64,000 nucleotides of DNA from Methanomicrobiales archaeon HGW-Methanomicrobiales-1 (GTDB taxonomy: Archaea > Halobacteriota > Methanomicrobia > Methanomicrobiales > Methanospirillaceae), in the NCBI GenBank assembly GCA_002839675.1, contig PGYM01000001.1:238683-302682 (forward strand), read 5' to 3'. The translations under genes were made by a program, and so were the position numbers. The notes under the pieces were generated by a model. The model searched no databases. It saw only the letters and a list, made by a program, of their open reading frames with translations, and had not been told where the DNA came from. Shown one piece after another: positions 1 to 64,000 of this stretch. Numbering within the stretch: the stretch's first letter is position 1; each line of letters opens with the position of its first letter.

Positions 1-1178
1 TCAATGTCACCTCTCCCGCCGGTGCAGCAGGTACCGTCAATGTAACAGTTACTACGCCCAACGGTACCAGTGCAGTCACCCCCGCAGGCCAGTTTACCTT
101 TACTTCCCCGGCAGCCCCAACCGTAACCGGCATCACTCCGGACAACGGCACTTTCGGTACTTCGGTTACGGTGACGAACCTTGCAGGTACGAATTTTGTT
201 GTGGGTACGACACCGTCAGTCTGGCTGGCAAAATCCGGGCAGAGTACTATTATCGCAACCGATGTGCAGGTGGTCTCGCCTACTCAGATCACCTGTACAC
301 TTCCAATGCCCCTGTGGACAAATACCTTAGAAGGGCAGTGGGATGTGGTGGTTCAGAATGCGGATGGGCAGTCAGGTTCAAAGAACGCCGCATTCACTCT
401 TATAAAACCGGCTCCAGTGGTAACTTCCATTGATCCAAACCACGCTCCCAACGGGACGATAAACAACCCGGTAAATGTTACAGGCTCGAACTTTGGTTTT
501 GGAACGAACCCCTCCATCTGGCTGGCAAAATCCGGGGAAAGTAATATTCCCGCTTCAGATGTGCATATCTACGGTACTACCTCGATGACCTTCGTACTAA
601 ATATTCCCCTGTCCGCTTCGGAAGGGGTAAGGGATGTCATGATCATGAGCGAAGACGGGCAAATCTCTGCAAACCTCGGAGCGTTCACCATAGATAAACA
701 AATTGGTGATGTCCCCATGATCTGGAACTGGGATAATAATAACGGCTGGGATGGGTGGCAGACTGAAACAACATGCCCGGATTCCGGATCCTGTTCGATA
801 TACGGCCCGGTTATTCTCAATGGCCATGGCGAATATGGAGCGGATATTACTTCTGCTATTGGTAGTTTAACGGAATCCCGTGTCACGAAGATCTTTACGC
901 CTTCTTCTGGCTCCTCGTGGAATACCCTTACATTCAGTGGTCTGCTTAGTTCCTCCGATCAACCCGGCGGAAGATCGATGACCATTAAAGTAGACGGCGT
1001 GGATGTGTATTCTGCCACAGCATTACAGGACCCCCAGCTCAATGGTCAGCCATTCACCATTACGGCAACATTCCCGCAGAAGACAACCCCGGTAACCGTC
1101 ACAATATCCGGCAGGCAGGAACCAATCGTCTTCACATCGTCGTATAGTATACAGTTCAATTCACTGACCCTAAGCTGA
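1..1178 (+). CDS. IPT/TIG-domain surface protein (5'-truncated by window edge)
   Basis: The reading frame is open from the first bases of the window, so the N-terminus lies upstream; the first in-frame ATG (171) falls inside a repeat and is not the start. At least two IPT/TIG-type Ig-like repeats are visible, each opening with a VTSIDP- or VTGITP-like strand and carrying a PSVWLAKSG or PSIWLAKSG motif. The C-terminal part (about 180 residues) is a different beta-rich domain with WNWDNNNGWDGW and the ending FNSLTLS. The same C-terminal domain ends the gene at 1753-2709, so the two are paralogs. TIG repeats are typical of extracellular proteins in Methanomicrobiales. Function is unknown; surface adhesion or cell-envelope structure is inference. 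Confidence 0.85.
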   Translation, partial: NVTSPAGAAGTVNVTVTTPNGTSAVTPAGQFTFTSPAAPTVTGITPDNGTFGTSVTVTNLAGTNFVVGTTPSVWLAKSGQSTIIATDVQVVSPTQITCTLPMPLWTNTLEGQWDVVVQNADGQSGSKNAAFTLIKPAPVVTSIDPNHAPNGTINNPVNVTGSNFGFGTNPSIWLAKSGESNIPASDVHIYGTTSMTFVLNIPLSASEGVRDVMIMSEDGQISANLGAFTIDKQIGDVPMIWNWDNNNGWDGWQTETTCPDSGSCSIYGPVILNGHGEYGADITSAIGSLTESRVTKIFTPSSGSSWNTLTFSGLLSSSDQPGGRSMTIKVDGVDVYSATALQDPQLNGQPFTITATFPQKTTPVTVTISGRQEPIVFTSSYSIQFNSLTLS

Positions 1179-1752
1179 GAAGAGATCCTCACAACGCTGA
1201 TAACAAAACGGCACTGACCGTCAAAACAGGAGTTCCCGTATTGTCCGGGAATCCGATAACCGGTAAATGAGGGAATGCTCCCATTTTTTTATTTTATACA
1301 GTCCCGTTCTCTCTTGTCCGATTGGTCACATTGACAGTATAGTCTGTCGAGATTGGATTGTTGTTACATTAAGGAGATCATGATGCACCAATCGTGTATT
1401 TCGTGAGGAATATCCAGATGGGAACAAGAAGGTGAATGTGTGTTTTACCTTTGATAACCGACACATTTCTTAATACCGATCCTAGGGGAAAGCATGACTT
1501 AGCCCCCCGAGTCATATGTAACCCGGTATATCTTAAACAGTAACCGGATAACTCCCTGCGGCTCTCCGTTATGTGCCCCTCCTCTCCCGTATTATCGCGT
1601 AATTTATTACCTCATCCAACCTTTGATCGTATATTCCGGACAAGAGCATCCCGCAAAATCCTTAACCGATATCTGCCCACAGCAGCAAGTCGGGCAGGAA
1701 CGCACAACCGTGCGGGAAACCGCTTGTAAGAATTCCCGTTATAAAAAATGCG
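1179..1752. other. Intergenic, no gene recognised
   Basis: This 574-base gap holds a T-run (about 1283-1298) just after the first gene that could act as a terminator. A short AGGAGATC-ATGATG at about 1373-1384 opens only an eight-codon frame. I see no convincing coding frame, tRNA or repeat. It may carry the promoter of the gene at 1753. Confidence 0.5.
1283..1298 (+). terminator. T-run terminator after first TIG gene
   Basis: CCATTTTTTTATTTTATA follows the first gene by about 105 bases. Archaeal transcription usually stops at T-rich runs without a required hairpin. Position and orientation fit the gene ending at 1178. Confidence 0.4.
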
Positions 1753-2709
1753 ATGGAGTATCATATGACACCGCCACCCGGCAATAACAAAGGATACCTG
1801 AAGATCGCTGGTGCAATCATACTTATCGCCATCATCTGTCTTGTGATTGCTGTCGTTATGACCGGTGCTTTCTTGCCATCCTCTCAACAGCAGGTCCCTT
1901 CACAGAATATATCCCCGGTTTCTCCTTTAATTCCTCTCACTCCTTCCATGAATCCCAGCACCTCGCCTTCAGGCGCTTCCGGGACAATAGCACCGGTCAC
2001 TCTTGCAGGCACGAATTTTGCCTATGGTCCAGCACCGTCCGTCTGGCTGTCAAGGGTCGGGGAACCTGATATTTTCGCAACAGATGTGGCGGTAATCTCA
2101 CCAACCCAGCTCACCTGCACGTTCCCGCTGCCTGCGTCACCCGCGTCAGCTGGGGAGTGGGATATCTTTGTTAAGAACTACGGTGAGCAATCCGGGTCAA
2201 AGATCGGCGTATTCATGGTCTTAGACGAAATTTCACCCCCCCTGACGTGGGACTGGTCTGTTGATGGTTGGGGAGACTGGCAGCATGATGCTTCGTGTAC
2301 GGGAACCCCGGCAACTAAAACCGGATCCTGTCGGGAATACGGTCCGATCATGGTTGACGGTCATGGCGAACATGGATCGGAAGTTAATCTTGTTAGTATT
2401 CCAACCCAGTCCCGAGTCTGGAAGACCTTTACTGCCCGCACGGGTACCCGGTGGAATACCCTTACCTTCAGCGGTCTGCTCAGTTCCTCCTCTCTTCCTG
2501 TGGCACGATGGATAGCAATTGAGGTGAATGGCGAGAGGGTGTTTTATGCTGACGCTACCCGGTCCCCTCCGGGCAATGGCCAGAAATTTACCATTACGCA
2601 GTCGTTTACACCGGCGAATAGTGTAACTGTCAGGATATCAGGCGGACAGGATCCGACCTATGGCGTATCGTTGTATGCGACGCAGTTCAATTCATTGACC
2701 CTGAGTTGA
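1753..2709 (+). CDS. Membrane-anchored TIG-domain protein
   Basis: 318 aa. A short cytoplasmic N-terminus is followed by one strong membrane segment (about residues 17-39, AGAIILIAIICLVIAVVMTG), then a Ser/Pro-rich spacer, one IPT/TIG-like repeat with a PSVWLSRVG motif, and the C-terminal domain shared with the preceding gene (WSVDGWGDWQ near its start, FNSLTLS at the end). The membrane segment without a clear signal-peptidase site suggests a type II anchor with the beta domains outside. An alternative start is the second ATG (1765, MTPPPGNN). It looks like a single-repeat version of the upstream paralog, probably arisen by local duplication. Role unknown; cell-surface structural or binding protein is inference. 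Confidence 0.85.
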   Translation: MEYHMTPPPGNNKGYLKIAGAIILIAIICLVIAVVMTGAFLPSSQQQVPSQNISPVSPLIPLTPSMNPSTSPSGASGTIAPVTLAGTNFAYGPAPSVWLSRVGEPDIFATDVAVISPTQLTCTFPLPASPASAGEWDIFVKNYGEQSGSKIGVFMVLDEISPPLTWDWSVDGWGDWQHDASCTGTPATKTGSCREYGPIMVDGHGEHGSEVNLVSIPTQSRVWKTFTARTGTRWNTLTFSGLLSSSSLPVARWIAIEVNGERVFYADATRSPPGNGQKFTITQSFTPANSVTVRISGGQDPTYGVSLYATQFNSLTLS

Positions 2710-2820
2710 GAAGGGATCGCCACAATGCTCATAATGGCAGGGTAATGAATCCCCCCGGTAATTTTTCAGCCAGATCCATGATACGGCTGAATAGCACCAG
2801 TGCCATAACAATTTTTATTC

Positions 2821-3009
2821 ATGAGTAGTATCGGGGATTGGATGCACACAATTCAGATTATCACGGGTAGTGCCCTACGAAACCGTGGCTGCATTCTGAA
2901 ACGGGCCATCTCCGAGTATGTTGGTATTGTGATCCTGATCGGTGTTAGTGCTACTGGGCTGGCTCTTACCGGGAAACATTCCCCTACTGAATGCATGGTT
3001 CTGGCATGA
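2821..3009 (+). pseudogene. Archaeal pilin-like N-terminal remnant
   Basis: The frame contains KRAISEYVGIVILIGVSATG, which closely resembles the class III signal/pilin hydrophobic N-terminus of archaeal type IV pilin-like proteins (cleavage expected before an xISE-type segment, then a hydrophobic helix). Only about 20 codons follow the helix before a stop. The natural start at the LKR position reads CTG rather than ATG, and the ATG at 2821 has no ribosome-binding site. Another short frame (2942-3139) continues downstream, which may be the remainder after a frameshift. I read this as a decayed pilin gene; a genuine tiny pilin-like protein is less likely. Confidence 0.35.
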
Positions 3010-3163
3010 CACCTCCAATGTTCATAGAATACAGAATGGACTTGGGATCATCTCGTACACTTTTCCTATAAGGGATTCGGAAAAAAGGTACAACCTGTCA
3101 TTGGCATTTATTAAACTTCCAGTGGATGAGCAGGAGTAGAATATCAGGATTGATCCTACTTTC

Positions 3164-4525
3164 CTAAACCGTTGTATGTATGTCAATCAGGCCGTGGGGG
3201 ATCGTTGTCGCTGTCTGGGACATCCTGACCCCGTCTTTATAGACCTCGACTACCATTTTTCCTGCTGACGCATCGTCTTTTTCGATTGATCCCTCTACGA
3301 TTCCAACATTAGCGGGTATGTTGTATAACTGGTCACCGGTACTTTTTACCGTTGTTAAAATGCCCCGCCCTCCAAGAGTTCCGGAAAAACTCCCGGGATA
3401 ATATACCCGTACCCAGATACCGGTGTCGGGGATACTGATCACGGGGAGGTAGTCATCGATAGCCTGGATTTCCGGTGTCGGAGCAGGTATCACTGTCACA
3501 TCATTTGTGAGATTTTCAGAGTCTGTCGTGAACTGATCAATCACTCCAAAGGGTGTCATAGAACTCTTCCGTGAAACCAGCGTCCCGTCTTTATAGACCT
3601 CAACTACCATTTTATCTGATGATCCATCCAGTTTGGCGACAGATCCATCAATATTGGTATCGGTGACCGGCAACTGGTAGTACTTTATGCCGGAGCCACT
3701 GACCTCGATATTTCTCCCCCGTGCACCAATGGACCCGGAGAAATTCCCGGGATACTCTACCCGTACCCAGATGCCATTGGGAGGAATAGCGATCGATGGA
3801 GAAGACTCCTCCGGGACAGAAGTAACCTCGCTGACCGGCTCCGGAGCCGGAACGATATCTGGTGTGGTGGTAACGATAGTTGTTACCACTGGTTCAGTTT
3901 CATTCTGGGAAACCGGAACATTTTTCGCATGGATAACCTGTCCCACGATAAACATTCCACTTATAATTACCCCAATAACGAGGACCATCACGCCTATGAG
4001 GAAGAGGGGCGAACGTTCGGGGACCTCCTCCTCTTTAATGGGTTGCTTAATCTGTTGTGGTGCTCCCGTGAACGACCATTCGGGTACTGCGGGACGACGG
4101 GTCTTTTCATCGACTGCCAGCACACCGGTATTTGCCCTTTCACCCCGGTCTAAGCGAACCGCATCACTTACCAGGCTTTTGTTCTCAACCGGGACCGCTT
4201 GTTGTTTGAGATAAGTAAGGCATTTCTCGATATCCCTGCTATTCTGGCTGCCCGTTCCATGGATAAAAATAAGATTCAGGGTCCGGTTCTCTCCTTCGGG
4301 CGAATTGAAACTGATCGTTATGATCGGTTCGCGTAATTTATTGACCCCTGATTTTGCCAGAACGATATCTGCAAACAGGATATCTTCATGGATCTGGCCC
4401 GTTTCGCTCTCAACAAGGATGAGGCGCCTGCTTGTCAGTACTGCTTCGTGCCTGACGCCATTGATAATGATTATCTGCGTTGTGTGAATGATCGCTTCAT
4501 CGCTGCTCAGGTTAAGGTTGTCCAT
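3164..4525 (-). CDS. Single-pass membrane protein with duplicated ectodomain
   Basis: 453 aa. The N-terminal about 110 residues look like a PH-like cytoplasmic domain (HEAVLTSRRLILVE is a strand pattern common in bacterial/archaeal PH-like domains; assignment tentative). A linker leads to one membrane helix at about residues 173-197, then a Thr/Pro-rich stalk. Outside are two copies of a roughly 90-residue beta domain, each opening with GIWVRVxYPGxFSG and containing KMVVEVYKDG. The two copies are clearly homologous, so the ectodomain arose by internal duplication. The promoter is shared with the divergent pilin/TIG gene at 4634. No enzymatic motif is seen; a sensor or envelope protein is inference. 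Confidence 0.8.
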   Translation of the reverse strand: MDNLNLSSDEAIIHTTQIIIINGVRHEAVLTSRRLILVESETGQIHEDILFADIVLAKSGVNKLREPIITISFNSPEGENRTLNLIFIHGTGSQNSRDIEKCLTYLKQQAVPVENKSLVSDAVRLDRGERANTGVLAVDEKTRRPAVPEWSFTGAPQQIKQPIKEEEVPERSPLFLIGVMVLVIGVIISGMFIVGQVIHAKNVPVSQNETEPVVTTIVTTTPDIVPAPEPVSEVTSVPEESSPSIAIPPNGIWVRVEYPGNFSGSIGARGRNIEVSGSGIKYYQLPVTDTNIDGSVAKLDGSSDKMVVEVYKDGTLVSRKSSMTPFGVIDQFTTDSENLTNDVTVIPAPTPEIQAIDDYLPVISIPDTGIWVRVYYPGSFSGTLGGRGILTTVKSTGDQLYNIPANVGIVEGSIEKDDASAGKMVVEVYKDGVRMSQTATTIPHGLIDIHTTV

Positions 4526-4550
4526 GGCTCTACACTTACTATAAATCTGA

Positions 4551-4560
4551 ACTATAAAAA
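4551..4560 (-). promoter_or_regulatory. TATA box for membrane protein at 4525
   Basis: On the minus strand the sequence reads TTTTTATAG, about 26-35 bases upstream of the ATG at 4525. With archaeal start sites about 25 bases past the TATA box, the transcript would be nearly leaderless. A second AT-rich box lies closer to the gene. Confidence 0.45.
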
Positions 4561-4592
4561 TTAATTCGGGTTTCTGGTAAAAAACCCCATTA

Positions 4593-4602
4593 TCTTAAAT
4601 AT
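4593..4602 (+). promoter_or_regulatory. TATA box for pilin/TIG gene at 4634
   Basis: TCTTAAATAT lies about 32-41 bases before the ATG at 4634, and no ribosome-binding site precedes that ATG. This spacing suits a leaderless transcript. Together with the minus-strand box at 4551-4560 it makes a compact divergent promoter. Confidence 0.45.
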
Positions 4603-4633
4603 GCGTTTGAGATAATGATTAACCAGCCACCTT

Positions 4634-6850
4634 ATGAAAAGCGACCGAGGAATATCAGAAACCGTATCCGTTATACTGATTATTTTCATGGTTCTTGTTC
4701 TGGCAATTGTTGTTACTGGTTTACTCCTTGGTGCAAATATTTTCCAGCAGAAATCTGCCTTCATAGTCTCTGATATAAAAAATCAGACCCTCAATGGTAA
4801 AAATTTCATTACCGTTTTCCTCCGGGCCGGTGATGAAGTGATTATTAATCCATCTCTTTCGGGATCACACGAGATGGGTATTTACATCGATAACAAGACC
4901 ACCAGCTGGCGAGTCCAGCCTGTGTCGGGGCTTGACACCGTCAAACCGGGCACAACATTGTTCATCTACTACAATACCTCCAAAAATATCTATCAGGTAA
5001 CCCTCAATGCCGCAACGCTTTCTACCAGTGAAGCACAATCGGTTGTGGAATGCCCTCTGGCAATCCGGCTTGTGGATGAACAGGCCCACCTTCTCATAAC
5101 GACCTGGAACTGGACGTGTGTTCCACTTCCCCCGACTGGCCCGGCACCGACCGTTACATCTATCACCAATACTACCGGAAACCGGGGCTGGCCGGTGATC
5201 GAGAGCATCACCGGAACCAACTTCCTTACCGGGGCAACAGCCAAGTTTAACCGTTCCGGAACACCGGATATTCCTGCTGCATCGTGTACATATGTCTCAT
5301 CCACAAAGATGGTCTGTACTTTTGATCTTCTCGGCAAAACGGCAAGCCCTCCGAATTACAATGTTGTCGTTACCAACCCTGATGGGAAACAGGGTATGCG
5401 GGCGAACTATTTTGTCCTGAGCAGCTCTGCCCCGACTATCACGAGCAGTACGCCTGCAACCGGTGTGCAGGGTACAACAGTTAAAATTACCCGGCTTCTG
5501 GGGACTTATTTCCAGCCGGGTGCAACGGTGACATACTGGCAGGGTGCCACGATAATACCCTTACAAAGTGTCAATGTTGTCGCTTCAACCAATATCACCG
5601 GTACCCTGTATATTCCGTCCGATGCACCGGTCGGTCTCTACAATGTTACCGTAACAAATACGGACGGAAAGACAGTAACCCGTGCCAGTACCTTCACGGT
5701 CACCAGCAATGCACCTAAAGTGACAGGAATAACTCCAAACACCTATGTGCGTGGCTGGACCGTGAGTATCACGAATCTGGCGGGATCCCTTTTCCAGCCC
5801 GGAGCAATAGTGACACTGGTCAACAGCACTGCAGGTCCTGATATTACGGCAAACAATGTTGTGGTAAATCCGGCTAACACGAGTATTACCTGCACTTTTG
5901 ACCTCACCGGCGCTCCTGCGGCAAAGCGGACTGTTATCGTGACAAATCCTGATGGGAAAACCGGAACCTATGCAAATGCGTTTACGATCACCAGCAATGC
6001 ACCGACCCTGACAGCAAGAAACCCGACAACAGGTATCCGTGGCTGGCCGGTATCTATCATCTCGCTTACCGGTACCGGGTTCCAGCCAGGGGCAGAGGTA
6101 CGCCTCCAGCGTTCCGGGTATCCTGATGTTATTGCAACGGGAGTGAATGTGGCCTCCCCGACATCAATCAACGCCGGAACCTTTGATCTTACGGGCGTAA
6201 CGGCAGGAACCTGGAATGTAGTTGTTATTGTAGATGGCAAGGCCTCTGGCACCCAGACGTTTACGGTTACCAACCCAACCCTTACCGTAAGGAACCCGAT
6301 ATCTGGCAACCGAGGCTGGCCGGTATCTATCATCTCGCTTACCGGTACCGGGTTCCGGCCCGGGGCAGAGGTACGTCTCCAGCGTTCCGGGTATTCCGAT
6401 GTTATTGCAACAGGAGTGAATGTAGCCTCCCCGACATCAATCAATGCCGGTACGTTCGATCTTCTTGGTATTACTGCCGGTGCTTGGACTATCAGGGTTA
6501 TCAATCCAGATGGGGGATCGTCAGGCACTCTGGCATTCACCGTCAACAGCTTGGCACCGGCGATTCCTATAACCCCTCTCTTCTCTCCTGCTTCAGGAGC
6601 ACGGGGAACCAATGGCGTCATTGTCACGGCCCCGGGGACCAGTCTGCAGCCCGGTATGGCAGTTGTGCTGACCAGCGCCAGCGCTCCGACTACTAAAATA
6701 ACTGCATCCTCCGTGAACGTCGTCTCCCCGACGCAGGTTATTTTCACGTTTGATATACCCGCCGGGGCAACCACGGGCTCTTACACTGCAAGATATACCA
6801 ATAGCGATGGTCAGACCATAACCCAGACCACCCGGTTTACTGTAACCTAA
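4634..6850 (+). CDS. Pilin-like N-terminus fused to six TIG repeats
   Basis: 738 aa. The N-terminus (KSDRGISETVSVILIIFMVL) is an archaeal type IV pilin-type signal and hydrophobic helix, followed to about residue 165 by a pilin-type beta domain with Cys near 140 and 160. After that come about six IPT/TIG repeats, each of roughly 90 residues and mostly opening with PTxTxxxPxxGxRGW. The fourth and fifth repeats are almost identical in DNA (see repeats at 6041 and 6314). The protein is probably exported and held by its N-terminal helix, possibly as a pilus-like or sheath component. TIG repeats relate it to the genes at 1-2709. Assembly into a filament is inference; a simple membrane-anchored adhesin is the alternative. 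Confidence 0.85.
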   Translation: MKSDRGISETVSVILIIFMVLVLAIVVTGLLLGANIFQQKSAFIVSDIKNQTLNGKNFITVFLRAGDEVIINPSLSGSHEMGIYIDNKTTSWRVQPVSGLDTVKPGTTLFIYYNTSKNIYQVTLNAATLSTSEAQSVVECPLAIRLVDEQAHLLITTWNWTCVPLPPTGPAPTVTSITNTTGNRGWPVIESITGTNFLTGATAKFNRSGTPDIPAASCTYVSSTKMVCTFDLLGKTASPPNYNVVVTNPDGKQGMRANYFVLSSSAPTITSSTPATGVQGTTVKITRLLGTYFQPGATVTYWQGATIIPLQSVNVVASTNITGTLYIPSDAPVGLYNVTVTNTDGKTVTRASTFTVTSNAPKVTGITPNTYVRGWTVSITNLAGSLFQPGAIVTLVNSTAGPDITANNVVVNPANTSITCTFDLTGAPAAKRTVIVTNPDGKTGTYANAFTITSNAPTLTARNPTTGIRGWPVSIISLTGTGFQPGAEVRLQRSGYPDVIATGVNVASPTSINAGTFDLTGVTAGTWNVVVIVDGKASGTQTFTVTNPTLTVRNPISGNRGWPVSIISLTGTGFRPGAEVRLQRSGYSDVIATGVNVASPTSINAGTFDLLGITAGAWTIRVINPDGGSSGTLAFTVNSLAPAIPITPLFSPASGARGTNGVIVTAPGTSLQPGMAVVLTSASAPTTKITASSVNVVSPTQVIFTFDIPAGATTGSYTARYTNSDGQTITQTTRFTVT
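6041..6180 (+). repeat. Near-identical TIG repeat, copy 1
   Basis: About 140 bases from GGCTGGCCGGTATCTATC onward recur at 6314-6453 with only a few differences. The offset is 273 bases (91 codons), so the duplication keeps frame. The low divergence relative to other TIG repeats in the gene points to recent tandem duplication or gene conversion. Confidence 0.85.
6314..6453 (+). repeat. Near-identical TIG repeat, copy 2
   Basis: Second copy of the 6041-6180 segment, encoding GWPVSIISLTGTGF with the following LQRSGY-DVIATGVNV stretch. Differences are mostly single bases, including CAG to CGG (Gln to Arg) and CCT to TCC (Pro to Ser). Confidence 0.85.
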
Positions 6851-6964
6851 ACCTTCCAAATAACCTGTCTGTCCGGATTCACTATTTTTTCGGTTTTAAC
6901 GCGAAAAGGAAAACAGAATCCTGGAAATGTAGCGTACTGGATAAGGAATAACCCGATAGTTCTC

Positions 6965-8461
6965 CTACTTCTTATCTACCGGAATAATCCCCGTATTCCG
7001 GCTCACCAGCACATTGTACGCATCATGTTTCGGGTTGTGCCGGACAAGCACGCTTTCAATCTCGAGAATTGTACCGTACGGTGCCGACACGATCGCTTCA
7101 TTCTCCGGTGTAACATGGTAGGCTGGTACCACCGCATATACCGGTGTGTCTGCCGTACCATCGCAGAGCTTGAACACCATCGTCTTGGCATCGCCCAGGT
7201 TCCCCGACATCTTGGCGGCTATGAGATTGATCCGTTTTTCCACGTGGCGGCGGATCTGGGACAACCGCAGAACACGGGAACCGGCTGGCACCCGGTATGA
7301 GTCCCGGACTTTCCCATCTTTCCTGAGCACCACATACGTGTACTTGATATCGATGTTGAGATACCGGAACGGCTCCTCCCCGGAGGCGAGGATTCCCATC
7401 ATACGGGTGGGCTGGATGTTCCGGTTTGTCGTAAAACTCCAGCACCGGTCCGGCGTGCAGTTCGTGCCCCAGATAAATGAGCAGGGACTATGAATCGTGA
7501 GGCCGCGTTTCTTCAACGCAAGCGAGAGCAGCCGCAGCTGCGAGGAATTGGCTTCTTCAGCAGGCTCGATGATGAGGATAGTCCCATCCGGCGCGAGCCG
7601 CCCGGCCAGTTTCAGGACGAGATCTGCCCGCTGGTCCAGCGATACATCGCTGATCTCGTTGAGCACATTCGAAAAGATCATCAGGTCGATCTGCTGCGGA
7701 ATCTTTGCCGGGTCAAGAGTGGTGAGGTCTGCCTTTATCGGGGGCTTGATACTGACATTAGCCCCTTTCTGCGTGCATTGCTCCCTCAGGTACATGAACG
7801 CCTCGATGTGCTCTTCCGAGCGTTCCACCGAGTACACTGTTGCTTTCGCACCATCCAGCCGGGAATAAAAATCCGCAATCGCAAGCGGTACGACCCCCGG
7901 CCCGGTACCGGCATCCAGGATGGTCATCGTGTTCTTCAGCAACCCGTCACGGGCGAGCATGGCGAGCAGGTGCTGGGTCTGCACGTAATAGACCGGGAAA
8001 TGGTACGCGAGATACCCGAGCACATGGTATGCCTTGGTGTACTGCAGTGAACGCTGGTGCGTCGGCTTCCAGTAATCCGATTTCTGGGCAACAATCGCCC
8101 TGCGGAGCCGTTCGAGAATCGCTGGATCGGTCAGTTCCTTTCCCACTTTTTTTGGGATATACTGTTCAATTGCTGCTTCCAGAGCCGGGGGAAGTCGGCG
8201 GGTTGCAAAAAAAGCATCCTGCCGCTCCAGCTCTGCCGGGTTCATTGTATACTGTGCTGCCGGCACCATCCGCGAGATCTCGTAATCGGTTCCGACTTTC
8301 TTTGCCACAAGGTCCAGTTCATCCAACAGGGGGCTGATGAGGGTGTGCAGTTTTTCAACCGGGTGTTTTTTTTCAAGGTACGGCACGATCTCCGAGAGTA
8401 AAAAAACCGGTTTTGTCCCGGCCACATATTTTATGGTGGAGATGAGCTGCTTATCGGTCAT
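6965..8461 (-). CDS. Rsm22-like SAM-dependent methyltransferase
   Basis: 498 aa. A helical N-terminal half leads to a Rossmann-type SAM site, ILDAGTGPGVVP, near residue 180, followed by an acidic strand end (VERSEEHIEA) and a motif-IV-like IFSNVLNEI. The Cys-containing segment SPCSFIWGTNCTPDRCWSF, about 100 residues further on, is characteristic of Rsm22/COG5459 proteins, where such cysteines may bind an iron-sulfur cluster. Mitochondrial Rsm22 relatives act on the small ribosomal subunit; the archaeal substrate is not known to me. The C-terminal about 110 residues look like a separate beta domain. It lies 54 bases downstream of the polymerase-like gene in the same direction. Confidence 0.8.
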   Translation of the reverse strand: MTDKQLISTIKYVAGTKPVFLLSEIVPYLEKKHPVEKLHTLISPLLDELDLVAKKVGTDYEISRMVPAAQYTMNPAELERQDAFFATRRLPPALEAAIEQYIPKKVGKELTDPAILERLRRAIVAQKSDYWKPTHQRSLQYTKAYHVLGYLAYHFPVYYVQTQHLLAMLARDGLLKNTMTILDAGTGPGVVPLAIADFYSRLDGAKATVYSVERSEEHIEAFMYLREQCTQKGANVSIKPPIKADLTTLDPAKIPQQIDLMIFSNVLNEISDVSLDQRADLVLKLAGRLAPDGTILIIEPAEEANSSQLRLLSLALKKRGLTIHSPCSFIWGTNCTPDRCWSFTTNRNIQPTRMMGILASGEEPFRYLNIDIKYTYVVLRKDGKVRDSYRVPAGSRVLRLSQIRRHVEKRINLIAAKMSGNLGDAKTMVFKLCDGTADTPVYAVVPAYHVTPENEAIVSAPYGTILEIESVLVRHNPKHDAYNVLVSRNTGIIPVDKK

Positions 8462-8515
8462 GGTTGCCGGTTACTTGGCTCTTAGACCCTATTACATCTT
8501 TTGTGTATCCTGTTC

Positions 8516-10543
8516 CTATTGCAGCTCGGCATAGATCTGCCGTTGCACCGGATGTGTGGGATCCCGCTGTTGTTCTTTACCTGGTCCTTTTCCCTCATTG
8601 AACGCGTACGCGATCTCGGTCCATGCCCTATCCAGTAGTTCCCGGTAGTATGCGAGATCGAAGCGGTCTGCATTCCATGCAGGGTCTACCCGGTACGTGT
8701 GGGCATCCCGCACCACATACCGGATCTTCATGCCCGGCGCTACGGGTACTCCTGCCTCCCGGTACGCTTCTACCGCAGCGCCTTCAATGCAGCGGTGGGC
8801 ATACGTGAGCCGGCTGATACGCCGGCTGATGGCCATCTCCTGTGGTGGTGCGGACGGGAGCTGTTCCACCGCGTTCCGGTATATTGCGTTCACCTGATCC
8901 CACAGTCTGTCAAGTTCACCGATCGTTGCTGCCTTCCCCATTACGGTAAGCATATCGCCCTGCATTGTGCGGATATATTCCGGGGTGTCATGCCGGCGTG
9001 CGGCAATGCCCCGCACCTTCACGCTCCCGTCCGAGAGCCTGCCATAGTAGCGGTTGTAGGCCCCCAGACCGTCATTGAGTGGCAGGAAGACGATCCAGGT
9101 GAAATGTTCGAGTTCCGTTGGCAGCCCGGTCTCGCGGTCGACACGCTCCTGGAGCGCTGCAACCGGTAAACCCTGCACCCAGAGGCAGTCCACGATCCCA
9201 TGGAGAACGCGAAAACCCATTGCTTCGGCAATGTCCTTGGTGTGCAGCAGGATGTCGCGCGATCGTCCGGTGATCCCTTCGTGCACCTCGATCCTTCCGA
9301 ACTTTGCGTTCTTGTAACCCGTGTAACCAAAACAGGTGACCAGCATCCACTTGAGGATTGCATCAATGCCGGCTACAGAAGGGTCGGTCTTTTTCAGCTG
9401 CTTTGTCCGTATCCGCAGGTCCAGCAGTGGCTCAAGGGCCGTGGGGAGAAAACCCCGTCGTGGCTGTTCCGGGTGATCGATGGTCTCAGGCGAGAGGTTA
9501 GCCTGCACGATGATAGAGGGATACATGGAAGTGAAATCGATCTCGTCCACGTTTTCAAAAATGCCGGGCTCCGGCTGGAACATCATCCCGCCCCGGTCCG
9601 CGGTCTTGAGGGCCGCAAATTTCCGCAGGACTTCAGCATCGCTCTTCCTGAACGGCACCACAATTCCTCTTCGCACTGCCTCATAGGTCTCGTAGCTGGA
9701 GATAAGCGTGCCCGGGGTGAACCGGGACGCGAGGCTGGGGGAGAGCCCCGAGAGCCGGGAGGCCATGAGGACCCCAGCAAGTCCACCCTCGCGGTACACG
9801 AAAGATTGTTCGGTATCGATAAGGATCCTCCCGTCCGGGATGAGTGCTGCTTCCTTGTGCTCGACCCTGCCATAGCTCCAGTAGGAGCGCGAGTCCATGG
9901 TGCGGTATTTCCCGCTCCGGGAAAACGGCATCGTGAGACCCAGTGCCCGGGCACGCAGCTGGAGTTTTCCCATCCAGCGATCCGCATCGGTCATCAGGAT
10001 CAGGTCGGGGTCGGATGCAGCAACAAGCCCGAAGAGATCGGCAAGCACGTCCTTCTCCTGCCCATGCAGCCGCTCGGTGCGCTCACCGATGATCTCAATA
10101 TCCGTGCAGGTCTGGTCGCGGGCCGGGTCATCATGGATCCGGATCTCTATGCTCTTCAGGCCGTGTTCAAAGATCGGGGAGAACCTTTCAGCCGGATCAG
10201 TACAGCAGGGTACTATTTCCTGCTCTGCCATGAAACGCTGGTCGCGTCGCACGTCCACGTTGAAGAGCTGCGCTGCAAACTGTGTCTGCTGCTCGATAGC
10301 TTCAGCCACCGGTCGCCCGGCAAAAACCCGGTACCCCTCGAGTTCGCCAAAGATGGTAGTAAACGTGCAGGGCTCTGCACGGTACCGCTCCTCCAGCGCT
10401 TCGATCATCTCGTGATGTAAATCCGGGTCCTTAAGATGGAGATAGAATGGTGGATCATAATCGTGATGGCACTTCTGCACCGTCCCGTCCTTGTGCCACA
10501 GGTCCACGCCCCCGCTCCGGAAGGCCGAGTCAAGGATCCACAT
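8516..10543 (-). CDS. Divergent family B DNA polymerase
   Basis: 675 aa from the chosen ATG at 10543, which has GGGGGGAG about 9 bases upstream; the longer frame to 10720 is a shadow of the upstream gene. Motif A is intact ([13 protein letters not shown], near residue 336). Motif B is altered: the usual Kx3NSxYG is replaced by [19 protein letters not shown]. Motif C, normally YxDTDS, reads HGIVDCLW near residue 449, keeping only the second aspartate. A DxE exonuclease I motif is not evident, so proofreading is doubtful. These features resemble the divergent PolB2-type archaeal polymerases, some of which are thought inactive. The start overlaps the end of the upstream TAG-interrupted frame by 14 bases. 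A repair or translesion role is inference. Confidence 0.8.
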
Positions 10544-11345
10544 CGCGTACCACTCCCCCCCGTTCCTTCCCCTGACCCGTGCATGCCTGCGGTTCCTGCT
10601 CTTCCTGTTGCCTGAGTATTCCCATGAGCCCCGAAAAGACCGCTGCCTCAAGCGGATCGTCACATCCGTAGAATGCCTCGCTCGAATGGAGTTTTGCCAG
10701 CGCGACCAGTCTCTTCCCATAGGGCAGGTCTTCTTTCCTGAGTGCCCGTGCGGCCCGGGCCCAGCGTTCCAGGGGCCCCTTTACTCCCTGACGGACGCTT
10801 GCAAAACTCCTCCCCGTTTCCTACACCTCCAGTGTCTTTTGCGCCCGGGGCACCACTCCCCCCTTCCGGCAGGATCGCTGGCTGGCAAAGCCAAACCGGT
10901 CCGGGACCGGGCCTTCGGGCACAATTTCGATGATACGGTCTGCCTGCCGGATCAGTGCGGCAAAGGACCGGTCGCTCGCTGGCGTCCACAGGATCACGAG
11001 TGCCTCCCTGCCGGCCTGTTTAAGTGCTGATGCGATTGGGCCGAGCAGGCGTTCTGCCCCGTCAAAAAGCGTAGGATCATGTTCGATAAAGACTATCGTG
11101 TGGGCTGCCTCGTGAATGACGGTTAAGAGCTGGTCCGCGGTAAACGGTCTACGGACTTCGAAATTGCTGGAGGTACGGCTGATGCCCGAGAGGATACGCG
11201 AGTAGTTGCCGCAGACAAAGAGGAAGAGGAACCGCTGGAGATCCGCGTTGCTGTTGAGCGCAGCAAGGATCTTTTTTTCCGGCGCGATCACGGCCGTGAA
11301 ACTACCCGGGTGGAGGGTGATCCCTTTGGAGAGCTCGATCAGCAT
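10530..11345 (-). CDS. RecA-like (P-loop-less) protein split by in-frame TAG
   Basis: Codons from ATG 11345 run for 174 residues to a TAG at 10823-10821. The same frame then stays open for another 96 codons with coding-like usage (KRLVALAKLHSSEAFYG, DDPLEAAVFSGLMGILRQQ) to a TGA at 10532-10530 that overlaps the polymerase start. No ATG, GTG or TTG occurs after the TAG until near the end, so the downstream part cannot be an independent gene with a normal start. The first part contains HTIVFIEHDPTLFDGAERLL and ALVILWTPASDRSFAALI, a strand/helix pattern like RecA/KaiC-family Walker B and following strands, but no P-loop is seen. The whole may be a 271-residue inactive RecA-like partner of the polymerase. 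The TAG could be a nonsense mutation, a recoded codon or a sequencing error. The frame also stays open upstream of ATG 11345. Confidence 0.55.
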
Positions 11346-11455
11346 AGCCCGGATCCCTGCTGCACCGGGCGGGATAAGGCTCAGGCTCGCGGGGGGTGAA
11401 AGTGTTTGGACCGCATCGTAAGATTGATGAGCGGGCGGACGAGAAGTGGAGTGTA

Positions 11456-12154
11456 ATGTGCGGCCGGTACTCCCTCATCTGTATCGATGATCTTGGCAAC
11501 CGGTTCCGCATCTTCAACCCGATGCTTGGCGCCCGCTCAAAGTTCAATATCGCGCCCGGGACCCGGCAGCCGGTGATCGTGCAGGGGGCTTCCGGCAGGG
11601 AACTGGTACAGATGCAGTGGGGGCTGGTTCCCCACGGGACAAAAAACCTCAAGGGTGCGCACCCGATTATCAACGCCCGGGCTGAGTCTCTTGCGGAGAA
11701 ACCTTCGTTTGCTCCCCTGCTGGAAAAGAAACGCTGTCTCATCCCTGCGAGCGGCTTTTTTGAGTGGAAGCACGAGGGGGTAAAAAAGCACCCGTTCTAC
11801 ATCCGCGTAACCGATCTGCCGCTCTTTGCCTTTGCCGGGCTGTACGATGAGTGGCAGGATCCCGCAGGATCTGTGCTTGCCACATATACGATCATCACGA
11901 CCGAGCCCAACACGTTACTGGCAACGGTGCACAACCGGATGCCAGCGATACTTTCCCCCGAACATGAAGAGGGATGGCTTGCCGGAGGCCAGTTGGATAC
12001 CGGGCAGCTCAGGGAGATGCTTGCACCGTACCCTGCAGAAAAGATGGTCCTGCATCCGGTCTCCCCGCTCGTGAATATGCCTTTTTCCGATAATGAACGG
12101 GTGATACAACCGATACAACCTGTGACTTCATTAAATTCGAAGTATACACAATAA
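11456..12154 (+). CDS. SRAP/HMCES-family abasic-site protein
   Basis: 232 aa starting at MCGRYS; the track-length frame begins earlier (11396), but in this family Cys2 must follow the initiator Met, which fixes the start. Hallmarks are Cys2, the INARAES segment, the GFFEWK glutamate and VHNRMPAIL with its histidine. SRAP proteins (E. coli YedK, human HMCES) link covalently through Cys2 to abasic sites in single-stranded DNA and shield them. It is transcribed away from the RecA-like/polymerase genes, 110 bases apart, which fits a shared DNA-damage role (inference). It is probably co-transcribed with the small Cys-rich gene 12 bases downstream. Confidence 0.93.
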   Translation: MCGRYSLICIDDLGNRFRIFNPMLGARSKFNIAPGTRQPVIVQGASGRELVQMQWGLVPHGTKNLKGAHPIINARAESLAEKPSFAPLLEKKRCLIPASGFFEWKHEGVKKHPFYIRVTDLPLFAFAGLYDEWQDPAGSVLATYTIITTEPNTLLATVHNRMPAILSPEHEEGWLAGGQLDTGQLREMLAPYPAEKMVLHPVSPLVNMPFSDNERVIQPIQPVTSLNSKYTQ

Positions 12155-12166
12155 CCGAGGAACCTG

Positions 12167-12412
12167 ATGCTCGATCACTGTCCCGGAGCAGCGAACCTGC
12201 GTACCCCCACGCTCGCGATTAAAAAGTGCCCCCGGTGCGGAGAGGAAGTGGAATTGTTCTCAAACGATATCTCCGTTAAATGCAGCTGCGGTTTTGAAGT
12301 CTATAACGATATTGCATCCTGCGTCCAGTGGTGTAAGCATGCAAAGGAATGCGTGGGAGAAGAGATGTACAGTAAAATCATGGCACAAAAAACAGCTCCT
12401 GAAAAAAAGTGA
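12167..12412 (+). CDS. Small zinc-ribbon-like protein
   Basis: 81 aa. Two CxxC-type knuckles, CPRCGEEVELF and CSCGFEVYND, form a probable zinc ribbon. They are followed by SCVQWCKHAKECVGEE with three more cysteines, which could hold a second metal. GAGGAACCTG precedes the ATG, giving a good ribosome-binding site, and the spacing to the SRAP gene is 12 bases. The family is unnamed to me; conserved small Cys-rich proteins of this shape occur in methanogens. Function unknown. Confidence 0.75.
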   Translation: MLDHCPGAANLRTPTLAIKKCPRCGEEVELFSNDISVKCSCGFEVYNDIASCVQWCKHAKECVGEEMYSKIMAQKTAPEKK

Positions 12413-12473
12413 AATTGTCTGTTATTGCCGGGTGTCATCAGGTAACCCGATGAAAAATCCGTAAATCCTTTTT

Positions 12474-14726
12474 TCAGGAATTCTGACTATCTTCTGGGGT
12501 AATTTTTCCGCCTTCCATCAGCCCCACCAGTACAAGGATCGCCGGCATCACGATGATGGCACCGGCAAGTGCGAAGAAGACCGAGATGACCGTTACGGTG
12601 CCGAAGTTGCTGATGATGCCAAAGGCAGAGACCATGAGTGCGGCAAACCCGAAGATGGTTGTCATACCGGATATGGTAATCGCCGTTCCGATCTTCTGGA
12701 TGCTGTACTGGATTGCCGGCAGCAGGGCAAGCCCGTTTTGCCGCTCCTCATAGTACCGTTCCATGATCAGTATCGTGTATTCCGAAGCTACACCGACTGA
12801 CATCGAACCGAGCGTTGCAGTGAGCGGGGTGTAATCTATGGCAAGCACGTACATGATGAGGCCGTTCCAGCCTACGATCATGATGATCGGGACCAACGGG
12901 GTTGCCGCTTTGGCAAATTTCCGGTAGATGATATAGAGGAATACAAAGATCATTCCGAAACCAAGAATGGTCATGAATGTCTTTCCCTCCCGGATCTCCC
13001 GGATCAGGTTGGTAAACATCTCCCACATGCCGGTGAAGGAGGCGTGGATGCCCGGCGGGGGTGCCTTCCATGCGAGATCTTTTTTCATCTGCTCGATCGT
13101 CGACATTGCGATATCATTGGGCATGGCGATAAATGAGAACTCGATGACCGCCTCGGTGTTCCAGCTCACGTACCGGTCGCGGATCTGCGGGGGAATCTTT
13201 TTCATGACGGCTTCGATCTCAGGGTCCGTCTGCGGCAGAACCCCGTCATTGTACTGTACAAGATAGGTGGCAATGCTCGATGAGTCGGTGATCTTGCTGT
13301 TATGTGTCTGTTCGTACTGCTGGAACTCATACATCCAGCGGACAGAATCCGGGGAGAGCAGATCGCTTCCCTGCACCATCACGGGGACGCTTAAGGTCTC
13401 GCCCATCGTGCGCCGGACCTTGTCGAGGTTCACCTTTGCCGGCATATCTGCCGGGACAAAGGTCTTCTCATCGGTGTTGACGATGATCTCGTTGTCCAGC
13501 TGGAACCCGATGACGGCTAAAAGGACGCAGATGATCAGGACCGGAACCGCATTCCGGGATACCATTTTCACGACCCTGCCCACGAGCTCGTTATACCGTT
13601 CGATATTCGATTTTGCGGTATCGGGTTTTTTCTGAACCTGCTCTTTTACCGGACGGTAATTTACCAGGATGCAAAAGACCGGCACAACCACGATCGCCGC
13701 AATGTAACAGCAGATGATCCCGATCACGCAGGTAATGCCGAAACTGCGGATCATCGGGAGCGGCGAGATGGTCAGGGCAATAAAACCCATTGCAGTGGCA
13801 ATCAATGCATAAATCACGGATGGACCCGCTTTGGTAATGGTTGTAGTAACCGCTTCAGCAATGGGGGATTTCCGGATCTCCTCATCGAATCGCGAATGGA
13901 ACTGGATCGCGTAATCGATCCCAATCCCTATCATGACCGGGAAAGCACCGATGGTCACCATCGTGATCTGCATGCCCGAAAATCCGATAACCCCAAAGGT
14001 CAGGATGAGACCGGTACCCACGATGAAGACCGAGAGAAGGCGGTACCGGACGTGACCGAAGAGGAGGCCTACGGCAAAGAGCATGAGGAGCATGGCGACC
14101 AGGATGAGTTCACCCATGGAAGTGCCCATTGCATCAGATGTCTCTTTGTTGTATGCCTGGTTACCCGTGACAACCACGCTTACCCCGGGAGGCCGGTTGG
14201 AAAGGTCTACTCGTTTATTGATGTTATCCACGAGAGAAAACGACTGTTCGTCTTTAAGTCCCTGGTCAACGGTGACAACCGAGATGGTCATGGTCTTGGA
14301 CGGGACGTACAGGGCGAGGACGTCAGGGGGTACCCGTTCCTCAATTGCCGTGATATCGGCATGGTTCGTGGGGAGGACTCCCCCATTCTGTTCCCTGACC
14401 AAATCGGAGATGCCTGACGCTCCGGTGACATACCGTTCCTGGACGATATCCTGCTGGAGCCGGTCGATATACCTGAGCACTTCCGGGCTCATTACATCGT
14501 CGGATTCGATGAGGATCAGCACGCTGTCGGACTGAAAAGTTTTGGTGTATTTATCGAGAAGCATCCCGCGCCGGGTGTCCTTGTCAAGGTAGGTATCTGT
14601 CCCCGTAGCCATGGAAATCATGGTCATCCCGAAGAACGCTGCAACGAGCAGCAGGCAGAAGAGCACTGCCAGATGTTTCGGGCGGGTGACTATGAGGGAA
14701 GCGAGCGCGTTAAACGGGTTGAACAT
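12474..14726 (-). CDS. RND-superfamily exporter (MMPL/HAE3 type)
   Basis: 750 aa. I chose ATG 14726 (MFNPFNALASL) with AGGA upstream over the GTG at 14744. The layout is one N-terminal helix, a large external loop (about residues 35-195), a five-helix bundle containing the motif GIGIDYAIQFHSR, then a repeat of the same: one helix, external loop, and a second bundle with SVGVASEYTILIMERYYEE. Twelve helices in two pseudo-repeats is the MMPL/HAE3 architecture. Such proteins use the proton gradient to move hydrophobic molecules such as lipids or hopanoids; the substrate here is unknown. It is monocistronic as far as can be seen. Confidence 0.9.
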   Translation of the reverse strand: MFNPFNALASLIVTRPKHLAVLFCLLLVAAFFGMTMISMATGTDTYLDKDTRRGMLLDKYTKTFQSDSVLILIESDDVMSPEVLRYIDRLQQDIVQERYVTGASGISDLVREQNGGVLPTNHADITAIEERVPPDVLALYVPSKTMTISVVTVDQGLKDEQSFSLVDNINKRVDLSNRPPGVSVVVTGNQAYNKETSDAMGTSMGELILVAMLLMLFAVGLLFGHVRYRLLSVFIVGTGLILTFGVIGFSGMQITMVTIGAFPVMIGIGIDYAIQFHSRFDEEIRKSPIAEAVTTTITKAGPSVIYALIATAMGFIALTISPLPMIRSFGITCVIGIICCYIAAIVVVPVFCILVNYRPVKEQVQKKPDTAKSNIERYNELVGRVVKMVSRNAVPVLIICVLLAVIGFQLDNEIIVNTDEKTFVPADMPAKVNLDKVRRTMGETLSVPVMVQGSDLLSPDSVRWMYEFQQYEQTHNSKITDSSSIATYLVQYNDGVLPQTDPEIEAVMKKIPPQIRDRYVSWNTEAVIEFSFIAMPNDIAMSTIEQMKKDLAWKAPPPGIHASFTGMWEMFTNLIREIREGKTFMTILGFGMIFVFLYIIYRKFAKAATPLVPIIMIVGWNGLIMYVLAIDYTPLTATLGSMSVGVASEYTILIMERYYEERQNGLALLPAIQYSIQKIGTAITISGMTTIFGFAALMVSAFGIISNFGTVTVISVFFALAGAIIVMPAILVLVGLMEGGKITPEDSQNS

Positions 14727-14915
14727 AGGAGATCCTGCGGTCACATCGGGAAAAAATTAAGATATAATCTGTTGTGAGCAGAACCACAAAAAAGTGTAGG
14801 GTGCCTGATGGTGCGGAAATGCTAAATGAGGCGATATGGCAGTGTGGTGCATCTGAACCGGTTTACATATCGGGATTCGTAACTGCGCCCGGTGTTTTGG
14901 GAACTAAAAATAGAA

Positions 14916-15866
14916 TCAGAGCGCCAGCATCCGCTCGATCGCCTGGCGGGCACGCACCGCAATTTCTTCTGGTACGGTAATGCGGGGGTGGAGTGTCTGT
15001 AATGCGTCCCGCACTTTTGTCAAATCGGTCTTTTTCATGTTCCGGCAGATACCCGCCAGAGATAGCGGGTAGCACTGTTTATCCGGGCACTCTTTTTCCA
15101 GCCTATGCAGGATCCCGACTTCGGTTCCGATGATGAACTCCCGTTTGGGTGATGTGCAGACATAGTTGATGATGCCGGAAGTGCTTGCCACGTGATCTGC
15201 GAGATCAATCACTTCAGGACGGCACTCCGGGTGGACGAGAAGCACCGCGTCCGGGTGTGCCTGTTGTGCGGCAGCAACATGAGCCGGTGTGATCTGGTCG
15301 TGCACAATGCAGAACCCATCCCATGGCAGGACCTCTTTTTTGGTGAACCGGGCTGCGTAACGCCCGAGGTTACGGTCGGGAACGAAGATTACGCGGTCCT
15401 GTTCAACCGAGTTCACCACTTTTACTGCATTTGATGAGGTGCAGCAGATGTCGCTCTCTGCCTTGACTTCTGCGGATGTATTCACGTAGCAGACCACGGC
15501 CGCGTCCGGGTTACGGTCTTTGGCGAACCGGAGTTCTTCTGCTGTTATCATCTGCGCCATTGGGCAGCCGGCATCGGGAGCAGGGAGTAAAACGGTCTTA
15601 TCCGGAGAGAGAATAGCGGCAGTTTCGGCCATGAAATCCACCCCGCAAAAGACGATCACCTCCCCGTCCATGGTTGCCGCAGCCCGGGAGAGTTCGAGTG
15701 AATCCCCGCAGAGATCGGCGATATCCTGCACTTCTGGCAGCTGGTAGTTATGGACAAGGATAATCGCATCCCGCTTTTCTTTCAAAGCGATGATCTCATC
15801 CTTTAGTGAAGTGCCCGGCAAGCTTTGAACGCTCCTGTGCTGTATAGATGCGATCTTGTGTATCAA
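14916..15866 (-). CDS. nadA: Quinolinate synthase
   Basis: 316 aa, close to the usual about 300. NadA condenses iminoaspartate with dihydroxyacetone phosphate to quinolinate for NAD synthesis, using a [4Fe-4S] cluster. The three expected cluster cysteines are visible in VIVFCGVDFMAE, LVHPECRPEV and LAGICRNMKKT. Other family signatures are ILVHNYQLPEVQDIAD and CCTSSNAVKVV. The annotated start is TTG (15866); a TTG about 14 codons in (LPGTSLKDEI) would also leave the core intact. No nadB or nadC is nearby. It heads the iron-sulfur and sulfur-carrier stretch, divergent from the ThiS-like gene. Confidence 0.95.
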   Translation of the reverse strand: MIHKIASIQHRSVQSLPGTSLKDEIIALKEKRDAIILVHNYQLPEVQDIADLCGDSLELSRAAATMDGEVIVFCGVDFMAETAAILSPDKTVLLPAPDAGCPMAQMITAEELRFAKDRNPDAAVVCYVNTSAEVKAESDICCTSSNAVKVVNSVEQDRVIFVPDRNLGRYAARFTKKEVLPWDGFCIVHDQITPAHVAAAQQAHPDAVLLVHPECRPEVIDLADHVASTSGIINYVCTSPKREFIIGTEVGILHRLEKECPDKQCYPLSLAGICRNMKKTDLTKVRDALQTLHPRITVPEEIAVRARQAIERMLAL

Positions 15867-15923
15867 AAAGCTGGTGTGTGGGGGAATTTTATGAACGGGT
15901 ACGCCTAACTATTCCCTGAAGTC

Positions 15924-16118
15924 ATGAAAATCATCCTCCCCGACTCAACAACCGAGACGATTGTGGGCGAACCGTTGAGCATCAGCCTTATCCTTGACCG
16001 GCTGCAGATCAACCCATCTGAAGTGATCGTATCCCGAAACGGGAAGCTGGTGCCCGAAGATGCGGTTGCCGGGGATGATGATGTAATCCGGATCATCCGC
16101 ATTGCGCATGGAGGATGA
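15924..16118 (+). CDS. ThiS/SAMP-like sulfur carrier protein
   Basis: 64 aa, ubiquitin-like beta-grasp size, ending in the diglycine (IRIAHGG) that is adenylated and thiocarboxylated in ThiS, MoaD and SAMP proteins. VSRNGKLVPED is the typical beta-grasp turn. The stop codon ends at 16118 and the tRNA thiolase begins at 16119, so the GGAGGA encoding the Gly-Gly tail also serves as the ribosome-binding site of the next gene. This pairing implies that the carrier feeds sulfur to that thiolase. Thiamine thiazole synthesis is an alternative, but no ThiG is present. Confidence 0.88.
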   Translation: MKIILPDSTTETIVGEPLSISLILDRLQINPSEVIVSRNGKLVPEDAVAGDDDVIRIIRIAHGG

Positions 16119-17057
16119 ATGAGTCAGGGCAATACAGTGACCGGGGGAGGGGAGCGGTGTACGCTCTGCGGTGAACCCCCGGTAATCCGCCTGCGGGAAC
16201 CGGGCCGGCATCTCTGTGCCACTCATCTTATCGCTGAATTAGAGGAACGGGCAGCCCGGACGATCCGGGAGCGAGAACTCATAAAGCCGCATGACCGGAT
16301 CGCGGTTGCGTTCAGTGGCGGTAAGGACAGCACGGCACTTCTCGTGATCCTCTCCCGGCTTCTCTCATCTTGGGAAGATGTGAGCCTTGTGGCAATTACT
16401 GTTGATGAAGGGATTGCCGGCTACCGTGATGACACTATCCGGGCAGCAGAGGAAGTCACCCAAAAACTCCGGATCGAGCATGTCTGCGTCTCGTTTACGG
16501 ATCTTATCGGCAATGATCTCGATACTCTTCTCATCGGGCGCGAAACCCAGGCCTGCTCGGTCTGCGGGATCCTGCGAAGGAAAGCGCTATCAGTCGCTGC
16601 ACACAACGCGGGTGCAACGAAAATTGCCACCGGCCACAATCTCGATGATGAAGCCCAGTCAGTCCTGATGAACGCGCTCCGTGGCGACCTGCCCCGCCTT
16701 GTCCGTACCAGCGATGCGGACTCTTCTGATTGTTTTATCCCCCGGATCAAACCGCTTGCCGATATATCCGAAAAAGAGATCGCTGCATATCTGTTCGTCC
16801 AGGACCTGTTTCCCTTTCTTCCCGAGTGCCCGTATACCCGCTATGCCCTGCGGGCAGAAGTGCGGTCCATGCTCTCTGCCATGGAACAGAAACATCCCGG
16901 TACCATGCGAAACCTGATCAAAAGCAAAAAAACGATAGAAAAATATGCGGACCGGGGTGCGATATCCGAACCCATGCGCCGCTGCCGGGAGTGCGGCGAT
17001 CCCTGCAGCAGGGAACTCTGCCAGGTGTGTATGCTCCGGAAGTCACTGGGGAAATGA
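16119..17057 (+). CDS. TtuA/Ncs6-family tRNA thiolase
   Basis: 312 aa. An N-terminal zinc finger (CTLCG with a CATH partner) is followed by the PP-loop ATPase motif AVAFSGGKDST near residue 65. CSVCGILRR and FLPECPYTRYA supply the CxxC plus one cysteines that hold the catalytic [4Fe-4S] cluster in TtuA. A C-terminal zinc finger (CRECGDPC, CQVCMLRKSL) completes the domain order. The family adenylates and 2-thiolates tRNA uridine or ribothymidine with sulfur from a ubiquitin-like carrier, here presumably the product of the immediately preceding gene. Its end overlaps the convergent fdhD end by 15 bases. Confidence 0.92.
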   Translation: MSQGNTVTGGGERCTLCGEPPVIRLREPGRHLCATHLIAELEERAARTIRERELIKPHDRIAVAFSGGKDSTALLVILSRLLSSWEDVSLVAITVDEGIAGYRDDTIRAAEEVTQKLRIEHVCVSFTDLIGNDLDTLLIGRETQACSVCGILRRKALSVAAHNAGATKIATGHNLDDEAQSVLMNALRGDLPRLVRTSDADSSDCFIPRIKPLADISEKEIAAYLFVQDLFPFLPECPYTRYALRAEVRSMLSAMEQKHPGTMRNLIKSKKTIEKYADRGAISEPMRRCRECGDPCSRELCQVCMLRKSLGK

Positions 17058-17849
17058 CGGCATACCCTGCACGCGTTCGGGATGCGTGTAGATGTTCATT
17101 TTTGCACTGCGGACAAACCCGACAACGCACAGCCCGGTCTTTGCAGCGATCTCGATTGCAAGGGTGGTCGTAGCACCACGGGAGATTATGATCGGTATGT
17201 TTGCAATCAGGCATTTCCGGACCATCTCTGAGGAGATGCGCCCGGAGCAGATCGCATAGGTGCGGGACAGGTCGATGTTGTTTCTCAGCGCATACCCGAT
17301 CACCCGATCAAGCGCATTGTGCCGCCCGATATCTTCAGACCGGGCGATCACGCCATCCGTGGATGCGAGCCCTACCACGTGGATACCGCCCGTTTTATCG
17401 TGCAGCTCGGAGTCGAGGATCCCCCGGATAGTTCCGCTGATGATGGTCGAGGGAATAGTAAAATCGGATTTGATGGAGGGCAGTTTTGCGGTGTCGATGA
17501 AGGATGCACTCCCCCCGCAGCCGGAGAGAATCGTCTTTTTGGGGCCCAGCACCTTGAAGAGGTTCTTGGTAATCACACTGAGGCGGTTCTTCTCGATCCG
17601 GATCGATTCAATCTCGTCAATCCCTTTGATGATCTGCTCGGTGTAGAGGTAGCCGGTGACAAAATCCTCCAGCTGCACCGGGCTCATCATGGCAGTCATC
17701 GCATGCCTGCCGTTGATAAAGAGGGCATACGGGATCTCCTCTATCACTTCGTGGGAGCCGGTTTCGGCCTTTTCCCCGTCCACCCGGATACAGGGAACCT
17801 GCCTGAACATTGCCTCTTTTGTACTATCTCCGTCTTTGTGTGCGGTCAT
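17043..17849 (-). CDS. fdhD: Formate dehydrogenase sulfurtransferase FdhD
   Basis: 268 aa. Family signatures are KTGGIHVVGLA, ARSEDIGRHNALDRVIG and ICSGRISSEMV. FdhD passes sulfur from a cysteine desulfurase to the molybdenum or tungsten bis-MGD cofactor of formate dehydrogenase. The catalytic loop reads LSGCGGSAS: the cysteine matching E. coli Cys121 is kept and the second of the CxxC pair is Ser, which is seen among FdhD homologs. The gene follows larE by 19 bases in the same direction. In a formate-using methanogen the client would be FdhAB, not in this window. Confidence 0.93.
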   Translation of the reverse strand: MTAHKDGDSTKEAMFRQVPCIRVDGEKAETGSHEVIEEIPYALFINGRHAMTAMMSPVQLEDFVTGYLYTEQIIKGIDEIESIRIEKNRLSVITKNLFKVLGPKKTILSGCGGSASFIDTAKLPSIKSDFTIPSTIISGTIRGILDSELHDKTGGIHVVGLASTDGVIARSEDIGRHNALDRVIGYALRNNIDLSRTYAICSGRISSEMVRKCLIANIPIIISRGATTTLAIEIAAKTGLCVVGFVRSAKMNIYTHPERVQGMPSFPQ

Positions 17850-17868
17850 TGCTCTGCTTATCCTGTTG

Positions 17869-18675
17869 TTACCCGGTTGTTAATACTTCATCCATACTGC
17901 CGGAACGGTAGCCTTCGAGATCCAGCGTGACATAGGCAAACCCGAGTGTTTTGAAGTTTTTCACTACAATATCCTGCATGGCCAGCAGTTTCGGGAGTTC
18001 GTTATTCAGCACTTCGATCCGGGCAATGCCCCCGTGTATCCGGACACGGCACGGGGAGAAGCCATTGGAATGCAGGAATGCTTCTGCTTTTTCGATCATG
18101 GCCAGTTTTTCTTCAGTGATCTCATCCCCATAAGGGATGCGGGACGAGAGGCAGGCAGCTGATGGCTTGTTCCAGAACTTCAGGCCGATTGATCGTGCAA
18201 TCTCCCGGATCTCAGCCTTGGTGATCCCGGCCTCTAAGAACGGGTGGCAGATCCCTTCTTCCGTACTGGCCCGGAGCCCGGGCCGGTGTTCTCCGGTATC
18301 GGAGACGTTGGTGCCATCGGCGATGCAGGCAAAGTGAAGTTCCTCTTTTCGTCGCACCAGAACTTTGGCTGATTGTTTTTTGCACCAGTAACAGCGCTCT
18401 GCAGGATTTTTTACAAAACGCTCATTCTCCATAACCTGCACGGGGATGATCTCCAGCGTGAGGTGATGTTCCCGTGCAATCTGTTGTGCCTCAGCAATTG
18501 CACTACGCGGGACAAGCGGGCTGTCGAGCAGGATACACCGGGCATTGTTACCGAGAATGTCTGTTGCAAGTACCGCGAGCAGGGCACTGTCTACACCCCC
18601 GGAATAGGAGATGAGCATCGATCCCTTTGATGCAATATATTCTTTGAGTGCCTGCGTTTTCTCTGTCGTATTCAT
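17869..18675 (-). CDS. larE: LarE-like sulfur transferase
   Basis: 268 aa. The PP-loop motif LISYSGGVDSALLA opens the protein. LarE adenylates a carboxylate and delivers sulfur, in bacteria to the pyridinium cofactor of lactate racemase. ERCYWCKK and SAACLSSRIPYG provide three cysteines, the arrangement of LarE versions that carry a [4Fe-4S] cluster and are recycled rather than sacrificing a single Cys. No larA, larB or larC is visible. It lies upstream of fdhD and probably shares its transcript. The acceptor in this organism is unknown; a role in nickel-pincer cofactor or another thio-modification is open. Confidence 0.9.
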   Translation of the reverse strand: MNTTEKTQALKEYIASKGSMLISYSGGVDSALLAVLATDILGNNARCILLDSPLVPRSAIAEAQQIAREHHLTLEIIPVQVMENERFVKNPAERCYWCKKQSAKVLVRRKEELHFACIADGTNVSDTGEHRPGLRASTEEGICHPFLEAGITKAEIREIARSIGLKFWNKPSAACLSSRIPYGDEITEEKLAMIEKAEAFLHSNGFSPCRVRIHGGIARIEVLNNELPKLLAMQDIVVKNFKTLGFAYVTLDLEGYRSGSMDEVLTTG

Positions 18676-18725
18676 GGGTGTACCAGGATTACTAAAAACC
18701 CCTCAAACGGGATGTGAACGAAAAA

Positions 18726-19058
18726 CTATAACCCGCATCGTTCAGAAGCGGCTTTGTCACATCCGCTTTCATCATCGCGGATCTGGCGGCAGATCCGGCA
18801 GATCTGTTCCATCACGTTGACCTCTTTTCTGTCGATAAGATCCTGTGCCAGCAGGACAATCGACTTTTTTGCATCATCTTCAAATTCTATCCGGTACCCG
18901 CGTTTGCCGGAGAGGTACTGGGAGACTGCTGATGGTGCCATCTCAAGCATTCGCGCAGCTTCAACCTGGGAGGTTCCGCCCCTGACGAGTTCCACAGCAA
19001 TTGCCGCCCGGATTGCCGGCAGGACATTCCAGACGATTTTCTGACAGGGTGCTTCCAT
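18726..19058 (-). CDS. Archaeal HTH transcriptional regulator (COG2522-type)
   Basis: 110 aa. Residues about 12-55 form an HTH: AIAVELVRGGTSQVEAARML then APSAVSQYLSGKRGY. The C-terminus has cysteines (EQICRICRQIRD, GCDKAASERCGL) that could bind a metal or an iron-sulfur cluster. This matches the COG2522 family of predicted archaeal regulators. It sits between larE (same strand, 50 bases downstream) and divergent nifS, so control of the nifSU or larE-fdhD genes in response to iron or sulfur state is a reasonable inference but not shown. Confidence 0.85.
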   Translation of the reverse strand: MEAPCQKIVWNVLPAIRAAIAVELVRGGTSQVEAARMLEMAPSAVSQYLSGKRGYRIEFEDDAKKSIVLLAQDLIDRKEVNVMEQICRICRQIRDDESGCDKAASERCGL

Positions 19059-19258
19059 GGTATCACAAGGTTACGAGATCGAAATTCTCACGGACGATAT
19101 GGTTCTATCAATGGTAAATTGAACCGGAAAACCTAAAGAAACTTTGTGCGGTTCATTCTCCCGCATGTTTCAGAAGAATAAAACGGGATATTTCCGCACG
19201 CACGGGTGGGAAAGAATAATCTCACTATCCACACAGATATTCAGGTACGAGTAAAGCC

Positions 19259-20458
19259 ATGGGAGCACAACGAACAATCTACATGGATCATTCCGCAACC
19301 ACGTATGTGAAACCGGAAGTTGTGAGCGAAATGATCCCCTATTTCACGGAACATTTCGGTAACCCGTCATCCATCTATGGCATTGCCCGCGAATCCAAAA
19401 AAGCGATCGATGCCGCACGGGTGCAGACGGCAAAGGCGCTGGGTGCTGACCCGGATGAAATTTATTTTACTTCGGGTGGGAGCGAGTCGGACAACTGGGC
19501 GATCAAGGGGGTGGCTTATGCAAACCGGAAGCGGGGCAACCATATCATCACCACGCAGATCGAGCATCATGCCGTGCTTCACACCTGCCAGTTCCTTGAA
19601 AAGGAAGGATTCGAAGTTACGTACCTCCCCGTTGACCAGTACGGGCTGGTGGATCCTGCCGTGCTTGAAAAAGCAATCACGGAAAAAACGATCCTGATCT
19701 CGATCATGTATGCGAACAACGAGATCGGTACGATCGAACCTATCGCCGAGCTCGGTGCCATCGCCCGCAAACACAAGGTGTACTTTCATACCGATGCCGT
19801 GCAGGTGATCGGCAGCGTCCAGATCGATGTGAAGGCGCAGAACATCGACCTGCTCTCGCTCTCGGCCCATAAGTTCTATGGCCCCAAGGGGGTCGGGGCC
19901 CTCTACATCAAAAAAGGAGTCCGGATCGAGAACCTGATGCACGGCGGGGGACAGGAGCGCAGGAAGCGTGCGGGTACTGAAAATATTGCCGGCATTGTTG
20001 GCCTGGGAAAAGCAATCGAAATGGCGACTGCGGATATCCCCGGGCATTCCGCAAAGATCCGAGCAATGCGGGACCGGCTCATCAAAGGCGTCCTCTCTAC
20101 GATATCGCATGCCCGGCTCAACGGGCACCCGGAAAAACGTCTCCCGGGCAATTTTAACGTGAGTTTTGAATTTATTGAAGGCGAGTCCATGCTCCTCTGG
20201 CTCGATGACGAGGGCATCTGCGCCTCCACCGGAAGTGCCTGCACCTCCGGATCGCTTGAACCGTCCCATGTACTGCTCGCAACCGGCCTGCCGGTAGAGA
20301 TATCGCACGGTTCGCTCCGGCTCACGCTCGGCGATGCCAATATGGATGCAGATGTGGATGTTGTGCTCGAAGTGCTCCCCAAAGTGGTTGCAAAACTGCG
20401 GGATATGTCCCCGTTATACGTAAAGAGCGAGAAGGAAGGTGGCTGCAATGTACAGTGA
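19259..20458 (+). CDS. nifS: Cysteine desulfurase NifS/IscS
   Basis: 399 aa, normal length. PLP-lysine is in LSLSAHKFYGPKGVGALY and the mobile catalytic Cys loop is CASTGSACTSGSLEPSHVL. It converts cysteine to alanine, keeping sulfur as a persulfide for transfer to NifU and sulfur carriers. The ATG of nifU lies within its last codons (nifU start 20448, nifS stop 20456-20458), so the two are translationally coupled. A 200-base upstream region separates it from the divergent regulator. Confidence 0.96.
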   Translation: MGAQRTIYMDHSATTYVKPEVVSEMIPYFTEHFGNPSSIYGIARESKKAIDAARVQTAKALGADPDEIYFTSGGSESDNWAIKGVAYANRKRGNHIITTQIEHHAVLHTCQFLEKEGFEVTYLPVDQYGLVDPAVLEKAITEKTILISIMYANNEIGTIEPIAELGAIARKHKVYFHTDAVQVIGSVQIDVKAQNIDLLSLSAHKFYGPKGVGALYIKKGVRIENLMHGGGQERRKRAGTENIAGIVGLGKAIEMATADIPGHSAKIRAMRDRLIKGVLSTISHARLNGHPEKRLPGNFNVSFEFIEGESMLLWLDDEGICASTGSACTSGSLEPSHVLLATGLPVEISHGSLRLTLGDANMDADVDVVLEVLPKVVAKLRDMSPLYVKSEKEGGCNVQ

Positions 20459-20879
20459 CAAGGTCATGGACCATTTCAAGAACCCCCGGAATGTTGGAGA
20501 GATCGAGAATGCCGATGGCATCGGTGAAGTCGGCAACCCTGTCTGCGGGGACATCATGAAGATCTTCCTGACAATCGAGAACAACATCGTCACCGACGCG
20601 AAGTTCAAGACGTTCGGCTGCGGTGCTGCGATTGCCTCCAGCAGCATGGCAACCGAACTGGTCCGGGGAAAGACGCTCGAAGAAGCCTGGGAAATCTCGA
20701 ACCTTGCCGTGGCTGAGGCACTCGAAGGTCTCCCCCCGATCAAGATGCACTGCTCGGTGCTGGCCGAAGAAGGGATTCACAAGGCAATCAATGATTACCG
20801 GGTGAAAAAAGGGCTTGAACCATGGGTGGAAAAGAATCCCCACTCGCATGAACACGAAGATATGACCTGCGAGCACTAG
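20448..20879 (+). CDS. nifU: Fe-S cluster scaffold NifU/IscU
   Basis: 143 aa from ATG 20448 (MYSDKVMDHFKNPRNVG), the conserved N-terminus; an ATG nine bases earlier is also in frame. The three scaffold cysteines are in GNPVCGD, FGCGAAIASSS and MHCSVLAEEGI, including the usual Asp after the first. Clusters are assembled here from NifS sulfur and passed to apoproteins. The tail is His/Glu/Asp rich (PHSHEHEDMTCEH), longer than in bacterial IscU, and could bind metal. It overlaps nifS. Confidence 0.95.
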   Translation: MYSDKVMDHFKNPRNVGEIENADGIGEVGNPVCGDIMKIFLTIENNIVTDAKFKTFGCGAAIASSSMATELVRGKTLEEAWEISNLAVAEALEGLPPIKMHCSVLAEEGIHKAINDYRVKKGLEPWVEKNPHSHEHEDMTCEH

Positions 20880-20919
20880 GGGCCGTCAGCTGCACAGGTA
20901 TACAAAAATCTGGTGAACA

Positions 20920-21678
20920 ATGTTTTCAGAACGGGAACTCGAACGGTACAAGCGGCAGATGATGCTCTTTGGCGAAGATGGCCAGGAGCGGCTGAAAAAG
21001 GCGCATATCTTTATTGCCGGTGCCGGGGGACTGGGTTCGCCTGTCTCCATCTATCTTGCGGTAGCCGGTGTGGGAATGATCACCATCGTTGATATGGATG
21101 TGGTTGCCCCGTCAAACCTGAACCGCCAGATTCTCCACTTCGACCGGGATGCCGGGAAGAAGAAAATAGTTTCAGCAGAAGAGAAACTGCGGGAACTCAA
21201 TCCGGATATCACGGTCAATGCGATCGATGCACGTATCGGTGTATCGAACGTAACAAAACTCATTGGAAGTGCTGACGGGATTGTGGATGCCCTGGACAAT
21301 TTCCCGACACGGTACCTGCTCAATGATGTTGCGATTGCACAGGAGATCCCGCTCTTCCATGGGGGGATCCGGGGATTCTACGGGCAGGCAACCACGATTA
21401 TACCCGGCATCACACCGTGCCTGAAATGCATCTTCCCCAAGGCCCCGCCCGAGGAAATATTCCCGGTAGTAGGAGTAACGCCGGGCATCATTGGTACAAT
21501 CCAGGCAAATGAAGTGATCAAGTACCTGACCGGCAGCGGCAGACTGCTGACAAACCGGCTCTTCATCTGGGATGGGATGGAGGCGCATGCGGAAGAACTC
21601 TGTGTTGAGCGCAATCCCGCTTGCGAAGCGTGCAGTGGCATGAAAGCAACAACAACACATGCGAGGATGAAGAAATGA
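20920..21678 (+). CDS. ThiF/MoeB/HesA-type E1 adenylyltransferase
   Basis: 252 aa. The nucleotide-binding loop is AGAGGLGSPVSIYLA, followed by the acidic VDMDVVAPSNLNRQ that is diagnostic for E1-like enzymes. Two CxxC pairs (TPCLKCIFP and CEACSGM) bind structural zinc. The enzyme adenylates the C-terminal glycine of MoaD- and ThiS-like carriers. Its stop overlaps the moaD start (ATGA at 21675-21678), so MoaD is the obvious partner; in archaea the same E1 often also serves SAMP/ThiS-type carriers, here possibly the one at 15924. Confidence 0.92.
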   Translation: MFSERELERYKRQMMLFGEDGQERLKKAHIFIAGAGGLGSPVSIYLAVAGVGMITIVDMDVVAPSNLNRQILHFDRDAGKKKIVSAEEKLRELNPDITVNAIDARIGVSNVTKLIGSADGIVDALDNFPTRYLLNDVAIAQEIPLFHGGIRGFYGQATTIIPGITPCLKCIFPKAPPEEIFPVVGVTPGIIGTIQANEVIKYLTGSGRLLTNRLFIWDGMEAHAEELCVERNPACEACSGMKATTTHARMKK

Positions 21679-21953
21679 CCGTTAAGATCCGGTTTTTTGC
21701 ACAGTTCCGCGAACTGCTCGGAACGGATATTGTGACCGAAGTAGCGCCAGGGACGATGTTTACCTCCCTGATCACGACCACAGCCCGGAAAAATCCCGCG
21801 GGATATGCAGCCATCTTTAACGACAAGGGCATGTTTCACGAATTTGTGATACTGATGCAGAACGGCAGGCGGGTCGAGATCGCGGATGCGGCAAAGACGC
21901 CGGTTGCAGATGGCGATGAGATTGCAGTCTTCCCGCCGGTTGCGGGGGGATAA
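21675..21953 (+). CDS. moaD: MoaD-like molybdopterin synthase small subunit
   Basis: 92 aa from ATG 21675 (MTVKIRFFAQFRELLG); the longer frame from 21621 lies inside the E1 gene. The beta-grasp fold ends in the diglycine PPVAGG, which becomes a thiocarboxylate and donates sulfur to molybdopterin. It is coupled to the E1 gene by an ATGA overlap and followed 12 bases later by moaE, giving a complete sulfur-relay to molybdopterin synthase. Confidence 0.92.
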   Translation: MTVKIRFFAQFRELLGTDIVTEVAPGTMFTSLITTTARKNPAGYAAIFNDKGMFHEFVILMQNGRRVEIADAAKTPVADGDEIAVFPPVAGG

Positions 21954-21965
21954 CGGGGGGACATC

Positions 21966-22388
21966 ATGATCGCAATCCAGACCGCAGATGTCGATATCGG
22001 GGCTCTTATCACTGCTGCAAAAAAAGTGGGAACCGGTGCAGTTGTCGTCTTTGACGGGATTGTCCGTGACGATGAGATCACCGAGATGGAACTCGAAGCC
22101 TACGAGGAAGTGGCAGTTAAAGAACTCGAAAAAATTGCGGATGATGCGACCCGGCAGTTTGGTCTCCTGCATGTCGATATCATCCATCGGATCGGGCGGC
22201 TTTCAGTGGGCGAGAATATCCTGATCATTGTAGTGAGTGCCGGGCACCGGGAAGCAGCGTATGCCGGTTCCCGGTTTATTATAGAAGCAATCAAAGCCGG
22301 TGTCCCCATCTGGAAGAAAGAACTGACCAAAGACGGGGGCCGGTGGGTGCCGGGCGATCATGGGCACGGGAGCGGGAAACCCCGCTGA
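21966..22388 (+). CDS. moaE: Molybdopterin synthase catalytic subunit MoaE
   Basis: 140 aa. Motifs are GAVVVFDGIVRDD, IIHRIGRLSVGE, VVSAGHREAAYAG and VPIWKKEL with the active-site lysines. It converts precursor Z (cPMP) to molybdopterin using two MoaD thiocarboxylates. It ends the nifSU-E1-moaDE run, and a T-run follows at 22402. Confidence 0.93.
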   Translation: MIAIQTADVDIGALITAAKKVGTGAVVVFDGIVRDDEITEMELEAYEEVAVKELEKIADDATRQFGLLHVDIIHRIGRLSVGENILIIVVSAGHREAAYAGSRFIIEAIKAGVPIWKKELTKDGGRWVPGDHGHGSGKPR

Positions 22389-22401
22389 ACCTCTCCCCCC
22401 A

Positions 22402-22414
22402 TTCTTTTTTTTAT
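22402..22414. terminator. T-run between convergent moaE and aminotransferase
   Basis: ATTCTTTTTTTTATC follows the moaE stop by about 14 bases and probably ends that transcript on the plus strand. The aminotransferase gene ends on the other strand 36 bases further on. Confidence 0.45.
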
Positions 22415-22449
22415 CACCCGGTTTGAACCGTATTTTCCTGCTCGATGAA

Positions 22450-23610
22450 CTACCCGAGCTCCAGCATCTCCAGGCGCCGGCAGGCCTCTCCAAGAGTCTC
22501 GTCCTTTTTCGAGAAGGTGAACCGGAGTTTTGTCTCTCCTCCTTCATGATAGAATGAGCTGCCCGGCACCGCCGCAACCCCGGCTTTTTCCACGAGGTGA
22601 CGGGCAAACTCGGTGTCGGTCATGCCAAAACCCGCGATATCGGTGAAAATATAGTATGCTCCTTCCGGCAGCTCGCACGCGAACCCGGCCTTCCTGAGCC
22701 CGGCAAAAAGGATCTTCCGTTTCCGGTCATATTCCCGGGCAAGTTCATGGTAATAGGATTCCGGTAGCCGGAGCGCTGCCACGCAGGCATGCTGGAGCGG
22801 GGCAGGTGCCCCCACGGTTAAGAAATCATGGATCTTGCGGATGCGGGCTGTGATCTCCGTACCTGCGAGTGCATACCCGACCCGCCACCCGGTGACGCTG
22901 TAGGTCTTGGAGAAACTCCCGATAGTGATGGTCCGGTCATGCATCCCGTCCAGCGCTCCGATCGAAACATGTTTCCTGCCATCGTACAGGATGTGTTCGT
23001 AGATCTCGTCCGTGATTGCGATCACGTTGTGGTCAATACAAAGGTCAGCAATGAACGCGAGTTCTTTTTTAGAAAAAACTTTGCCGGTCGGATTGTTGGG
23101 GGTGTTTAAGATGATTGCCCGGGTTTTCTTATTGAACGCGGATTTCCAGGACTCTTCATCGATCGAGAAATTATCCTTAAGCTGGACGTACCGCGGCACC
23201 GCACCTGATATCTGTGCGTCCGGCCCGTAATTCTCGTAAAATGGTTCAGGTACGATCACTTCATCGCCGGGCTGGATGAGGGCAAGCATCGATGCCATCA
23301 TCGCCTCGGTCGAACCGCAGGTGACCGTGATCTCTGCCTGCGGGTCGAAGGTCATACCATTGAACTGCTGCACCCGGGCTGCCAGCGCCTCGCGGAGATC
23401 CTGTGCCCCCCATGTGATCGCGTACTGGTTGTAGTCCTCGTTGACCGCTTCGCAGGCCGCGTCTTTAAGTTCCTTCGGGCAGGGAAAATCCGGGAAACCC
23501 TGTGCAAGGTTGATCGCGTTATGCTTCAGCGAGAGCCGGGTCATCTCCCGGATCACCGATTCCGTGAAATTGTCCGCTCGGGAAGGATGGGTGGAGAAGA
23601 ACTGAGCCAT
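22450..23610 (-). CDS. Class I/II PLP aminotransferase
   Basis: 386 aa from ATG 23610 (MAQFFSTHPSRAD); a longer in-frame start exists at 23658 but adds residues unlike the family. The fold is recognised by INLAQGFPDFPCP, AEITVTCGSTEAMMA, NTPNNPTGKVFS and the PLP lysine in IGSFSKTYSVTGWRVGYA. It resembles the group that includes kynurenine/glutamine-type and methionine aminotransferases (KAT-like, GFPDF signature). The amino acid substrate cannot be read from sequence. No pathway genes adjoin it. Confidence 0.9.
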   Translation of the reverse strand: MAQFFSTHPSRADNFTESVIREMTRLSLKHNAINLAQGFPDFPCPKELKDAACEAVNEDYNQYAITWGAQDLREALAARVQQFNGMTFDPQAEITVTCGSTEAMMASMLALIQPGDEVIVPEPFYENYGPDAQISGAVPRYVQLKDNFSIDEESWKSAFNKKTRAIILNTPNNPTGKVFSKKELAFIADLCIDHNVIAITDEIYEHILYDGRKHVSIGALDGMHDRTITIGSFSKTYSVTGWRVGYALAGTEITARIRKIHDFLTVGAPAPLQHACVAALRLPESYYHELAREYDRKRKILFAGLRKAGFACELPEGAYYIFTDIAGFGMTDTEFARHLVEKAGVAAVPGSSFYHEGGETKLRFTFSKKDETLGEACRRLEMLELG

Positions 23611-24073
23611 GGTGTTGTTCCGTGATGATGGAGGGTTACCGGGCGTTGCAGGTTTCATATTCTATAGGGTTGGCGTTGGGGACAATAAGCTATCAGGTTT
23701 TGTGGTCTAGATGGCGAGTTCAACCGGGACCTCGCCCCCGTTTCCAGACCCGGGCAATCATGTCCATTGCCTGGGAGACTGCTGAACCGTTCATTATCAG
23801 ATCTACCCCCCCTTCAAAACCGCCCTTTTCTCATTTTGATCGTGCTATCTATCCAGCGAAAAAAAGAGGCTGTTGTAAGCCCGCTAAATTGCACGGTTTT
23901 AAATCCGTTTAAATGGTTATTTCGTGAAAAAACTCAATTAAAACAATATTTTCCGTGGGCGTTGGCACCGTTTCCACTGCGCAAAAAATGACCTTGCCCG
24001 GATTGGCAAACGGGGCTATTTACGGGCGTATTTGGGATCAGGTTTTTCCGGCCCGAAAAAAAGGAATAATAAA
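23611..24073. other. Intergenic, no gene recognised
   Basis: About 460 bases between two minus-strand genes. It contains a small inverted repeat GGCGAG/CTCGCC (23713-23736) and an AT-rich stretch near 23920-23955. Open frames here lack ribosome-binding sites and family-like sequence. It presumably carries the aminotransferase promoter and the DUF4013 terminator. Confidence 0.45.
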
Positions 24074-24790
24074 TTATGTCTCAATGGCAGCACTGTCGTA
24101 TACCCGGGTCATGTACCGTGCCTGGAACACTCCAAAGAGTGGCATGAGAACAAGGAGAACGAGTATCGCTGCTGCGATAAACCCGAAGAGGGCAACCATG
24201 CCGCCGCCCAGCATGTACATACTGATGCCCCCAATCAGGATAAACGCGAAGATAATGATGAAAACGGGGATACAAATCACAATGGCGATGAGGATCAGCG
24301 CGATGATGTAATTGAGCCAGCCGATCTGTTTGATGGTGGCAAGGATTGCACTGAAGTTGAAGGCTTCAGAAAAGCTTCCCGTGCGGGCAAAGCGGATGGC
24401 TGCAACCGGCATGATGATACCGATGATGATCTCGATAAGGTACATCAGTAGCAGGAGTCCTAAGTTGGGCGACCAGTTCTGCATCATGGCAGTGTTTCCC
24501 TGCATTAAAGAAAGCATCATGCCTCCGTAGATGAATGCCCAGAGGATCATTATGGGGATCGCGTAGATAATCCCGACAATAATCAGTTTTATACCGTCAA
24601 CGAACAGGGTGCCCCACTGGTCAACTTCCGGTGCCGTCTCGGTCCCCCGGTAGATCCGCATGACATACCCGTTCATTGGGATGCCGAGGCAGATGATCGC
24701 AACGATCAGTTTCATCCAGCGGTTCACATTTGAAAAGATACCGTCATTGGTATAGTGAAGGGCATCGTCCAATAATTTACCATATTCCAT
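24074..24790 (-). CDS. DUF4013 membrane protein
   Basis: 238 aa from ATG 24790, which has AAGGTGA five bases upstream; a TTG codon precedes it. After a short soluble N-terminus there are about five or six membrane segments (for example LIVAIICLGIPMNGYVM, LIIVGIIYAIPIMILWAF, ALILIAIVICIPVFIIIFAF). The FARTGSFSEAFNF and IGWLNYI segments are typical of DUF4013, a family common in methanogens and of unknown function. It stands alone. Confidence 0.85.
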   Translation of the reverse strand: MEYGKLLDDALHYTNDGIFSNVNRWMKLIVAIICLGIPMNGYVMRIYRGTETAPEVDQWGTLFVDGIKLIIVGIIYAIPIMILWAFIYGGMMLSLMQGNTAMMQNWSPNLGLLLLMYLIEIIIGIIMPVAAIRFARTGSFSEAFNFSAILATIKQIGWLNYIIALILIAIVICIPVFIIIFAFILIGGISMYMLGGGMVALFGFIAAAILVLLVLMPLFGVFQARYMTRVYDSAAIET

Positions 24791-24984
24791 CAATTCACCT
24801 TGCTAGGTACTTTCGGTGAGAGACGGATAAATATGGCGTTAAGTGAAAATGCCTAACAGGATAAAGAAAAGACCCGGCTCTGCACTCTTTAAAAAAACCG
24901 GTTGGTACTGAACAAACCTTTATTGACTTGTTCAGAAGAGTCTGGTGTACACCCACCCGGAATCGCGGGGCAGGAGTTTGAAGG

Positions 24985-25506
24985 ATGATTGAATTTTTTA
25001 CCCAGTCAATGTGGTCCCCGTACGTGGCCGGTGCGGGGATCGGTGTGCTGAGCTGCCTTGCATTCCTTCTCTCTGACCGGCCTATCGGCTGTTCGACAGC
25101 GTTTGTCAAGGCGCGGGGACTGATCGGCAGGATCATTAACCGGGAGAAGACCGAGAAGAAGGAATATTACCAGCAGATCATCCCGCAGGTGGACTGGGCC
25201 TTCATGATCATTCCCGGCATCGTGATCGGCGCATTTATCTCCTCCCTCCTCTCCGGCCAGTTCCGGTTCTCCTGGGTTCCTGCGATGTGGGGCACGGCAT
25301 TTGGTTACGATCCTGTACCCCGGGTGATCGTTGCCCTTGCCGGCGGAATCCTGCTGGGCTTAGGTTCGCGCTGGGCCGGCGGCTGCACGAGCGGCCATGG
25401 GATCAACGGCTCGATCCAGCTCTCGCTTGCCAGCATAATCACTACCTGCTGTTTCTTTGCCGGGGGAATTGCAACTGCCCTGCTGATCTTCCGGGTCATC
25501 GGCTGA
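24985..25506 (+). CDS. YeeE/YedE-family transporter, first half
   Basis: 173 aa with four to five membrane segments. The motif RWAGGCTSGHGINGS is the conserved cysteine-containing signature of the YeeE/YedE (DUF395, PF04143) family, which includes the thiosulfate importer TsuA. ATG 24985 has GCAGGAG and AAGG upstream. The next gene follows at once and provides the second half of the fold, so the two products probably assemble together. Import of a reduced sulfur or selenium species is inference from the family. Confidence 0.88.
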   Translation: MIEFFTQSMWSPYVAGAGIGVLSCLAFLLSDRPIGCSTAFVKARGLIGRIINREKTEKKEYYQQIIPQVDWAFMIIPGIVIGAFISSLLSGQFRFSWVPAMWGTAFGYDPVPRVIVALAGGILLGLGSRWAGGCTSGHGINGSIQLSLASIITTCCFFAGGIATALLIFRVIG

Positions 25507-25516
25507 GGTGAGAAAA

Positions 25517-26074
25517 ATGTTTGCCAGTCTTCACAAGAATAAAACTGCACAGCTCGTGCTCGGTCTCCTTTTTGGGATCTGCTTTGGTTTCCTGCTCCAG
25601 AAAGGAGGAGTCACCAGCTTTGATGTGATCGAAGGGCAGCTGCTCCTCACCGATTTTACCGTGCTCAAACTCATGCTGTCGGCCGTAATTGTCGGGATGG
25701 CCGGTTTTCACCTGCTGAAACATTTCGGTCTTGTCCGGTTACATGCAGCGGAAGGTTCGGTGGGAGCAAACGTAATAGGGGGGCTCATCTTCGGTGTCGG
25801 GTTTGCGCTGCTCGGGTATTGCCCGGGAACCGTTGCCGGTGCGGTTGGTACCGGGGAACTTGATGCACTCTTTGGCGGTATGATCGGGCTGCTGATTGGT
25901 GCCGGGATCTTTGCAGAACTCTTTCCCCGGCTCAGGACCCGGATTTTAGTGTGGGGGAAATTCCCGGCGATCACGGTCCCGGACTTCCTGCACCTGAATC
26001 TCTGGGTGACCGTGGTGCTGATGGAAGTGCTCATGATCGGATTCTTACTCGCGCTCGCGTTTTTCGGGTTATAG
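25517..26074 (+). CDS. YeeE/YedE-family transporter, second half
   Basis: 185 aa from ATG 25517, with GAGGTGA five bases before it; GTG 25508 is the alternative. Several membrane segments and the second family signature, LLGYCPGTVAGAVGTG, are present, plus FLLQKGGVTSFDVI. It follows the first half by 10 bases. In many organisms the two halves are fused in one protein; here they are separate, as in other split YeeE/YedE pairs. Probable substrate class: thiosulfate or a related sulfur compound. Confidence 0.87.
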   Translation: MFASLHKNKTAQLVLGLLFGICFGFLLQKGGVTSFDVIEGQLLLTDFTVLKLMLSAVIVGMAGFHLLKHFGLVRLHAAEGSVGANVIGGLIFGVGFALLGYCPGTVAGAVGTGELDALFGGMIGLLIGAGIFAELFPRLRTRILVWGKFPAITVPDFLHLNLWVTVVLMEVLMIGFLLALAFFGL

Positions 26075-26203
26075 GAAAAACCATTTTTCCCGGGTGCGTA
26101 TCGATCGCGAGGGATCTCGTACATTCATCAGGTTTAAGTAATCCGGCTCACATGGTGTAGTTGTAGAGTCTCGAAAAAACAGGGACATTTGAGGAGTAGT
26201 ACT

Positions 26204-26929
26204 ATGACAACAGGTATGAAAATCCCAATCAATTATGCAGAAGCGTCAGAGACGCTGAAAAAATATCTCAAACTCAGCGGTTCACCGGTTGCGTTCCGGT
26301 TCGCGACAAAAAAGGAAGACATCCCGGCAGGCATGGAAGCGTTTGACAAGACGATCCGCCACTGTTCAATGGTTGGCCTTGCCCGAAAAGAAGGACGGAT
26401 CTTTTATTCCACTGCAGATAAACACGAATGCAATGGTGGTGCATGGGCGCTGGGTCTCAAGGAGATCACCGAGAGCCTGAAGACCGGCGATTTCTATTAC
26501 AAACTCGGGAAGTTCGAAAGTACCGCTGCGTGCAAGCGGACCATCGACCATGTTCCCCACCTGCAAACCGGTGAAACCTATGCAACCATGTATGCCCCGC
26601 TCGAAAAGACCCCTTTCGATCCGCAGGTGATTCTCATTATCGCAACGCCCTGGGCAATGCTGAAACTCGCGCAGAGTACGATGTTCCGTCTCGGGGGGAG
26701 GATCCAATCCGAGTTTGCCGGTATCCAGTCGGTATGCTCGGACACCTGTGCCCAGACCTACCTCAACGGCCACGTAAACTTCTCAATGGGCTGTGACGGG
26801 TCGAGGAAATTCTCAGGAATCGAAGATGGCGAGATGGTCATTGGCATACCCGCTGAGATGCTGCCGGAGATTACCGAAGCGTTAAAAATTGTAGCTGCTG
26901 CTCCGGGTTCAAAGCCCGGCGCAAAATAA
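26204..26929 (+). CDS. DUF169 family protein
   Basis: 241 aa from ATG 26204, which is preceded by GAGGAG at seven bases; the upstream TTG 26189 is not used. Family features are SGSPVAFRFATKKEDIP near the N-terminus, conserved cysteines (IRHCSMVG, KHECNGGAWALG, QSVCSDTCAQTY, SMGCDGSRKF) and the C-terminal VIGIPAEMLPEI. DUF169 proteins are frequent in methanogens and anaerobes; the cysteines suggest metal or cluster binding, but no activity is established to my knowledge. It lies 129 bases after the YeeE/YedE pair. Confidence 0.85.
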   Translation: MTTGMKIPINYAEASETLKKYLKLSGSPVAFRFATKKEDIPAGMEAFDKTIRHCSMVGLARKEGRIFYSTADKHECNGGAWALGLKEITESLKTGDFYYKLGKFESTAACKRTIDHVPHLQTGETYATMYAPLEKTPFDPQVILIIATPWAMLKLAQSTMFRLGGRIQSEFAGIQSVCSDTCAQTYLNGHVNFSMGCDGSRKFSGIEDGEMVIGIPAEMLPEITEALKIVAAAPGSKPGAK

Positions 26930-26933
26930 CCCA

Positions 26934-26946
26934 TTTTTTTTATTTT
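26934..26946 (+). terminator. T-run terminator after DUF169 gene
   Basis: ATTTTTTTTATTTTAC begins five bases after the stop codon at 26929. A compact T-rich stop signal of archaeal type. Confidence 0.5.
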
Positions 26947-27088
26947 ACGGCTATCTGGAGCGGCCAGTATCGTATCCGAAAGAAGACCCGGGTTACCGGG
27001 GGATAATTCTCAATCATTTCGTATCATCGATGGTCCATAACGAATGTTAACGGGTGCCGGATCCCCTGTCCGAAAATATAAAAAAAGT

Positions 27089-27493
27089 TCAGATGAGTTT
27101 TGCACCGGCTTTCGGGCCGGGTTTGCATTCAAAGATCTCGGTGATCTTTACGATGACGAGTGACCGTGCCGGAAGAGCCGGGTGCTCGATGTTGAGCTTG
27201 GCCTTCATCTTATCGTATTCCGTACCGCTCGTCTTGATTGCAGCTACTCCCTTGCACTGGTAGCATCCTTTGATATCCGGACCCCAGACAAAGAATGCGA
27301 TCTTCGGATTTGTCCGGATGTTCGAGAGTGTCTTGTTCATGAAATTGTCCACGAACCAGACCGTATCATCGCTGACAAGCTCGGCAATTCCCAGCGGGAT
27401 CACATTGGGCGTGCCATCCTTGGTTGCCGTTGCTACCGGGAAGACTTTCATCTTTCCAAATGCTTCTTTCATGTCTGCGGTTAATTTTACCAT
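27089..27493 (-). CDS. Pyridoxamine-5'-phosphate-oxidase-fold (flavin-binding) protein
   Basis: 134 aa from ATG 27493 with GAAGGTGA eight bases upstream; the longer frame to 27712 is not coding. The split-barrel pattern is clear: MKVFPVATATKDGTPNVIPL, then DTVWFVDNFMNKTLSNIRTNPKIAFFVW, then GVAAIKTSGTEYDKMKAKL. These small proteins bind FMN, F420 or heme and often act in redox chemistry; in methanogens F420 use is possible. Two cysteines (KGCYQCKGV) in the barrel are unusual. Monocistronic. Confidence 0.85.
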   Translation of the reverse strand: MVKLTADMKEAFGKMKVFPVATATKDGTPNVIPLGIAELVSDDTVWFVDNFMNKTLSNIRTNPKIAFFVWGPDIKGCYQCKGVAAIKTSGTEYDKMKAKLNIEHPALPARSLVIVKITEIFECKPGPKAGAKLI

Positions 27494-27641
27494 AGAGAAT
27501 TCACCTTCTTCAGCATCAGCATCATAGTACAAAAAACTTTCTGCGATCCCGTGCACCGGTTCGATAATGTCTCTCCGGGTTTTTGATGGGAAAAATAAAA
27601 AAAAGGAAAAACGTGATGCCAAAAAAACCCTTACCCGGTGA

Positions 27642-28730
27642 TCATTCCAGCGTGCGCCGGTACGTGAAGATACCCAGCAGTATCGCTGCGACCGAGAAGA
27701 TACACAGGGCAATGAGATCCATGCCGATCACTTCAATCCCCTGGCCCCGCAGGATGATGCTCCTGAGGGCATGCACTGCATAATATTCCGGGTTGATCAC
27801 CGTGATCCAGCGCAGCCAGTCCGGCATGCCGATGACCGGGTAAAAAGCGCCGCTGGTCATGAACAGGATCAGGTTAAAAAAAGCCGACATGGACGCGTAC
27901 TCCTGCTGGTTGGAGAACCGGGAGGCCATCGAGACCATGAAACTGGTGATGCCGATGCAGGTGATGAACAGGACCAGCAGCACCAGCATGAAATCTTCGG
28001 TACTCTGGATGATAATCCCGGTAATGAGCAGGTCGACAATAAAAATAATGAATCCCGAGAGAAATGCCCGCACCGTTCCGCTCGCGATCATGCCCATGAT
28101 GATGCTCGACCGCTTGACCGGCGTCACGAGATAGCCCTCGATAATGCCCATCTCCCGGTCCTTGATAAGCGCAATGCCGCCGCCCATCATGGTGGTCATG
28201 AAGATCGCCATCACGATGACGCCGACGCCGAAGAACTGGATATACTTGATATCCCCGTAAATTTTATTGAGCTCAACCCGGGTGCGGAATCCAGACTGTA
28301 CGAGCGCTGCATTCAGGCCGGATTCGATCATGGTCGGGGTAACATAATCGGAGCTGTCCACGTAGAGCCGGACGGCCCGGTCCGGGAAATCGGGCGAGGG
28401 AAAGACCACGACTCCGCTCACCTGCCCGCCCTGCAACGCCCGTTTGGCCTTCAGTTCATCCGTGTACACCTCGATATCGAAAGTGGGAGGATAATCCTTC
28501 TGCGCCATATGTTTCAGGCTCTCGACGGTCGCCAGGTAAAGGGGAGGATTATCGAGGTAAGGCTCTTCCTGGACTACGGCTAACGAGACGTGTGTGATCG
28601 ATCCGCCCATGGCGTTGCCGAAGATAACGAGATACATGATCGGCATCAGCAGGGTAAAGATGATGACGAACGGGTTGCCCAGGAATTTCTTGAAATCCCG
28701 CTTGAAGATCGCAATTGCGCCTTTGAGCAT
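27642..28730 (-). CDS. ABC-2 type exporter permease
   Basis: 362 aa. One N-terminal helix (NPFVIIFTLLMPIMYLVIFG), a large external loop to about residue 170, then five C-terminal helices. KDREMGIIEGYLVTPVKRSSIIMG is the characteristic cytoplasmic segment of DrrB/ABC-2 permeases. Its ATG overlaps the stop of the ATPase gene (TGATG at 28728-28732), so the two are coupled. Exports an unknown compound. Confidence 0.92.
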   Translation of the reverse strand: MLKGAIAIFKRDFKKFLGNPFVIIFTLLMPIMYLVIFGNAMGGSITHVSLAVVQEEPYLDNPPLYLATVESLKHMAQKDYPPTFDIEVYTDELKAKRALQGGQVSGVVVFPSPDFPDRAVRLYVDSSDYVTPTMIESGLNAALVQSGFRTRVELNKIYGDIKYIQFFGVGVIVMAIFMTTMMGGGIALIKDREMGIIEGYLVTPVKRSSIIMGMIASGTVRAFLSGFIIFIVDLLITGIIIQSTEDFMLVLLVLFITCIGITSFMVSMASRFSNQQEYASMSAFFNLILFMTSGAFYPVIGMPDWLRWITVINPEYYAVHALRSIILRGQGIEVIGMDLIALCIFSVAAILLGIFTYRRTLE

Positions 28731-29830
28731 CAGAAACGCCCCCGTGCACCCGGTTTTCCGACTGCCCCGCCCGAGCCGGAAGTATTGTAACTTCCCCCGC
28801 TATCACCACTCAGGTTTTTCCCGGTCAGGTAAATGAAAACGTCCTCAAGTGATGGTGACCGGATAGCGATCGAGGTCAGGGGCACGGAATAGCGATCAAA
28901 GATTGCCACGATTGCCGGTAACACGGTATTTCCGCTTCGGGCCGAGATGTGAATCTGCTGCTCTTTTACCGTGGCAGATATGACAAGCGGGTGTTGCCTG
29001 AGGGCATCAAGGACCCGGTCATCCATCCGTTCAAACCCGATCTCGATGAGATCCCCGGCCGGGAGCAGCAGTCGCAGGTTATCCATGGTATCGAGCGAGA
29101 TGAGCCTGCCCCGGTCCACAAAAGCGATCCGGCCGCAGAGCTTCTCGGCTTCATCCATGTAGTGCGTGGTTAAGATGATGGTGGTATTTTCCCGGTTCAG
29201 GTTCTCGATCTGCTGCCAGACCTCGCGACGGGATTCCGGGTCAAGACCTATGGTCGGCTCGTCTAAAAAAAGGATGAGTGGTTTGTGGATGAACGCCCGT
29301 ACGATCTCGAGTTTTCGTTTCATCCCGCCCGAGAACGTCTGGACCTTCATGTGGGCCCGGTCCGTCAGCTCAACCATTGCCAGGAGTTCCCAGATCCGGT
29401 CCGGCAGGATACGATCATCAACATCTTCTAATTTACCGTAGAATTCCAGGTTGTCATACGCGGTGAGTTCATTATCCAGCGTGCTGTTCTGGGGGCAGAC
29501 CCCGATGATACCCCGGATCTTCTCCGGATCTTTGGTGATCTCGTACCGGTCGACAAATGCCGTGCCCGAAGTAGGACTCAGGAGGGTGGTGAGGATGCGG
29601 ATTAAGGTACTCTTCCCGGCACCATTGGGCCCGAGCAGGCCGAAAATCTCCCCGCGTTTCACATCGAACGTGACATCATCGACCGCAGTCACCGTCCGCT
29701 GCTTGTCTTTGAAGGTTTTGGAGAGGTGTTCGATGCGGATAACACAATCTTCGGGAGAACAGGAGCCTCGGCTGCCGGGATGCTGTTGTACATCATCCTG
29801 TTGACTGGATTCTGCAGCAGGGGGGCTCAT
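28730..29830 (-). CDS. ABC-2 type exporter ATP-binding protein
   Basis: 366 aa. Walker A LLGPNGAGKSTLIRIL, signature TFSGGMKRKLEI, Walker B LILFLDEPTIGLDPESRR and the switch histidine in TTHYMDEAEKLCG are all intact. The C-terminal about 75 residues form the extra domain of DrrA-type drug/polysaccharide exporters, and the last 20 are Gly/Ser rich. The N-terminus has a roughly 28-residue polar extension (QQDDVQQHPGSRGS) before the core begins, so an internal start is possible. Partner of the permease that follows. Confidence 0.93.
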   Translation of the reverse strand: MSPPAAESSQQDDVQQHPGSRGSCSPEDCVIRIEHLSKTFKDKQRTVTAVDDVTFDVKRGEIFGLLGPNGAGKSTLIRILTTLLSPTSGTAFVDRYEITKDPEKIRGIIGVCPQNSTLDNELTAYDNLEFYGKLEDVDDRILPDRIWELLAMVELTDRAHMKVQTFSGGMKRKLEIVRAFIHKPLILFLDEPTIGLDPESRREVWQQIENLNRENTTIILTTHYMDEAEKLCGRIAFVDRGRLISLDTMDNLRLLLPAGDLIEIGFERMDDRVLDALRQHPLVISATVKEQQIHISARSGNTVLPAIVAIFDRYSVPLTSIAIRSPSLEDVFIYLTGKNLSGDSGGSYNTSGSGGAVGKPGARGRF

Positions 29831-30006
29831 ATGTTAAAAACTAGGTGCGATTTTGTAGTACTTAATGTACAGGGAATGGATGATGCCGGTGGGTACCAAT
29901 CCCGGACTCAGTGCGGGTGAAAAACAATTTTTAACAGATGCGGCTTTTTGCTGCTGATGTTCACTCTGTCGAATTGAGATGATTAGTAAGATGAAGGCTG
30001 TCCAGA

Positions 30007-30156
30007 TCATCTCGCTGCGTCCAGCTCCTGTTTCAGGTTTGACAGCATGCTCACTGATGTGTTCCACAGGATAAGCGAGTTGGCAAGGTACCTGCTCGCA
30101 CCGATGAGGACGCCAAGAAGGAGAATGAGAATATGTGCCTTAATTTTTTCGTCCAT
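30007..30156 (-). CDS. Small single-pass membrane protein
   Basis: 49 aa starting MDEKIKAHILILLLGVLIGA and ending LSNLKQELDAAR. There is one hydrophobic segment (residues about 8-20), a short polar part and an amphipathic C-terminus. A GGGGGTG lies roughly 11 bases before the ATG at 30156. Codon use looks coding (C or G in most third positions). Overlapping longer frames on this strand lack such structure. No family recognised. Confidence 0.5.
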   Translation of the reverse strand: MDEKIKAHILILLLGVLIGASRYLANSLILWNTSVSMLSNLKQELDAAR

Positions 30157-30271
30157 CTCATTTGCACACCCCCATGTCTGCTCTGTACCCGGGAAATAAA
30201 ATTAATCTCCCGCTGTGTCTCTTAAAAGTGATGGTGCCCAAAAAAAGGGGAGTGGACATGCTTCTCCCTGT

Positions 30272-30964
30272 TCAACCAAGTTTCCATGCAGCCTGGTTTT
30301 TATTATCGAGGTTGCTCACCACATAGGTCGTGCCAGGAATGAACGGAGCGGGGATCTCGTAGATGAGATAACCATCTGCTGCGTTACTTTCACCGCGTTG
30401 GACGTACCCTACCGTCCCGCCCCGCCCGATCTGGTAATCATATTGTGTCCCCAAAACGGTGTCAATAACCACATCAGAACTGTGGACCGATGAATAATTG
30501 TACATTTTTCCGTTATCGAATACTACGAACTGTTTTGCTGAAGGTGCATACACGGCTTTGTCACCGGTATTAATGACCCGGACATACACGAACAGGAATG
30601 TATTACCTTCCTGGGGCTTTTCAATATTGTAGCCCGGCTGGAGTTCAAGAGGCTGTGATTTTGCAGCCTGCTCCCGGGGGCTGTTCCATGAAGGCGATGT
30701 CCAGGTGTAATCGGGTTTTACATCGTACCGGTACACGGTAGCCTTGCCCTGTTCATCCCCGCTCCCGAAAGTGGCATACTGATCCAGGGCCAGAGCGTTC
30801 GGGTAGGGTACTTGCGTTGGAGTTGGTGAAAGTATCGTCACTACAGTAGTGGGAACCGGTGTCGGAACCGGTGTCTGGACTGATGGTGTTGTACTGGTGC
30901 ATCCTGATGAGAGGAGGACTAAGAAGAGTACTCCAAAAATTGCGATTGAGTAAATAAGTTTCAT
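30272..30964 (-). CDS. Lipoprotein with DUF4352-like domain
   Basis: 230 aa. The signal peptide ends in a lipobox (VLLSSGCTSTTPS), so the mature protein would be lipid-anchored outside the cell through the cysteine. A Thr/Pro-rich stalk follows (PVPTPVPTTVVTI), then a beta-rich domain with NTFLFVYVRVINTGDKAVYA and YEIP, the pattern of DUF4352/Ig-like extracellular domains. The gene lies 14 bases after the membrane protein at 30979, in the same direction, and the two are likely co-transcribed. Function unknown. Confidence 0.82.
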   Translation of the reverse strand: MKLIYSIAIFGVLFLVLLSSGCTSTTPSVQTPVPTPVPTTVVTILSPTPTQVPYPNALALDQYATFGSGDEQGKATVYRYDVKPDYTWTSPSWNSPREQAAKSQPLELQPGYNIEKPQEGNTFLFVYVRVINTGDKAVYAPSAKQFVVFDNGKMYNYSSVHSSDVVIDTVLGTQYDYQIGRGGTVGYVQRGESNAADGYLIYEIPAPFIPGTTYVVSNLDNKNQAAWKLG

Positions 30965-30978
30965 ATCATTTGCTCCAT

Positions 30979-31554
30979 TTACATTGGTTGTGCATGTATC
31001 TCGGGGGGAATCAGCCGGTTGAGGAGCATACCTGGCACCTGCTGTGAGGTGTGAATTGCCATATCAAAGTATGCAAGGTTATCCCGGTTGCCTTTGTACT
31101 TAAGATTTATCTGGAAATTGGTATCGACAAGGGTAATTACCCCGAATGTCGTTATCAATGCCCGCCGTTCTTCAATAACCCGGTCCTCTCCTTCTGCAAG
31201 TTTCTGCCGGTTGCCATCAATATCCGAGATTATCTCGTTCTGGAACGAGAGCACGGTGATATGAGAGTTCCCGATCGCTATAGGCTGGCCTTCCGGGAAC
31301 GTAACGGCATAGTTGGTCGTGTATGGTAACGCATTACCCGGTGATACGGTCATTACCGATACTGACAATGTCAGAAATCCAATGGCAACTACAATGATGG
31401 CAAGAACAACAAGGGAGAGGATAATCTTTACACCGGTTCCCCAACCATCCTTTTGTGCTTCCCGGGCACGTTCCTCCTGCTGTCCCTGTTTTCGTCCGGT
31501 TTCTTTTGCCAGTTCCCGGCCTTTTTCATCATCCCGTGAAATTATTTCATCCAT
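30979..31554 (-). CDS. Single-pass membrane protein, unknown family
   Basis: 191 aa from ATG 31554 (MDEIISRDDEKGRELAKE), preceded by GGAG at seven bases; the in-frame start at 31608 has no such site. A charged cytoplasmic N-terminus (rich in Lys, Glu, Gln and Arg) precedes one helix at about residues 45-70 (IILSLVVLAIIVVAIGFLTL). The outer domain has long beta segments (YAVTFPEGQPIAIGNSHITV, ITLVDTNFQINLKYKG). No motif recognised. Partner of the downstream lipoprotein by position. Confidence 0.72.
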   Translation of the reverse strand: MDEIISRDDEKGRELAKETGRKQGQQEERAREAQKDGWGTGVKIILSLVVLAIIVVAIGFLTLSVSVMTVSPGNALPYTTNYAVTFPEGQPIAIGNSHITVLSFQNEIISDIDGNRQKLAEGEDRVIEERRALITTFGVITLVDTNFQINLKYKGNRDNLAYFDMAIHTSQQVPGMLLNRLIPPEIHAQPM

Positions 31555-32056
31555 ATAGATACTCCAGTTTCTCTGCGATTTTTTATCCTTCTCGTACATC
31601 CAGTCCATTGTTTCCCGGATGACCCGTTTTTTTACGGTGATGAGCTATTACCCGGTTTTTTCCTGGTTACGTTATCATCCCAGAGCTATGTGATTCATAG
31701 CAGTAATAGTATAAAAAACCGATTTGAGTTTACAACCTTGAATAGTCTGTACTGATCTTTTGATACATTATCCGGCTTTTTCAGATGCCTGCAGAGTTTT
31801 TACGGGTGACGAAAGGAAGATATTTGGTTGATACCTTACGGATGATACCGGGTAAAATAAGTTCGACCTTTCTCCCGGACTAAAAAACACCAGAATTCCG
31901 GATTTATTCAGATTTTGTAACCCCATTTACAACATCAGGAGATATTTATATAAATTTGAATGATATACTGTGCTGCTCTGATATGGATTTAAAAAAAATA
32001 TGGTAATCTTAGATGATCTCTTGAATATCATGTCAGGCTGAGGAGTTGTAAACCGT
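31555..32056. other. Divergent intergenic region
   Basis: About 500 bases between divergent genes. It is AT-rich toward the right, with a TATA-like TTTATATAAA at 31945-31954 and several A runs near 31989. I see no coding frame with a plausible start. A long untranslated leader for the gene at 32057 is possible. Confidence 0.5.
31945..31954 (+). promoter_or_regulatory. TATA box upstream of LEA-like gene
   Basis: TTTATATAAA about 103 bases before the ATG at 32057. With initiation about 25 bases downstream it would give a leader of roughly 75 bases, unusually long here and containing a GAGGAG ribosome-binding site. Confidence 0.4.
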
Positions 32057-32281
32057 ATGACAGACAATCTGAAAGTAAAGGCCAGCAAAGCCGTTGATGA
32101 CGCCCGCGTGGCTGCACATGCAGTATATGATGATGCAACAGTCGCCGCTCATAACACCCTTAAAGATGCAGGAGCAGAAGCCCAGAAAGTATCTGATGAT
32201 GTACAAATCGGCCTCCATAAAGCCGTTTCAGATGCCAAAATCGCAGCACATAAAGCCGGATCAGAATTGAAGAAGAAGTAA
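32057..32281 (+). CDS. Small Ala/Asp/Lys-rich helical repeat protein (LEA-like)
   Basis: 74 aa. The sequence is built of short amphipathic repeats of the form K/A-x-x-x-DDA-x-x-AAH (KAVDDARVAAHAVYDDATVAAH, shortened here). It has no Cys or Trp and is rich in Ala, Asp, Val and Lys. Such composition is like late-embryogenesis-abundant or CsbD/apolipoprotein-like stress proteins, which are disordered or helical and protect membranes or proteins. GAGGAG lies about 12 bases before the ATG. The DUF1328 gene starts 14 bases after the stop, supporting a stress-related small operon (inference). Confidence 0.7.
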   Translation: MTDNLKVKASKAVDDARVAAHAVYDDATVAAHNTLKDAGAEAQKVSDDVQIGLHKAVSDAKIAAHKAGSELKKK

Positions 32282-32295
32282 TGGTGAAGTGAAAA

Positions 32296-32451
32296 ATGGC
32301 TGGATTACTCTATTTTGCTGTAATATTCCTTATCCTGGCTCTTGTATTTTTAATTTTGGGCCTGAAGGGAATAGCCGGTTTCACCATGAAAATCGCAAAA
32401 TGGCTTGTGATAATCTTTGTTATAGTTGCCATCATCACGTTCATATTGTAA
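32296..32451 (+). CDS. DUF1328-like small membrane protein
   Basis: 51 aa: two hydrophobic helices separated by LKGIAGFTMKIAKW. The pattern matches DUF1328/YtjA proteins, whose conserved centre is a GxxGIAGxAxxIAK-like turn. ATG 32296, with GTGAAG upstream, 14 bases after the preceding gene. In bacteria such proteins are often stress-induced; the function is unknown. Confidence 0.75.
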   Translation: MAGLLYFAVIFLILALVFLILGLKGIAGFTMKIAKWLVIIFVIVAIITFIL

Positions 32452-32604
32452 CGGGTTCTTTGAGGGACAAAAATAACAGGGGATCTTGCAGGATCATGCA
32501 GAAAAAGGTGCATCTCCCGGCATCCCTATTTTTCCCTCAAATTGGATCGTAAAAATGATCAAACCCTGAGGGAAATTTCCTTGCCTCACAAAGGTGTGAT
32601 ACCT

Positions 32605-33630
32605 GTGGATCATATCAAATTAAGTGAAAACAAGCAACTTGTTCTCCTTATTGGTTCGATTTATATTCTCTGTATCATAGCATTCTGGCCGCTCATGACA
32701 GCGTTTGTCTGGTCAGCTGCCATTGCGATAGCCCTGATGTCGTTTCATAAACGGCTTTCGGGAATAGTAAGGCCCTCTGTATCGGTAATATTCATTACGG
32801 TCTGGGTTCTTCTTGCAATTCTGCTTGCGTTGTCGGCATCTGCGAGTATCGTGTTTGGTAACATTGATCATATCGGGACCATGGTTGCCTCCATGGTACA
32901 CGGTTTTAAAAATACCGGTGTTTCTGCAGTCCTGCCAACATTGACCGAAGCACAGCTTTCCCATATGCCCGATACCATTAACCAGTTAATGCTGCAATCG
33001 CTTCTGTCGCTGACAAGTAATGTCATGCAGTCATTTATGTCAATTATTATCTTTTTCCTCTCGCTGTCGATGCTTCTGTATTACGGAGAAGAGATATGGG
33101 ATACCCTGACCCAGGCACTTCCTCTTAAACTCTATTCAGCAGTAGAAAAAATGGTGGAGATTTCCTCGAATACTATCTATGCCCTTATTATTGTCCAGAT
33201 TTCCGCAGCGTTTATTGCATTTGTTCTTGCTCTGCCGTTTTTTTACTTCCTGGGTGTAGATACACCCTTCCTGTATGCTATCCTGATCGGTATTGCTACC
33301 CTGATCCCACTCTTCGGTTCGCAGATTATGCTCCTCTTCTTTGCACTCTATTTTATCAGTGTCGGGGATATCTGGAGAGCCGGTGTTACCCTCGTTGTGG
33401 GGTATCCGCTTTTGAGTGCATGGATTGATTTCTATTACCGGCCGGTGGTGATGGGGCATCGGGTTGCCATTCCCCCGGTTATGATGATGATCGGTATCTT
33501 AGCCGGCGTCCCGTTCATGGGCATTGTAGGATTTATTATTGGTCCGGTGCTCATCGCACTGGCAGTAACCGGAACCAGGATGCTTGGTGAAGTGATACAC
33601 GACCCGGAATCGGAATCTGTCCAGAACTGA
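32605..33630 (+). CDS. AI-2E family permease
   Basis: 341 aa from GTG 32605, chosen because AAAGGTG lies about eight bases upstream; TTG 32542 and TTG 32581 are also in frame. About seven or eight helices are seen, with the family's internal pattern PFLYAILIGIATLIPLFGSQ and the later LSAWIDFYYRPVVMG followed by FMGIVGFIIGPVLIA. The AI-2E/TerF family (PF01594) is broad and includes Na+/H+ antiporters and small-molecule exporters, so autoinducer transport should not be assumed. It follows DUF1328 by about 150 bases. Confidence 0.85.
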   Translation: MDHIKLSENKQLVLLIGSIYILCIIAFWPLMTAFVWSAAIAIALMSFHKRLSGIVRPSVSVIFITVWVLLAILLALSASASIVFGNIDHIGTMVASMVHGFKNTGVSAVLPTLTEAQLSHMPDTINQLMLQSLLSLTSNVMQSFMSIIIFFLSLSMLLYYGEEIWDTLTQALPLKLYSAVEKMVEISSNTIYALIIVQISAAFIAFVLALPFFYFLGVDTPFLYAILIGIATLIPLFGSQIMLLFFALYFISVGDIWRAGVTLVVGYPLLSAWIDFYYRPVVMGHRVAIPPVMMMIGILAGVPFMGIVGFIIGPVLIALAVTGTRMLGEVIHDPESESVQN

Positions 33631-33702
33631 TTTTTTCATACGATCGGCCCATTTCCTATCCCTCCCCAATCGCTTCTCTTATCTCCCCTCCCGTGCAATT
33701 TA

Positions 33703-36432
33703 GTGTGTATGATGCACGAGCCGCCGGCAAAAAAGGTCCTCTTCTGGTGTGAGCAGTGCAATGTGCCGCTGGTGGCAAAGAGCTGTGCGTGCGGGGCCGA
33801 GGGCAAAAAGATCGAACTGCTCCAGCCCTACGATGTCCGCCCAGCCCTTGCAGCGGATGCAGCACTCATTAAAAAACTCGTGCAGGAGCGGTTCGGCAAT
33901 GTCCCGCTTGCAAAAATTCTTCTCCTGAACAAGACCGGGGGGGTTGACCGGGCGGATCTCGTAATCATGAACGGCGAGCGGTTCGGCTGGCTCACGTTCG
34001 ATCCCGTGTCGCGGAAATTCAGCCTCGACCTTTCGCCCGAAGCGCTCCAGTTCATCCTCCCGCATGCCACGCAGGGGATCATCGATCTCGACACCCACAC
34101 GAATGTCCGGCAGGAGCAGGGTCGCGTTGGCGGCAAACGGATCGCGCTCAAGATCCCCGTGCCTGACGGGACTGTGATCGTCAAGTACAAGAGCCGGTTC
34201 GGGACCGGCATGGTAAAAGAAGGGTCCATCAAGGTCAAAGAGCTCATTACGGTCGTGCCCCGGACGCCGAAAAACCCCGGCTGGGATGTGGCAATCGAGA
34301 AGAACAAATTCCACTTAAAAAATCTTGAACGCCATGCGATCCGGGCGATCAAGCAGCACATCAATGACCGCCCGACTGCAAACGTCTCGTTCTCCGGGGG
34401 AAAGGACAGCACCGCAATCCTCCATATTGCCCGGAAAGCCGGTGTGAACAAAGCGTTCTTCATCGATACCGGCCTGGAATTTCCCGAAACGATTGCGTTC
34501 ATCGAATCGGAGGGCGTTGAGATCATCCGGAGAGCCGGCGACTTCTGGCAGGCCGCAGAAAAGGCCGGGCCGCCGGGCAAGGACAACCGCTGGTGCTGCA
34601 AACTCCAGAAACTTCACCCGCTCAAGCTCTACCTTGCGGATGTCGGCCCCTGCGTTACCGTGCAGGGCAACCGCTGGTACGAGTCCTGGAACCGGGCGGG
34701 GCTTGACGAGACCAGCCAGAACCCGGCCAACCCGCTCCAGCTCAATATCTCCCCCATCCGGCACTGGCGGGCGCTCGAAGTCTTCCTCTACCTCTGGTGG
34801 CAGAAGATCGCAATCAATCCCCTCTATGACAAGGGACTTGAACGCATCGGGTGTTATCTCTGCCCCGCGATGCTCGAGAGCGAGTACGAGGAATTACGGA
34901 CTCTCCAGCCGGAATATGCCCGACGCTGGGATAATTTCCTTGAACGCTGGGCGGCAAAGAAGGGACTTCCCGAGGTTTTCAGCACCTGGGGCCTCTGGCG
35001 GTGGCGTGCCCTCCCGCCCAAGATGCGGGAACTCTGCAAACTCAAAGGGGTTCCTTATAATGAGGATTATACTCTTGTGACCGGCCCGGCCCGTGCACCC
35101 CCACAGGCAAAGGTTGTTTCTCAAGAAGCGCCGGAATCAAAGAATATCCCTCTGACAAAGGAAATAAATGAAGGAATAAAAGAAGTGATGAAAGAAAAGG
35201 AACCCCGGGAAGGTACAGGAATGGAGCCGTCAATCGATACACCGGCAATTGAAGGATTTTCCGTTGCAGATATCCGGAAGGATTTCCCGATTCTCGGGGA
35301 TCTCATCTACTTTGATAACGGGGCCACGAGTTTCTCACCCGAACCGGTGATCGAAGCGATGGTGGAGTTCGAGCACAACTACCGGGCGAATGTCGGCCGG
35401 GGTGTGCACCGGCTCACCCAGATTGCCAGCCAGCGCTACTGGCATGCCCATGAGAAGGTGGCTGAGTTCATCGGCGGGAAGAACGGCACCTGCGTGTTTA
35501 CCAAGAACACCACGGAATCAATCAACATGGTTGCCCAGGGTCTTTCCTGGACACCCGGGGATCGTGTTGTCACCACCCTGCTTGAGCACCACTCCAACCT
35601 GCTCCCGTGGCGGGCGCTGAAAGCCCGGGGTGTTGAAACCGATATAGTTGGTCTCGGGGCCGATTACTCGCTTGATCTCGATGCGCTGGAGAAGATCATC
35701 ACCCCGGCAACCCGCCTTGTTGCCGTTACCCAAGCCTCCAATGTGCTCGGAGTCATCACGCCCGTCAAAGAGATTGCGAAAATATGCCACGATCACGGGG
35801 TAAAGTTGCTTGTGGACGGGGCCCAGTCGGTTCCCCATATGCCGGTGGATGTTGCAAATATCGGCTGCGATTATTTTGCCTTCTCCGGCCACAAGATGTG
35901 CGGACCGACCGGCACCGGTGTCCTCTGGATGAAAGAGCCGGATATCGAACCTTTCATTCTCGGCGGCGGGATGGTTGAAACGGTCACCGGCACCGGTTTT
36001 ACCACTGCTGAAGGATACCAGAAATACGAAGCCGGCACCCCCAACATTGCCGGCGGCATCGGGCTCGGTGTTGCAGCCGGGTATCTTGAAATGATCGGCA
36101 TGGAAAAGATCCGGCAACACGAAGAGCAGATTACCACGCGGCTGATCAACGGACTTTCCCGGAACAGGAAGATCCGGGTCTATGCCCCGCAGCGTCCTGA
36201 AGCACGCATTGGTGTAGTCTCGTTTACGGTGGAAGGTTTCCACCCGCACGAGGTTGCCCAGCAGCTGGATGAAGCGGCAGATATCCTGGTGCGTTCCGGC
36301 CATCACTGCTGCCAGCCGCTGATGGAGTCGCTCGGCCTTCCCGACGGGACGGTCCGGGCAAGCCTTGCGCTGTATAACACGGCAGAAGAGATCGATATGC
36401 TCGTTGCCACGTTAGAAGAACTCACGCGATAA
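33703..36432 (+). CDS. Fusion: zinc ribbon/PUA-like, PAPS-reductase-like PP-loop, SufS cysteine desulfurase
   Basis: 909 aa. Order: N-terminal zinc ribbon (CEQCNVPL, CACG); a PUA-like region to about residue 190; a PAPS-reductase-like PP-loop domain (SFSGGKDSTAILHIA near 228) with RWCCKLQK and GCYLCPAML, the CC plus CxxC set that can bind [4Fe-4S]; a charged linker of about 50 residues; then a complete SufS-like desulfurase (about 510-909) with PLP lysine in AFSGHKMCGPTGTG (about 731) and catalytic Cys in RSGHHCCQPLMESL. The PP-loop half belongs to a PUA-containing archaeal family suspected of nucleic-acid thiolation rather than sulfate reduction. Fusion would let sulfur from cysteine pass directly to the PP-loop domain. 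The first codon is GTG 33703, with ATGs at 33709 and 33712. Confidence 0.88.
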   Translation: MCMMHEPPAKKVLFWCEQCNVPLVAKSCACGAEGKKIELLQPYDVRPALAADAALIKKLVQERFGNVPLAKILLLNKTGGVDRADLVIMNGERFGWLTFDPVSRKFSLDLSPEALQFILPHATQGIIDLDTHTNVRQEQGRVGGKRIALKIPVPDGTVIVKYKSRFGTGMVKEGSIKVKELITVVPRTPKNPGWDVAIEKNKFHLKNLERHAIRAIKQHINDRPTANVSFSGGKDSTAILHIARKAGVNKAFFIDTGLEFPETIAFIESEGVEIIRRAGDFWQAAEKAGPPGKDNRWCCKLQKLHPLKLYLADVGPCVTVQGNRWYESWNRAGLDETSQNPANPLQLNISPIRHWRALEVFLYLWWQKIAINPLYDKGLERIGCYLCPAMLESEYEELRTLQPEYARRWDNFLERWAAKKGLPEVFSTWGLWRWRALPPKMRELCKLKGVPYNEDYTLVTGPARAPPQAKVVSQEAPESKNIPLTKEINEGIKEVMKEKEPREGTGMEPSIDTPAIEGFSVADIRKDFPILGDLIYFDNGATSFSPEPVIEAMVEFEHNYRANVGRGVHRLTQIASQRYWHAHEKVAEFIGGKNGTCVFTKNTTESINMVAQGLSWTPGDRVVTTLLEHHSNLLPWRALKARGVETDIVGLGADYSLDLDALEKIITPATRLVAVTQASNVLGVITPVKEIAKICHDHGVKLLVDGAQSVPHMPVDVANIGCDYFAFSGHKMCGPTGTGVLWMKEPDIEPFILGGGMVETVTGTGFTTAEGYQKYEAGTPNIAGGIGLGVAAGYLEMIGMEKIRQHEEQITTRLINGLSRNRKIRVYAPQRPEARIGVVSFTVEGFHPHEVAQQLDEAADILVRSGHHCCQPLMESLGLPDGTVRASLALYNTAEEIDMLVATLEELTR

Positions 36433-36440
36433 CCCTCCCC

Positions 36441-36453
36441 TTTTTTTCGTTTT
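36441..36453 (+). terminator. T-run terminator after the fusion gene
   Basis: CCCTTTTTTTCGTTTTAC lies nine bases after the stop at 36432 and separates the fusion gene from thiM. Confidence 0.45.
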
Positions 36454-36543
36454 ACACCCGGCGCTGGCACGGTTTAATAGTCCTGCTGCAAATAGTTGTG
36501 TACGAGTTCATCCGGAATACAAACCCGATACTGGAGAATAATA

Positions 36544-37344
36544 ATGACACCCGTTCAACTATCCGACCTGTTTGCCCGCGTGCGGAAGAACCACCCGCTC
36601 GTCCACCATATCACCAATTACGTCACGGTCAATGACTGCGCCAATATCACGATCTGTGCCGGCGGTGCACCAATCATGGCTGATGCGATCGAAGAAGTAG
36701 CAGAGATGACCGGCATTGTCAATGCACTCGTACTCAACATCGGGACGCTCAACAAGGTTCAGGTAGAGTCCATGATCGCAGCCGGCCGTATGGCAAATGA
36801 GCGGAAGATCCCCATCATTCTCGATCCGGTCGGGGCAGGGGCAACGAAGTTCCGGACGGATACGGCCCGGCGCCTGCTGGACGAACTGGAGATCACGATT
36901 CTCAAGGGAAATGCCGGCGAAATCGGGGTGCTTGCCGGAGCAGATGCCAAAGTGCGGGGCGTGGACTCTGCCGGACTTACCGGGGATCCCATAGCGATAG
37001 CAAAAGCCTATGCTGCCTGCGCCGGTCTTACCGTGGTTGTCAGCGGTGCCACGGACATTGTCACCGATGGCAAACGCGTCCTGCTCGTAGAGAATGGTCA
37101 CCCAATGATGGGCGGGATATCGGGTACGGGTTGTATGGCGGCATCGGTGACCGGCGCATTTGCCGCGGAATCTGAGGATCCCGTATTAGCAGCGGCAGCC
37201 GCACTCTCTGCATTTGGTGTTGCCGGGGAACGGGCTGCTGCCGTGGCCCGGGGCCCGTACTCGTTCAAGGTAGCCCTCTTCGATGAACTTTCAGGATTAC
37301 AACCCGCAGATCTCAAGTCCGCAGCAAAGATCCGATCCGTTTGA
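36544..37344 (+). CDS. thiM: Hydroxyethylthiazole kinase
   Basis: 266 aa from ATG 36544 ([16 protein letters not shown]), the family start; an upstream in-frame GTG at 36496 is less likely. ThiM signatures are [48 protein letters not shown] and the catalytic [12 protein letters not shown]. It phosphorylates 4-methyl-5-hydroxyethylthiazole for thiamine salvage. thiE follows after nine bases. I found no TPP riboswitch in the leader. Confidence 0.95.
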
Positions 37345-37353
37345 AACCTCCCT

Positions 37354-37989
37354 ATGAACTTCGACCTGTACGTGATCACCGATGAGATTATCGGCAAGGG
37401 AAGAACCCATGCCGAGATAGCCCGGCTGGCAATTGCCGGGGGAGCCGATGCCATCCAGCTCCGGGACAAATCCTGTGCCGGCAGCAAACTGGAGCGGATC
37501 GGGCGTGATATCCGTGAAATCACCCGCAGGAGTTCAACGCTGTTCATCGTGAACGACTGTCTTGACGTGGCACTGGCCTGCGAAGCGGATGGCGTGCATC
37601 TCGGGCAGGGGGATTTAGGTACCGCAGTTGCCCGGCAGCACGCCCCCTCCGGTTTTATTATCGGGGTGTCGGTCAGTACGGTTGAAGAGGCCTGTCGGGC
37701 GGTTGAGGAAGGAGCGGATTATGTTGCGCTCAGCCCAACGTTTTCCACCGGATCCAAACCGGATGCCGGGCCCGGGCACGGGCTTGCAATGCTGCGGGCC
37801 ATCCGGCAGACTGTGGCGGTACCGGTTATTGCCATTGGCGGAATAAACCGGGAAAACATTCCTGCCGTTATCGCTGCGGGTGCCGATGGTGTTGCGGTCA
37901 TATCTGCCGTTGCCGGGGCACCGGATATTACTGCTGCTGCACGGGATCTCAAAAACCTGGTCCTGCAGAGCAAAGCAGCACGGCGATAA
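37354..37989 (+). CDS. thiE: Thiamine-phosphate synthase
   Basis: 211 aa. TIM-barrel motifs are GADAIQLRDKSCAG, FIVNDCLDVALAC, GVHLGQGDLG, DYVALSPTFSTGSKPDA and VIAIGGINRENI. It joins the pyrimidine HMP-PP and thiazole phosphate moieties. With thiM upstream the pair covers the salvage of the thiazole half and its coupling. Confidence 0.95.
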   Translation: MNFDLYVITDEIIGKGRTHAEIARLAIAGGADAIQLRDKSCAGSKLERIGRDIREITRRSSTLFIVNDCLDVALACEADGVHLGQGDLGTAVARQHAPSGFIIGVSVSTVEEACRAVEEGADYVALSPTFSTGSKPDAGPGHGLAMLRAIRQTVAVPVIAIGGINRENIPAVIAAGADGVAVISAVAGAPDITAAARDLKNLVLQSKAARR

Positions 37990-38113
37990 TGGGTGGCTGG
38001 CGATCAGAAAAGCGTATGCGGGGTATAGTGCCGGATGCCACAGATGGCCCGACCCCGCGACGGTATTACTGTTTTATTCTATTGTCCGGGTTCCGCAATA
38101 AGGGGTTTTCCCG

Positions 38114-38671
38114 TTAAATTTTGCTCATAATTTCTATCGATGCCACCAGGACGAGCAGTGCGGAAAGGATCCAGCCTGCCATAATCACACCAATGCCTTT
38201 TACCCCCCGCCACTTGAAAAGCCAGGCAAGAAGTACGCACCCGTACAGTCCTACACCGGGAATCCAGATGAACGGGATCAGGGTATAAATTCCATACTTC
38301 TGGAACAAAGAGGATTTTTGGGCAATTGCCTGGACGGAATCGAGGTGTTCGCGGAGCCACGCGGATCGCTCGGCAAAGGTATCGCAGATGGTGAACAGGC
38401 CGAAGATCGCTGAAATCCCGAATGACAGCATGATGAGCATGATCGGTACCGGGGGAATGCCGAGCCCCACCCCAACAACGACTGCCATAGGCTGGAGAAT
38501 GAGGACCGATCCCACGAGACCGAGCATGTTCCACAGGGAGATCCGGAAAAACATCCCGATGATTACCGGGATGATGACGATCCCGAGCAGGAGGTAGAGC
38601 GCTGTTTTTGCCAGGTCCCGTTTCCGGACATGCTGAACAGTATCGTTCTTAATCACAGCGTACAGTGGCAC
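38114..38671 (-). CDS. Membrane protein, small multidrug export (COG2426)-like
   Basis: 185 aa with GTG as first codon. About five helices; the segment QKYGIYTLIPFIWIPGVGLYG resembles the PF06695/COG2426 family of putative small multidrug export proteins. A soluble stretch (AERSAWLREHLDSVQAIA) separates the helical groups. The family name is historical and transport is not demonstrated. Stand-alone gene. Confidence 0.65.
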   Translation of the reverse strand: MPLYAVIKNDTVQHVRKRDLAKTALYLLLGIVIIPVIIGMFFRISLWNMLGLVGSVLILQPMAVVVGVGLGIPPVPIMLIMLSFGISAIFGLFTICDTFAERSAWLREHLDSVQAIAQKSSLFQKYGIYTLIPFIWIPGVGLYGCVLLAWLFKWRGVKGIGVIMAGWILSALLVLVASIEIMSKI

Positions 38672-38840
38672 TGGTTTCTATTAAAAGTCCCGTTATCCGG
38701 CGCTACCACATTGCCTTTAACCAGAGCGATAGGATCCATAAACACCCCTTTCCTTAAAAAGACCGGGCCGGACAATAAGATATAATAAATCAGGCAGGCA
38801 TAGTTCAACGTTAAATCAGCATACCTGAGATGAAGTGCCC

Positions 38841-39890
38841 ATGAAGACAATATCCCCGCAAAAAACCCTGTGGCTTTCGGTTACCCTGCTCATCACTATC
38901 CTGGTCATCCTCATCTCAATCTTCTCCATAAAAAACGGGTATTTTGCAATTTTCCCGTATTTCTATATCCTGCCCATCCTTATCCTCGCCTACGTCTATC
39001 CCCGCTATGCGGTATATTTCACGGTAGTTCTTGGCTGGATATTCTTAGGCGTCGTCTACCTGTACGGCCCGGTGGATATCCAGCTCTATGCGGCAAGCAT
39101 TGCATTTTTTTACATTTTTGTATCCATCGGTGTTGTCATATCAGCATTTTCCGGTCAGCTCTTAACGGAGAGAACATACCGGGAGATCTTTGAGAATTCC
39201 CAGGCTGGGATATTTACGTTCGAGCTGGAAAACCAGAAGATCCTGACCATCAACCAGCAGGCGGCAGATATCTTTGGTTATTCTCCTGCAGAGTTAAAGG
39301 ATCATTTCTTTTCAGCATTATGGTTCGACAGTGCCCAGGAAACAAAGTTCACCCGGAAGATACAGCAGGATAAAAAAATTTATGATACGGAGATCGCGCT
39401 CCGTAAAAAAGACCGGGCAGTCATCTGGGTGCTGGCAACGGCCTCCATGACCCGGGACGATCTGGTCATCTGTTCTGTTGTCGATATCACGGAAAGCAAG
39501 CGGATAAAAGACGAGCTCATTGAATCAGAGATCCGTTACCGGACCCTCTTTGACGGGGCGAGCGATGCAATCTTCCTCCATGACACGGATGGCCGGATCT
39601 ATGAGACCAACACCATTGCTTCACGCCTCTTAGGCTACACAAAAAAGGAGTTCATGAAAAAGCGCCTCCATGATCTCGATACCCATCCGGAGAAACTGCT
39701 GACCCCGGCAACAATCCAGATGTTCCAGTCCCGCGGGCATATGCTGTTCGAGACCGTGCAGAAGAAAAAGGACGGGACAACAATCCCCGTCGAGATCAGC
39801 AGCCGGGTGACCGAGTATTTCGGCATGTCTGCGGTCATGAGCACGGTGCGGGACATGTCGGAACGCAAGATATCACCGGATGAAGCCTGA
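38841..39890 (+). CDS. Membrane-bound PAS-domain protein lacking a kinase domain
   Basis: 349 aa from ATG 38841, with GAGATGAAG upstream; GTG 38835 is the alternative. Four to five helices at the N-terminus (about residues 12-105) lead to two PAS domains: the first with ENSQAGIFTFELENQKIL, the second with LFDGASDAIFLHDTDGRIYE and the PAC tail IPVEISSRV. The protein ends right after the second PAS, so no HisKA or ATPase domain follows. It may act as a sensor partner of a separate kinase; the convergent histidine kinase at 40150 is an obvious candidate. Confidence 0.85.
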   Translation: MKTISPQKTLWLSVTLLITILVILISIFSIKNGYFAIFPYFYILPILILAYVYPRYAVYFTVVLGWIFLGVVYLYGPVDIQLYAASIAFFYIFVSIGVVISAFSGQLLTERTYREIFENSQAGIFTFELENQKILTINQQAADIFGYSPAELKDHFFSALWFDSAQETKFTRKIQQDKKIYDTEIALRKKDRAVIWVLATASMTRDDLVICSVVDITESKRIKDELIESEIRYRTLFDGASDAIFLHDTDGRIYETNTIASRLLGYTKKEFMKKRLHDLDTHPEKLLTPATIQMFQSRGHMLFETVQKKKDGTTIPVEISSRVTEYFGMSAVMSTVRDMSERKISPDEA

Positions 39891-40149
39891 TCCGGGCAGA
39901 TGGGATCCCGGATAAACATTCAAGCCTCCCGGTCCGTCCAGTCCAACAGGAATTCCGGTGCGTGGGAAGAGCAGTCTTTCTCCCGCTCCGGGCAGTTCTT
40001 TTTTTGGCGCATTCAGGATCGCATTCGAAAATGAGATGCCGGTACTCGAACGCGTTCCTGCCTGCCATCGGCTTTTTTCTGAACATCGCCCCGGTCCGGG
40101 GGATCCCTGCCGCCGGACTTTTTGGGGTTTTATTCCGGCGATAACCGGT

Positions 40150-42195
40150 TTATTGATCCTGTTGTATCCTGCCGTTCCCGAACCGGTACATCCCGCGGGG
40201 AACCCGGATGATGAACCGCACTCCATTGCCCGGGGTTCCGGTCTCCTCAATGGAGATGCCGGTGATCGAGAGGATCTCGCGGGAGAGGAAGAGCCCGAAG
40301 CCGGAATGCTTGCCAAATCCCTGTTCGAAAAGGTGGGCATGGTCCGCTTCTGCGATCCCTGTCCCGTCATCCTGGTAGGTGATGACCCACGAATCATTCA
40401 TTTCCTGCGATGAGATCCGGATGGTCTGCAATCCTTCCCCGCCGTATTTGAGCGAGTTGTCGATCAGGTTGTAAAAAACTTTTACAAAGAGGGGATCGGC
40501 AAATATCTCCAGTTCCGGCTGGTCCACCTCGACCGTTACGTTGCGGAGAGCAAGTGCTCCTTTGGCGCCCAGGATGGTGTGCCTGACATTCTGCCATATC
40601 GGCGCTTTCACCCCCATATCCTGGTAGTCGCGGGTAAAGATGATCTGGTGATCGATATTCCGGGTGGCCTTTTCGCTCCGGTTGATGTAATCCAGGAGAT
40701 CCGTGTTATCGGTCTTTGCTCTAATGAGTGAAAGGTAGCCTTTGAGTACCAGGATCTGGTTGAGGATATCGTGGCGGGTGATGGAAGAGAGAAGATTGAG
40801 TTTCCGGTTCACCTGCGTCAGGGCATCTTCGGTCTTCTTCTGATCGCTGATATCCACATAGGAAGCGATCGATTTCTTCGTCCCGGGGATCATGGCGACC
40901 ACGGAGTGCAGGGTTTTTATTTCTCCGCTTCGGTCGTGTATCCTTACGGTGTAAAAACCGGGTACCGATGTCGGATCGATCCGCCGTTCCTGATGGTATT
41001 TTTTTATCCGTTCGAGATCATCCGGGTGCGCAAACAGTGTCCAGCTCATCTTACCCTCGATCTCCTCGCGGGAGTACCCGGTCAGCCGCGCGAACTCGGA
41101 GTTTGCCTGATTTATAGTGCCGTCATCGTTGATGATGATGGAAGCGGCACCGGTGTTCTCAAAGAGGTTCCGGTACCATGCCTCGTTCTCGGCAAGTGCC
41201 ACCTGCATTTTCCTGCGCTCCGTGATATCCTGGATGACCCCGACCATAAACACCTGGCCGGATGTATCGGCGTGCAGGGTCGAAGTCGTGATGAGGGTGT
41301 CTACCTTCCGGTCAGGCAGGGTTATGGTCACTTCCTTCTCATGCGTGGTCTCGCGCAGGGAACTGTCGACCATGTCCCGGTGGAACGCAGAATCTGTTTC
41401 GCCAAAGAAATCACGGGGTGTCCTGCCGAGAATCTCTTCCTGCGAGTGACCCATGAAACGGCACAGGCTGTCGTTGACGAGAATGAACCGGTGATCCAGG
41501 TCAAGGACGTAGACCGGGTAGGCGATCGTATTGATGACGGCATGGAGATTTCGTTTTGATTCCACTTCGCTTTCCAGTGCCAGCATCTTCTTGTGGGCTT
41601 CCTGTTCGAGAAGGACATGGTGGACGAGTGAGGCAAAAATAAACATGCCAAGGACATTGAAGGCAATCATGGGGAGTGCGACCATCGTAAGAACCGCAAG
41701 GAATTCCGATGGTTTTGTTACGAGAACGAGCGTGCAGCAGGAGATCAGGGTCTCGGAAAGCCCGATGAGCAGAACGGCAACCCAGACCGGGACGAACCGG
41801 CGCCGGTTGGCAAGATACATGACGCTGCCAAGAATTCCCGAGAGGATGGGAGCGAATGACCCGGTCCACATGTACGGCCCGCCCTGGTAAAACCAGAACA
41901 GCCCCCCGATAATTCCTGAACCTATCCCGACATACGGCCCACAGACCAGGCCTGCTGCCATAGGGCCGAGATCCCGGATATTTATCACCGCGCCATCTAT
42001 CGAGAGCCCACTCAGGGTCCCGAAGATCGACAGTATCCCGAAAAAGACGATGAGGATTACCTGGGTGGTCCATGCTGGCCGTTTCTTGTAAACCTCCGGG
42101 AAAAACCGGCTTCTCAGAAAAATGAATGCAAAGACAATGATCACGCAGAGAATCTCAAACAGGGTGACGGAATCCTGGATGATCATTGAGTCCAT
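40150..42195 (-). CDS. 5TM-LYT/PAS sensor histidine kinase
   Basis: 681 aa. The N-terminal about 200 residues contain membrane helices with INIRDLGPMAAGLVCGPYVG, the LytS-type 5TM-5TMR_LYT sensor signature. Two PAS domains follow (INTIAYPVYVLDLDHRFI and LFENTGAASIIINDDGTI). The histidine box is SSITRHDILNQILVLKGYL, the variant typical of methanogen kinases, and the ATPase domain has NLIDNSLKYGG, DDGTGI and the G2-type KHSGFGLFLSREIL. No receiver domain or response regulator is adjacent. The promoter contains a perfect palindrome at 42216. Confidence 0.92.
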   Translation of the reverse strand: MDSMIIQDSVTLFEILCVIIVFAFIFLRSRFFPEVYKKRPAWTTQVILIVFFGILSIFGTLSGLSIDGAVINIRDLGPMAAGLVCGPYVGIGSGIIGGLFWFYQGGPYMWTGSFAPILSGILGSVMYLANRRRFVPVWVAVLLIGLSETLISCCTLVLVTKPSEFLAVLTMVALPMIAFNVLGMFIFASLVHHVLLEQEAHKKMLALESEVESKRNLHAVINTIAYPVYVLDLDHRFILVNDSLCRFMGHSQEEILGRTPRDFFGETDSAFHRDMVDSSLRETTHEKEVTITLPDRKVDTLITTSTLHADTSGQVFMVGVIQDITERRKMQVALAENEAWYRNLFENTGAASIIINDDGTINQANSEFARLTGYSREEIEGKMSWTLFAHPDDLERIKKYHQERRIDPTSVPGFYTVRIHDRSGEIKTLHSVVAMIPGTKKSIASYVDISDQKKTEDALTQVNRKLNLLSSITRHDILNQILVLKGYLSLIRAKTDNTDLLDYINRSEKATRNIDHQIIFTRDYQDMGVKAPIWQNVRHTILGAKGALALRNVTVEVDQPELEIFADPLFVKVFYNLIDNSLKYGGEGLQTIRISSQEMNDSWVITYQDDGTGIAEADHAHLFEQGFGKHSGFGLFLSREILSITGISIEETGTPGNGVRFIIRVPRGMYRFGNGRIQQDQ

Positions 42196-42215
42196 TATAT
42201 CGAATTGCTGAATAG

Positions 42216-42233
42216 TCTGATAAATATATCAGA
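42216..42233 (-). promoter_or_regulatory. Palindromic operator overlapping the kinase TATA box
   Basis: TCTGATA-AATA-TATCAGA is a perfect seven-base inverted repeat with a four-base centre, ending 21 bases before the ATG at 42195. The AT core is where the TATA box of a nearly leaderless transcript would lie. A dimeric repressor bound here would block transcription initiation. The binding protein is unknown. Confidence 0.45.
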
Positions 42234-42336
42234 TTCGACATTATGCCGGAAAAACAGCCTGGTGGGATTTACCTTTCCCGCACGAAGTGCAAAACAACCT
42301 GAAATTATCAATTAAAAAAGAAAAAAATGTTACAAA

Positions 42337-42407
42337 GCCGCCGGAGGGACTTGAACCCTCGACCTGCTGATTACGAATCAGCCGCTATACCGCTAAGCCA
42401 CGGCGGC
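42337..42407 (-). tRNA. tRNA-Thr (CGT)
   Basis: Read on the minus strand, the seven-base acceptor GCCGCCG pairs with CGGCGGC. The anticodon stem GCTGA/TCAGC closes the loop TTCGTAA, giving anticodon CGT. The T arm contains GGGTTCAAGTCCC. CCA is not encoded and there is no intron at position 37/38. Confidence 0.93.
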
Positions 42408-42465
42408 GCAATATCTCATAATGTCGACCGTTACGCTAATAAAAGATGTGTTTGATGGAATGGTT

Positions 42466-42759
42466 TTAGGAATACCCACTCAGGGTGGTGACGCTCTGGG
42501 GGCCCTGCGGCTCCTTGGGAGCAATGGTGCCGAACTTTCCTTCGTAATCGGCCATGGTCTTGGTCAGCACCGCGAGCAGGTTCTTGGCGTGGGTGGGCGT
42601 GATCGAGACGATGGCCTTTGCCCGGGCCTGGTTTACCTGCGGCAACTGGTGGAGGAAGAGGAACGTGAACTCGTCTTCCTTGTACGCGATCTGGATCATG
42701 TTGCTGTACACCGGATCGAGTGTCTGCGGGATATTGACTGATATTTCCTGTCCTGTCAT
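42466..42759 (-). CDS. DUF3467 protein
   Basis: 97 aa. The family pattern is SNMIQIAYKEDEFTFLFLHQ followed by ARAKAIVSITPTHAKNLLAVLTKTMADYEGKFG. DUF3467 proteins are small and found in bacteria and archaea, with no established role. Lies 58 bases past the tRNA-Thr gene on the same strand, upstream of it in transcription order. Confidence 0.88.
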   Translation of the reverse strand: MTGQEISVNIPQTLDPVYSNMIQIAYKEDEFTFLFLHQLPQVNQARAKAIVSITPTHAKNLLAVLTKTMADYEGKFGTIAPKEPQGPQSVTTLSGYS

Positions 42760-42932
42760 GCTGATCAGGTTTGCCTTCTACTGCTATCAAACATTGGTTC
42801 TGGTCCAGGATGTGCCGGGATATATCCGAAAACGGTGCCTGGGGAGGGTGAAAACTAATTCCAGAAAGGTTATTCCTCCCGGTTTCCCACGTTTAGAGAA
42901 GAGGAACTATCCTGACAGGGCTAAAGGAACAT

Positions 42933-43586
42933 GTGACGGTCTCGGATCTGGTGCGGGTGCACGCGTGTCCGGTCCGGTTTTATTACGAACAGGGCGAGCC
43001 TTTCTCCGAATCCGACCGGTACGCGGTCTGCAAGCAGCTCTCGTACCATCTCGGAACCCCCCTAGAGGTGGACGTGATCTGGCAGGAGATCCTTTCGGTC
43101 TCCCCAACACTCGATCCGTCCATGAAGGAGTTCCTGGAACTCTGCATCACGGCCTGCAACAAAAGCGAATGGAAACCCGCGGTCCAGACCGATGTGAAGG
43201 CGGTCTCGGACAAGCATGGGATTGTCGGCATGATCGACCGCATCGCCGCCGATGGCACGTTCTCGATCGTCCGGGCGGCAGGAGCCATGCCGTTTGGCAC
43301 CTATTCTGCCGACCGCATCCGGATTGCCTGTATCGCGTTCTGTCTGGAGGAGATGACCGGTGAGGAAGTAAAAGGCGGGAACGTGGAATATATCCCGGAC
43401 GGTGTTTCCCGCTTCCACGAGGTCCAGCCCCGGGACCGCCGGCAGGTGATCGCGACGATCCATAAGATCAAAGCGATAAAGGACGGCGAGATGCCCCAGC
43501 ACCCGTTGAACGCTCCCTGCAACCGGTGCAAGTACAATGAGCGGTGCGAGAGCAGTGTAGGCAGGCGCTTGTCCGAGCTGTTGTAA
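42933..43586 (+). CDS. Cas4/Dna2-like Fe-S nuclease-fold protein, active site doubtful
   Basis: 217 aa from GTG 42933, with AAAGGA upstream. The N-terminus (VSDLVRVHACPVRFYYEQGE) has the first cluster cysteine and the CPxxFYY pattern of Cas4/Dna2-type PD-(D/E)XK nucleases. The C-terminus has the other three cysteines in PCNRCKYNERC. In between, GIVGMIDRIAADGTFSI keeps the aspartate, but the following strand, where E-x-K is expected, reads VRAAGA. The catalytic centre therefore looks degraded. No other cas gene or CRISPR is near. It may be a structural or DNA-binding relative. Confidence 0.72.
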   Translation: MTVSDLVRVHACPVRFYYEQGEPFSESDRYAVCKQLSYHLGTPLEVDVIWQEILSVSPTLDPSMKEFLELCITACNKSEWKPAVQTDVKAVSDKHGIVGMIDRIAADGTFSIVRAAGAMPFGTYSADRIRIACIAFCLEEMTGEEVKGGNVEYIPDGVSRFHEVQPRDRRQVIATIHKIKAIKDGEMPQHPLNAPCNRCKYNERCESSVGRRLSELL

Positions 43587-43602
43587 GCACAGGTTGCAGG
43601 CA

Positions 43603-43642
43603 GCCGGCAACTGGTAACTGGTAACTGGCAACTGGCAGCCGG
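43603..43642 (+). repeat. AACTGGY heptamer repeats between flanking GCAGCCGGC
   Basis: Four copies of AACTGGT or AACTGGC in a row, bracketed on both sides by a direct repeat GCAGCCGGC. It lies in the short gap between the Cas4-like gene and sixA. A slippage-prone microrepeat; no function seen. Confidence 0.75.
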
Positions 43643-43683
43643 CACACGAACCTTTTTCTATTCCCACTTCCATCTCACCAAAC

Positions 43684-44178
43684 GTGGATATCTATATTCT
43701 GAGGCACGGCCGGGCAGAGAAGCGTGCCCCGTCTATCGAAGGCGATACCGGGCGGGCGCTGACCGGGCAGGGGCGCACCGAGATTCTCGGGGTTGCCGAG
43801 TTCCTCGCATCCCGCGATGTCGTGTTCGGCTGCATAGCCACGAGCCCGTACGTGCGGGCAATGGAAACCGCCCAGATCGTAGCAAAAGCACTCGGCAAGC
43901 GGGGGATTCTAATGCAGTGGGAGGAGCTGACGCCTGGATCGAGCATCGAGGCGCTGGAATCCCGCATATCGGGCCGACCTGAGGAGGAGTCGCTGCTCAT
44001 TGTGGGGCATGAGCCGCTGTTAGGTGAGTTCACCGGTTACATGATCACGGCGGGACATGATGCTGCCATCGCTTTTGGCAAAGGCGGGCTGGCAAAGATC
44101 CGGAATGCCCGGCTTGACCCGGTGAGCGGGGAGTTGCAGTGGCTGCTTACTGTGCGGCAGATACTGAGTATGAAATAG
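43684..44178 (+). CDS. SixA-like phosphohistidine phosphatase
   Basis: 164 aa, GTG start. The histidine phosphatase signature is IYILRHGRAEKRAP near the N-terminus; later motifs are TSPYVRAMETAQIVA and the second histidine in LIVGHEPLLGEFTG. SixA removes phosphate from phosphohistidine in phosphorelay or PTS proteins in bacteria. The protein is short like bacterial SixA. Its client here is unknown; the nearby histidine kinase is a possibility only. Confidence 0.9.
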   Translation: MDIYILRHGRAEKRAPSIEGDTGRALTGQGRTEILGVAEFLASRDVVFGCIATSPYVRAMETAQIVAKALGKRGILMQWEELTPGSSIEALESRISGRPEEESLLIVGHEPLLGEFTGYMITAGHDAAIAFGKGGLAKIRNARLDPVSGELQWLLTVRQILSMK

Positions 44179-44271
44179 CTGTTCATTGAAGTGATATCGA
44201 TATATTGAAGAATGAGGTTGATTGGTCTCTAAAAATAAGTTTGAATTGAAACAGGCCCAGTCACATTTTGA

Positions 44272-44643
44272 TTACTGGATTAACTTGACTATTTCATTTG
44301 ATTTGGATAGGCAAATCTGAGCGTTAAATTCCGTTATTGTATAATGCTCCCTGTAATCTGAATTTGTTCGCCATTGAATCAGATGAATTAAATGCTGCCC
44401 TATTTTACTCCTTTTGGGATCTTTACTTTTCGCAAAAAAATCAATCACTTCTTGATGCGCAGCACCATCCTCAGAAATTTTAGCGCCTTTTGAAATTGCA
44501 TAATTTCTTAAGAAGCAGTGTGATGCATAATACGATCTACTAATTGCGCATCTAAAAGCTGCTTCTTTCAATTCGTCATGAGATTTCCCATAACGATAAA
44601 CGCACTGAGCTAGTTGAAGATAATCGTTCCAATTGAATGTCAT
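44272..44643 (-). CDS. HEPN-domain protein (candidate RNase toxin)
   Basis: 123 aa, mostly helical. The segment AISRSYYASHCFLRNYA contains R-x5-H (RSYYASH), matching the Rx4-6H motif of catalytic HEPN ribonucleases; the RSYYAxxxF context is typical of HEPN proteins. The start overlaps the stop of the preceding gene (ATGA at 44640-44643). It is the last gene of an AT-rich three-gene operon. HEPN RNases commonly serve as toxins in defence or toxin-antitoxin systems, so this is the likely effector (inference). Confidence 0.7.
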   Translation of the reverse strand: MTFNWNDYLQLAQCVYRYGKSHDELKEAAFRCAISRSYYASHCFLRNYAISKGAKISEDGAAHQEVIDFFAKSKDPKRSKIGQHLIHLIQWRTNSDYREHYTITEFNAQICLSKSNEIVKLIQ

Positions 44644-45215
44644 TTCATTTCCACTGGGGGTTGAAAATCAGTAGAGATTATGAAATATGCCGATTTTCCA
44701 ATGACATCATTCCAAAATGTGTCACACAAACCATCAATAGTCTCCATTATATCGTGAGGATATTGTTTTTTCCTCACATTTAAAACGAGAAATTGAAATC
44801 CACTTTCTAGATCTTTAGATACTTCTAAAGATAGTTCTGTATCTTTATCAAAAATCTCTGTCGCGAGTTTGCATCCATTAAGAATAACCGGCAGAATATC
44901 TTCATGATCTAAAATGAATCCACTAATTTCATCAATATTAGGAATATAAATGTGGGACAAAAAATCAAGTGAATATAGCGATGATTGTGTAGGTGAAATA
45001 TATTCATATTCGAGAGTAGTGGAATAATCTGTTTCGAAATGAGATAAAATCGCTTCGATGATTTTGACTATTGACTCATAAGTCCTTTTTGTAAAATCAT
45101 ACGTGTCTATTGAAAATGCGTCCTCATCAAAATTTAAGCTATACGCTTTGGTGTATTGATGACTTATTATTGTGGGGGATGTTCGTATCATTGAATTCGA
45201 AGAATAACAATTCAA
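44640..45215 (-). CDS. Unknown protein, middle gene of HEPN operon
   Basis: 191 aa from TTG 45215, which overlaps the TGA of the preceding gene; ATG 45191 (MIRTSPTIISHQ) is the alternative start. It is acidic, without membrane helices, and mixed alpha/beta with aromatic-rich strands (TTLEYEYISPTQSSLYSL, FQFLVLNVRKKQYPHD). No family recognised. It is tied by overlaps to the TIGR04255 gene upstream and the HEPN gene downstream, so it should act with them, perhaps as antitoxin or sensor. Confidence 0.7.
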   Translation of the reverse strand: MNCYSSNSMIRTSPTIISHQYTKAYSLNFDEDAFSIDTYDFTKRTYESIVKIIEAILSHFETDYSTTLEYEYISPTQSSLYSLDFLSHIYIPNIDEISGFILDHEDILPVILNGCKLATEIFDKDTELSLEVSKDLESGFQFLVLNVRKKQYPHDIMETIDGLCDTFWNDVIGKSAYFIISTDFQPPVEMK

Positions 45216-45973
45216 TTAAATCTCTCCATTAATTCTTTGAATATTCTGTCAAACCACGTGTGAGTCAATTTATGGGATGTATCAATCCATTGAATAATTT
45301 CTTCGGGACTCTGTGGAACTGCGTCTTTTTTCGAACTAATAACTGTTTCTGTTATAATTGCATCCTTGTTTTGTCTTTTACCCCGGACTATTCGAACTGT
45401 CGCAACACCTTGCGTAAATGGATAAGAAACTCGGAAATCAATTCCCAAGGGGATATTATTAACATTCGTATCATTAAACAAAGATTCAGGCATTGAAAAA
45501 TTTATAGCCATTTTTTCTTTTAGGAAAACGAGAATATTTTCATTGAAGTCATAATCGATCGCATCTATATACCTTAATGTTAGTCCACTAACTTGTATTT
45601 CTTTTGAGGATGGATACAATGAGAAATAGCTATTTATCAAATCACACAATCTTTTCTGATAATCTGGCCAATCATAGTTTTCAGTGTCATTTAAAGTAAT
45701 AATCCCAGGACCCATTTGAATTAACGGCCATCCTCCCTCTTTTTTTCGGAATCTGTGTTGAATAATATAGGCTGCCATCTCATCAGGCATTGTTGCTTGA
45801 GGAAGAGACTCATGGAATGGATACTCGCGTTCACACAATTTATCGTAGAGTCTACCAATTAATAATTTATAATTTGGATCGATTTTCACACCCGGTGAAG
45901 GCTGATCAAGCTTCCATTTCATTTCAAAAATTGCCTCTACCAACGGAGCTTTCGGCAATTTACCATCTATCAT
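45212..45973 (-). CDS. TIGR04255 family protein
   Basis: 253 aa. The opening KLPKAPLVEAIFEMKWK, the central QMGPGIITLNDTENYDWPDY and SGLTLRYIDAIDYDF match the sporadically distributed TIGR04255 family, whose function is unknown. GGTGA lies five bases before the ATG and a TATA box at 46015. It is first of three overlapping genes. Base composition is clearly lower in GC than the neighbours, which suggests horizontal transfer. In my reading it could be the sensor of a small defence cassette. Confidence 0.8.
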   Translation of the reverse strand: MIDGKLPKAPLVEAIFEMKWKLDQPSPGVKIDPNYKLLIGRLYDKLCEREYPFHESLPQATMPDEMAAYIIQHRFRKKEGGWPLIQMGPGIITLNDTENYDWPDYQKRLCDLINSYFSLYPSSKEIQVSGLTLRYIDAIDYDFNENILVFLKEKMAINFSMPESLFNDTNVNNIPLGIDFRVSYPFTQGVATVRIVRGKRQNKDAIITETVISSKKDAVPQSPEEIIQWIDTSHKLTHTWFDRIFKELMERFN

Positions 45974-46010
45974 TGTTTCACCATATTTTCTATATTGTTG
46001 ATGAAGTATT

Positions 46011-46024
46011 AACCTATATAGTCC
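46011..46024 (-). promoter_or_regulatory. TATA box of the TIGR04255/HEPN operon
   Basis: On the minus strand the sequence reads GGACTATATAGGTT, about 40-50 bases upstream of the ATG at 45973. It fits an archaeal TATA box for the three-gene operon, with a short leader containing GGTGA. Confidence 0.45.
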
Positions 46025-46107
46025 TTCTGAAAAGGGAATAAAAAAAATTAATTATTTGATTAATTGCCAATTTTTTATCGAAATTGCCATAGAAATCATT
46101 TATTATA

Positions 46108-46680
46108 ACGTCCCCTCCCCAAAGTGTCTGGAGGGATACCCCCTCTCCAAAACCCGAGGGGGGGTATACAGCCCCACCTACCCCCCCTCCTGCGCAAGAC
46201 AGGGTACCACCCCCCCCCCTTTGCTACACATACCCGGCCACGGTTTCCGCTGGAGTCACGACGCAGGACCCTTCCCCTCAGCCAGCACCCGGAGGGGGGT
46301 ACCCCCCACTCAAAAGTACGAGAGGGGGTACCCTACCCCCCTGTCCAAAAAACGAGGGGGGGTATACCCACCCCCTCTCCAAAAAGTGAGGGGGGGACCC
46401 CCTCCCCCCCTGTCGTACGAAAGACAGGGTACCTCCCCCCCTCCGGGCGCAGGTACGCTGGCACGGCTTCGCATGGAGTCACGCCGGAGAGGGGTTTTTG
46501 TGAGGGGGGGTCATAAGGGTGGGATACCCCCTCTCTTGCCCATGAGTGGGGGGGACCCCCTCCCCCTCTCCAAAAAATGAGCGGGGGTATACAGCGTACC
46601 CTACCCCCCCTCTTGTCTAAGACAGGGTACCTCCCCCTCCCCCCCTCAGGAAACAGAGAGGGGGTACCACCCCCCCTGCT
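46108..46680. repeat. Tandem array of C/G-skewed hairpin repeats
   Basis: About ten imperfect inverted repeats follow one another. The typical unit is TACCCCCTCTCCAAAAxx followed by GAGGGGGGTA: C-rich and G-rich arms pair around a CCAAAA loop. Examples start near 46137, 46299, 46336, 46368, 46540 and 46562. A second hairpin type, CCTGTC-loop-GACAGGGTACC, occurs near 46188, 46409 and 46609. Twice (about 46239 and 46461) the segment CACGG-TTC-GC-TGGAGTCACG is interposed, giving a higher-order period of about 195-225 bases. GGTACC palindromes recur. No genuine gene is here; the Pro/Gly-rich frames are a by-product. It lies between the HEPN operon and the small gene at 46844. Confidence 0.85.
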
Positions 46681-46843
46681 GTTTCGGTCGGGTGGTTGTC
46701 CGTGGGTGAGTTACGGTCCTGCAAAAACCTGTCACAATGGGGTGTTGTGGGACGCAGACCATCACTTTCGCCATCCGCATGCCCCCGCCTTTTATGCTTT
46801 TTTTGGGAATGTTCTGGATCGCAAACGAAAGGAAGTGTTACCC

Positions 46844-47203
46844 ATGACATCACAACGAATCGAGACCGGAACCCCCGAAGGCGACGCACTGGGATTTACC
46901 GAACACCTCTTCTCCGGGTGGCTGGAACTTAAGGAGGAGAACCGGCTCTGCCTCCATTATGTTATATCGCGGGAGAAGAACGAGGGCAATACCCAGAACC
47001 TGATCCGGCAGTGGCTGGCGGAAGGGTATGATGTCAGTGTCGTCATGCCCCGGCCCATCATGCAGCACATCCTGAAGAAATTCCGGTTTGTTCCTTCCTC
47101 AGAATATTTCCCGGACCAGTACGAGGGCCGGGTGGAGGTCTGGCATGGGCCGGGGCAGGAACATCCGCATGGGTCATTGCGGCAGGATGCGGTTGAAGCG
47201 TGA
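46844..47203 (+). CDS. Small conserved-looking protein, unknown
   Basis: 119 aa from ATG 46844 with AAAGGAAG upstream; the longer frame from 46577 runs into the hairpin array and is rejected. It has a mixed alpha/beta pattern: FSGWLELKEENRLCLHYVIS, then IRQWLAEGYDVSVVMPRPIM, then LKKFRFVPSSEYF. The GYDVxVVMPRPIMQHIL-like strand/helix is reminiscent of the C-terminal half of GNAT acetyltransferases, but no acetyl-CoA loop is seen. Not recognised further. GC content is like the core genome. Confidence 0.65.
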   Translation: MTSQRIETGTPEGDALGFTEHLFSGWLELKEENRLCLHYVISREKNEGNTQNLIRQWLAEGYDVSVVMPRPIMQHILKKFRFVPSSEYFPDQYEGRVEVWHGPGQEHPHGSLRQDAVEA

Positions 47204-47542
47204 TATAGTGTCTGGTGGGTCTGCGGGAATTTTCAGCAATTATAGGATAACCGAATCGGAATTTTCCCAAAAAACCTATGATTGGATTTGATGGGGGTTG
47301 AGACCCCCATACCCCCGGATAGGATAAACTCCGCCGCCCCGAAGGGCGCCCCGCGGCGGATCAATGACGGGAAAAAAGCTGGCAAATGAATGAGAAAAAC
47401 CCTCATTGCCCCGCCGTGCCTCGGAGAGGCCCTGAGGCGGGGGAGCCTCGTTAATTTCGAAATTTTACTGTTTTTACCGTGACAAGGTGAATTAATTTCG
47501 TTTGTTTCCGTTTCACCGGACCCGGATTACTGTAAAATAAAA
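47204..47542. other. Intergenic region with a cluster of hairpins
   Basis: Four consecutive inverted repeats: ATGGGGGT-TGAG-ACCCCCAT (47291-47310), TCCGCCGC-loop-GCGGCGGA (47329-47359), AATGAG-loop-CTCATT (47389-47407) and CCCCGCC-loop-GGCGGGG (about 47411-47443), the last enclosing GCCTC-GGA-GAGGC. No coding frame of note. Could be a structured RNA, a terminator set or repeat debris. Confidence 0.55.
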
Positions 47543-48469
47543 TCACTGCCCAAGCAGCGTCTTAGAAATAATATACTCGCCCCGGGCCTCGCGGGTTGTC
47601 CCGACCACCAGCCAGCGCTCGTTGCCGTGCTGCTCCAGGACACCACAGGCTTCTATGGTCTCGCCCGCGAGTGCCTGCCCGCTGTAGGTATGGGTAAACG
47701 AGAGCACCCGGTTCACTGATTCGTGCTCTACTTCATAGATAGCCGGGTTGTCAAACGAGAGGGAGGCATCGGTCACTTTGGCTTCGATTGTCTGCTTGCC
47801 GATCACGGTGCCTTTGCCGAGATGGACCCGGTTCAATTCATCGTACGAACGGGTGAAGAGAATATCGAAATACGTGCCTTCAATCTGGCCCCGGTTCCAC
47901 TTCCGCTTCTCGTGGAGGACAAACTGGTCGTAGGGAATCTCCGGCTTGCGTTTCTCGTACACCTTCTTCCACATATCTTCCGAGAGCCCTTCGACTTTCC
48001 CGTCAAGGATTCCCTGGCGGACGAGCGCCTGCGCAGTAAACCAGTGCTGCCCGTACACCACCATATCGATATCGGAGGCTTCGTTCTCCAGCCCGCAGAG
48101 CAGCGAACCGGTACACCCGACCGTGCCGTTCGGAAGCCCGAAGAGGTCGACAAGTTTCTGCACTCTTGGGTGCCTGCGGGCAATCTGTGGCAGTTCTTCG
48201 TCCGGCTTCCAGACCCGTTTCACATCGCCGTAGGGAATGCGCTGGAGAAGATCGGCATACTGCGGTTTGTGTTTAGCAATGAACGCATAGGCGTCTTCAA
48301 AATCGTATTTTTTATACCGGGTGCCGGAAGCGTGCAGGCGCTCGCCATCCGCATCGGGCACATACCGGAGCACGCAGCCGATCTTATCGGCATTGTCATA
48401 CGTGGAGACTGCATAGATCCAGCCATCCTTGTCTTCAATAAAATCGCGTAACCGGACGGGCTTTGTCAT
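47543..48469 (-). CDS. Archaeal predicted nucleotidyltransferase (COG2413-like)
   Basis: 308 aa. The nucleotidyltransferase core is TGSLLCGLENEASDIDMVVYG (GS followed by DxD; shortened) near residue 120. N-terminal part includes VRLRDFIEDKDGWIYAVSTY; C-terminal part contains a beta-rich domain with ETIEACGVLEQHGNERWLVVG. This is the archaeal DNA polymerase beta-like nucleotidyltransferase family whose target is unknown. It ends a minus-strand run with tsaC and the DUF5612 gene; the gap to tsaC is 10 bases. Confidence 0.8.
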   Translation of the reverse strand: MTKPVRLRDFIEDKDGWIYAVSTYDNADKIGCVLRYVPDADGERLHASGTRYKKYDFEDAYAFIAKHKPQYADLLQRIPYGDVKRVWKPDEELPQIARRHPRVQKLVDLFGLPNGTVGCTGSLLCGLENEASDIDMVVYGQHWFTAQALVRQGILDGKVEGLSEDMWKKVYEKRKPEIPYDQFVLHEKRKWNRGQIEGTYFDILFTRSYDELNRVHLGKGTVIGKQTIEAKVTDASLSFDNPAIYEVEHESVNRVLSFTHTYSGQALAGETIEACGVLEQHGNERWLVVGTTREARGEYIISKTLLGQ

Positions 48470-48479
48470 GCGGGCAGTC

Positions 48480-49052
48480 TCACAGGTTTACAAGGAATTT
48501 TGCGATGTTGTCAACCTGTGCGCCAGCGCGAAGGATCGTGCGTGTCGGAAGATCTACCACGGTGCTGGGAGTTCCGGGCAGCCTGCCGCCATCGAGCAGG
48601 AAATCATGGCGCACCGTGCACTCATCCGGGATCTGGGGGTCTTTTGCCCCGTGGAGGTTGGCACTCGTTGCGGTGATGGGGGAATCGAACCGCTCGATCA
48701 GCTGCTGGGCGAGCGGATGGGCGGGGAGGCGGATGCCGATCATTCCCGTTCCACCGGTCAGGACATCGGGAACGCAGTTCCGTGATTCCAGCACAACCGT
48801 GACCGGCCCGGGGAGGAACGTCTGGATGAAGGTCTCCATCCACGGCTCAACATGAGCCACGGCAGCAAGCATATCGAAGTCCGAGACCGCGATGGAGATG
48901 GGCATTCCCAGCGGGCGGTGTTTGGCCTCGTATACCTTCATAATCGCTTCATCCGAGAAGGCATCGACCCCGAGCCCGTACACGGTCTCGGTCGGGTAGA
49001 CAACAATACCGTCACGCATCAGGATGGACACTGCTTTTTCTATGAGATCCAT
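48480..49052 (-). CDS. tsaC: Threonylcarbamoyl-AMP synthase (Sua5/YrdC family)
   Basis: 190 aa, the short YrdC form. KxR/SxN-type motifs appear as YPTETVYGLGVDAF, YEAKHRPLGMPISIAV, GPVTVVLES and DSPITATSANLHG. It makes threonylcarbamoyl-AMP from threonine, bicarbonate and ATP for t6A37 in ANN-decoding tRNAs. It lies between the nucleotidyltransferase and DUF5612 genes, one base apart from the latter. Confidence 0.93.
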   Translation of the reverse strand: MDLIEKAVSILMRDGIVVYPTETVYGLGVDAFSDEAIMKVYEAKHRPLGMPISIAVSDFDMLAAVAHVEPWMETFIQTFLPGPVTVVLESRNCVPDVLTGGTGMIGIRLPAHPLAQQLIERFDSPITATSANLHGAKDPQIPDECTVRHDFLLDGGRLPGTPSTVVDLPTRTILRAGAQVDNIAKFLVNL

Positions 49053-49053
49053 G

Positions 49054-49737
49054 TCAGAACTCCCGGCCCTTTACCCGGTAGATATCGAAAACCGCTTTAC
49101 TGCTGACGTGCATCACGGCAAAAACGCCCGCCTGGATCGGATCGGTGACTACGAGATCCGCATGTTCCGGCACGGTTCCCACCATCTTGAGCGCAATGAC
49201 CGGGATCCCTGCCTCCCGGACCCGGTCCACTGCTTTTGTGATGTCGCCGCCCATGATCGAACCGGCAAGTACGAGAATCGCGGCACGGGGCAGGCGGGCA
49301 ACCGCATCCACTGCGAGAGCAAGGGTCCGTTCCCCAACCAGCGGGATCGTGTCTACCGATATTCGCTCGCCCCGGATATTATGCCGGTCGGCTTCGTTCA
49401 CGGCACCCATTGCCACCTGGGCCACCTGGGCACCTCCCCCGATAATGATCACACGGGTGCCGAAAATATGCCCGAAAGGCTTGTAGGCTTTCACATCCCG
49501 AACAGAATCAATGGCATTGAGATCCTCAAGGAGCCGTTCATGGTCATCGGCATCAGCGGAATCATATTCAAAATAGAGTTCAGCCATACCCGTATTGGGT
49601 CCGGATTCGAACACTTCCTGGCTGATCATCACGATGTTCGCATCATGGGCGGCAACCACGGTGGCGATGTCGCGCAGGACTCCCCTGCGGTTCTCCGCAA
49701 TGATCCGCATGGCCAGGCGTTCGGGTTCGGTCTCCAT
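49054..49737 (-). CDS. ACT-domain DUF5612 protein
   Basis: 227 aa from ATG 49737 (METEPERLAMRII); TTG 49746 sits one base from the tRNA gene and is less likely. The first about 80 residues are an ACT domain (RRGVLRDIATVVAAHDANIVMI). The rest, with VIIIGGGAQVAQVAMGAV and ILVLAGSIMGGDI, matches DUF5612, an archaeal family of unknown function. ACT domains bind amino acids, so ligand-controlled regulation is likely. Transcribed directly after tRNA-Gly on the same strand. Confidence 0.85.
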   Translation of the reverse strand: METEPERLAMRIIAENRRGVLRDIATVVAAHDANIVMISQEVFESGPNTGMAELYFEYDSADADDHERLLEDLNAIDSVRDVKAYKPFGHIFGTRVIIIGGGAQVAQVAMGAVNEADRHNIRGERISVDTIPLVGERTLALAVDAVARLPRAAILVLAGSIMGGDITKAVDRVREAGIPVIALKMVGTVPEHADLVVTDPIQAGVFAVMHVSSKAVFDIYRVKGREF

Positions 49738-49747
49738 AATAAGCAAT

Positions 49748-49817
49748 GCGATAACCGGGAATCGAACCCGGGCTAGAAGCTTGGGAAGCTCCTGTCCTAC
49801 CGCTAGACTATTATCGC
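49748..49817 (-). tRNA. tRNA-Gly (CCC)
   Basis: Minus-strand acceptor GCGATAA pairs with TTATCGC. Anticodon stem GGAGC/GCTTC closes TTCCCAA, giving anticodon CCC. The T arm contains GGGTTCGATTCCC. CCA is not encoded. Confidence 0.92.
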
Positions 49818-50034
49818 GAAATTTAAGTCTGCTCTCTAATATTGCGCGAATCGGGAAATAAATATATCCCGGTTGGGACTGTCGAATCAGTTATTTTTAA
49901 GAAACGGTGGATTGCATACTTACCTAAGAAACAATCCCCCGGTCTTTGCTGGCTGGTATGCAGGAAAATCTTTGGTAACCCGATAAAGGTATCAGGATTT
50001 TTCCCGCATACGGGGACAAATAGGGAGAACTTTC

Positions 50035-50991
50035 ATGAACACCAGAACAATCCTCTTAACCCTTATCGTTGCTGCCTGCTGTCTTCTTGTTGTACAGCCA
50101 ATCCAGGCACTGACCGGTGATGACCAGACTTCGGTTTACCAGACTACCTTCGGATCGAACCCAAACTGGATAACCAATACCGGTGGCCCATCTTCGAATT
50201 ATTACTGGGATTCAGGCATGGCGATGTATCATTTCTCCATCGAGCCCAGTTCAGGAAGTTTTGCGTATATTCCAGTTGATTTTGATGATGGATCCTTTAC
50301 GCTGGACTACGATCTCATCCTTACAAGGATCGATGACGGTGCGACCTTCCGCATGGGCTTATCCGGTTCCGAGATGGACCCGTCCAAGGGCCCCAATGTC
50401 ATCTCAATGTTTACCAATGCAAAATATGGTCAGATCATGTGGCTTCACCTGGTCTCGACCGGGAACAAGCTGGTGGAAGTGAACAGCCAGAGCGCAGCAA
50501 CGGAGATGGGAACGGATGCCTACAAGGGCCCCACGGCAAAATACGAGATCAATAAAACCTACCACGTTACGGTCAATTATAATGATGATTCCAAAGTCCT
50601 ATCCATGAAAGTAAGGGAATTGCAATCCGGAAACGATATCTGGAGTTATTTCATCCAGTGCGGGGAGAACATACGCGGCCTGAACCGTATTTATATGGGG
50701 GCAAAGGGAGATTACGGCATGCAGAATATCTATGCACAGGGATATATCGACAATGTGCGCCTCACGATCCCTTCCACAGGGCCTGCTGTATCAGAGACTC
50801 CAGTAGTTGCGGTCCCGGTCACCACCGCGCCCGCCCCTGTTACAACGACGAAGAAACCCACCCCAAAGATAACCGTCCCGACACCCTACCCCACGGAAAC
50901 TCCCCAGTCCCCCTCATCCGGAATTCTTCCGGTAGTTGCACTGGGTATTGCCGGTGCGGTCTGTTGTATCGGTGCGATCCGGAAAAACTGA
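50035..50991 (+). CDS. Secreted, C-terminally anchored beta-sandwich protein
   Basis: 318 aa. Signal peptide (ILLTLIVAACCLLVVQPIQA) with cleavage expected near residue 26. Residues about 35-245 look like a LamG/concanavalin-type beta sandwich (TFGSNPNWITNTGGPSSNYY, YIDNVRLTIPS). A Thr/Pro-rich stalk (VPVTTAPAPVTTTKKPTPK) leads to a C-terminal membrane helix (ILPVVALGIAGAVCCIGAI) and a short basic end. This stalk-plus-helix arrangement is typical for surface proteins of Methanomicrobiales. The ligand, perhaps a glycan, is inference. Confidence 0.82.
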   Translation: MNTRTILLTLIVAACCLLVVQPIQALTGDDQTSVYQTTFGSNPNWITNTGGPSSNYYWDSGMAMYHFSIEPSSGSFAYIPVDFDDGSFTLDYDLILTRIDDGATFRMGLSGSEMDPSKGPNVISMFTNAKYGQIMWLHLVSTGNKLVEVNSQSAATEMGTDAYKGPTAKYEINKTYHVTVNYNDDSKVLSMKVRELQSGNDIWSYFIQCGENIRGLNRIYMGAKGDYGMQNIYAQGYIDNVRLTIPSTGPAVSETPVVAVPVTTAPAPVTTTKKPTPKITVPTPYPTETPQSPSSGILPVVALGIAGAVCCIGAIRKN

Positions 50992-51292
50992 GTGAATAAT
51001 CACTTATCAGAGAAATTCTTTTTTTTAACTTTTTATTATCCGTAAAATCCCGTTCATTAACGGAGTTTTATAAAAAGAGTATTGAATGGCTGTCTATGTA
51101 TGATTCCCGGCAGGTGAGGAAAACCAGTCCGGGATCTCTGGATGAGAGATGGTCTGCTTCTGACCTTTCGGGTCGGTGCAGGGGTTGCTGGCCATTGCTG
51201 GTGGCAGATGGAGGAATGGGGATGTGCATGTGCATGGGGCATTCATCGTTCGTACGGTGTTGTGGCATTGAAAGAGTCCCTCTTTGGATAGT
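50992..51292. other. Intergenic between convergent genes
   Basis: About 300 bases. A T-run at 51018-51035 ends the plus-strand gene, and TTTTATAAAAAG at about 51066 is TATA-like. Frames through the rest look like shadows (odd Met/Cys/His composition). Nothing further recognised. Confidence 0.45.
51018..51035 (+). terminator. T-run terminator after LamG-like gene
   Basis: CTTTTTTTTAACTTTTTATT starts about 27 bases after the stop at 50991; a strong archaeal-type stop signal. Confidence 0.5.
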
Positions 51293-51520
51293 TCATGGCT
51301 GTTTTCCCGGGATGATACTGGTTACCGGAGGCAGAGCGGGATGTGTGATATATCCCGTATCCTGCGACAGGCCGGCAGCGTTTCCGCAACCGGTAGCGGG
51401 GAGATCCCCGTATCCAGCCGGGCACGATTGATCTCCTATGGCAGCACTGGCAGGGTTGATCACCATTGCAGCCGAGAAAACAACAAGCGCGATACCCAGA
51501 AAAATTTTGCCTGAATCCAT
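51293..51520 (-). CDS. Small secreted protein
   Basis: 75 aa from ATG 51520, preceded by an ideal AAAGGAG at five bases; the longer frame to 51643 is not supported. Residues 1-27 are a signal peptide (GKIFLGIALVVFSAAMV, NPASA cleavage site). The mature part is about 48 residues with two cysteines (SCPAGYGDLPATGCG) and many Gly/Pro. No family recognised; possibly a secreted peptide with one disulfide. Confidence 0.7.
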   Translation of the reverse strand: MDSGKIFLGIALVVFSAAMVINPASAAIGDQSCPAGYGDLPATGCGNAAGLSQDTGYITHPALPPVTSIIPGKQP

Positions 51521-51773
51521 TGAGTTCTCCTTTTTTGTTTTTGTATGAGTCGGTGACACATCGAATTGAGTGTCGTGCATCACCTGATCTACCAAGTCAT
51601 GAGCAGAGCGTATATATTCCCCAAATTGTGGCGGTTCGAGCATTGAACCCCCGGGTTAAGGCATTGAACCTTCGGGGTATAACCGAGGGAGAGAGATTTT
51701 ATACCGTCATGCCCTTATCTTCCTGTTACCTAATGTTTATGACAAAAAAGGAAAGGACCCCTGGTGGAGCATA

Positions 51774-52559
51774 ATGGACCCTGAGGACAAATCCCCGACA
51801 ATAATCGTTCATGAAGAGTCTGATTCTCTTGAGGAACTTTCCGATTACCTGGATGTTCTGTCGAGCAGCGCACGGCTCAGGATCGTAAAATTTCTGGAAA
51901 AAAAGCCCCACGATGCCCGTGCCATCTCAAATGAGATCGAGACCAGTTACGAAAACACCAAGAAGCATCTCGATAAGCTGCTCGGTATTGGTGTGATCAA
52001 AAAGGAAGCGGGTCTCGGTGCCCCCACCTCAAAAGGCATTCACCCGGTCTGGGAATATTCAGTTGTTCCGGGCGGGCTTGAGGCAATCATCAGGAACCTG
52101 GGCCTGTTCTCCAATGCCCGGGTGCAGATTATCGGGGGTGAGATCTCCCGCAGGCTTGAAGAAGTGAAAGGCACCCTTTCAAAAGAGGTGCTCGGAAACT
52201 GCCCTGCCGCTATTGTACTGGGCGGCCCGGATGATGGCAAGGCCTTCATATTACGGACCGATAGCGTTGCCATCGGCAGGACTGATCCCGAAAACCCGGC
52301 TTCGTTCGATCCTGTAAACGATATCGTGCTTGCGGACGGGTATACTGCGGTAACCCGGGTCTCCAAGCCCCACGGGCGGTTCCACCACGAAAACGGCATC
52401 TGGTATATCGAGGACTGCGGGAGCACCGGTGGAACCCAGCTGAACAACAAAAAGCTTGAGGATCGCAAACGAGCCCCGCTCCGGGACGGGGATCTTGTCG
52501 AGCTCGCAAAAGGAATATCCGGTGTAAAACTTGTCCTTATCATCCCTCCCGGTGCATGA
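51774..52559 (+). CDS. Winged-helix plus FHA-domain signalling protein
   Basis: 261 aa. Residues about 20-90 form an ArsR-like winged helix (LDVLSSSARLRIVKFLEKKP, ISNEIETSYENTKKHLDKLL). A helical spacer leads to a C-terminal FHA domain (about 145-258) with the expected SVAIGRT, RVSKPHGRFHH and DCGSTGGTQLN motifs for phosphothreonine binding. It is followed 89 bases later by a receptor Ser/Thr kinase, so it is the likely reader or output of that kinase: phosphorylation-controlled transcription (inference). The GGTGGAG before the ATG is a good ribosome-binding site. Confidence 0.88.
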   Translation: MDPEDKSPTIIVHEESDSLEELSDYLDVLSSSARLRIVKFLEKKPHDARAISNEIETSYENTKKHLDKLLGIGVIKKEAGLGAPTSKGIHPVWEYSVVPGGLEAIIRNLGLFSNARVQIIGGEISRRLEEVKGTLSKEVLGNCPAAIVLGGPDDGKAFILRTDSVAIGRTDPENPASFDPVNDIVLADGYTAVTRVSKPHGRFHHENGIWYIEDCGSTGGTQLNNKKLEDRKRAPLRDGDLVELAKGISGVKLVLIIPPGA

Positions 52560-52648
52560 TCCGGGAAATCAAGGATTTTTATTACCTCATGAATACAAAA
52601 GAATGATGAACTATCTGGTAGAATGCAGGAAACCCGTTTTACATACTT

Positions 52649-54742
52649 ATGACCCGCAACCGCTCCGTATCCTGGTTAATAGCCCTCATTTTTCTCATCG
52701 CATGTACTGCCTGCATTGCTACTGTAGCAGCCGGTGAACACTCTGTTGCATCATCCGGTGCAGAGTTTTCCCGTATCCAGGACGCGATCGACTGGTCATC
52801 TTCCGGTGATACCGTAACGGTCGAAAGCGGAATTTACCCGGGAAAAGTCCGTATTGACAAGAAGATCCTGCTCATCGGCATAGACAGCGGCAATGGAGCA
52901 CCGGTTATCGATCCGGGCAGCCAGGGTAATGGCGTGGAGATCCTTGCCAATGGATGCACGGTTGAAGGGTTTGTCATCAGGAACAGTGACCTGTTAAACG
53001 GCATTCGTGTCTCTTCAGACCAGAATATGATCCGGGGAAATACCCTCTATAACAATGCGCAGGGTATCACCCTGGTATCTGCCCGGGAAAACACCATAAC
53101 GGGGAATAATATCAACCGCAACCAGCGAACCGGCATTGTACTGGAGGGTTCAGGAAACAACCTGATCGAAGACAATATCATCACGACAAATACCCATGGC
53201 ATCAGCCTGGACGAATCTTCGCTTTCCAACCGGATATTCCGGAATACTTTTTCCAATACCCAGAATGTGCTCTCAAAGAGCGCGACTTCGATCTGGAGTA
53301 CAACTGCTCCCCTGATGTATACCTACCTGGGGAAGAAAGAGCAGAGCCGTATGGGGAACTACTGGAGCGATTACCATGGCGGGGATAAGAATGGCGATGG
53401 GATCGGGGATTCACCGTACGTTATTATGACCGGGGGAAACCCGAAAGGAATCCTGGAGTCAACCCAGGATATCGTTGATTCCTTCCCCCTCATGGATCCA
53501 AAGGAGTATTACTCCGATATCACACCGGTTCCGGTCAAAGATCTTCCCCTGGCCCCGACGCCACTGGTTCCCCTGCCAGTGGTTTCGGCAGTCCCGACAC
53601 CGGTTGCTCCCACGACAACCGTGCCGCTCACCTCCCCCATTACCCCGACACCGGTGACAAATCCTTCGAACGGGCTCCCGACCGGCATGGGAACTCTTGC
53701 ACTGGGGTTCGTTGTCCTTGTGGTTCTTGCGGGTGCAGGTTATTTCCTGTACCGGAGACAGAAAGCACTCGCACCCGTCACATCCCCTGAGGAAACGGAT
53801 GCGCAGGATCTTTCAAATGCTACTGTGATCTCCCGCAGCATCCGCGCTCCGGCAACAACGCCCGCGAAAGAAACGACCCTCCCCGATGACAGTGCACAGG
53901 AGGAATATTACCCGGCTGTTTCCGACCAGAAATACTACTTCCCCCGGGAACTGGAAAACAAGTATACCGATATTGCGTTTGTCGGGCGGGGCGGTGTTGC
54001 ATGGGTATTTTCCGCGATCCGTAAGACCGACGGACTGAAAGTGGCAGTTAAGATCCCGATAAGTTTTGACGAAGTAACGGGAAGGTCGTTTTTAAACGAG
54101 ATCAAAGCGTGGGAAACCTTACGGCACGAAAATATTGTGGAAGTGCTCGGGGTCAATATCCTGCCCGTGCCCTACGTGGAAATGGAGTTTGTACCCGCCT
54201 CATTAGAGGACCTGGAAAAGCCGCTGCCCATCTGGAAGGCAGTGCATATTTTCCGGGGAATCACCGAGGGCATGAGATATGCCCATGAACACGGGTTCAT
54301 CCACCGCGACATCAAGCCGCACAACATCCTGCTGGATGAGGATTGTGTGCCGAAGATCACCGACTGGGGAATGAGCAAGGTGCTTGCTGCGGATGTAAAA
54401 AAATCCAGCATTGCCGGGTTCTCGCTCTCGTATGCTGCCCCGGAACAGGTATCTCCTTCGGAGTTCGGCCGGACCGATGAGCGGACCGATATCTACCAGC
54501 TCGGGGTGGTCTTCTACGAGATGGCCACCGGCTCGATACCGTTTGGTGGCGAAAGTATTGTTGAAGTGGGAAATGCGATCCTGCGTGAGAAACCCCTCCC
54601 GCCATCGGATTACGAAGAAGATTCAGCGGCTGTTGAAAAGATTATCCTCAAATGCCTTGAGAAAGATCCCGCTGATCGGTTCCAGTCGGCAGCAGAACTG
54701 CTTGATGCCCTTTCCCGGTATCTCGATGAGGATGATGAGTGA
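52649..54742 (+). CDS. Receptor Ser/Thr kinase with NosD-like beta-helix ectodomain
   Basis: 697 aa. Signal peptide about 1-28; a NosD/pectate-lyase-type right-handed beta-helix about 35-290 (repeats such as GNTLYNNAQGITLV, ENTITGNNINRNQRTGI, GNNLIEDNIITTNTHGI), ending in a GNYWSDYHGGDKNGDGIGD segment; a Pro/Thr stalk; one helix at about 347-370; then a Hanks-type kinase (about 430-690). Kinase motifs: VGRGGVAWVF, AVKIPI lysine, HRDIKPHNILL, TDWGMSKV in place of DFG, and YAAPEQV with DIYQLGVVFYEMATG. All catalytic residues are kept; only DFG is DWG. An outside binding event could be passed to the FHA protein upstream. No ribosome-binding site precedes the ATG. Confidence 0.9.
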   Translation: MTRNRSVSWLIALIFLIACTACIATVAAGEHSVASSGAEFSRIQDAIDWSSSGDTVTVESGIYPGKVRIDKKILLIGIDSGNGAPVIDPGSQGNGVEILANGCTVEGFVIRNSDLLNGIRVSSDQNMIRGNTLYNNAQGITLVSARENTITGNNINRNQRTGIVLEGSGNNLIEDNIITTNTHGISLDESSLSNRIFRNTFSNTQNVLSKSATSIWSTTAPLMYTYLGKKEQSRMGNYWSDYHGGDKNGDGIGDSPYVIMTGGNPKGILESTQDIVDSFPLMDPKEYYSDITPVPVKDLPLAPTPLVPLPVVSAVPTPVAPTTTVPLTSPITPTPVTNPSNGLPTGMGTLALGFVVLVVLAGAGYFLYRRQKALAPVTSPEETDAQDLSNATVISRSIRAPATTPAKETTLPDDSAQEEYYPAVSDQKYYFPRELENKYTDIAFVGRGGVAWVFSAIRKTDGLKVAVKIPISFDEVTGRSFLNEIKAWETLRHENIVEVLGVNILPVPYVEMEFVPASLEDLEKPLPIWKAVHIFRGITEGMRYAHEHGFIHRDIKPHNILLDEDCVPKITDWGMSKVLAADVKKSSIAGFSLSYAAPEQVSPSEFGRTDERTDIYQLGVVFYEMATGSIPFGGESIVEVGNAILREKPLPPSDYEEDSAAVEKIILKCLEKDPADRFQSAAELLDALSRYLDEDDE

Positions 54743-54787
54743 ACTGATGATCTGTAACCTTTCCCTGAAAGAGGAGCTGGTGATTAC

Positions 54788-54979
54788 ATGACTGACGAAA
54801 ATCCGATCTACGAACCTGCGCTGTGTGCGAGCTGTGAAGGATTCGGGTGCACGGTCTGCAATAAAACCGGCTCGGTCTTAGTCACGGCTCCCAAGTGCAG
54901 GTGTCATCACTGCGAGGGTGCCGGGTGTATTTACTGCGGATTTACCGGGTGGGAAAAGCCCAAGAGCAAGTACGATTGA
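54788..54979 (+). CDS. DnaJ-like zinc-knuckle small protein
   Basis: 63 aa with CxxCxGxGCxxC-type elements: CASCEGFGCTVCNKTG and CHHCEGAGCIYCGFTG. These match the paired zinc knuckles of the DnaJ Cys-rich domain. GAGGAG lies a few bases before the ATG. It is 45 bases after the kinase gene and probably in its operon. It may bind unfolded or partner protein, but no J-domain is present. Function unknown. Confidence 0.78.
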   Translation: MTDENPIYEPALCASCEGFGCTVCNKTGSVLVTAPKCRCHHCEGAGCIYCGFTGWEKPKSKYD

Positions 54980-54994
54980 TCCCCGGCTTTTGTA

Positions 54995-56182
54995 TCAGGA
55001 AAATTTTGCATCGGTCCGTCGCGGAATTACACAATCTTCAAACCGTTTTGCAAAGTAGCGATCGGTCATACCCGCAATAAAGTCCCGCACGAGTTCGGCA
55101 TTGGTGGCGGCCTCTAAGTACCGCGGACTGGTCCAGCCGGTCTCGATAAAGTCCGATACGATTTTGGTGTCCCTGCGCCCCGATTCCAGGTCATTTAAAT
55201 AGGTCTCGAACAGGGTGGCATACATCCGTTCAATCTTTGGCCGTTCTCTGGTGAGTTTTTCATTGTTGTAGATATTTTTCCTGCTGAACGTGCGGAGCCC
55301 GATCAGTGCCTTCTCGACTTCCCGGCTGTACGCGATATATCCTTTTTCTTCGCTGTCGCTGTTTTCCAGCAGGTCATAGATCAGCGTATTGATGATCTCG
55401 CGGTTGGTATTTCCGAGGACCGCTGTGCAGTCTTCCGGTAATGGCATCGAATCATCGATCAGCCCGATCTCTTTTGCATCCTGGATGTCCCGCCCGATAT
55501 AGGCAATCGTGTCAGCAAACTTGACCACGCAGCCTTCAAGCGTCATGGCAGCACCGCTGCGCCTGCCGTAGGCATTGTCCTGCACTTTTTTGTCAAATGC
55601 AGCCCAGCTCCGGCAGGGTGCCGGGGTAATCCGGACATCATCTGCCTCGCCATTATGGCAGAGCACGCCATCGAGCACCTGCATGGTCAGGTCCTGGTCC
55701 TCGATCCGGTCAAGGAACTGCACGCTCTGCACATTGTGGAAAAATTTCCCTATGCAGTACTGCTTGCAGAGTGAGGAGAGGCAGGTCTCGCCAAAGTGGC
55801 CGTACGGGATGTGGCCGATATCATGGCCGAGCGCGATTGCTTCGATGAGATCCTCGTTCAGCCGCAGGCACCGCCCGATCGTCCGGGCGATCTTCGATAC
55901 GAGCTGGACATGGATGACCCGGTGGGTGATATGATCGTTTTCTACCAGGTAAAAGACCTGTGTCTTGTCGATGTATCGCGTGTATGCCCGCGTGTGGATG
56001 ATGCGATCGGCATCGCGGGAGTACGGGGTGCGGATATCTTCAGCAGCCCTGTTGTGACGGCGTGTTGCATCTGCGCTGGTGGCAGCAAGGGGAGATAAAA
56101 GGGCCTCGTGTTTTCCTGCAACCGTGCGGATAGCGGAATCAAGACCCGTCTCCAAAGACCGCACCCTGTCCCGTTTTTTCAT
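54995..56182 (-). CDS. HD-domain dGTPase-like phosphohydrolase
   Basis: 395 aa. The HD signature is in EAIALGHDIGHIPYGHFGE; the first metal histidine is in ENDHITHRVIHVQLVSKIAR and the late Asp in KFADTIAYIGRD. This arrangement is that of deoxyguanosinetriphosphate triphosphohydrolase-like enzymes, which cleave dNTPs to nucleoside and triphosphate. The N-terminus (RDADRIIHTRAYTRYIDKTQVF) also fits. Substrate specificity cannot be read. Convergent with the DnaJ-like gene. Confidence 0.9.
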   Translation of the reverse strand: MKKRDRVRSLETGLDSAIRTVAGKHEALLSPLAATSADATRRHNRAAEDIRTPYSRDADRIIHTRAYTRYIDKTQVFYLVENDHITHRVIHVQLVSKIARTIGRCLRLNEDLIEAIALGHDIGHIPYGHFGETCLSSLCKQYCIGKFFHNVQSVQFLDRIEDQDLTMQVLDGVLCHNGEADDVRITPAPCRSWAAFDKKVQDNAYGRRSGAAMTLEGCVVKFADTIAYIGRDIQDAKEIGLIDDSMPLPEDCTAVLGNTNREIINTLIYDLLENSDSEEKGYIAYSREVEKALIGLRTFSRKNIYNNEKLTRERPKIERMYATLFETYLNDLESGRRDTKIVSDFIETGWTSPRYLEAATNAELVRDFIAGMTDRYFAKRFEDCVIPRRTDAKFS

Positions 56183-56241
56183 GTTGCTTGTCTGTCTGTG
56201 CCGGGATGTATTAATCCTGACGCACTGATGAGCCGGATTGC

Positions 56242-56703
56242 CTATCTCCCGTAGGTTACGTAAGTCTCCCCGTACTGGACAACGTGCCCTTCCATGGCTT
56301 TTACCAGCTGGTCTTTAGTCGATCCTGCGGGAAGGGAGAGCTGGCTGTCCAGCCCGTATATTTTAAAGAAATACCGGTGCGTCTTTCCTCGTGGCGGGCA
56401 GGGGCCATTGTAACCGATGTTGCCGAAACTGTTCAATCCCTGGAGGGCCGTGAGGGGAAAGGTGACTTCGGGAGTGTTGGGGATCTTTTCCGGGATCATC
56501 TTTACCAGTTCCACGTTCCAGGCAATCCAGTGGACAAAACCGCCACCACCGGGGGCATCCGGGTCATTGACGATGATTGCCAGCGATTTCGAGATGGCCG
56601 TGTTCACGCCGCCAACATCGATCTCTGGCGAGATGTCCTCTCCGTCACAGGTGTAATTGTTCGGGAGAACTTTTACCGAAATTTTTACGGTGAGTGCTTC
56701 CAT
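56242..56703 (-). CDS. YbhB/YbcL-type PEBP protein
   Basis: 153 aa from ATG 56703, with GGAGACAAGG upstream; the ATG at 56718 lacks a site. Phosphatidylethanolamine-binding family motifs: YTCDGEDISPEI, IVNDPDAPGGGGFVHWIAWNV and GYNGPCPPRGKTHRYFFKIY. Bacterial and archaeal members bind anionic or phospholipid-like ligands and have no proven enzymatic activity. The DPDAP and HW ligand-site residues are intact here, unlike in the paralog at 56856. Confidence 0.93.
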   Translation of the reverse strand: MEALTVKISVKVLPNNYTCDGEDISPEIDVGGVNTAISKSLAIIVNDPDAPGGGGFVHWIAWNVELVKMIPEKIPNTPEVTFPLTALQGLNSFGNIGYNGPCPPRGKTHRYFFKIYGLDSQLSLPAGSTKDQLVKAMEGHVVQYGETYVTYGR

Positions 56704-56855
56704 AATCCTTGTCTCCATTTTTTATTTCCAGGTTGGTTTTTTTAATTCCTGCCCCGGACCGGTATGTTTTTAGTCTCACCATACCGGGTGATATGTTCAT
56801 GCATTGCGGCAGCCCGCGGGTTTTGGTTGTATTACCCGGCGATCCTGCAGGGTGC

Positions 56856-57308
56856 TTACCGTGAGCAGATCGCGACGGTCTCGGCGAACTGGAGCACATG
56901 GCCTTTCATGGCCTGGACAAGTTCGTGCTTATTGGAACCGGCTTTGAGATCCAGCATGGCGTCCAGCCCGTACACCTTGAACTGGTACCGGATCATCTCC
57001 CCGGCAGGGGGGCAGGGACCGGTATACCCGATAGTCCCGTAGTCTGTTATGCCCTGGATCGCGGAGATCGGTACGGTTGTGACACCTTCTTTCGGGATAC
57101 CTGCAGGAATCAGCGGTACCGAGGGGATATTCCAGCAGATCCAGGGGGTAAATGAACAGCAGGATTTCTCGAACGGGTTAAAGACCATGATGGCTATGGA
57201 TGCCGCGACAAGTCCCTTGAGCCTGATACGCGGGGAGATGTTTTCGCCATCGCAGGTGTATGTGGGCGGAAACTCGAGGAAATCCAGAGAAACTGTAAGC
57301 GGCTCCAT
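56856..57308 (-). CDS. Divergent PEBP paralog
   Basis: 150 aa. It shares YTCDGENISPRI, GYTGPCPPAGEMIRYQFKVY and overall length with the neighbour, so it is a PEBP protein. The ligand loop is changed: DPDAP is NPFEKS and the conserved HW is PW (FTPWICWNIP), and two adjacent cysteines (SCCSF) are inserted. It probably no longer binds the usual phosphate ligand. Tandem duplicate of the gene at 56242, 152 bases away in the same direction. Confidence 0.88.
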   Translation of the reverse strand: MEPLTVSLDFLEFPPTYTCDGENISPRIRLKGLVAASIAIMVFNPFEKSCCSFTPWICWNIPSVPLIPAGIPKEGVTTVPISAIQGITDYGTIGYTGPCPPAGEMIRYQFKVYGLDAMLDLKAGSNKHELVQAMKGHVLQFAETVAICSR

Positions 57309-57598
57309 AACTAAACCAAGATAACCGGAGTATATTAAAAGTATGGATTTGCGAGCTGGTGTGACCTATGCACTCATGCCGGAACAGGGATAGCCGATCG
57401 TATCTTGAACGATACCGGGTAGTTCTCTTCCTTTCGTCCGGCAAGTGGACAATAATGAGGCACAGGTCTCTTTTATCCGAACACGTCTTTTCTTCTGCGT
57501 CTTTCTCCATCCGTTGAAAGGGACAGTTTCCACATCTTTATTTTCTAAGGGTGACAACTGGTACGAGTACAACGACCAGAATTTTTCTAAGGGATACC

Positions 57599-58498
57599 AT
57601 GGCAACAAACAATACCCAATCACAAAAGGCAGACGAAGAGTGCAAAAGCGAATGCTCCAGCTGCGCGACTGCATCTTCCTGTTCATCGGCAAATAAGAAA
57701 CAGGCCGGCCTCCCGCCAAAAGCAACCATGGACGTCAAGCACGTCATCATGGTGCTGAGTGGGAAGGGTGGCGTAGGAAAATCAACAGTTTCAGTGAATC
57801 TCGCATACGCCCTCTCGAACCACGGTAAAAAAGTAGGTCTGCTCGACCTCGATATGCACGGCCCCAATGTCCCCAAGATGCTGGGCATCGAGGATCACAA
57901 GCTGGCGATGGCCGGAAACCGGATCGAGCCGGTTCATGTCACCGGTATGTTATCGGTTCTCTCAATGGCGTTCCTGCTGCCCGATACGAGCACACCCATC
58001 ATCTGGCGAGGCCCGATGAAGATGGCTGCAATCCAGCAGTTCCTTGGTGAAGTGAACTGGGGTCCGCTTGACTATCTTGTCGTCGATCTCCCCCCGGGAA
58101 CCGGGGATGAGGCGCTCACCCTTGCCCAGCTTGCACCGAACGTGCGGGGCGCAGTCATCGTGACTACGCCGCAGGATGTAGCAACCATGGATGCAAGGAA
58201 ATCGGCTAAGTTTATCGAGAAACTGGGGCTTCCGGTCATCGGTATTATCGAGAACATGAGCGGGATGCTCTGCCCCCACTGTGGCGGGGAGATCGATATC
58301 TTCGGCAAGGGCGGCGGTAAAAAGATTGCCGAAGAACTCAAGGTGCCATTCCTCGGGGCAATCCCGATCGATATCGAGATGCGCAAGGCCGGCGACGAAG
58401 GCCGCCCGTTCATCATCAAGCGGGGCACCGGTGACAGCCCGACATGGACGGCTGTGGACAAGGTCATGGAATCGCTCATCAGCGTTGTCGAGGGATAA
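57599..58498 (+). CDS. NBP35/Mrp (ApbC) Fe-S carrier ATPase
   Basis: 299 aa from ATG 57599, preceded by AAGGGA; the longer frame from 57551 is unlikely. The N-terminus is Cys-rich (CKSECSSCATASSCSS), as in eukaryote/archaeal NBP35 types. The deviant Walker A is LSGKGGVGKSTVSVNLAYAL and the cluster-bridging CxxC is LCPHCGGEIDIFGKGGG. The dimer carries a [4Fe-4S] cluster and hands it to apoproteins. The conserved small gene four bases downstream is probably co-transcribed. Confidence 0.94.
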   Translation: MATNNTQSQKADEECKSECSSCATASSCSSANKKQAGLPPKATMDVKHVIMVLSGKGGVGKSTVSVNLAYALSNHGKKVGLLDLDMHGPNVPKMLGIEDHKLAMAGNRIEPVHVTGMLSVLSMAFLLPDTSTPIIWRGPMKMAAIQQFLGEVNWGPLDYLVVDLPPGTGDEALTLAQLAPNVRGAVIVTTPQDVATMDARKSAKFIEKLGLPVIGIIENMSGMLCPHCGGEIDIFGKGGGKKIAEELKVPFLGAIPIDIEMRKAGDEGRPFIIKRGTGDSPTWTAVDKVMESLISVVEG

Positions 58499-58501
58499 GA
58501 A

Positions 58502-58810
58502 ATGGACTACCTGCGGGTTCTCACCGGAAAGGAAAAGCCGCTCCCGATCTACACGGGAATTATTGCCTGCCTTGAGAACCCGCTGGTATTTCCCGATCTG
58601 ATCGAACCGATCTACCGCGAAGCAATGATCATGGATGACGATACTCTCGACCGGTTCCGGTTCTCCCTCATACGACTCCAGATCTATGCGGATATTCACC
58701 GGAACGAGGACCTGGAGAAGGGCATGCATATCAAGTATGTCGCGCAGGTGCTCGAAAAAGTGGTGTACGGCACGCTGATCATGGAGCGGGAAGAGATCCC
58801 ATCCGAGTAA
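58502..58810 (+). CDS. Conserved methanogen-type small protein, unknown
   Basis: 102 aa, acidic and helical (LIEPIYREAMIMDDDTLDRF, RFSLIRLQIYADIHRNEDLE). No membrane helix, cysteine set or known motif. It starts four bases after the NBP35 stop, so it is translationally coupled, and may assist it (inference). Confidence 0.75.
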   Translation: MDYLRVLTGKEKPLPIYTGIIACLENPLVFPDLIEPIYREAMIMDDDTLDRFRFSLIRLQIYADIHRNEDLEKGMHIKYVAQVLEKVVYGTLIMEREEIPSE

Positions 58811-58968
58811 TTTTTTACCCCGACCACAATGCTCTTATCGGGGTGTACATGCACTGGTGATACCTATATGTGCACTCCCGCGAAACACTAGTACTACTTC
58901 AAACCCGTTGCATTGGGTTTGGTCCCAGCACCTATGATTATCAATACATTACACCTTGGGAGAATACA

Positions 58969-59424
58969 ATGACATCACGCATGCAATCCCCGCACACGAC
59001 CTGTCCGGGGTGCCAGGAAGAGGTTTTTCTCGATGAGCTCGTGGGGGGCAAATGCCCGCTCTGCGGCTGCTCGTTAGAGGAATTCGATGAGGCATTCGGG
59101 GAGTATGAAGGCCTCCTCGATCGCTCGGATCTCTCGTGGCTGATCTTCAACTACTTTGTCTTCAAAAAATTCGTTGACCTGGGAGTGCCCCCCCATCAGA
59201 TCATGGAGTTTGTCGCAGTCTACGAGCAGAACGCAGAGAAACCTCCTGAAGACTGGAACAAGACCGGTTTCACTCTTGAGATTCCCATGAGCCGGTGGGA
59301 CTCGTTCCGCCCCAAATATTGTGCGAACTGTAAAAAACTCTTCTTTAAGGGCGGGAAGAAGCAGATCAAAGGCGACATGCGCAAGGCAGCAATTGCAGTC
59401 GAGTACGTCTGCGATAAGTGCTGA
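58969..59424 (+). CDS. Protein with two zinc ribbons
   Basis: 151 aa from ATG 58969 with GGGAG at seven bases; the GTG at 58870 lies outside the plausible region. An N-terminal knuckle (CPGCQEEVF, CPLCGCSLEEF) and a C-terminal one (YCANCKKLFF, YVCDKC) bracket a helical middle (DLSWLIFNYFVFKKFVDLG). The arrangement suggests one or two zinc sites. Family not recognised. Confidence 0.75.
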   Translation: MTSRMQSPHTTCPGCQEEVFLDELVGGKCPLCGCSLEEFDEAFGEYEGLLDRSDLSWLIFNYFVFKKFVDLGVPPHQIMEFVAVYEQNAEKPPEDWNKTGFTLEIPMSRWDSFRPKYCANCKKLFFKGGKKQIKGDMRKAAIAVEYVCDKC

Positions 59425-59434
59425 ATTTGCTCCT

Positions 59435-59450
59435 GTTTTTTTACTTTTTT
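59435..59450 (+). terminator. T-run terminator after zinc-ribbon gene
   Basis: TGTTTTTTTACTTTTTTAATT starts about 11 bases after the stop at 59424. Confidence 0.45.
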
Positions 59451-59495
59451 AATTCAAATACAAACTCATAAATTAACATAAATTTTATCCTCTCT

Positions 59496-60398
59496 ATGAA
59501 ATTATCCGGATGCCGGATTTGCTGTATCAGTATTCTGGTGCTGCTTTTTTGTTCAGGTTTTGTCCTTGCCGATGAGATCCAACCGACAATCACTCATGTA
59601 TTTTTTGAGAAAGATGGCATGCCGTTTAATGAAAGTGTACACTTCACGGTCGATTGTTATGGTTATGCGTGGAAAATGTGGGATGGATCTGCCCCGGAAG
59701 ATCGTATTGCAAAAGTAAACCATTCCTCGGAACTTGTCTATTCATACTCAGCTTCCTGCCCGTCATATGGATGCACCATCTACGAGCCCTACTACCATGC
59801 GGGACGGCTCTATGTGGATCATTGCGATGTTAAGGGTCAGACTGCCGGGTTCGATTTCTCAATCCGGAATTTCTCGCTTTCCCCGGTTCCCAACTGCACC
59901 GACCTTCACCAGTTTATGCAGGGTGGCGGAAGAAATGGAGGCTATTACAATGGCACCCCCGAATTTGATGACTGTGTTACCGAAACACGGAGTCACCGGG
60001 ATCGTTGCGATCAGTACCTTGTGTCTTGTGAACCGGGAAACGATGACGAATGCAAAATCTGGATTGTTGATGGAAAGAACGTTAAAAAAACACCCGCTTA
60101 TAGCGCATGCACGGATACTGTTGAACGTGAAAGAATGGATTGCGATCAGTTTCTGAAAAAAATCGATCCCTCAACAATGCTCATGTGGAAGGATACTGAT
60201 TCCGGTAAGGAGTATCCTGCACAGCGGGCATGTGAACTGCGGTTTGCGATTCCTTCAGCCACTTTAGCTCCGCCTCAGGACCATCAGATCCCGAATATTA
60301 CGTACGGTATACCCGCAACTGCAACCGCCCACGAAATCAGCCCCGTCGAATCCCTGTACTGCGGCATCCTGCAGCTCTTTGGCATCAGGTGCGAATGA
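59496..60398 (+). CDS. Secreted Cys-rich protein A with SPVESLYCGIL C-terminus
   Basis: 300 aa. Signal peptide about 1-25 (ISILVLLFCSGFVLA). The mature protein has about a dozen cysteines, several in matching positions with the next gene (TVDCYGYAWK, YSASCPSYGCTIYEP, VDHCDV, DDCVTETR). It ends SPVESLYCGILQLFGIRCE, hydrophobic without a charged tail. The same ending closes the next gene. Regular cysteines suggest disulfides outside the cell. No family recognised. The next gene's ATG overlaps its stop (ATGA at 60395-60398). Confidence 0.78.
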   Translation: MKLSGCRICCISILVLLFCSGFVLADEIQPTITHVFFEKDGMPFNESVHFTVDCYGYAWKMWDGSAPEDRIAKVNHSSELVYSYSASCPSYGCTIYEPYYHAGRLYVDHCDVKGQTAGFDFSIRNFSLSPVPNCTDLHQFMQGGGRNGGYYNGTPEFDDCVTETRSHRDRCDQYLVSCEPGNDDECKIWIVDGKNVKKTPAYSACTDTVERERMDCDQFLKKIDPSTMLMWKDTDSGKEYPAQRACELRFAIPSATLAPPQDHQIPNITYGIPATATAHEISPVESLYCGILQLFGIRCE

Positions 60399-61315
60399 AG
60401 AGTATTTTTTTCAGGAACTCCGTGATCGCAATCATTCTCGTATTCATCGTGATACTTGTTATCCCCACGGTAAATGCGGATGGTTATATTCCTACAAAAA
60501 CTACGGTATACCTCGAACAGGATGGCAAACCCGTTACCGGTCCATTTTCGTGGAATGTCAGCTGTTACGGTTATATGTGCAAAGATTATGCCTGCAGGCC
60601 CGATCCTGCATATGGGGAACGCGACTTCCCTAATGCTGCAATGGTTTTTTCTTATTTTGCCTCGTGCCCTCAGTACGGCTGCGTGATCTACCAGCCGTTT
60701 TACCTAAACCATCGTCACATCACGTGGTGCGACATGGCTGGTACGGTGAATGGAACACCTTTTGCTCTCCCGAATTTCTCGGCAAACCCCCTGCCGGATT
60801 GTACCTACGATTTGCAGTTTGATGCGATAGTGAATGACACCTACTACAGGTATCCCGCTGAATACCATAGCTGCCTGAAAGTAAAAGAGCAGATGAAAAA
60901 AGAAGTCTGTGGAAAGTATATTACTCCAGTTACCTGGGCGGAGATCGAAAATTCTACGGGCCAATCGTGGTTTGCCAATAATGGGACGTACTGGATTCGG
61001 ACAAATGCGTATTTTACCTGTATCTCGCAGATGGAGAAGGAGGGCAGGGATTGTGGGACAGATCATCCACTCCAGCCCGTAGATCCCTCGATACTAAAAA
61101 AGGATCCACAGGGGAACCTGATCGGCAATTTCTGCTCAATCAGGATCGCCCTGCCGTCAACAGCGCCGGGTAACAATTCTCTTGGTTTTGCTCCCGCGGA
61201 GGATACCCAGCCTTCGGTTTTCATTGACGGTGACAGGGGACTGCCATTACCTGACCGATCCCCCGTTGAATCCCTGTACTGCGGCATCCTGAACTTAATC
61301 GGAGTCTCCTGTTAG
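60395..61315 (+). CDS. Secreted Cys-rich protein B, paralog of A
   Basis: 306 aa from ATG 60395, overlapping the previous stop; a GTG at 60389 is also in frame. An N-terminal hydrophobic signal (VIAIILVFIVILVIPTVNA) precedes a Cys-rich domain paralogous to protein A: KTTVYLEQDGKPVTGPFSWN, SASCPQYGC-like ASCPQYGCVIYQPF, and the end SPVESLYCGILNLIGVSC. Identity to A is modest, so the duplication is old. The membrane protein at 61317 follows directly. Probably secreted as a pair. Confidence 0.78.
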   Translation: MKSIFFRNSVIAIILVFIVILVIPTVNADGYIPTKTTVYLEQDGKPVTGPFSWNVSCYGYMCKDYACRPDPAYGERDFPNAAMVFSYFASCPQYGCVIYQPFYLNHRHITWCDMAGTVNGTPFALPNFSANPLPDCTYDLQFDAIVNDTYYRYPAEYHSCLKVKEQMKKEVCGKYITPVTWAEIENSTGQSWFANNGTYWIRTNAYFTCISQMEKEGRDCGTDHPLQPVDPSILKKDPQGNLIGNFCSIRIALPSTAPGNNSLGFAPAEDTQPSVFIDGDRGLPLPDRSPVESLYCGILNLIGVSC

Positions 61316-61316
61316 C

Positions 61317-61661
61317 ATGCTCTATGAAACCCGGTTCCTCCTTGCACTTATCACGACATGGGTAATTGAGATCCCGGTACTGATAGTGCTCATCCGGTTC
61401 GTCTTCCGGAACAAGACCCTGCCACTGGCAAGAATCATCGGCATCGGAGCGCTCTGCACCGCCCTCACCCTCCCGTATCTCTGGTTCGTCCTGCCGCCGT
61501 ACGTGGATGCGGCGTACTATCCCCTTATCGGTGAGATGCTGGTGTTTCTTATGGAAGCCCTCATACTCTACCGGTTGCTGGGGCTCAGCGGCAGAGTGGC
61601 AATCACGTGCTCATTTTTCATGAACGCAGCATCTTTCCTGCTGGGGTTGTATCTTCTGTAA
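61317..61661 (+). CDS. Small four-helix membrane protein
   Basis: 114 aa with four predicted helices (LITTWVIEIPVLIVLIRFVF, IGIGALCTALTLPYLWFVLP, LIGEMLVFLMEALILYRLLG, AITCSFFMNAASFLLGLYLL). It starts one base after the preceding stop. No family recognised. May belong with the two secreted proteins. Confidence 0.75.
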   Translation: MLYETRFLLALITTWVIEIPVLIVLIRFVFRNKTLPLARIIGIGALCTALTLPYLWFVLPPYVDAAYYPLIGEMLVFLMEALILYRLLGLSGRVAITCSFFMNAASFLLGLYLL

Positions 61662-61684
61662 AAAAAGGACGGACCGGCACGTTT

Positions 61685-62995
61685 TTAATGCCGGTAATCA
61701 AAATCCAGGATACTGCCTGACTGCACATCCACCCATGCGACAGCCGGTTGTGCAGAACGGTTTGCCCGGATAATATCATCGTCGAAAACCACTTTCCACG
61801 TGAGCGGGATGCTGCTTGGCCGGTCTGATGGAGGCTGGTCTTTCCACCGCATTTCTGCAGATATGATACGAAGCCCGCTCACCGATTCAGGGAAGGTTTC
61901 CTGTGCCTTTTTGAGTACGGTATAGGTTGCTTCACGCTTGAGTACCCGTTGTTCAGAGATCACGGAAAAGGCAATCTCCGGTGTGTTCCAGTTCCGTTCG
62001 TATGCGGTAATCTCACCATTAGCCGCATCGACACCAACGACAAAACCTTCCGTATCGCAGGGGATCCCGCTCACCATCCGGTTGAAAACAAGAATGTACT
62101 GGCCGGCAACGGGATCTGAAGGGGAACCCAGAGGGAAATACCTGCCATTGCTCATGTTGACCGCAACCGGGCCGTTCCTGTCGGAGATATACCGGTCTGC
62201 AATTTTCTGGGCAGCCGGCAGGTCGAGCACTGGTTCTGCCGGTCTTCCCGGTTTCTGGAGTGTGCGGGTAAACGATGTGATCAGTCCTGTGCCGGCATCC
62301 ATCGTACCGGTAACCATCGGGCTTGAACCTTTTACCAGCACAAAATTCCATGTCCCGTCCGCATCAGTACCGGCGCTGTACCGCACTCTCACCCGGTCCG
62401 GCTGGACTGAGGAAAATGCTCCCCGTGCCCGATCCTGTGCCTCACCTGCCGTGATGCGTGCCTGTTCCTGCCCCGGGGTATAGGGATCGCCACTCACCGC
62501 ATCTTCAAACACCGTGACCGCTTCTCCCTGCGGATCTTCAGCAGGCTGGATCACAAACTCGTAGAGCAGGTGACCGGTATACCGGTCCGTGAGATTAGCA
62601 CTGATAAGCCGGTAGGTTTTCTCAGGATAGTCTTCCCGGAGGAATGATACCGCATTGTCCAGCGGGAGAACAGAAGAGGTGTGCAGGACGGAAATACCGG
62701 TTCTCGTAACAAAACTTGGGGTGGCTGCGACCGTGACTTTCACTTCGGGAGCAGGGGTTTGCTCTCCTGTAGTCGGGATGGGGGTTACGGTGGTTTCCGG
62801 AGGACTGGAAGGAGCGGAGGGAGCAGTGCCCGAAAGCATGCTGATGAGCAGGAAACAGGCGACAATAAAAACCACGATCACGATACTGACCATCACCAGT
62901 TTTTTGTAAACCCGGCGCTGCTTCTTTGCCAGTACCTGCTGCCGGTACCTTTGGGGAAGGTACGGTGCATTGGAGTCATCGGGACGGGTGGTCAC
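61685..62995 (-). CDS. Membrane-anchored protein with PepSY/YcdB-like ectodomain
   Basis: 436 aa. A short cytoplasmic N-terminus (QQVLAKKQRRVYKK) precedes one helix (about 30-52, LVMVSIVIVVFIVACFLLIS) and a Thr/Pro stalk. The outer part has repeated sequences of the kind AQKIADRYISDRNGP, ANGEITAYERNW and DVQSGSILDFDYRH, typical of PepSY/YcdB-type domains, with about two pairs. Such proteins often inhibit proteases or bind cell-wall components. Function unknown here. Confidence 0.75.
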   Translation of the reverse strand: MTTRPDDSNAPYLPQRYRQQVLAKKQRRVYKKLVMVSIVIVVFIVACFLLISMLSGTAPSAPSSPPETTVTPIPTTGEQTPAPEVKVTVAATPSFVTRTGISVLHTSSVLPLDNAVSFLREDYPEKTYRLISANLTDRYTGHLLYEFVIQPAEDPQGEAVTVFEDAVSGDPYTPGQEQARITAGEAQDRARGAFSSVQPDRVRVRYSAGTDADGTWNFVLVKGSSPMVTGTMDAGTGLITSFTRTLQKPGRPAEPVLDLPAAQKIADRYISDRNGPVAVNMSNGRYFPLGSPSDPVAGQYILVFNRMVSGIPCDTEGFVVGVDAANGEITAYERNWNTPEIAFSVISEQRVLKREATYTVLKKAQETFPESVSGLRIISAEMRWKDQPPSDRPSSIPLTWKVVFDDDIIRANRSAQPAVAWVDVQSGSILDFDYRH

Positions 62996-63263
62996 TGCTG
63001 CTGCCTCGTATGATTATCTGTTAGTATATAATCTGCAAGGGTAAAAAAAGACAGCCGGTTGACGATCGCAGGATCCCTGCATTAAGAACCGCCTCTTAAG
63101 ACCCGGACTGTTCTGCTGTTTCTGGTATGAAGCAAACCCGCCCGGTAATGATAATTTACGGGTTGAATCATTGCAGCAAAGGCAAACGGCTCACGATACG
63201 CGTGAACCCGTATCGAATCCGATTTCGCCATACGGTATTTTCTGCCGCGGGTTTTTGGATGTT

Positions 63264-63686
63264 TTAAAGGGAATCTTTCCCGGGTGGTTCTTCCTCTTTC
63301 TCCTGTTCCTTATCCTCTTTCCTTCGCGGCAACAGGTACCATGCACCGGCAATGATTGCACAACCTGCGATCAACACCGCGATGAGCATGGGATCCATGG
63401 CAAGAGCAATCAGTCTCGGCCCAAACGCCATCTCCCGCGGGCCGGGCATGGAGGTATCTTCGAGTTCAAAGTGATAGATTGTAACAGGGGTCGGGTTCGC
63501 TCCGTACCTCTCCTGCATGGACGCGTTGGGCAGTGTTCCGTTATGCAGCGAATAATCCAGTGACGGGGAATTCTCATCCATCATTTGTCCCTGAATTTCC
63601 GCTGCAGGGACTGCGGGCATGCATAAGATCCCGACTGTTGCCAGCATTGCGATAAGGATTGCAGCATAGCGTTTCCCTTCTTTCAT
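63264..63686 (-). CDS. Small secreted protein with C-terminal anchor
   Basis: 140 aa from ATG 63686 with GAGG about nine bases upstream; the codon at 63701 is a weaker start. Signal peptide about 1-28 (YAAILIAMLATVGILCMPAV), an external part of about 70 residues without cysteine, one helix near the C-terminus (MLIAVLIAGCAIIAGAWYLL) and a charged tail (RRKEDKEQEKEEEP). Type I topology. No family recognised. Confidence 0.68.
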   Translation of the reverse strand: MKEGKRYAAILIAMLATVGILCMPAVPAAEIQGQMMDENSPSLDYSLHNGTLPNASMQERYGANPTPVTIYHFELEDTSMPGPREMAFGPRLIALAMDPMLIAVLIAGCAIIAGAWYLLPRRKEDKEQEKEEEPPGKDSL

Positions 63687-63774
63687 GTACACAAACCTCA
63701 CTCAGGATCTGTTCCGGAGGAAAAGCAGAAGATGTTTGTGGTTGCGCGGATTTTGCGTAAAAAGGGGTATTTCT

Positions 63775-64000
63775 TCATTTCGCAGGTTCTGCGGGCGGAT
63801 TCCTGAAAAAAACACCGATGATAATGAACGGAAGGAAATAGAGGAGATCCAGGTACTGGTCCCCCAATAGTACCATAATGATCCCGATAATCGCCACTGC
63901 CGGAGGGACTAAACACTTGTGGAAAAGAAACTGTGAATCCGTTGCCGTAAGCCCGGGATCCAGCAGTTCGGGTCTTGACCGGGCATAATGCCATAAATAC
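63775..64000 (-). CDS. Membrane protein, TMEM175/DUF1211-like (5'-truncated by window edge)
   Basis: The C-terminal 74 residues are inside the window and the start lies to the right. The frame reads WHYARSRPELLDPGL, then two helices (PPAVAIIGIIMVLLG and LLYFLPFIIIGVFF), ending RNPPAEPAK and TGA at 63777-63775. The FHKCLVPPAVAIIGI-like pattern resembles the last part of TMEM175/DUF1211 channel-like proteins. Assignment is tentative with so little sequence; codon use is coding-like. Confidence 0.55.
   Translation of the reverse strand, partial: YLWHYARSRPELLDPGLTATDSQFLFHKCLVPPAVAIIGIIMVLLGDQYLDLLYFLPFIIIGVFFRNPPAEPAK

Follow-up and report, generated by a model that had tools for sequence, protein, structure and literature searches.

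To our knowledge, few REP- or MITE-like families have been described in archaea. The described systems closest to the locus treated here are those two classes and the BoxC/TMECO repeats of E. coli. REP/BIME elements are recognized by palindromic units of 20-40 bp arranged in mosaic clusters, and MITEs by being small, non-coding, and multi-copy. REPs usually occur in more than 100 copies per genome (PMC2817692). BoxC/TMECO consists of intrastrand-triplex repeats that are intergenic, lack accompanying mobility genes and orientation bias, and are tied to local genome variability (PMC4666352).

The window that we analysed is a 64,000-nucleotide stretch of the genome of Methanomicrobiales archaeon HGW-Methanomicrobiales-1. 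At 46108-46690, direct reading and repeat finding reveal tandem C-run/G-run hairpins with A-rich loops, together with a distinct block that occurs twice. We propose that this array is probably one member of a family of composite palindromic repeats, non-coding and dispersed, in its genus (presumably Methanoregula), and that the family multiplies and rearranges as DNA. No description of this repeat was found in the open-access literature.

For convenience, we call the clusters of C/G-run hairpins H and the conserved 53-nt block S, such that the layout reads H-S1-H-S2-H, with S1 and S2 being 223 nt apart. All parts are given on the + strand. The left hairpin module cluster, H0 (46108-46213), looks truncated at its left end in comparison with other copies (direct reading, repeat finding, copy alignment). 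S1 (46214-46265), with the core CACGGTTTCCGCTGGAGTCACGACGCAG, aligns with the other copies and scores 40.9 bits (E 1e-11) with profile R1. H1 (46266-46436) comprises a linker and a central cluster of four hairpins with the closing arms GGGGGGTACC / GGTACCTCCCCCCC. S2 (46437-46489), running CTCCGG...CACGGCTTCGCATGGAGTCACGCCGGAG, scores 43.3 bits (E 1.8e-12), a value to be read in the knowledge that this very sequence is in the R1 training set. H2 (46490-46690), a linker and right hairpin cluster, ends in ...GGGGGTACCACCCCCCC, and the sequence common to the related genome G015 resumes at 46702. In the profile search, the two S blocks of this copy appear as CACGG...TGGAGTCACG at 46214-46265 and 46437-46489. 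Repeat finding yields nine copies of a 38-nt module, the tandem ones spaced ~34 nt; the region further holds 17 inverted-repeat pairs, three GACAGGGTA sites, and six GGTACC sites.

Folding is stronger than that of dinucleotide shuffles on both strands (z = -5.2 on the + strand and -5.9 on the - strand; 0/100 shuffles as good), and the hairpins therefore exceed chance. The open reading frames that overlap the array are low-complexity translations of the repeat ('PPPLSKxRGG'), and the array is non-coding. The first-pass annotation, made from the sequence alone, had described just such a gene-free tandem array of C/G hairpins, with two CACGG... blocks and a period of roughly 200 bases, and it had set the array apart from CRISPR. 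These points hold: CRISPR arrays likewise consist of tandem repeated units, but here the modules are hairpins of varying sequence, repeat spacings range from 28 to 156, and the spacers are themselves hairpins rather than unique sequences of constant length. G-quadruplex-forming DNA, another of its suggestions, is not supported, the pattern of four G-runs of 3+ with loops of 1-7 nt giving one marginal match in 583 bp and none on the other strand.

The window array is one of about 15 dispersed copies in its own genome, each of ~550 bases and strictly intergenic. DNA similarity alone identifies at least 14 separate array loci, several of them near full length at 73-89% identity, and a further, diverged locus (C2:209847) is recovered with the S profile. 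The genome contains 27 S blocks, two in each of 13 arrays and a single one in another, such that 13/15 copies have exactly two; the copy near C1:709.5k has no S block. An alignment of 47 blocks separates S1 and S2 as distinguishable subtypes. All 41 motif matches in this genome fall within arrays or in the stretch C1:709-710.5k, and GGGGGGTGGTACCCTGTC and GACAGGGTACCACCCCCC frequently delimit the H clusters. Misassembly, which the first-pass annotation had listed as a possible refutation, is unlikely because the same layout recurs at 13 sites of this 5-contig genome and in other assemblies, and because related arrays are present in single-contig genomes.

According to ORF-based gene calls, the genes to either side of a locus are divergent in some cases and co-directional or convergent in others, with neither a consistent gene orientation nor a common neighbour family across them. 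The proteins flanking one locus show no relation to those flanking another, a few short or weak matches excepted, and no transposase was seen beside the arrays examined. An association with tRNA genes was considered and rejected, as only the tRNA-Ser(GGA) site recurs. In a tree of S1-H1-S2 cores, the copy closest to the window array is the 170k copy of the same genome (90/95 support). As a separate observation, the 170k array lies ~108 bp from the start of the gene encoding TBP, the TATA-binding protein (L052 4272-4823).

The family resembles REP/BIME in its short palindromic modules, mosaic clusters, intergenic and dispersed placement, and limitation to a lineage, and modules of 38 nt at ~34-nt spacing fall within the palindromic unit of that class. 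It differs from REP/BIME in having about 15 loci only, below the usual REP copy number, and in being a long fixed composite with conserved S blocks, often situated between divergent genes, in an archaeal host. The Y1 transposase domain PF01797 (Y1_Tnp), sought as a sign of a RAYT/IS200 mobilizer, is absent from the 97.7% complete own genome, with the controls giving matches in 5/14; REPtrons can, however, be lost (PMC3733652), and this absence is thus not final. Like MITEs, the copies are small, non-coding, and numerous, and some have inverted end repeats (GGGGGGTGGTACCCTGTC / GACAGGGTACCACCCCCC). Such terminal inverted repeats are present in the copies c2_548k and c4_18k, and the window copy lacks them on its left side; unlike those of MITEs, the same repeats also bound internal modules, and the ends vary among copies. 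The end motif AAGACAGGGTACCNCCCCC occurs in the own genome only in arrays and in one nearby fragment. A further difference from MITEs is that neither a target duplication nor a parent transposon was found, the transposase search having covered PF01797. Since the own genome has no Y1 transposase and no target-site duplication was found, we do not file the family under either class: it works like a BIME or a MITE, yet we count it as a member of neither.

The first-pass annotation had named beforehand the lack of any similar array in related genomes as grounds for giving up its reading, and related arrays proved to exist in many species of the genus. DNA similarity reveals clear copies in five genomes (G001, G004, G006, G008, G022), all of the same genus, and none in any of the 16 genomes of other genera searched. 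The S profile was built from sequence only and is therefore not biased by a structure. It matches 21/39 genomes of the genus at E <= 0.01, of which some near E = 0.01 may be chance; many of the positive genomes were not in the training set, and S is flanked by C/G hairpins in most of the out-of-training matches inspected. Paired S blocks 184-198 nt apart recur in G003, G009, and G017, and single-H copies without S exist in G006. The near relatives G015 and G012 have no detectable strong copies by either DNA similarity or S profile. Among 199 genomes of the order, one convincing S match lies outside the genus, in a member of a sister genus of the same family (G170); R1 matches in G129, within a coding-type repeat, and in G060, where hairpins are missing, were treated as false. 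An exact pattern search across 84,980 species genomes matched only two Methanomicrobiales MAGs, and plasmids, phages, and viral contigs gave no match to the repeat.

Occupied sites differ among relatives. At the window site, six relatives retain the flanking genes without this array and without the neighbouring AT-rich operon; G006 has a small diverged hairpin cluster only, on the other side of a gene absent from the window. The interval from iorB to tRNA-Ser(GGA) contains an array in the own genome and in distant species, with that of G050 reversed relative to the tRNA; it contains none in the close relatives G001, G004, G012, and G015 and one small hairpin in G022. Surveyed across the genus, this interval is repeatedly occupied, in both orientations, and is nearly empty in the close-relative clade (L209-L210, L213-L215, L239, L241, L243, L244). 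We also note that the iorB match of G006 contains a TAA (G006:C10:21713-22351, L212). The c2_31k site contains an array in G008 and none in G006. At several other sites, arrays are present in two or more species, and transposition must therefore be rare. Support among copies in the phylogeny is mostly weak, and a reading by orthology or concerted evolution alone was set aside, the core tree mixing sites and genomes with few well-supported forks. The site pattern is what one would expect of elements that are copied now and then and persist for long; either independent insertion at preferred sites or differential loss may also underlie it. Comparisons of occupied and empty sites gave no clean junction, no target-site duplication, and no sharp common ends.

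If the family does persist and multiply as DNA, whole elements would occasionally be copied to new intergenic sites, and slippage or recombination between the C/G runs would add, remove, or exchange hairpin modules. The recognized part may be the S block, with its conserved sequence and partly compensatory arms, perhaps as a stem-loop in single-stranded DNA, and the arrays would behave as fragile junctions at which foreign AT-rich DNA is joined or tolerated. Of the four options offered in the first-pass annotation, a mobile-type or dispersed repeat is the best supported; 'mobile-element scar' is too weak a term, given that the two-S layout persists throughout the genus. Against the reading as a DNA-level repeat stands a copy number that is low for a selfish repeat, and selection for a host function could likewise explain why the two-S layout is fixed throughout the genus.

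The AT-rich surroundings recur. In the own genome, background windows predict 0.2 arrays with a 1-kb flank of no more than 37% GC, and 5/14 have one. This test was made after the pattern had been seen in the window, with a background drawn from the same loci and the window, and relatives therefore serve as replication: 6/18 of their arrays have a flank of 40% GC or less, a level found in 2.2% of windows. The side on which the AT-rich flank lies relative to array orientation is mixed. In the window, this flank is a three-gene segment of 31-35% GC on the - strand (44272-45973), comprising a HEPN-like ORF, an unknown ORF, and a TIGR04255 gene, and six related genomes contain nothing matching it at this site. 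The first-pass annotation was right to call it AT-rich; its further label, a putative defence operon, finds little to lean on in a HEPN match below cutoff, a TIGR04255 gene, and no PADLOC match. The AT-rich neighbours near the 170k copy (L052 7377-9979) include a DUF5655/NucS-like protein, which matches PADLOC PDC-S18, and a Fic protein, which matches SoFic.

The alternative that survives best, though we consider it unlikely, is a multi-copy structured RNA or cis-acting RNA element transcribed from the + strand, with S as its functional core and with A-rich loops in its hairpins. Strong folding, A-rich loops on one strand, an S block conserved across the genus, and the fixed two-S layout speak for it, as does the pairing of S arms, which is better than after exchanging arms between blocks (three versions of the test, p = 0.016, 0.026, and 0.001, the latter two being two clustering levels). 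Because the versions depend on one another, the analyst set the boundaries of the segments tested, and relatedness is only partly controlled, we grade as moderate the evidence that S contains a stem, in RNA or in single-stranded DNA. The H hairpins, in contrast, do not covary: variable stem positions are paired in 147/248 cases against 143 +/- 6 expected with shuffled arms (p = 0.28). The covariance check proposed in the first-pass annotation therefore came out partly compensatory for S and negative for H. A consensus fold of 15 whole copies likewise exhibits little covariation, with an unfavourable covariation term (+1.2), which supports the view that the arrays are not a single structured RNA gene. 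At the gathering threshold, Rfam identifies only tRNAs in the window, and relaxed thresholds add weak below-threshold matches taken as chance. Copies situated between divergent, co-directional, and convergent genes also count against an RNA.

Somewhat more doubtful is a DNA element maintained by the host, either a putative binding array for chromosome or nucleoid proteins or an insulator absorbing supercoiling between divergent promoters. It would suit the strictly intergenic placement, the sequence conservation of S, and the position of about six of the 15 loci between divergent genes, typically 90-180 bp from ORF starts (ORF-based); yet G015 and G012, without detectable strong copies, have the same gene order at the sites examined, and occupied sites differ between species. 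To a comparable, low degree of belief, the two S blocks could be what an undescribed archaeal system, directed by protein or RNA, recognizes; such a system would maintain the hairpin arrays at particular intergenic positions, where they would serve as boundaries at which incoming AT-rich, defence-like DNA docks or recombines.

Least probable in our estimate is a non-B-DNA fragile site (cruciform or intrastrand triplex) of the BoxC/TMECO kind, rearranging passively and locally without a recognition signal. The alternating C/G runs, the AT-rich flanks, and the site-to-site variability speak for it, and the intergenic placement without orientation bias or nearby mobility genes recalls TMECO (PMC4666352). 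TMECO is, however, a 37-nt motif, whereas the present element is a ~550-bp composite with two conserved S blocks, and passive fragility leaves both the conserved S block and the fixed S pair unexplained. The order within the array, read by eye as a regular Y-R-Y-R, moreover differs from the Y-R-R of class II triplex descriptions; repeats of the BoxC/TMECO type are recognized by a Y-R-R or R-R-Y order together with mirror symmetry.

Taken as a DNA-level repeat, the family stands out as a long fixed composite kept across a genus, in an own genome without a recognizable Y1 transposase, with arrays that border AT-rich DNA of foreign appearance at well above the expected frequency. Cultivated species appear to contain members, and one can therefore ask directly how palindromic repeats persist without a RAYT and whether the repeat shapes where foreign genes settle.

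Two further features of the window deserve mention. A Cas4/PD-(D/E)XK-like nuclease gene lies at 42933-43586, a few kb upstream of the array. The second hairpin cluster reported in the first-pass annotation is present at about 47290-47450, but it belongs to a different repeat family: the short hairpin repeat GCCCCGCCGTGCCTCGGAGAGGCCCTGAGGCGGGG (47407-47441), unrelated to the array, is present 12 times in the own genome, in six cases with identical sequence, and here as well as in relatives it occurs together with a second hairpin, of type CCGCCGCCCCGAAGGGCGCCCCGCGGCGG.
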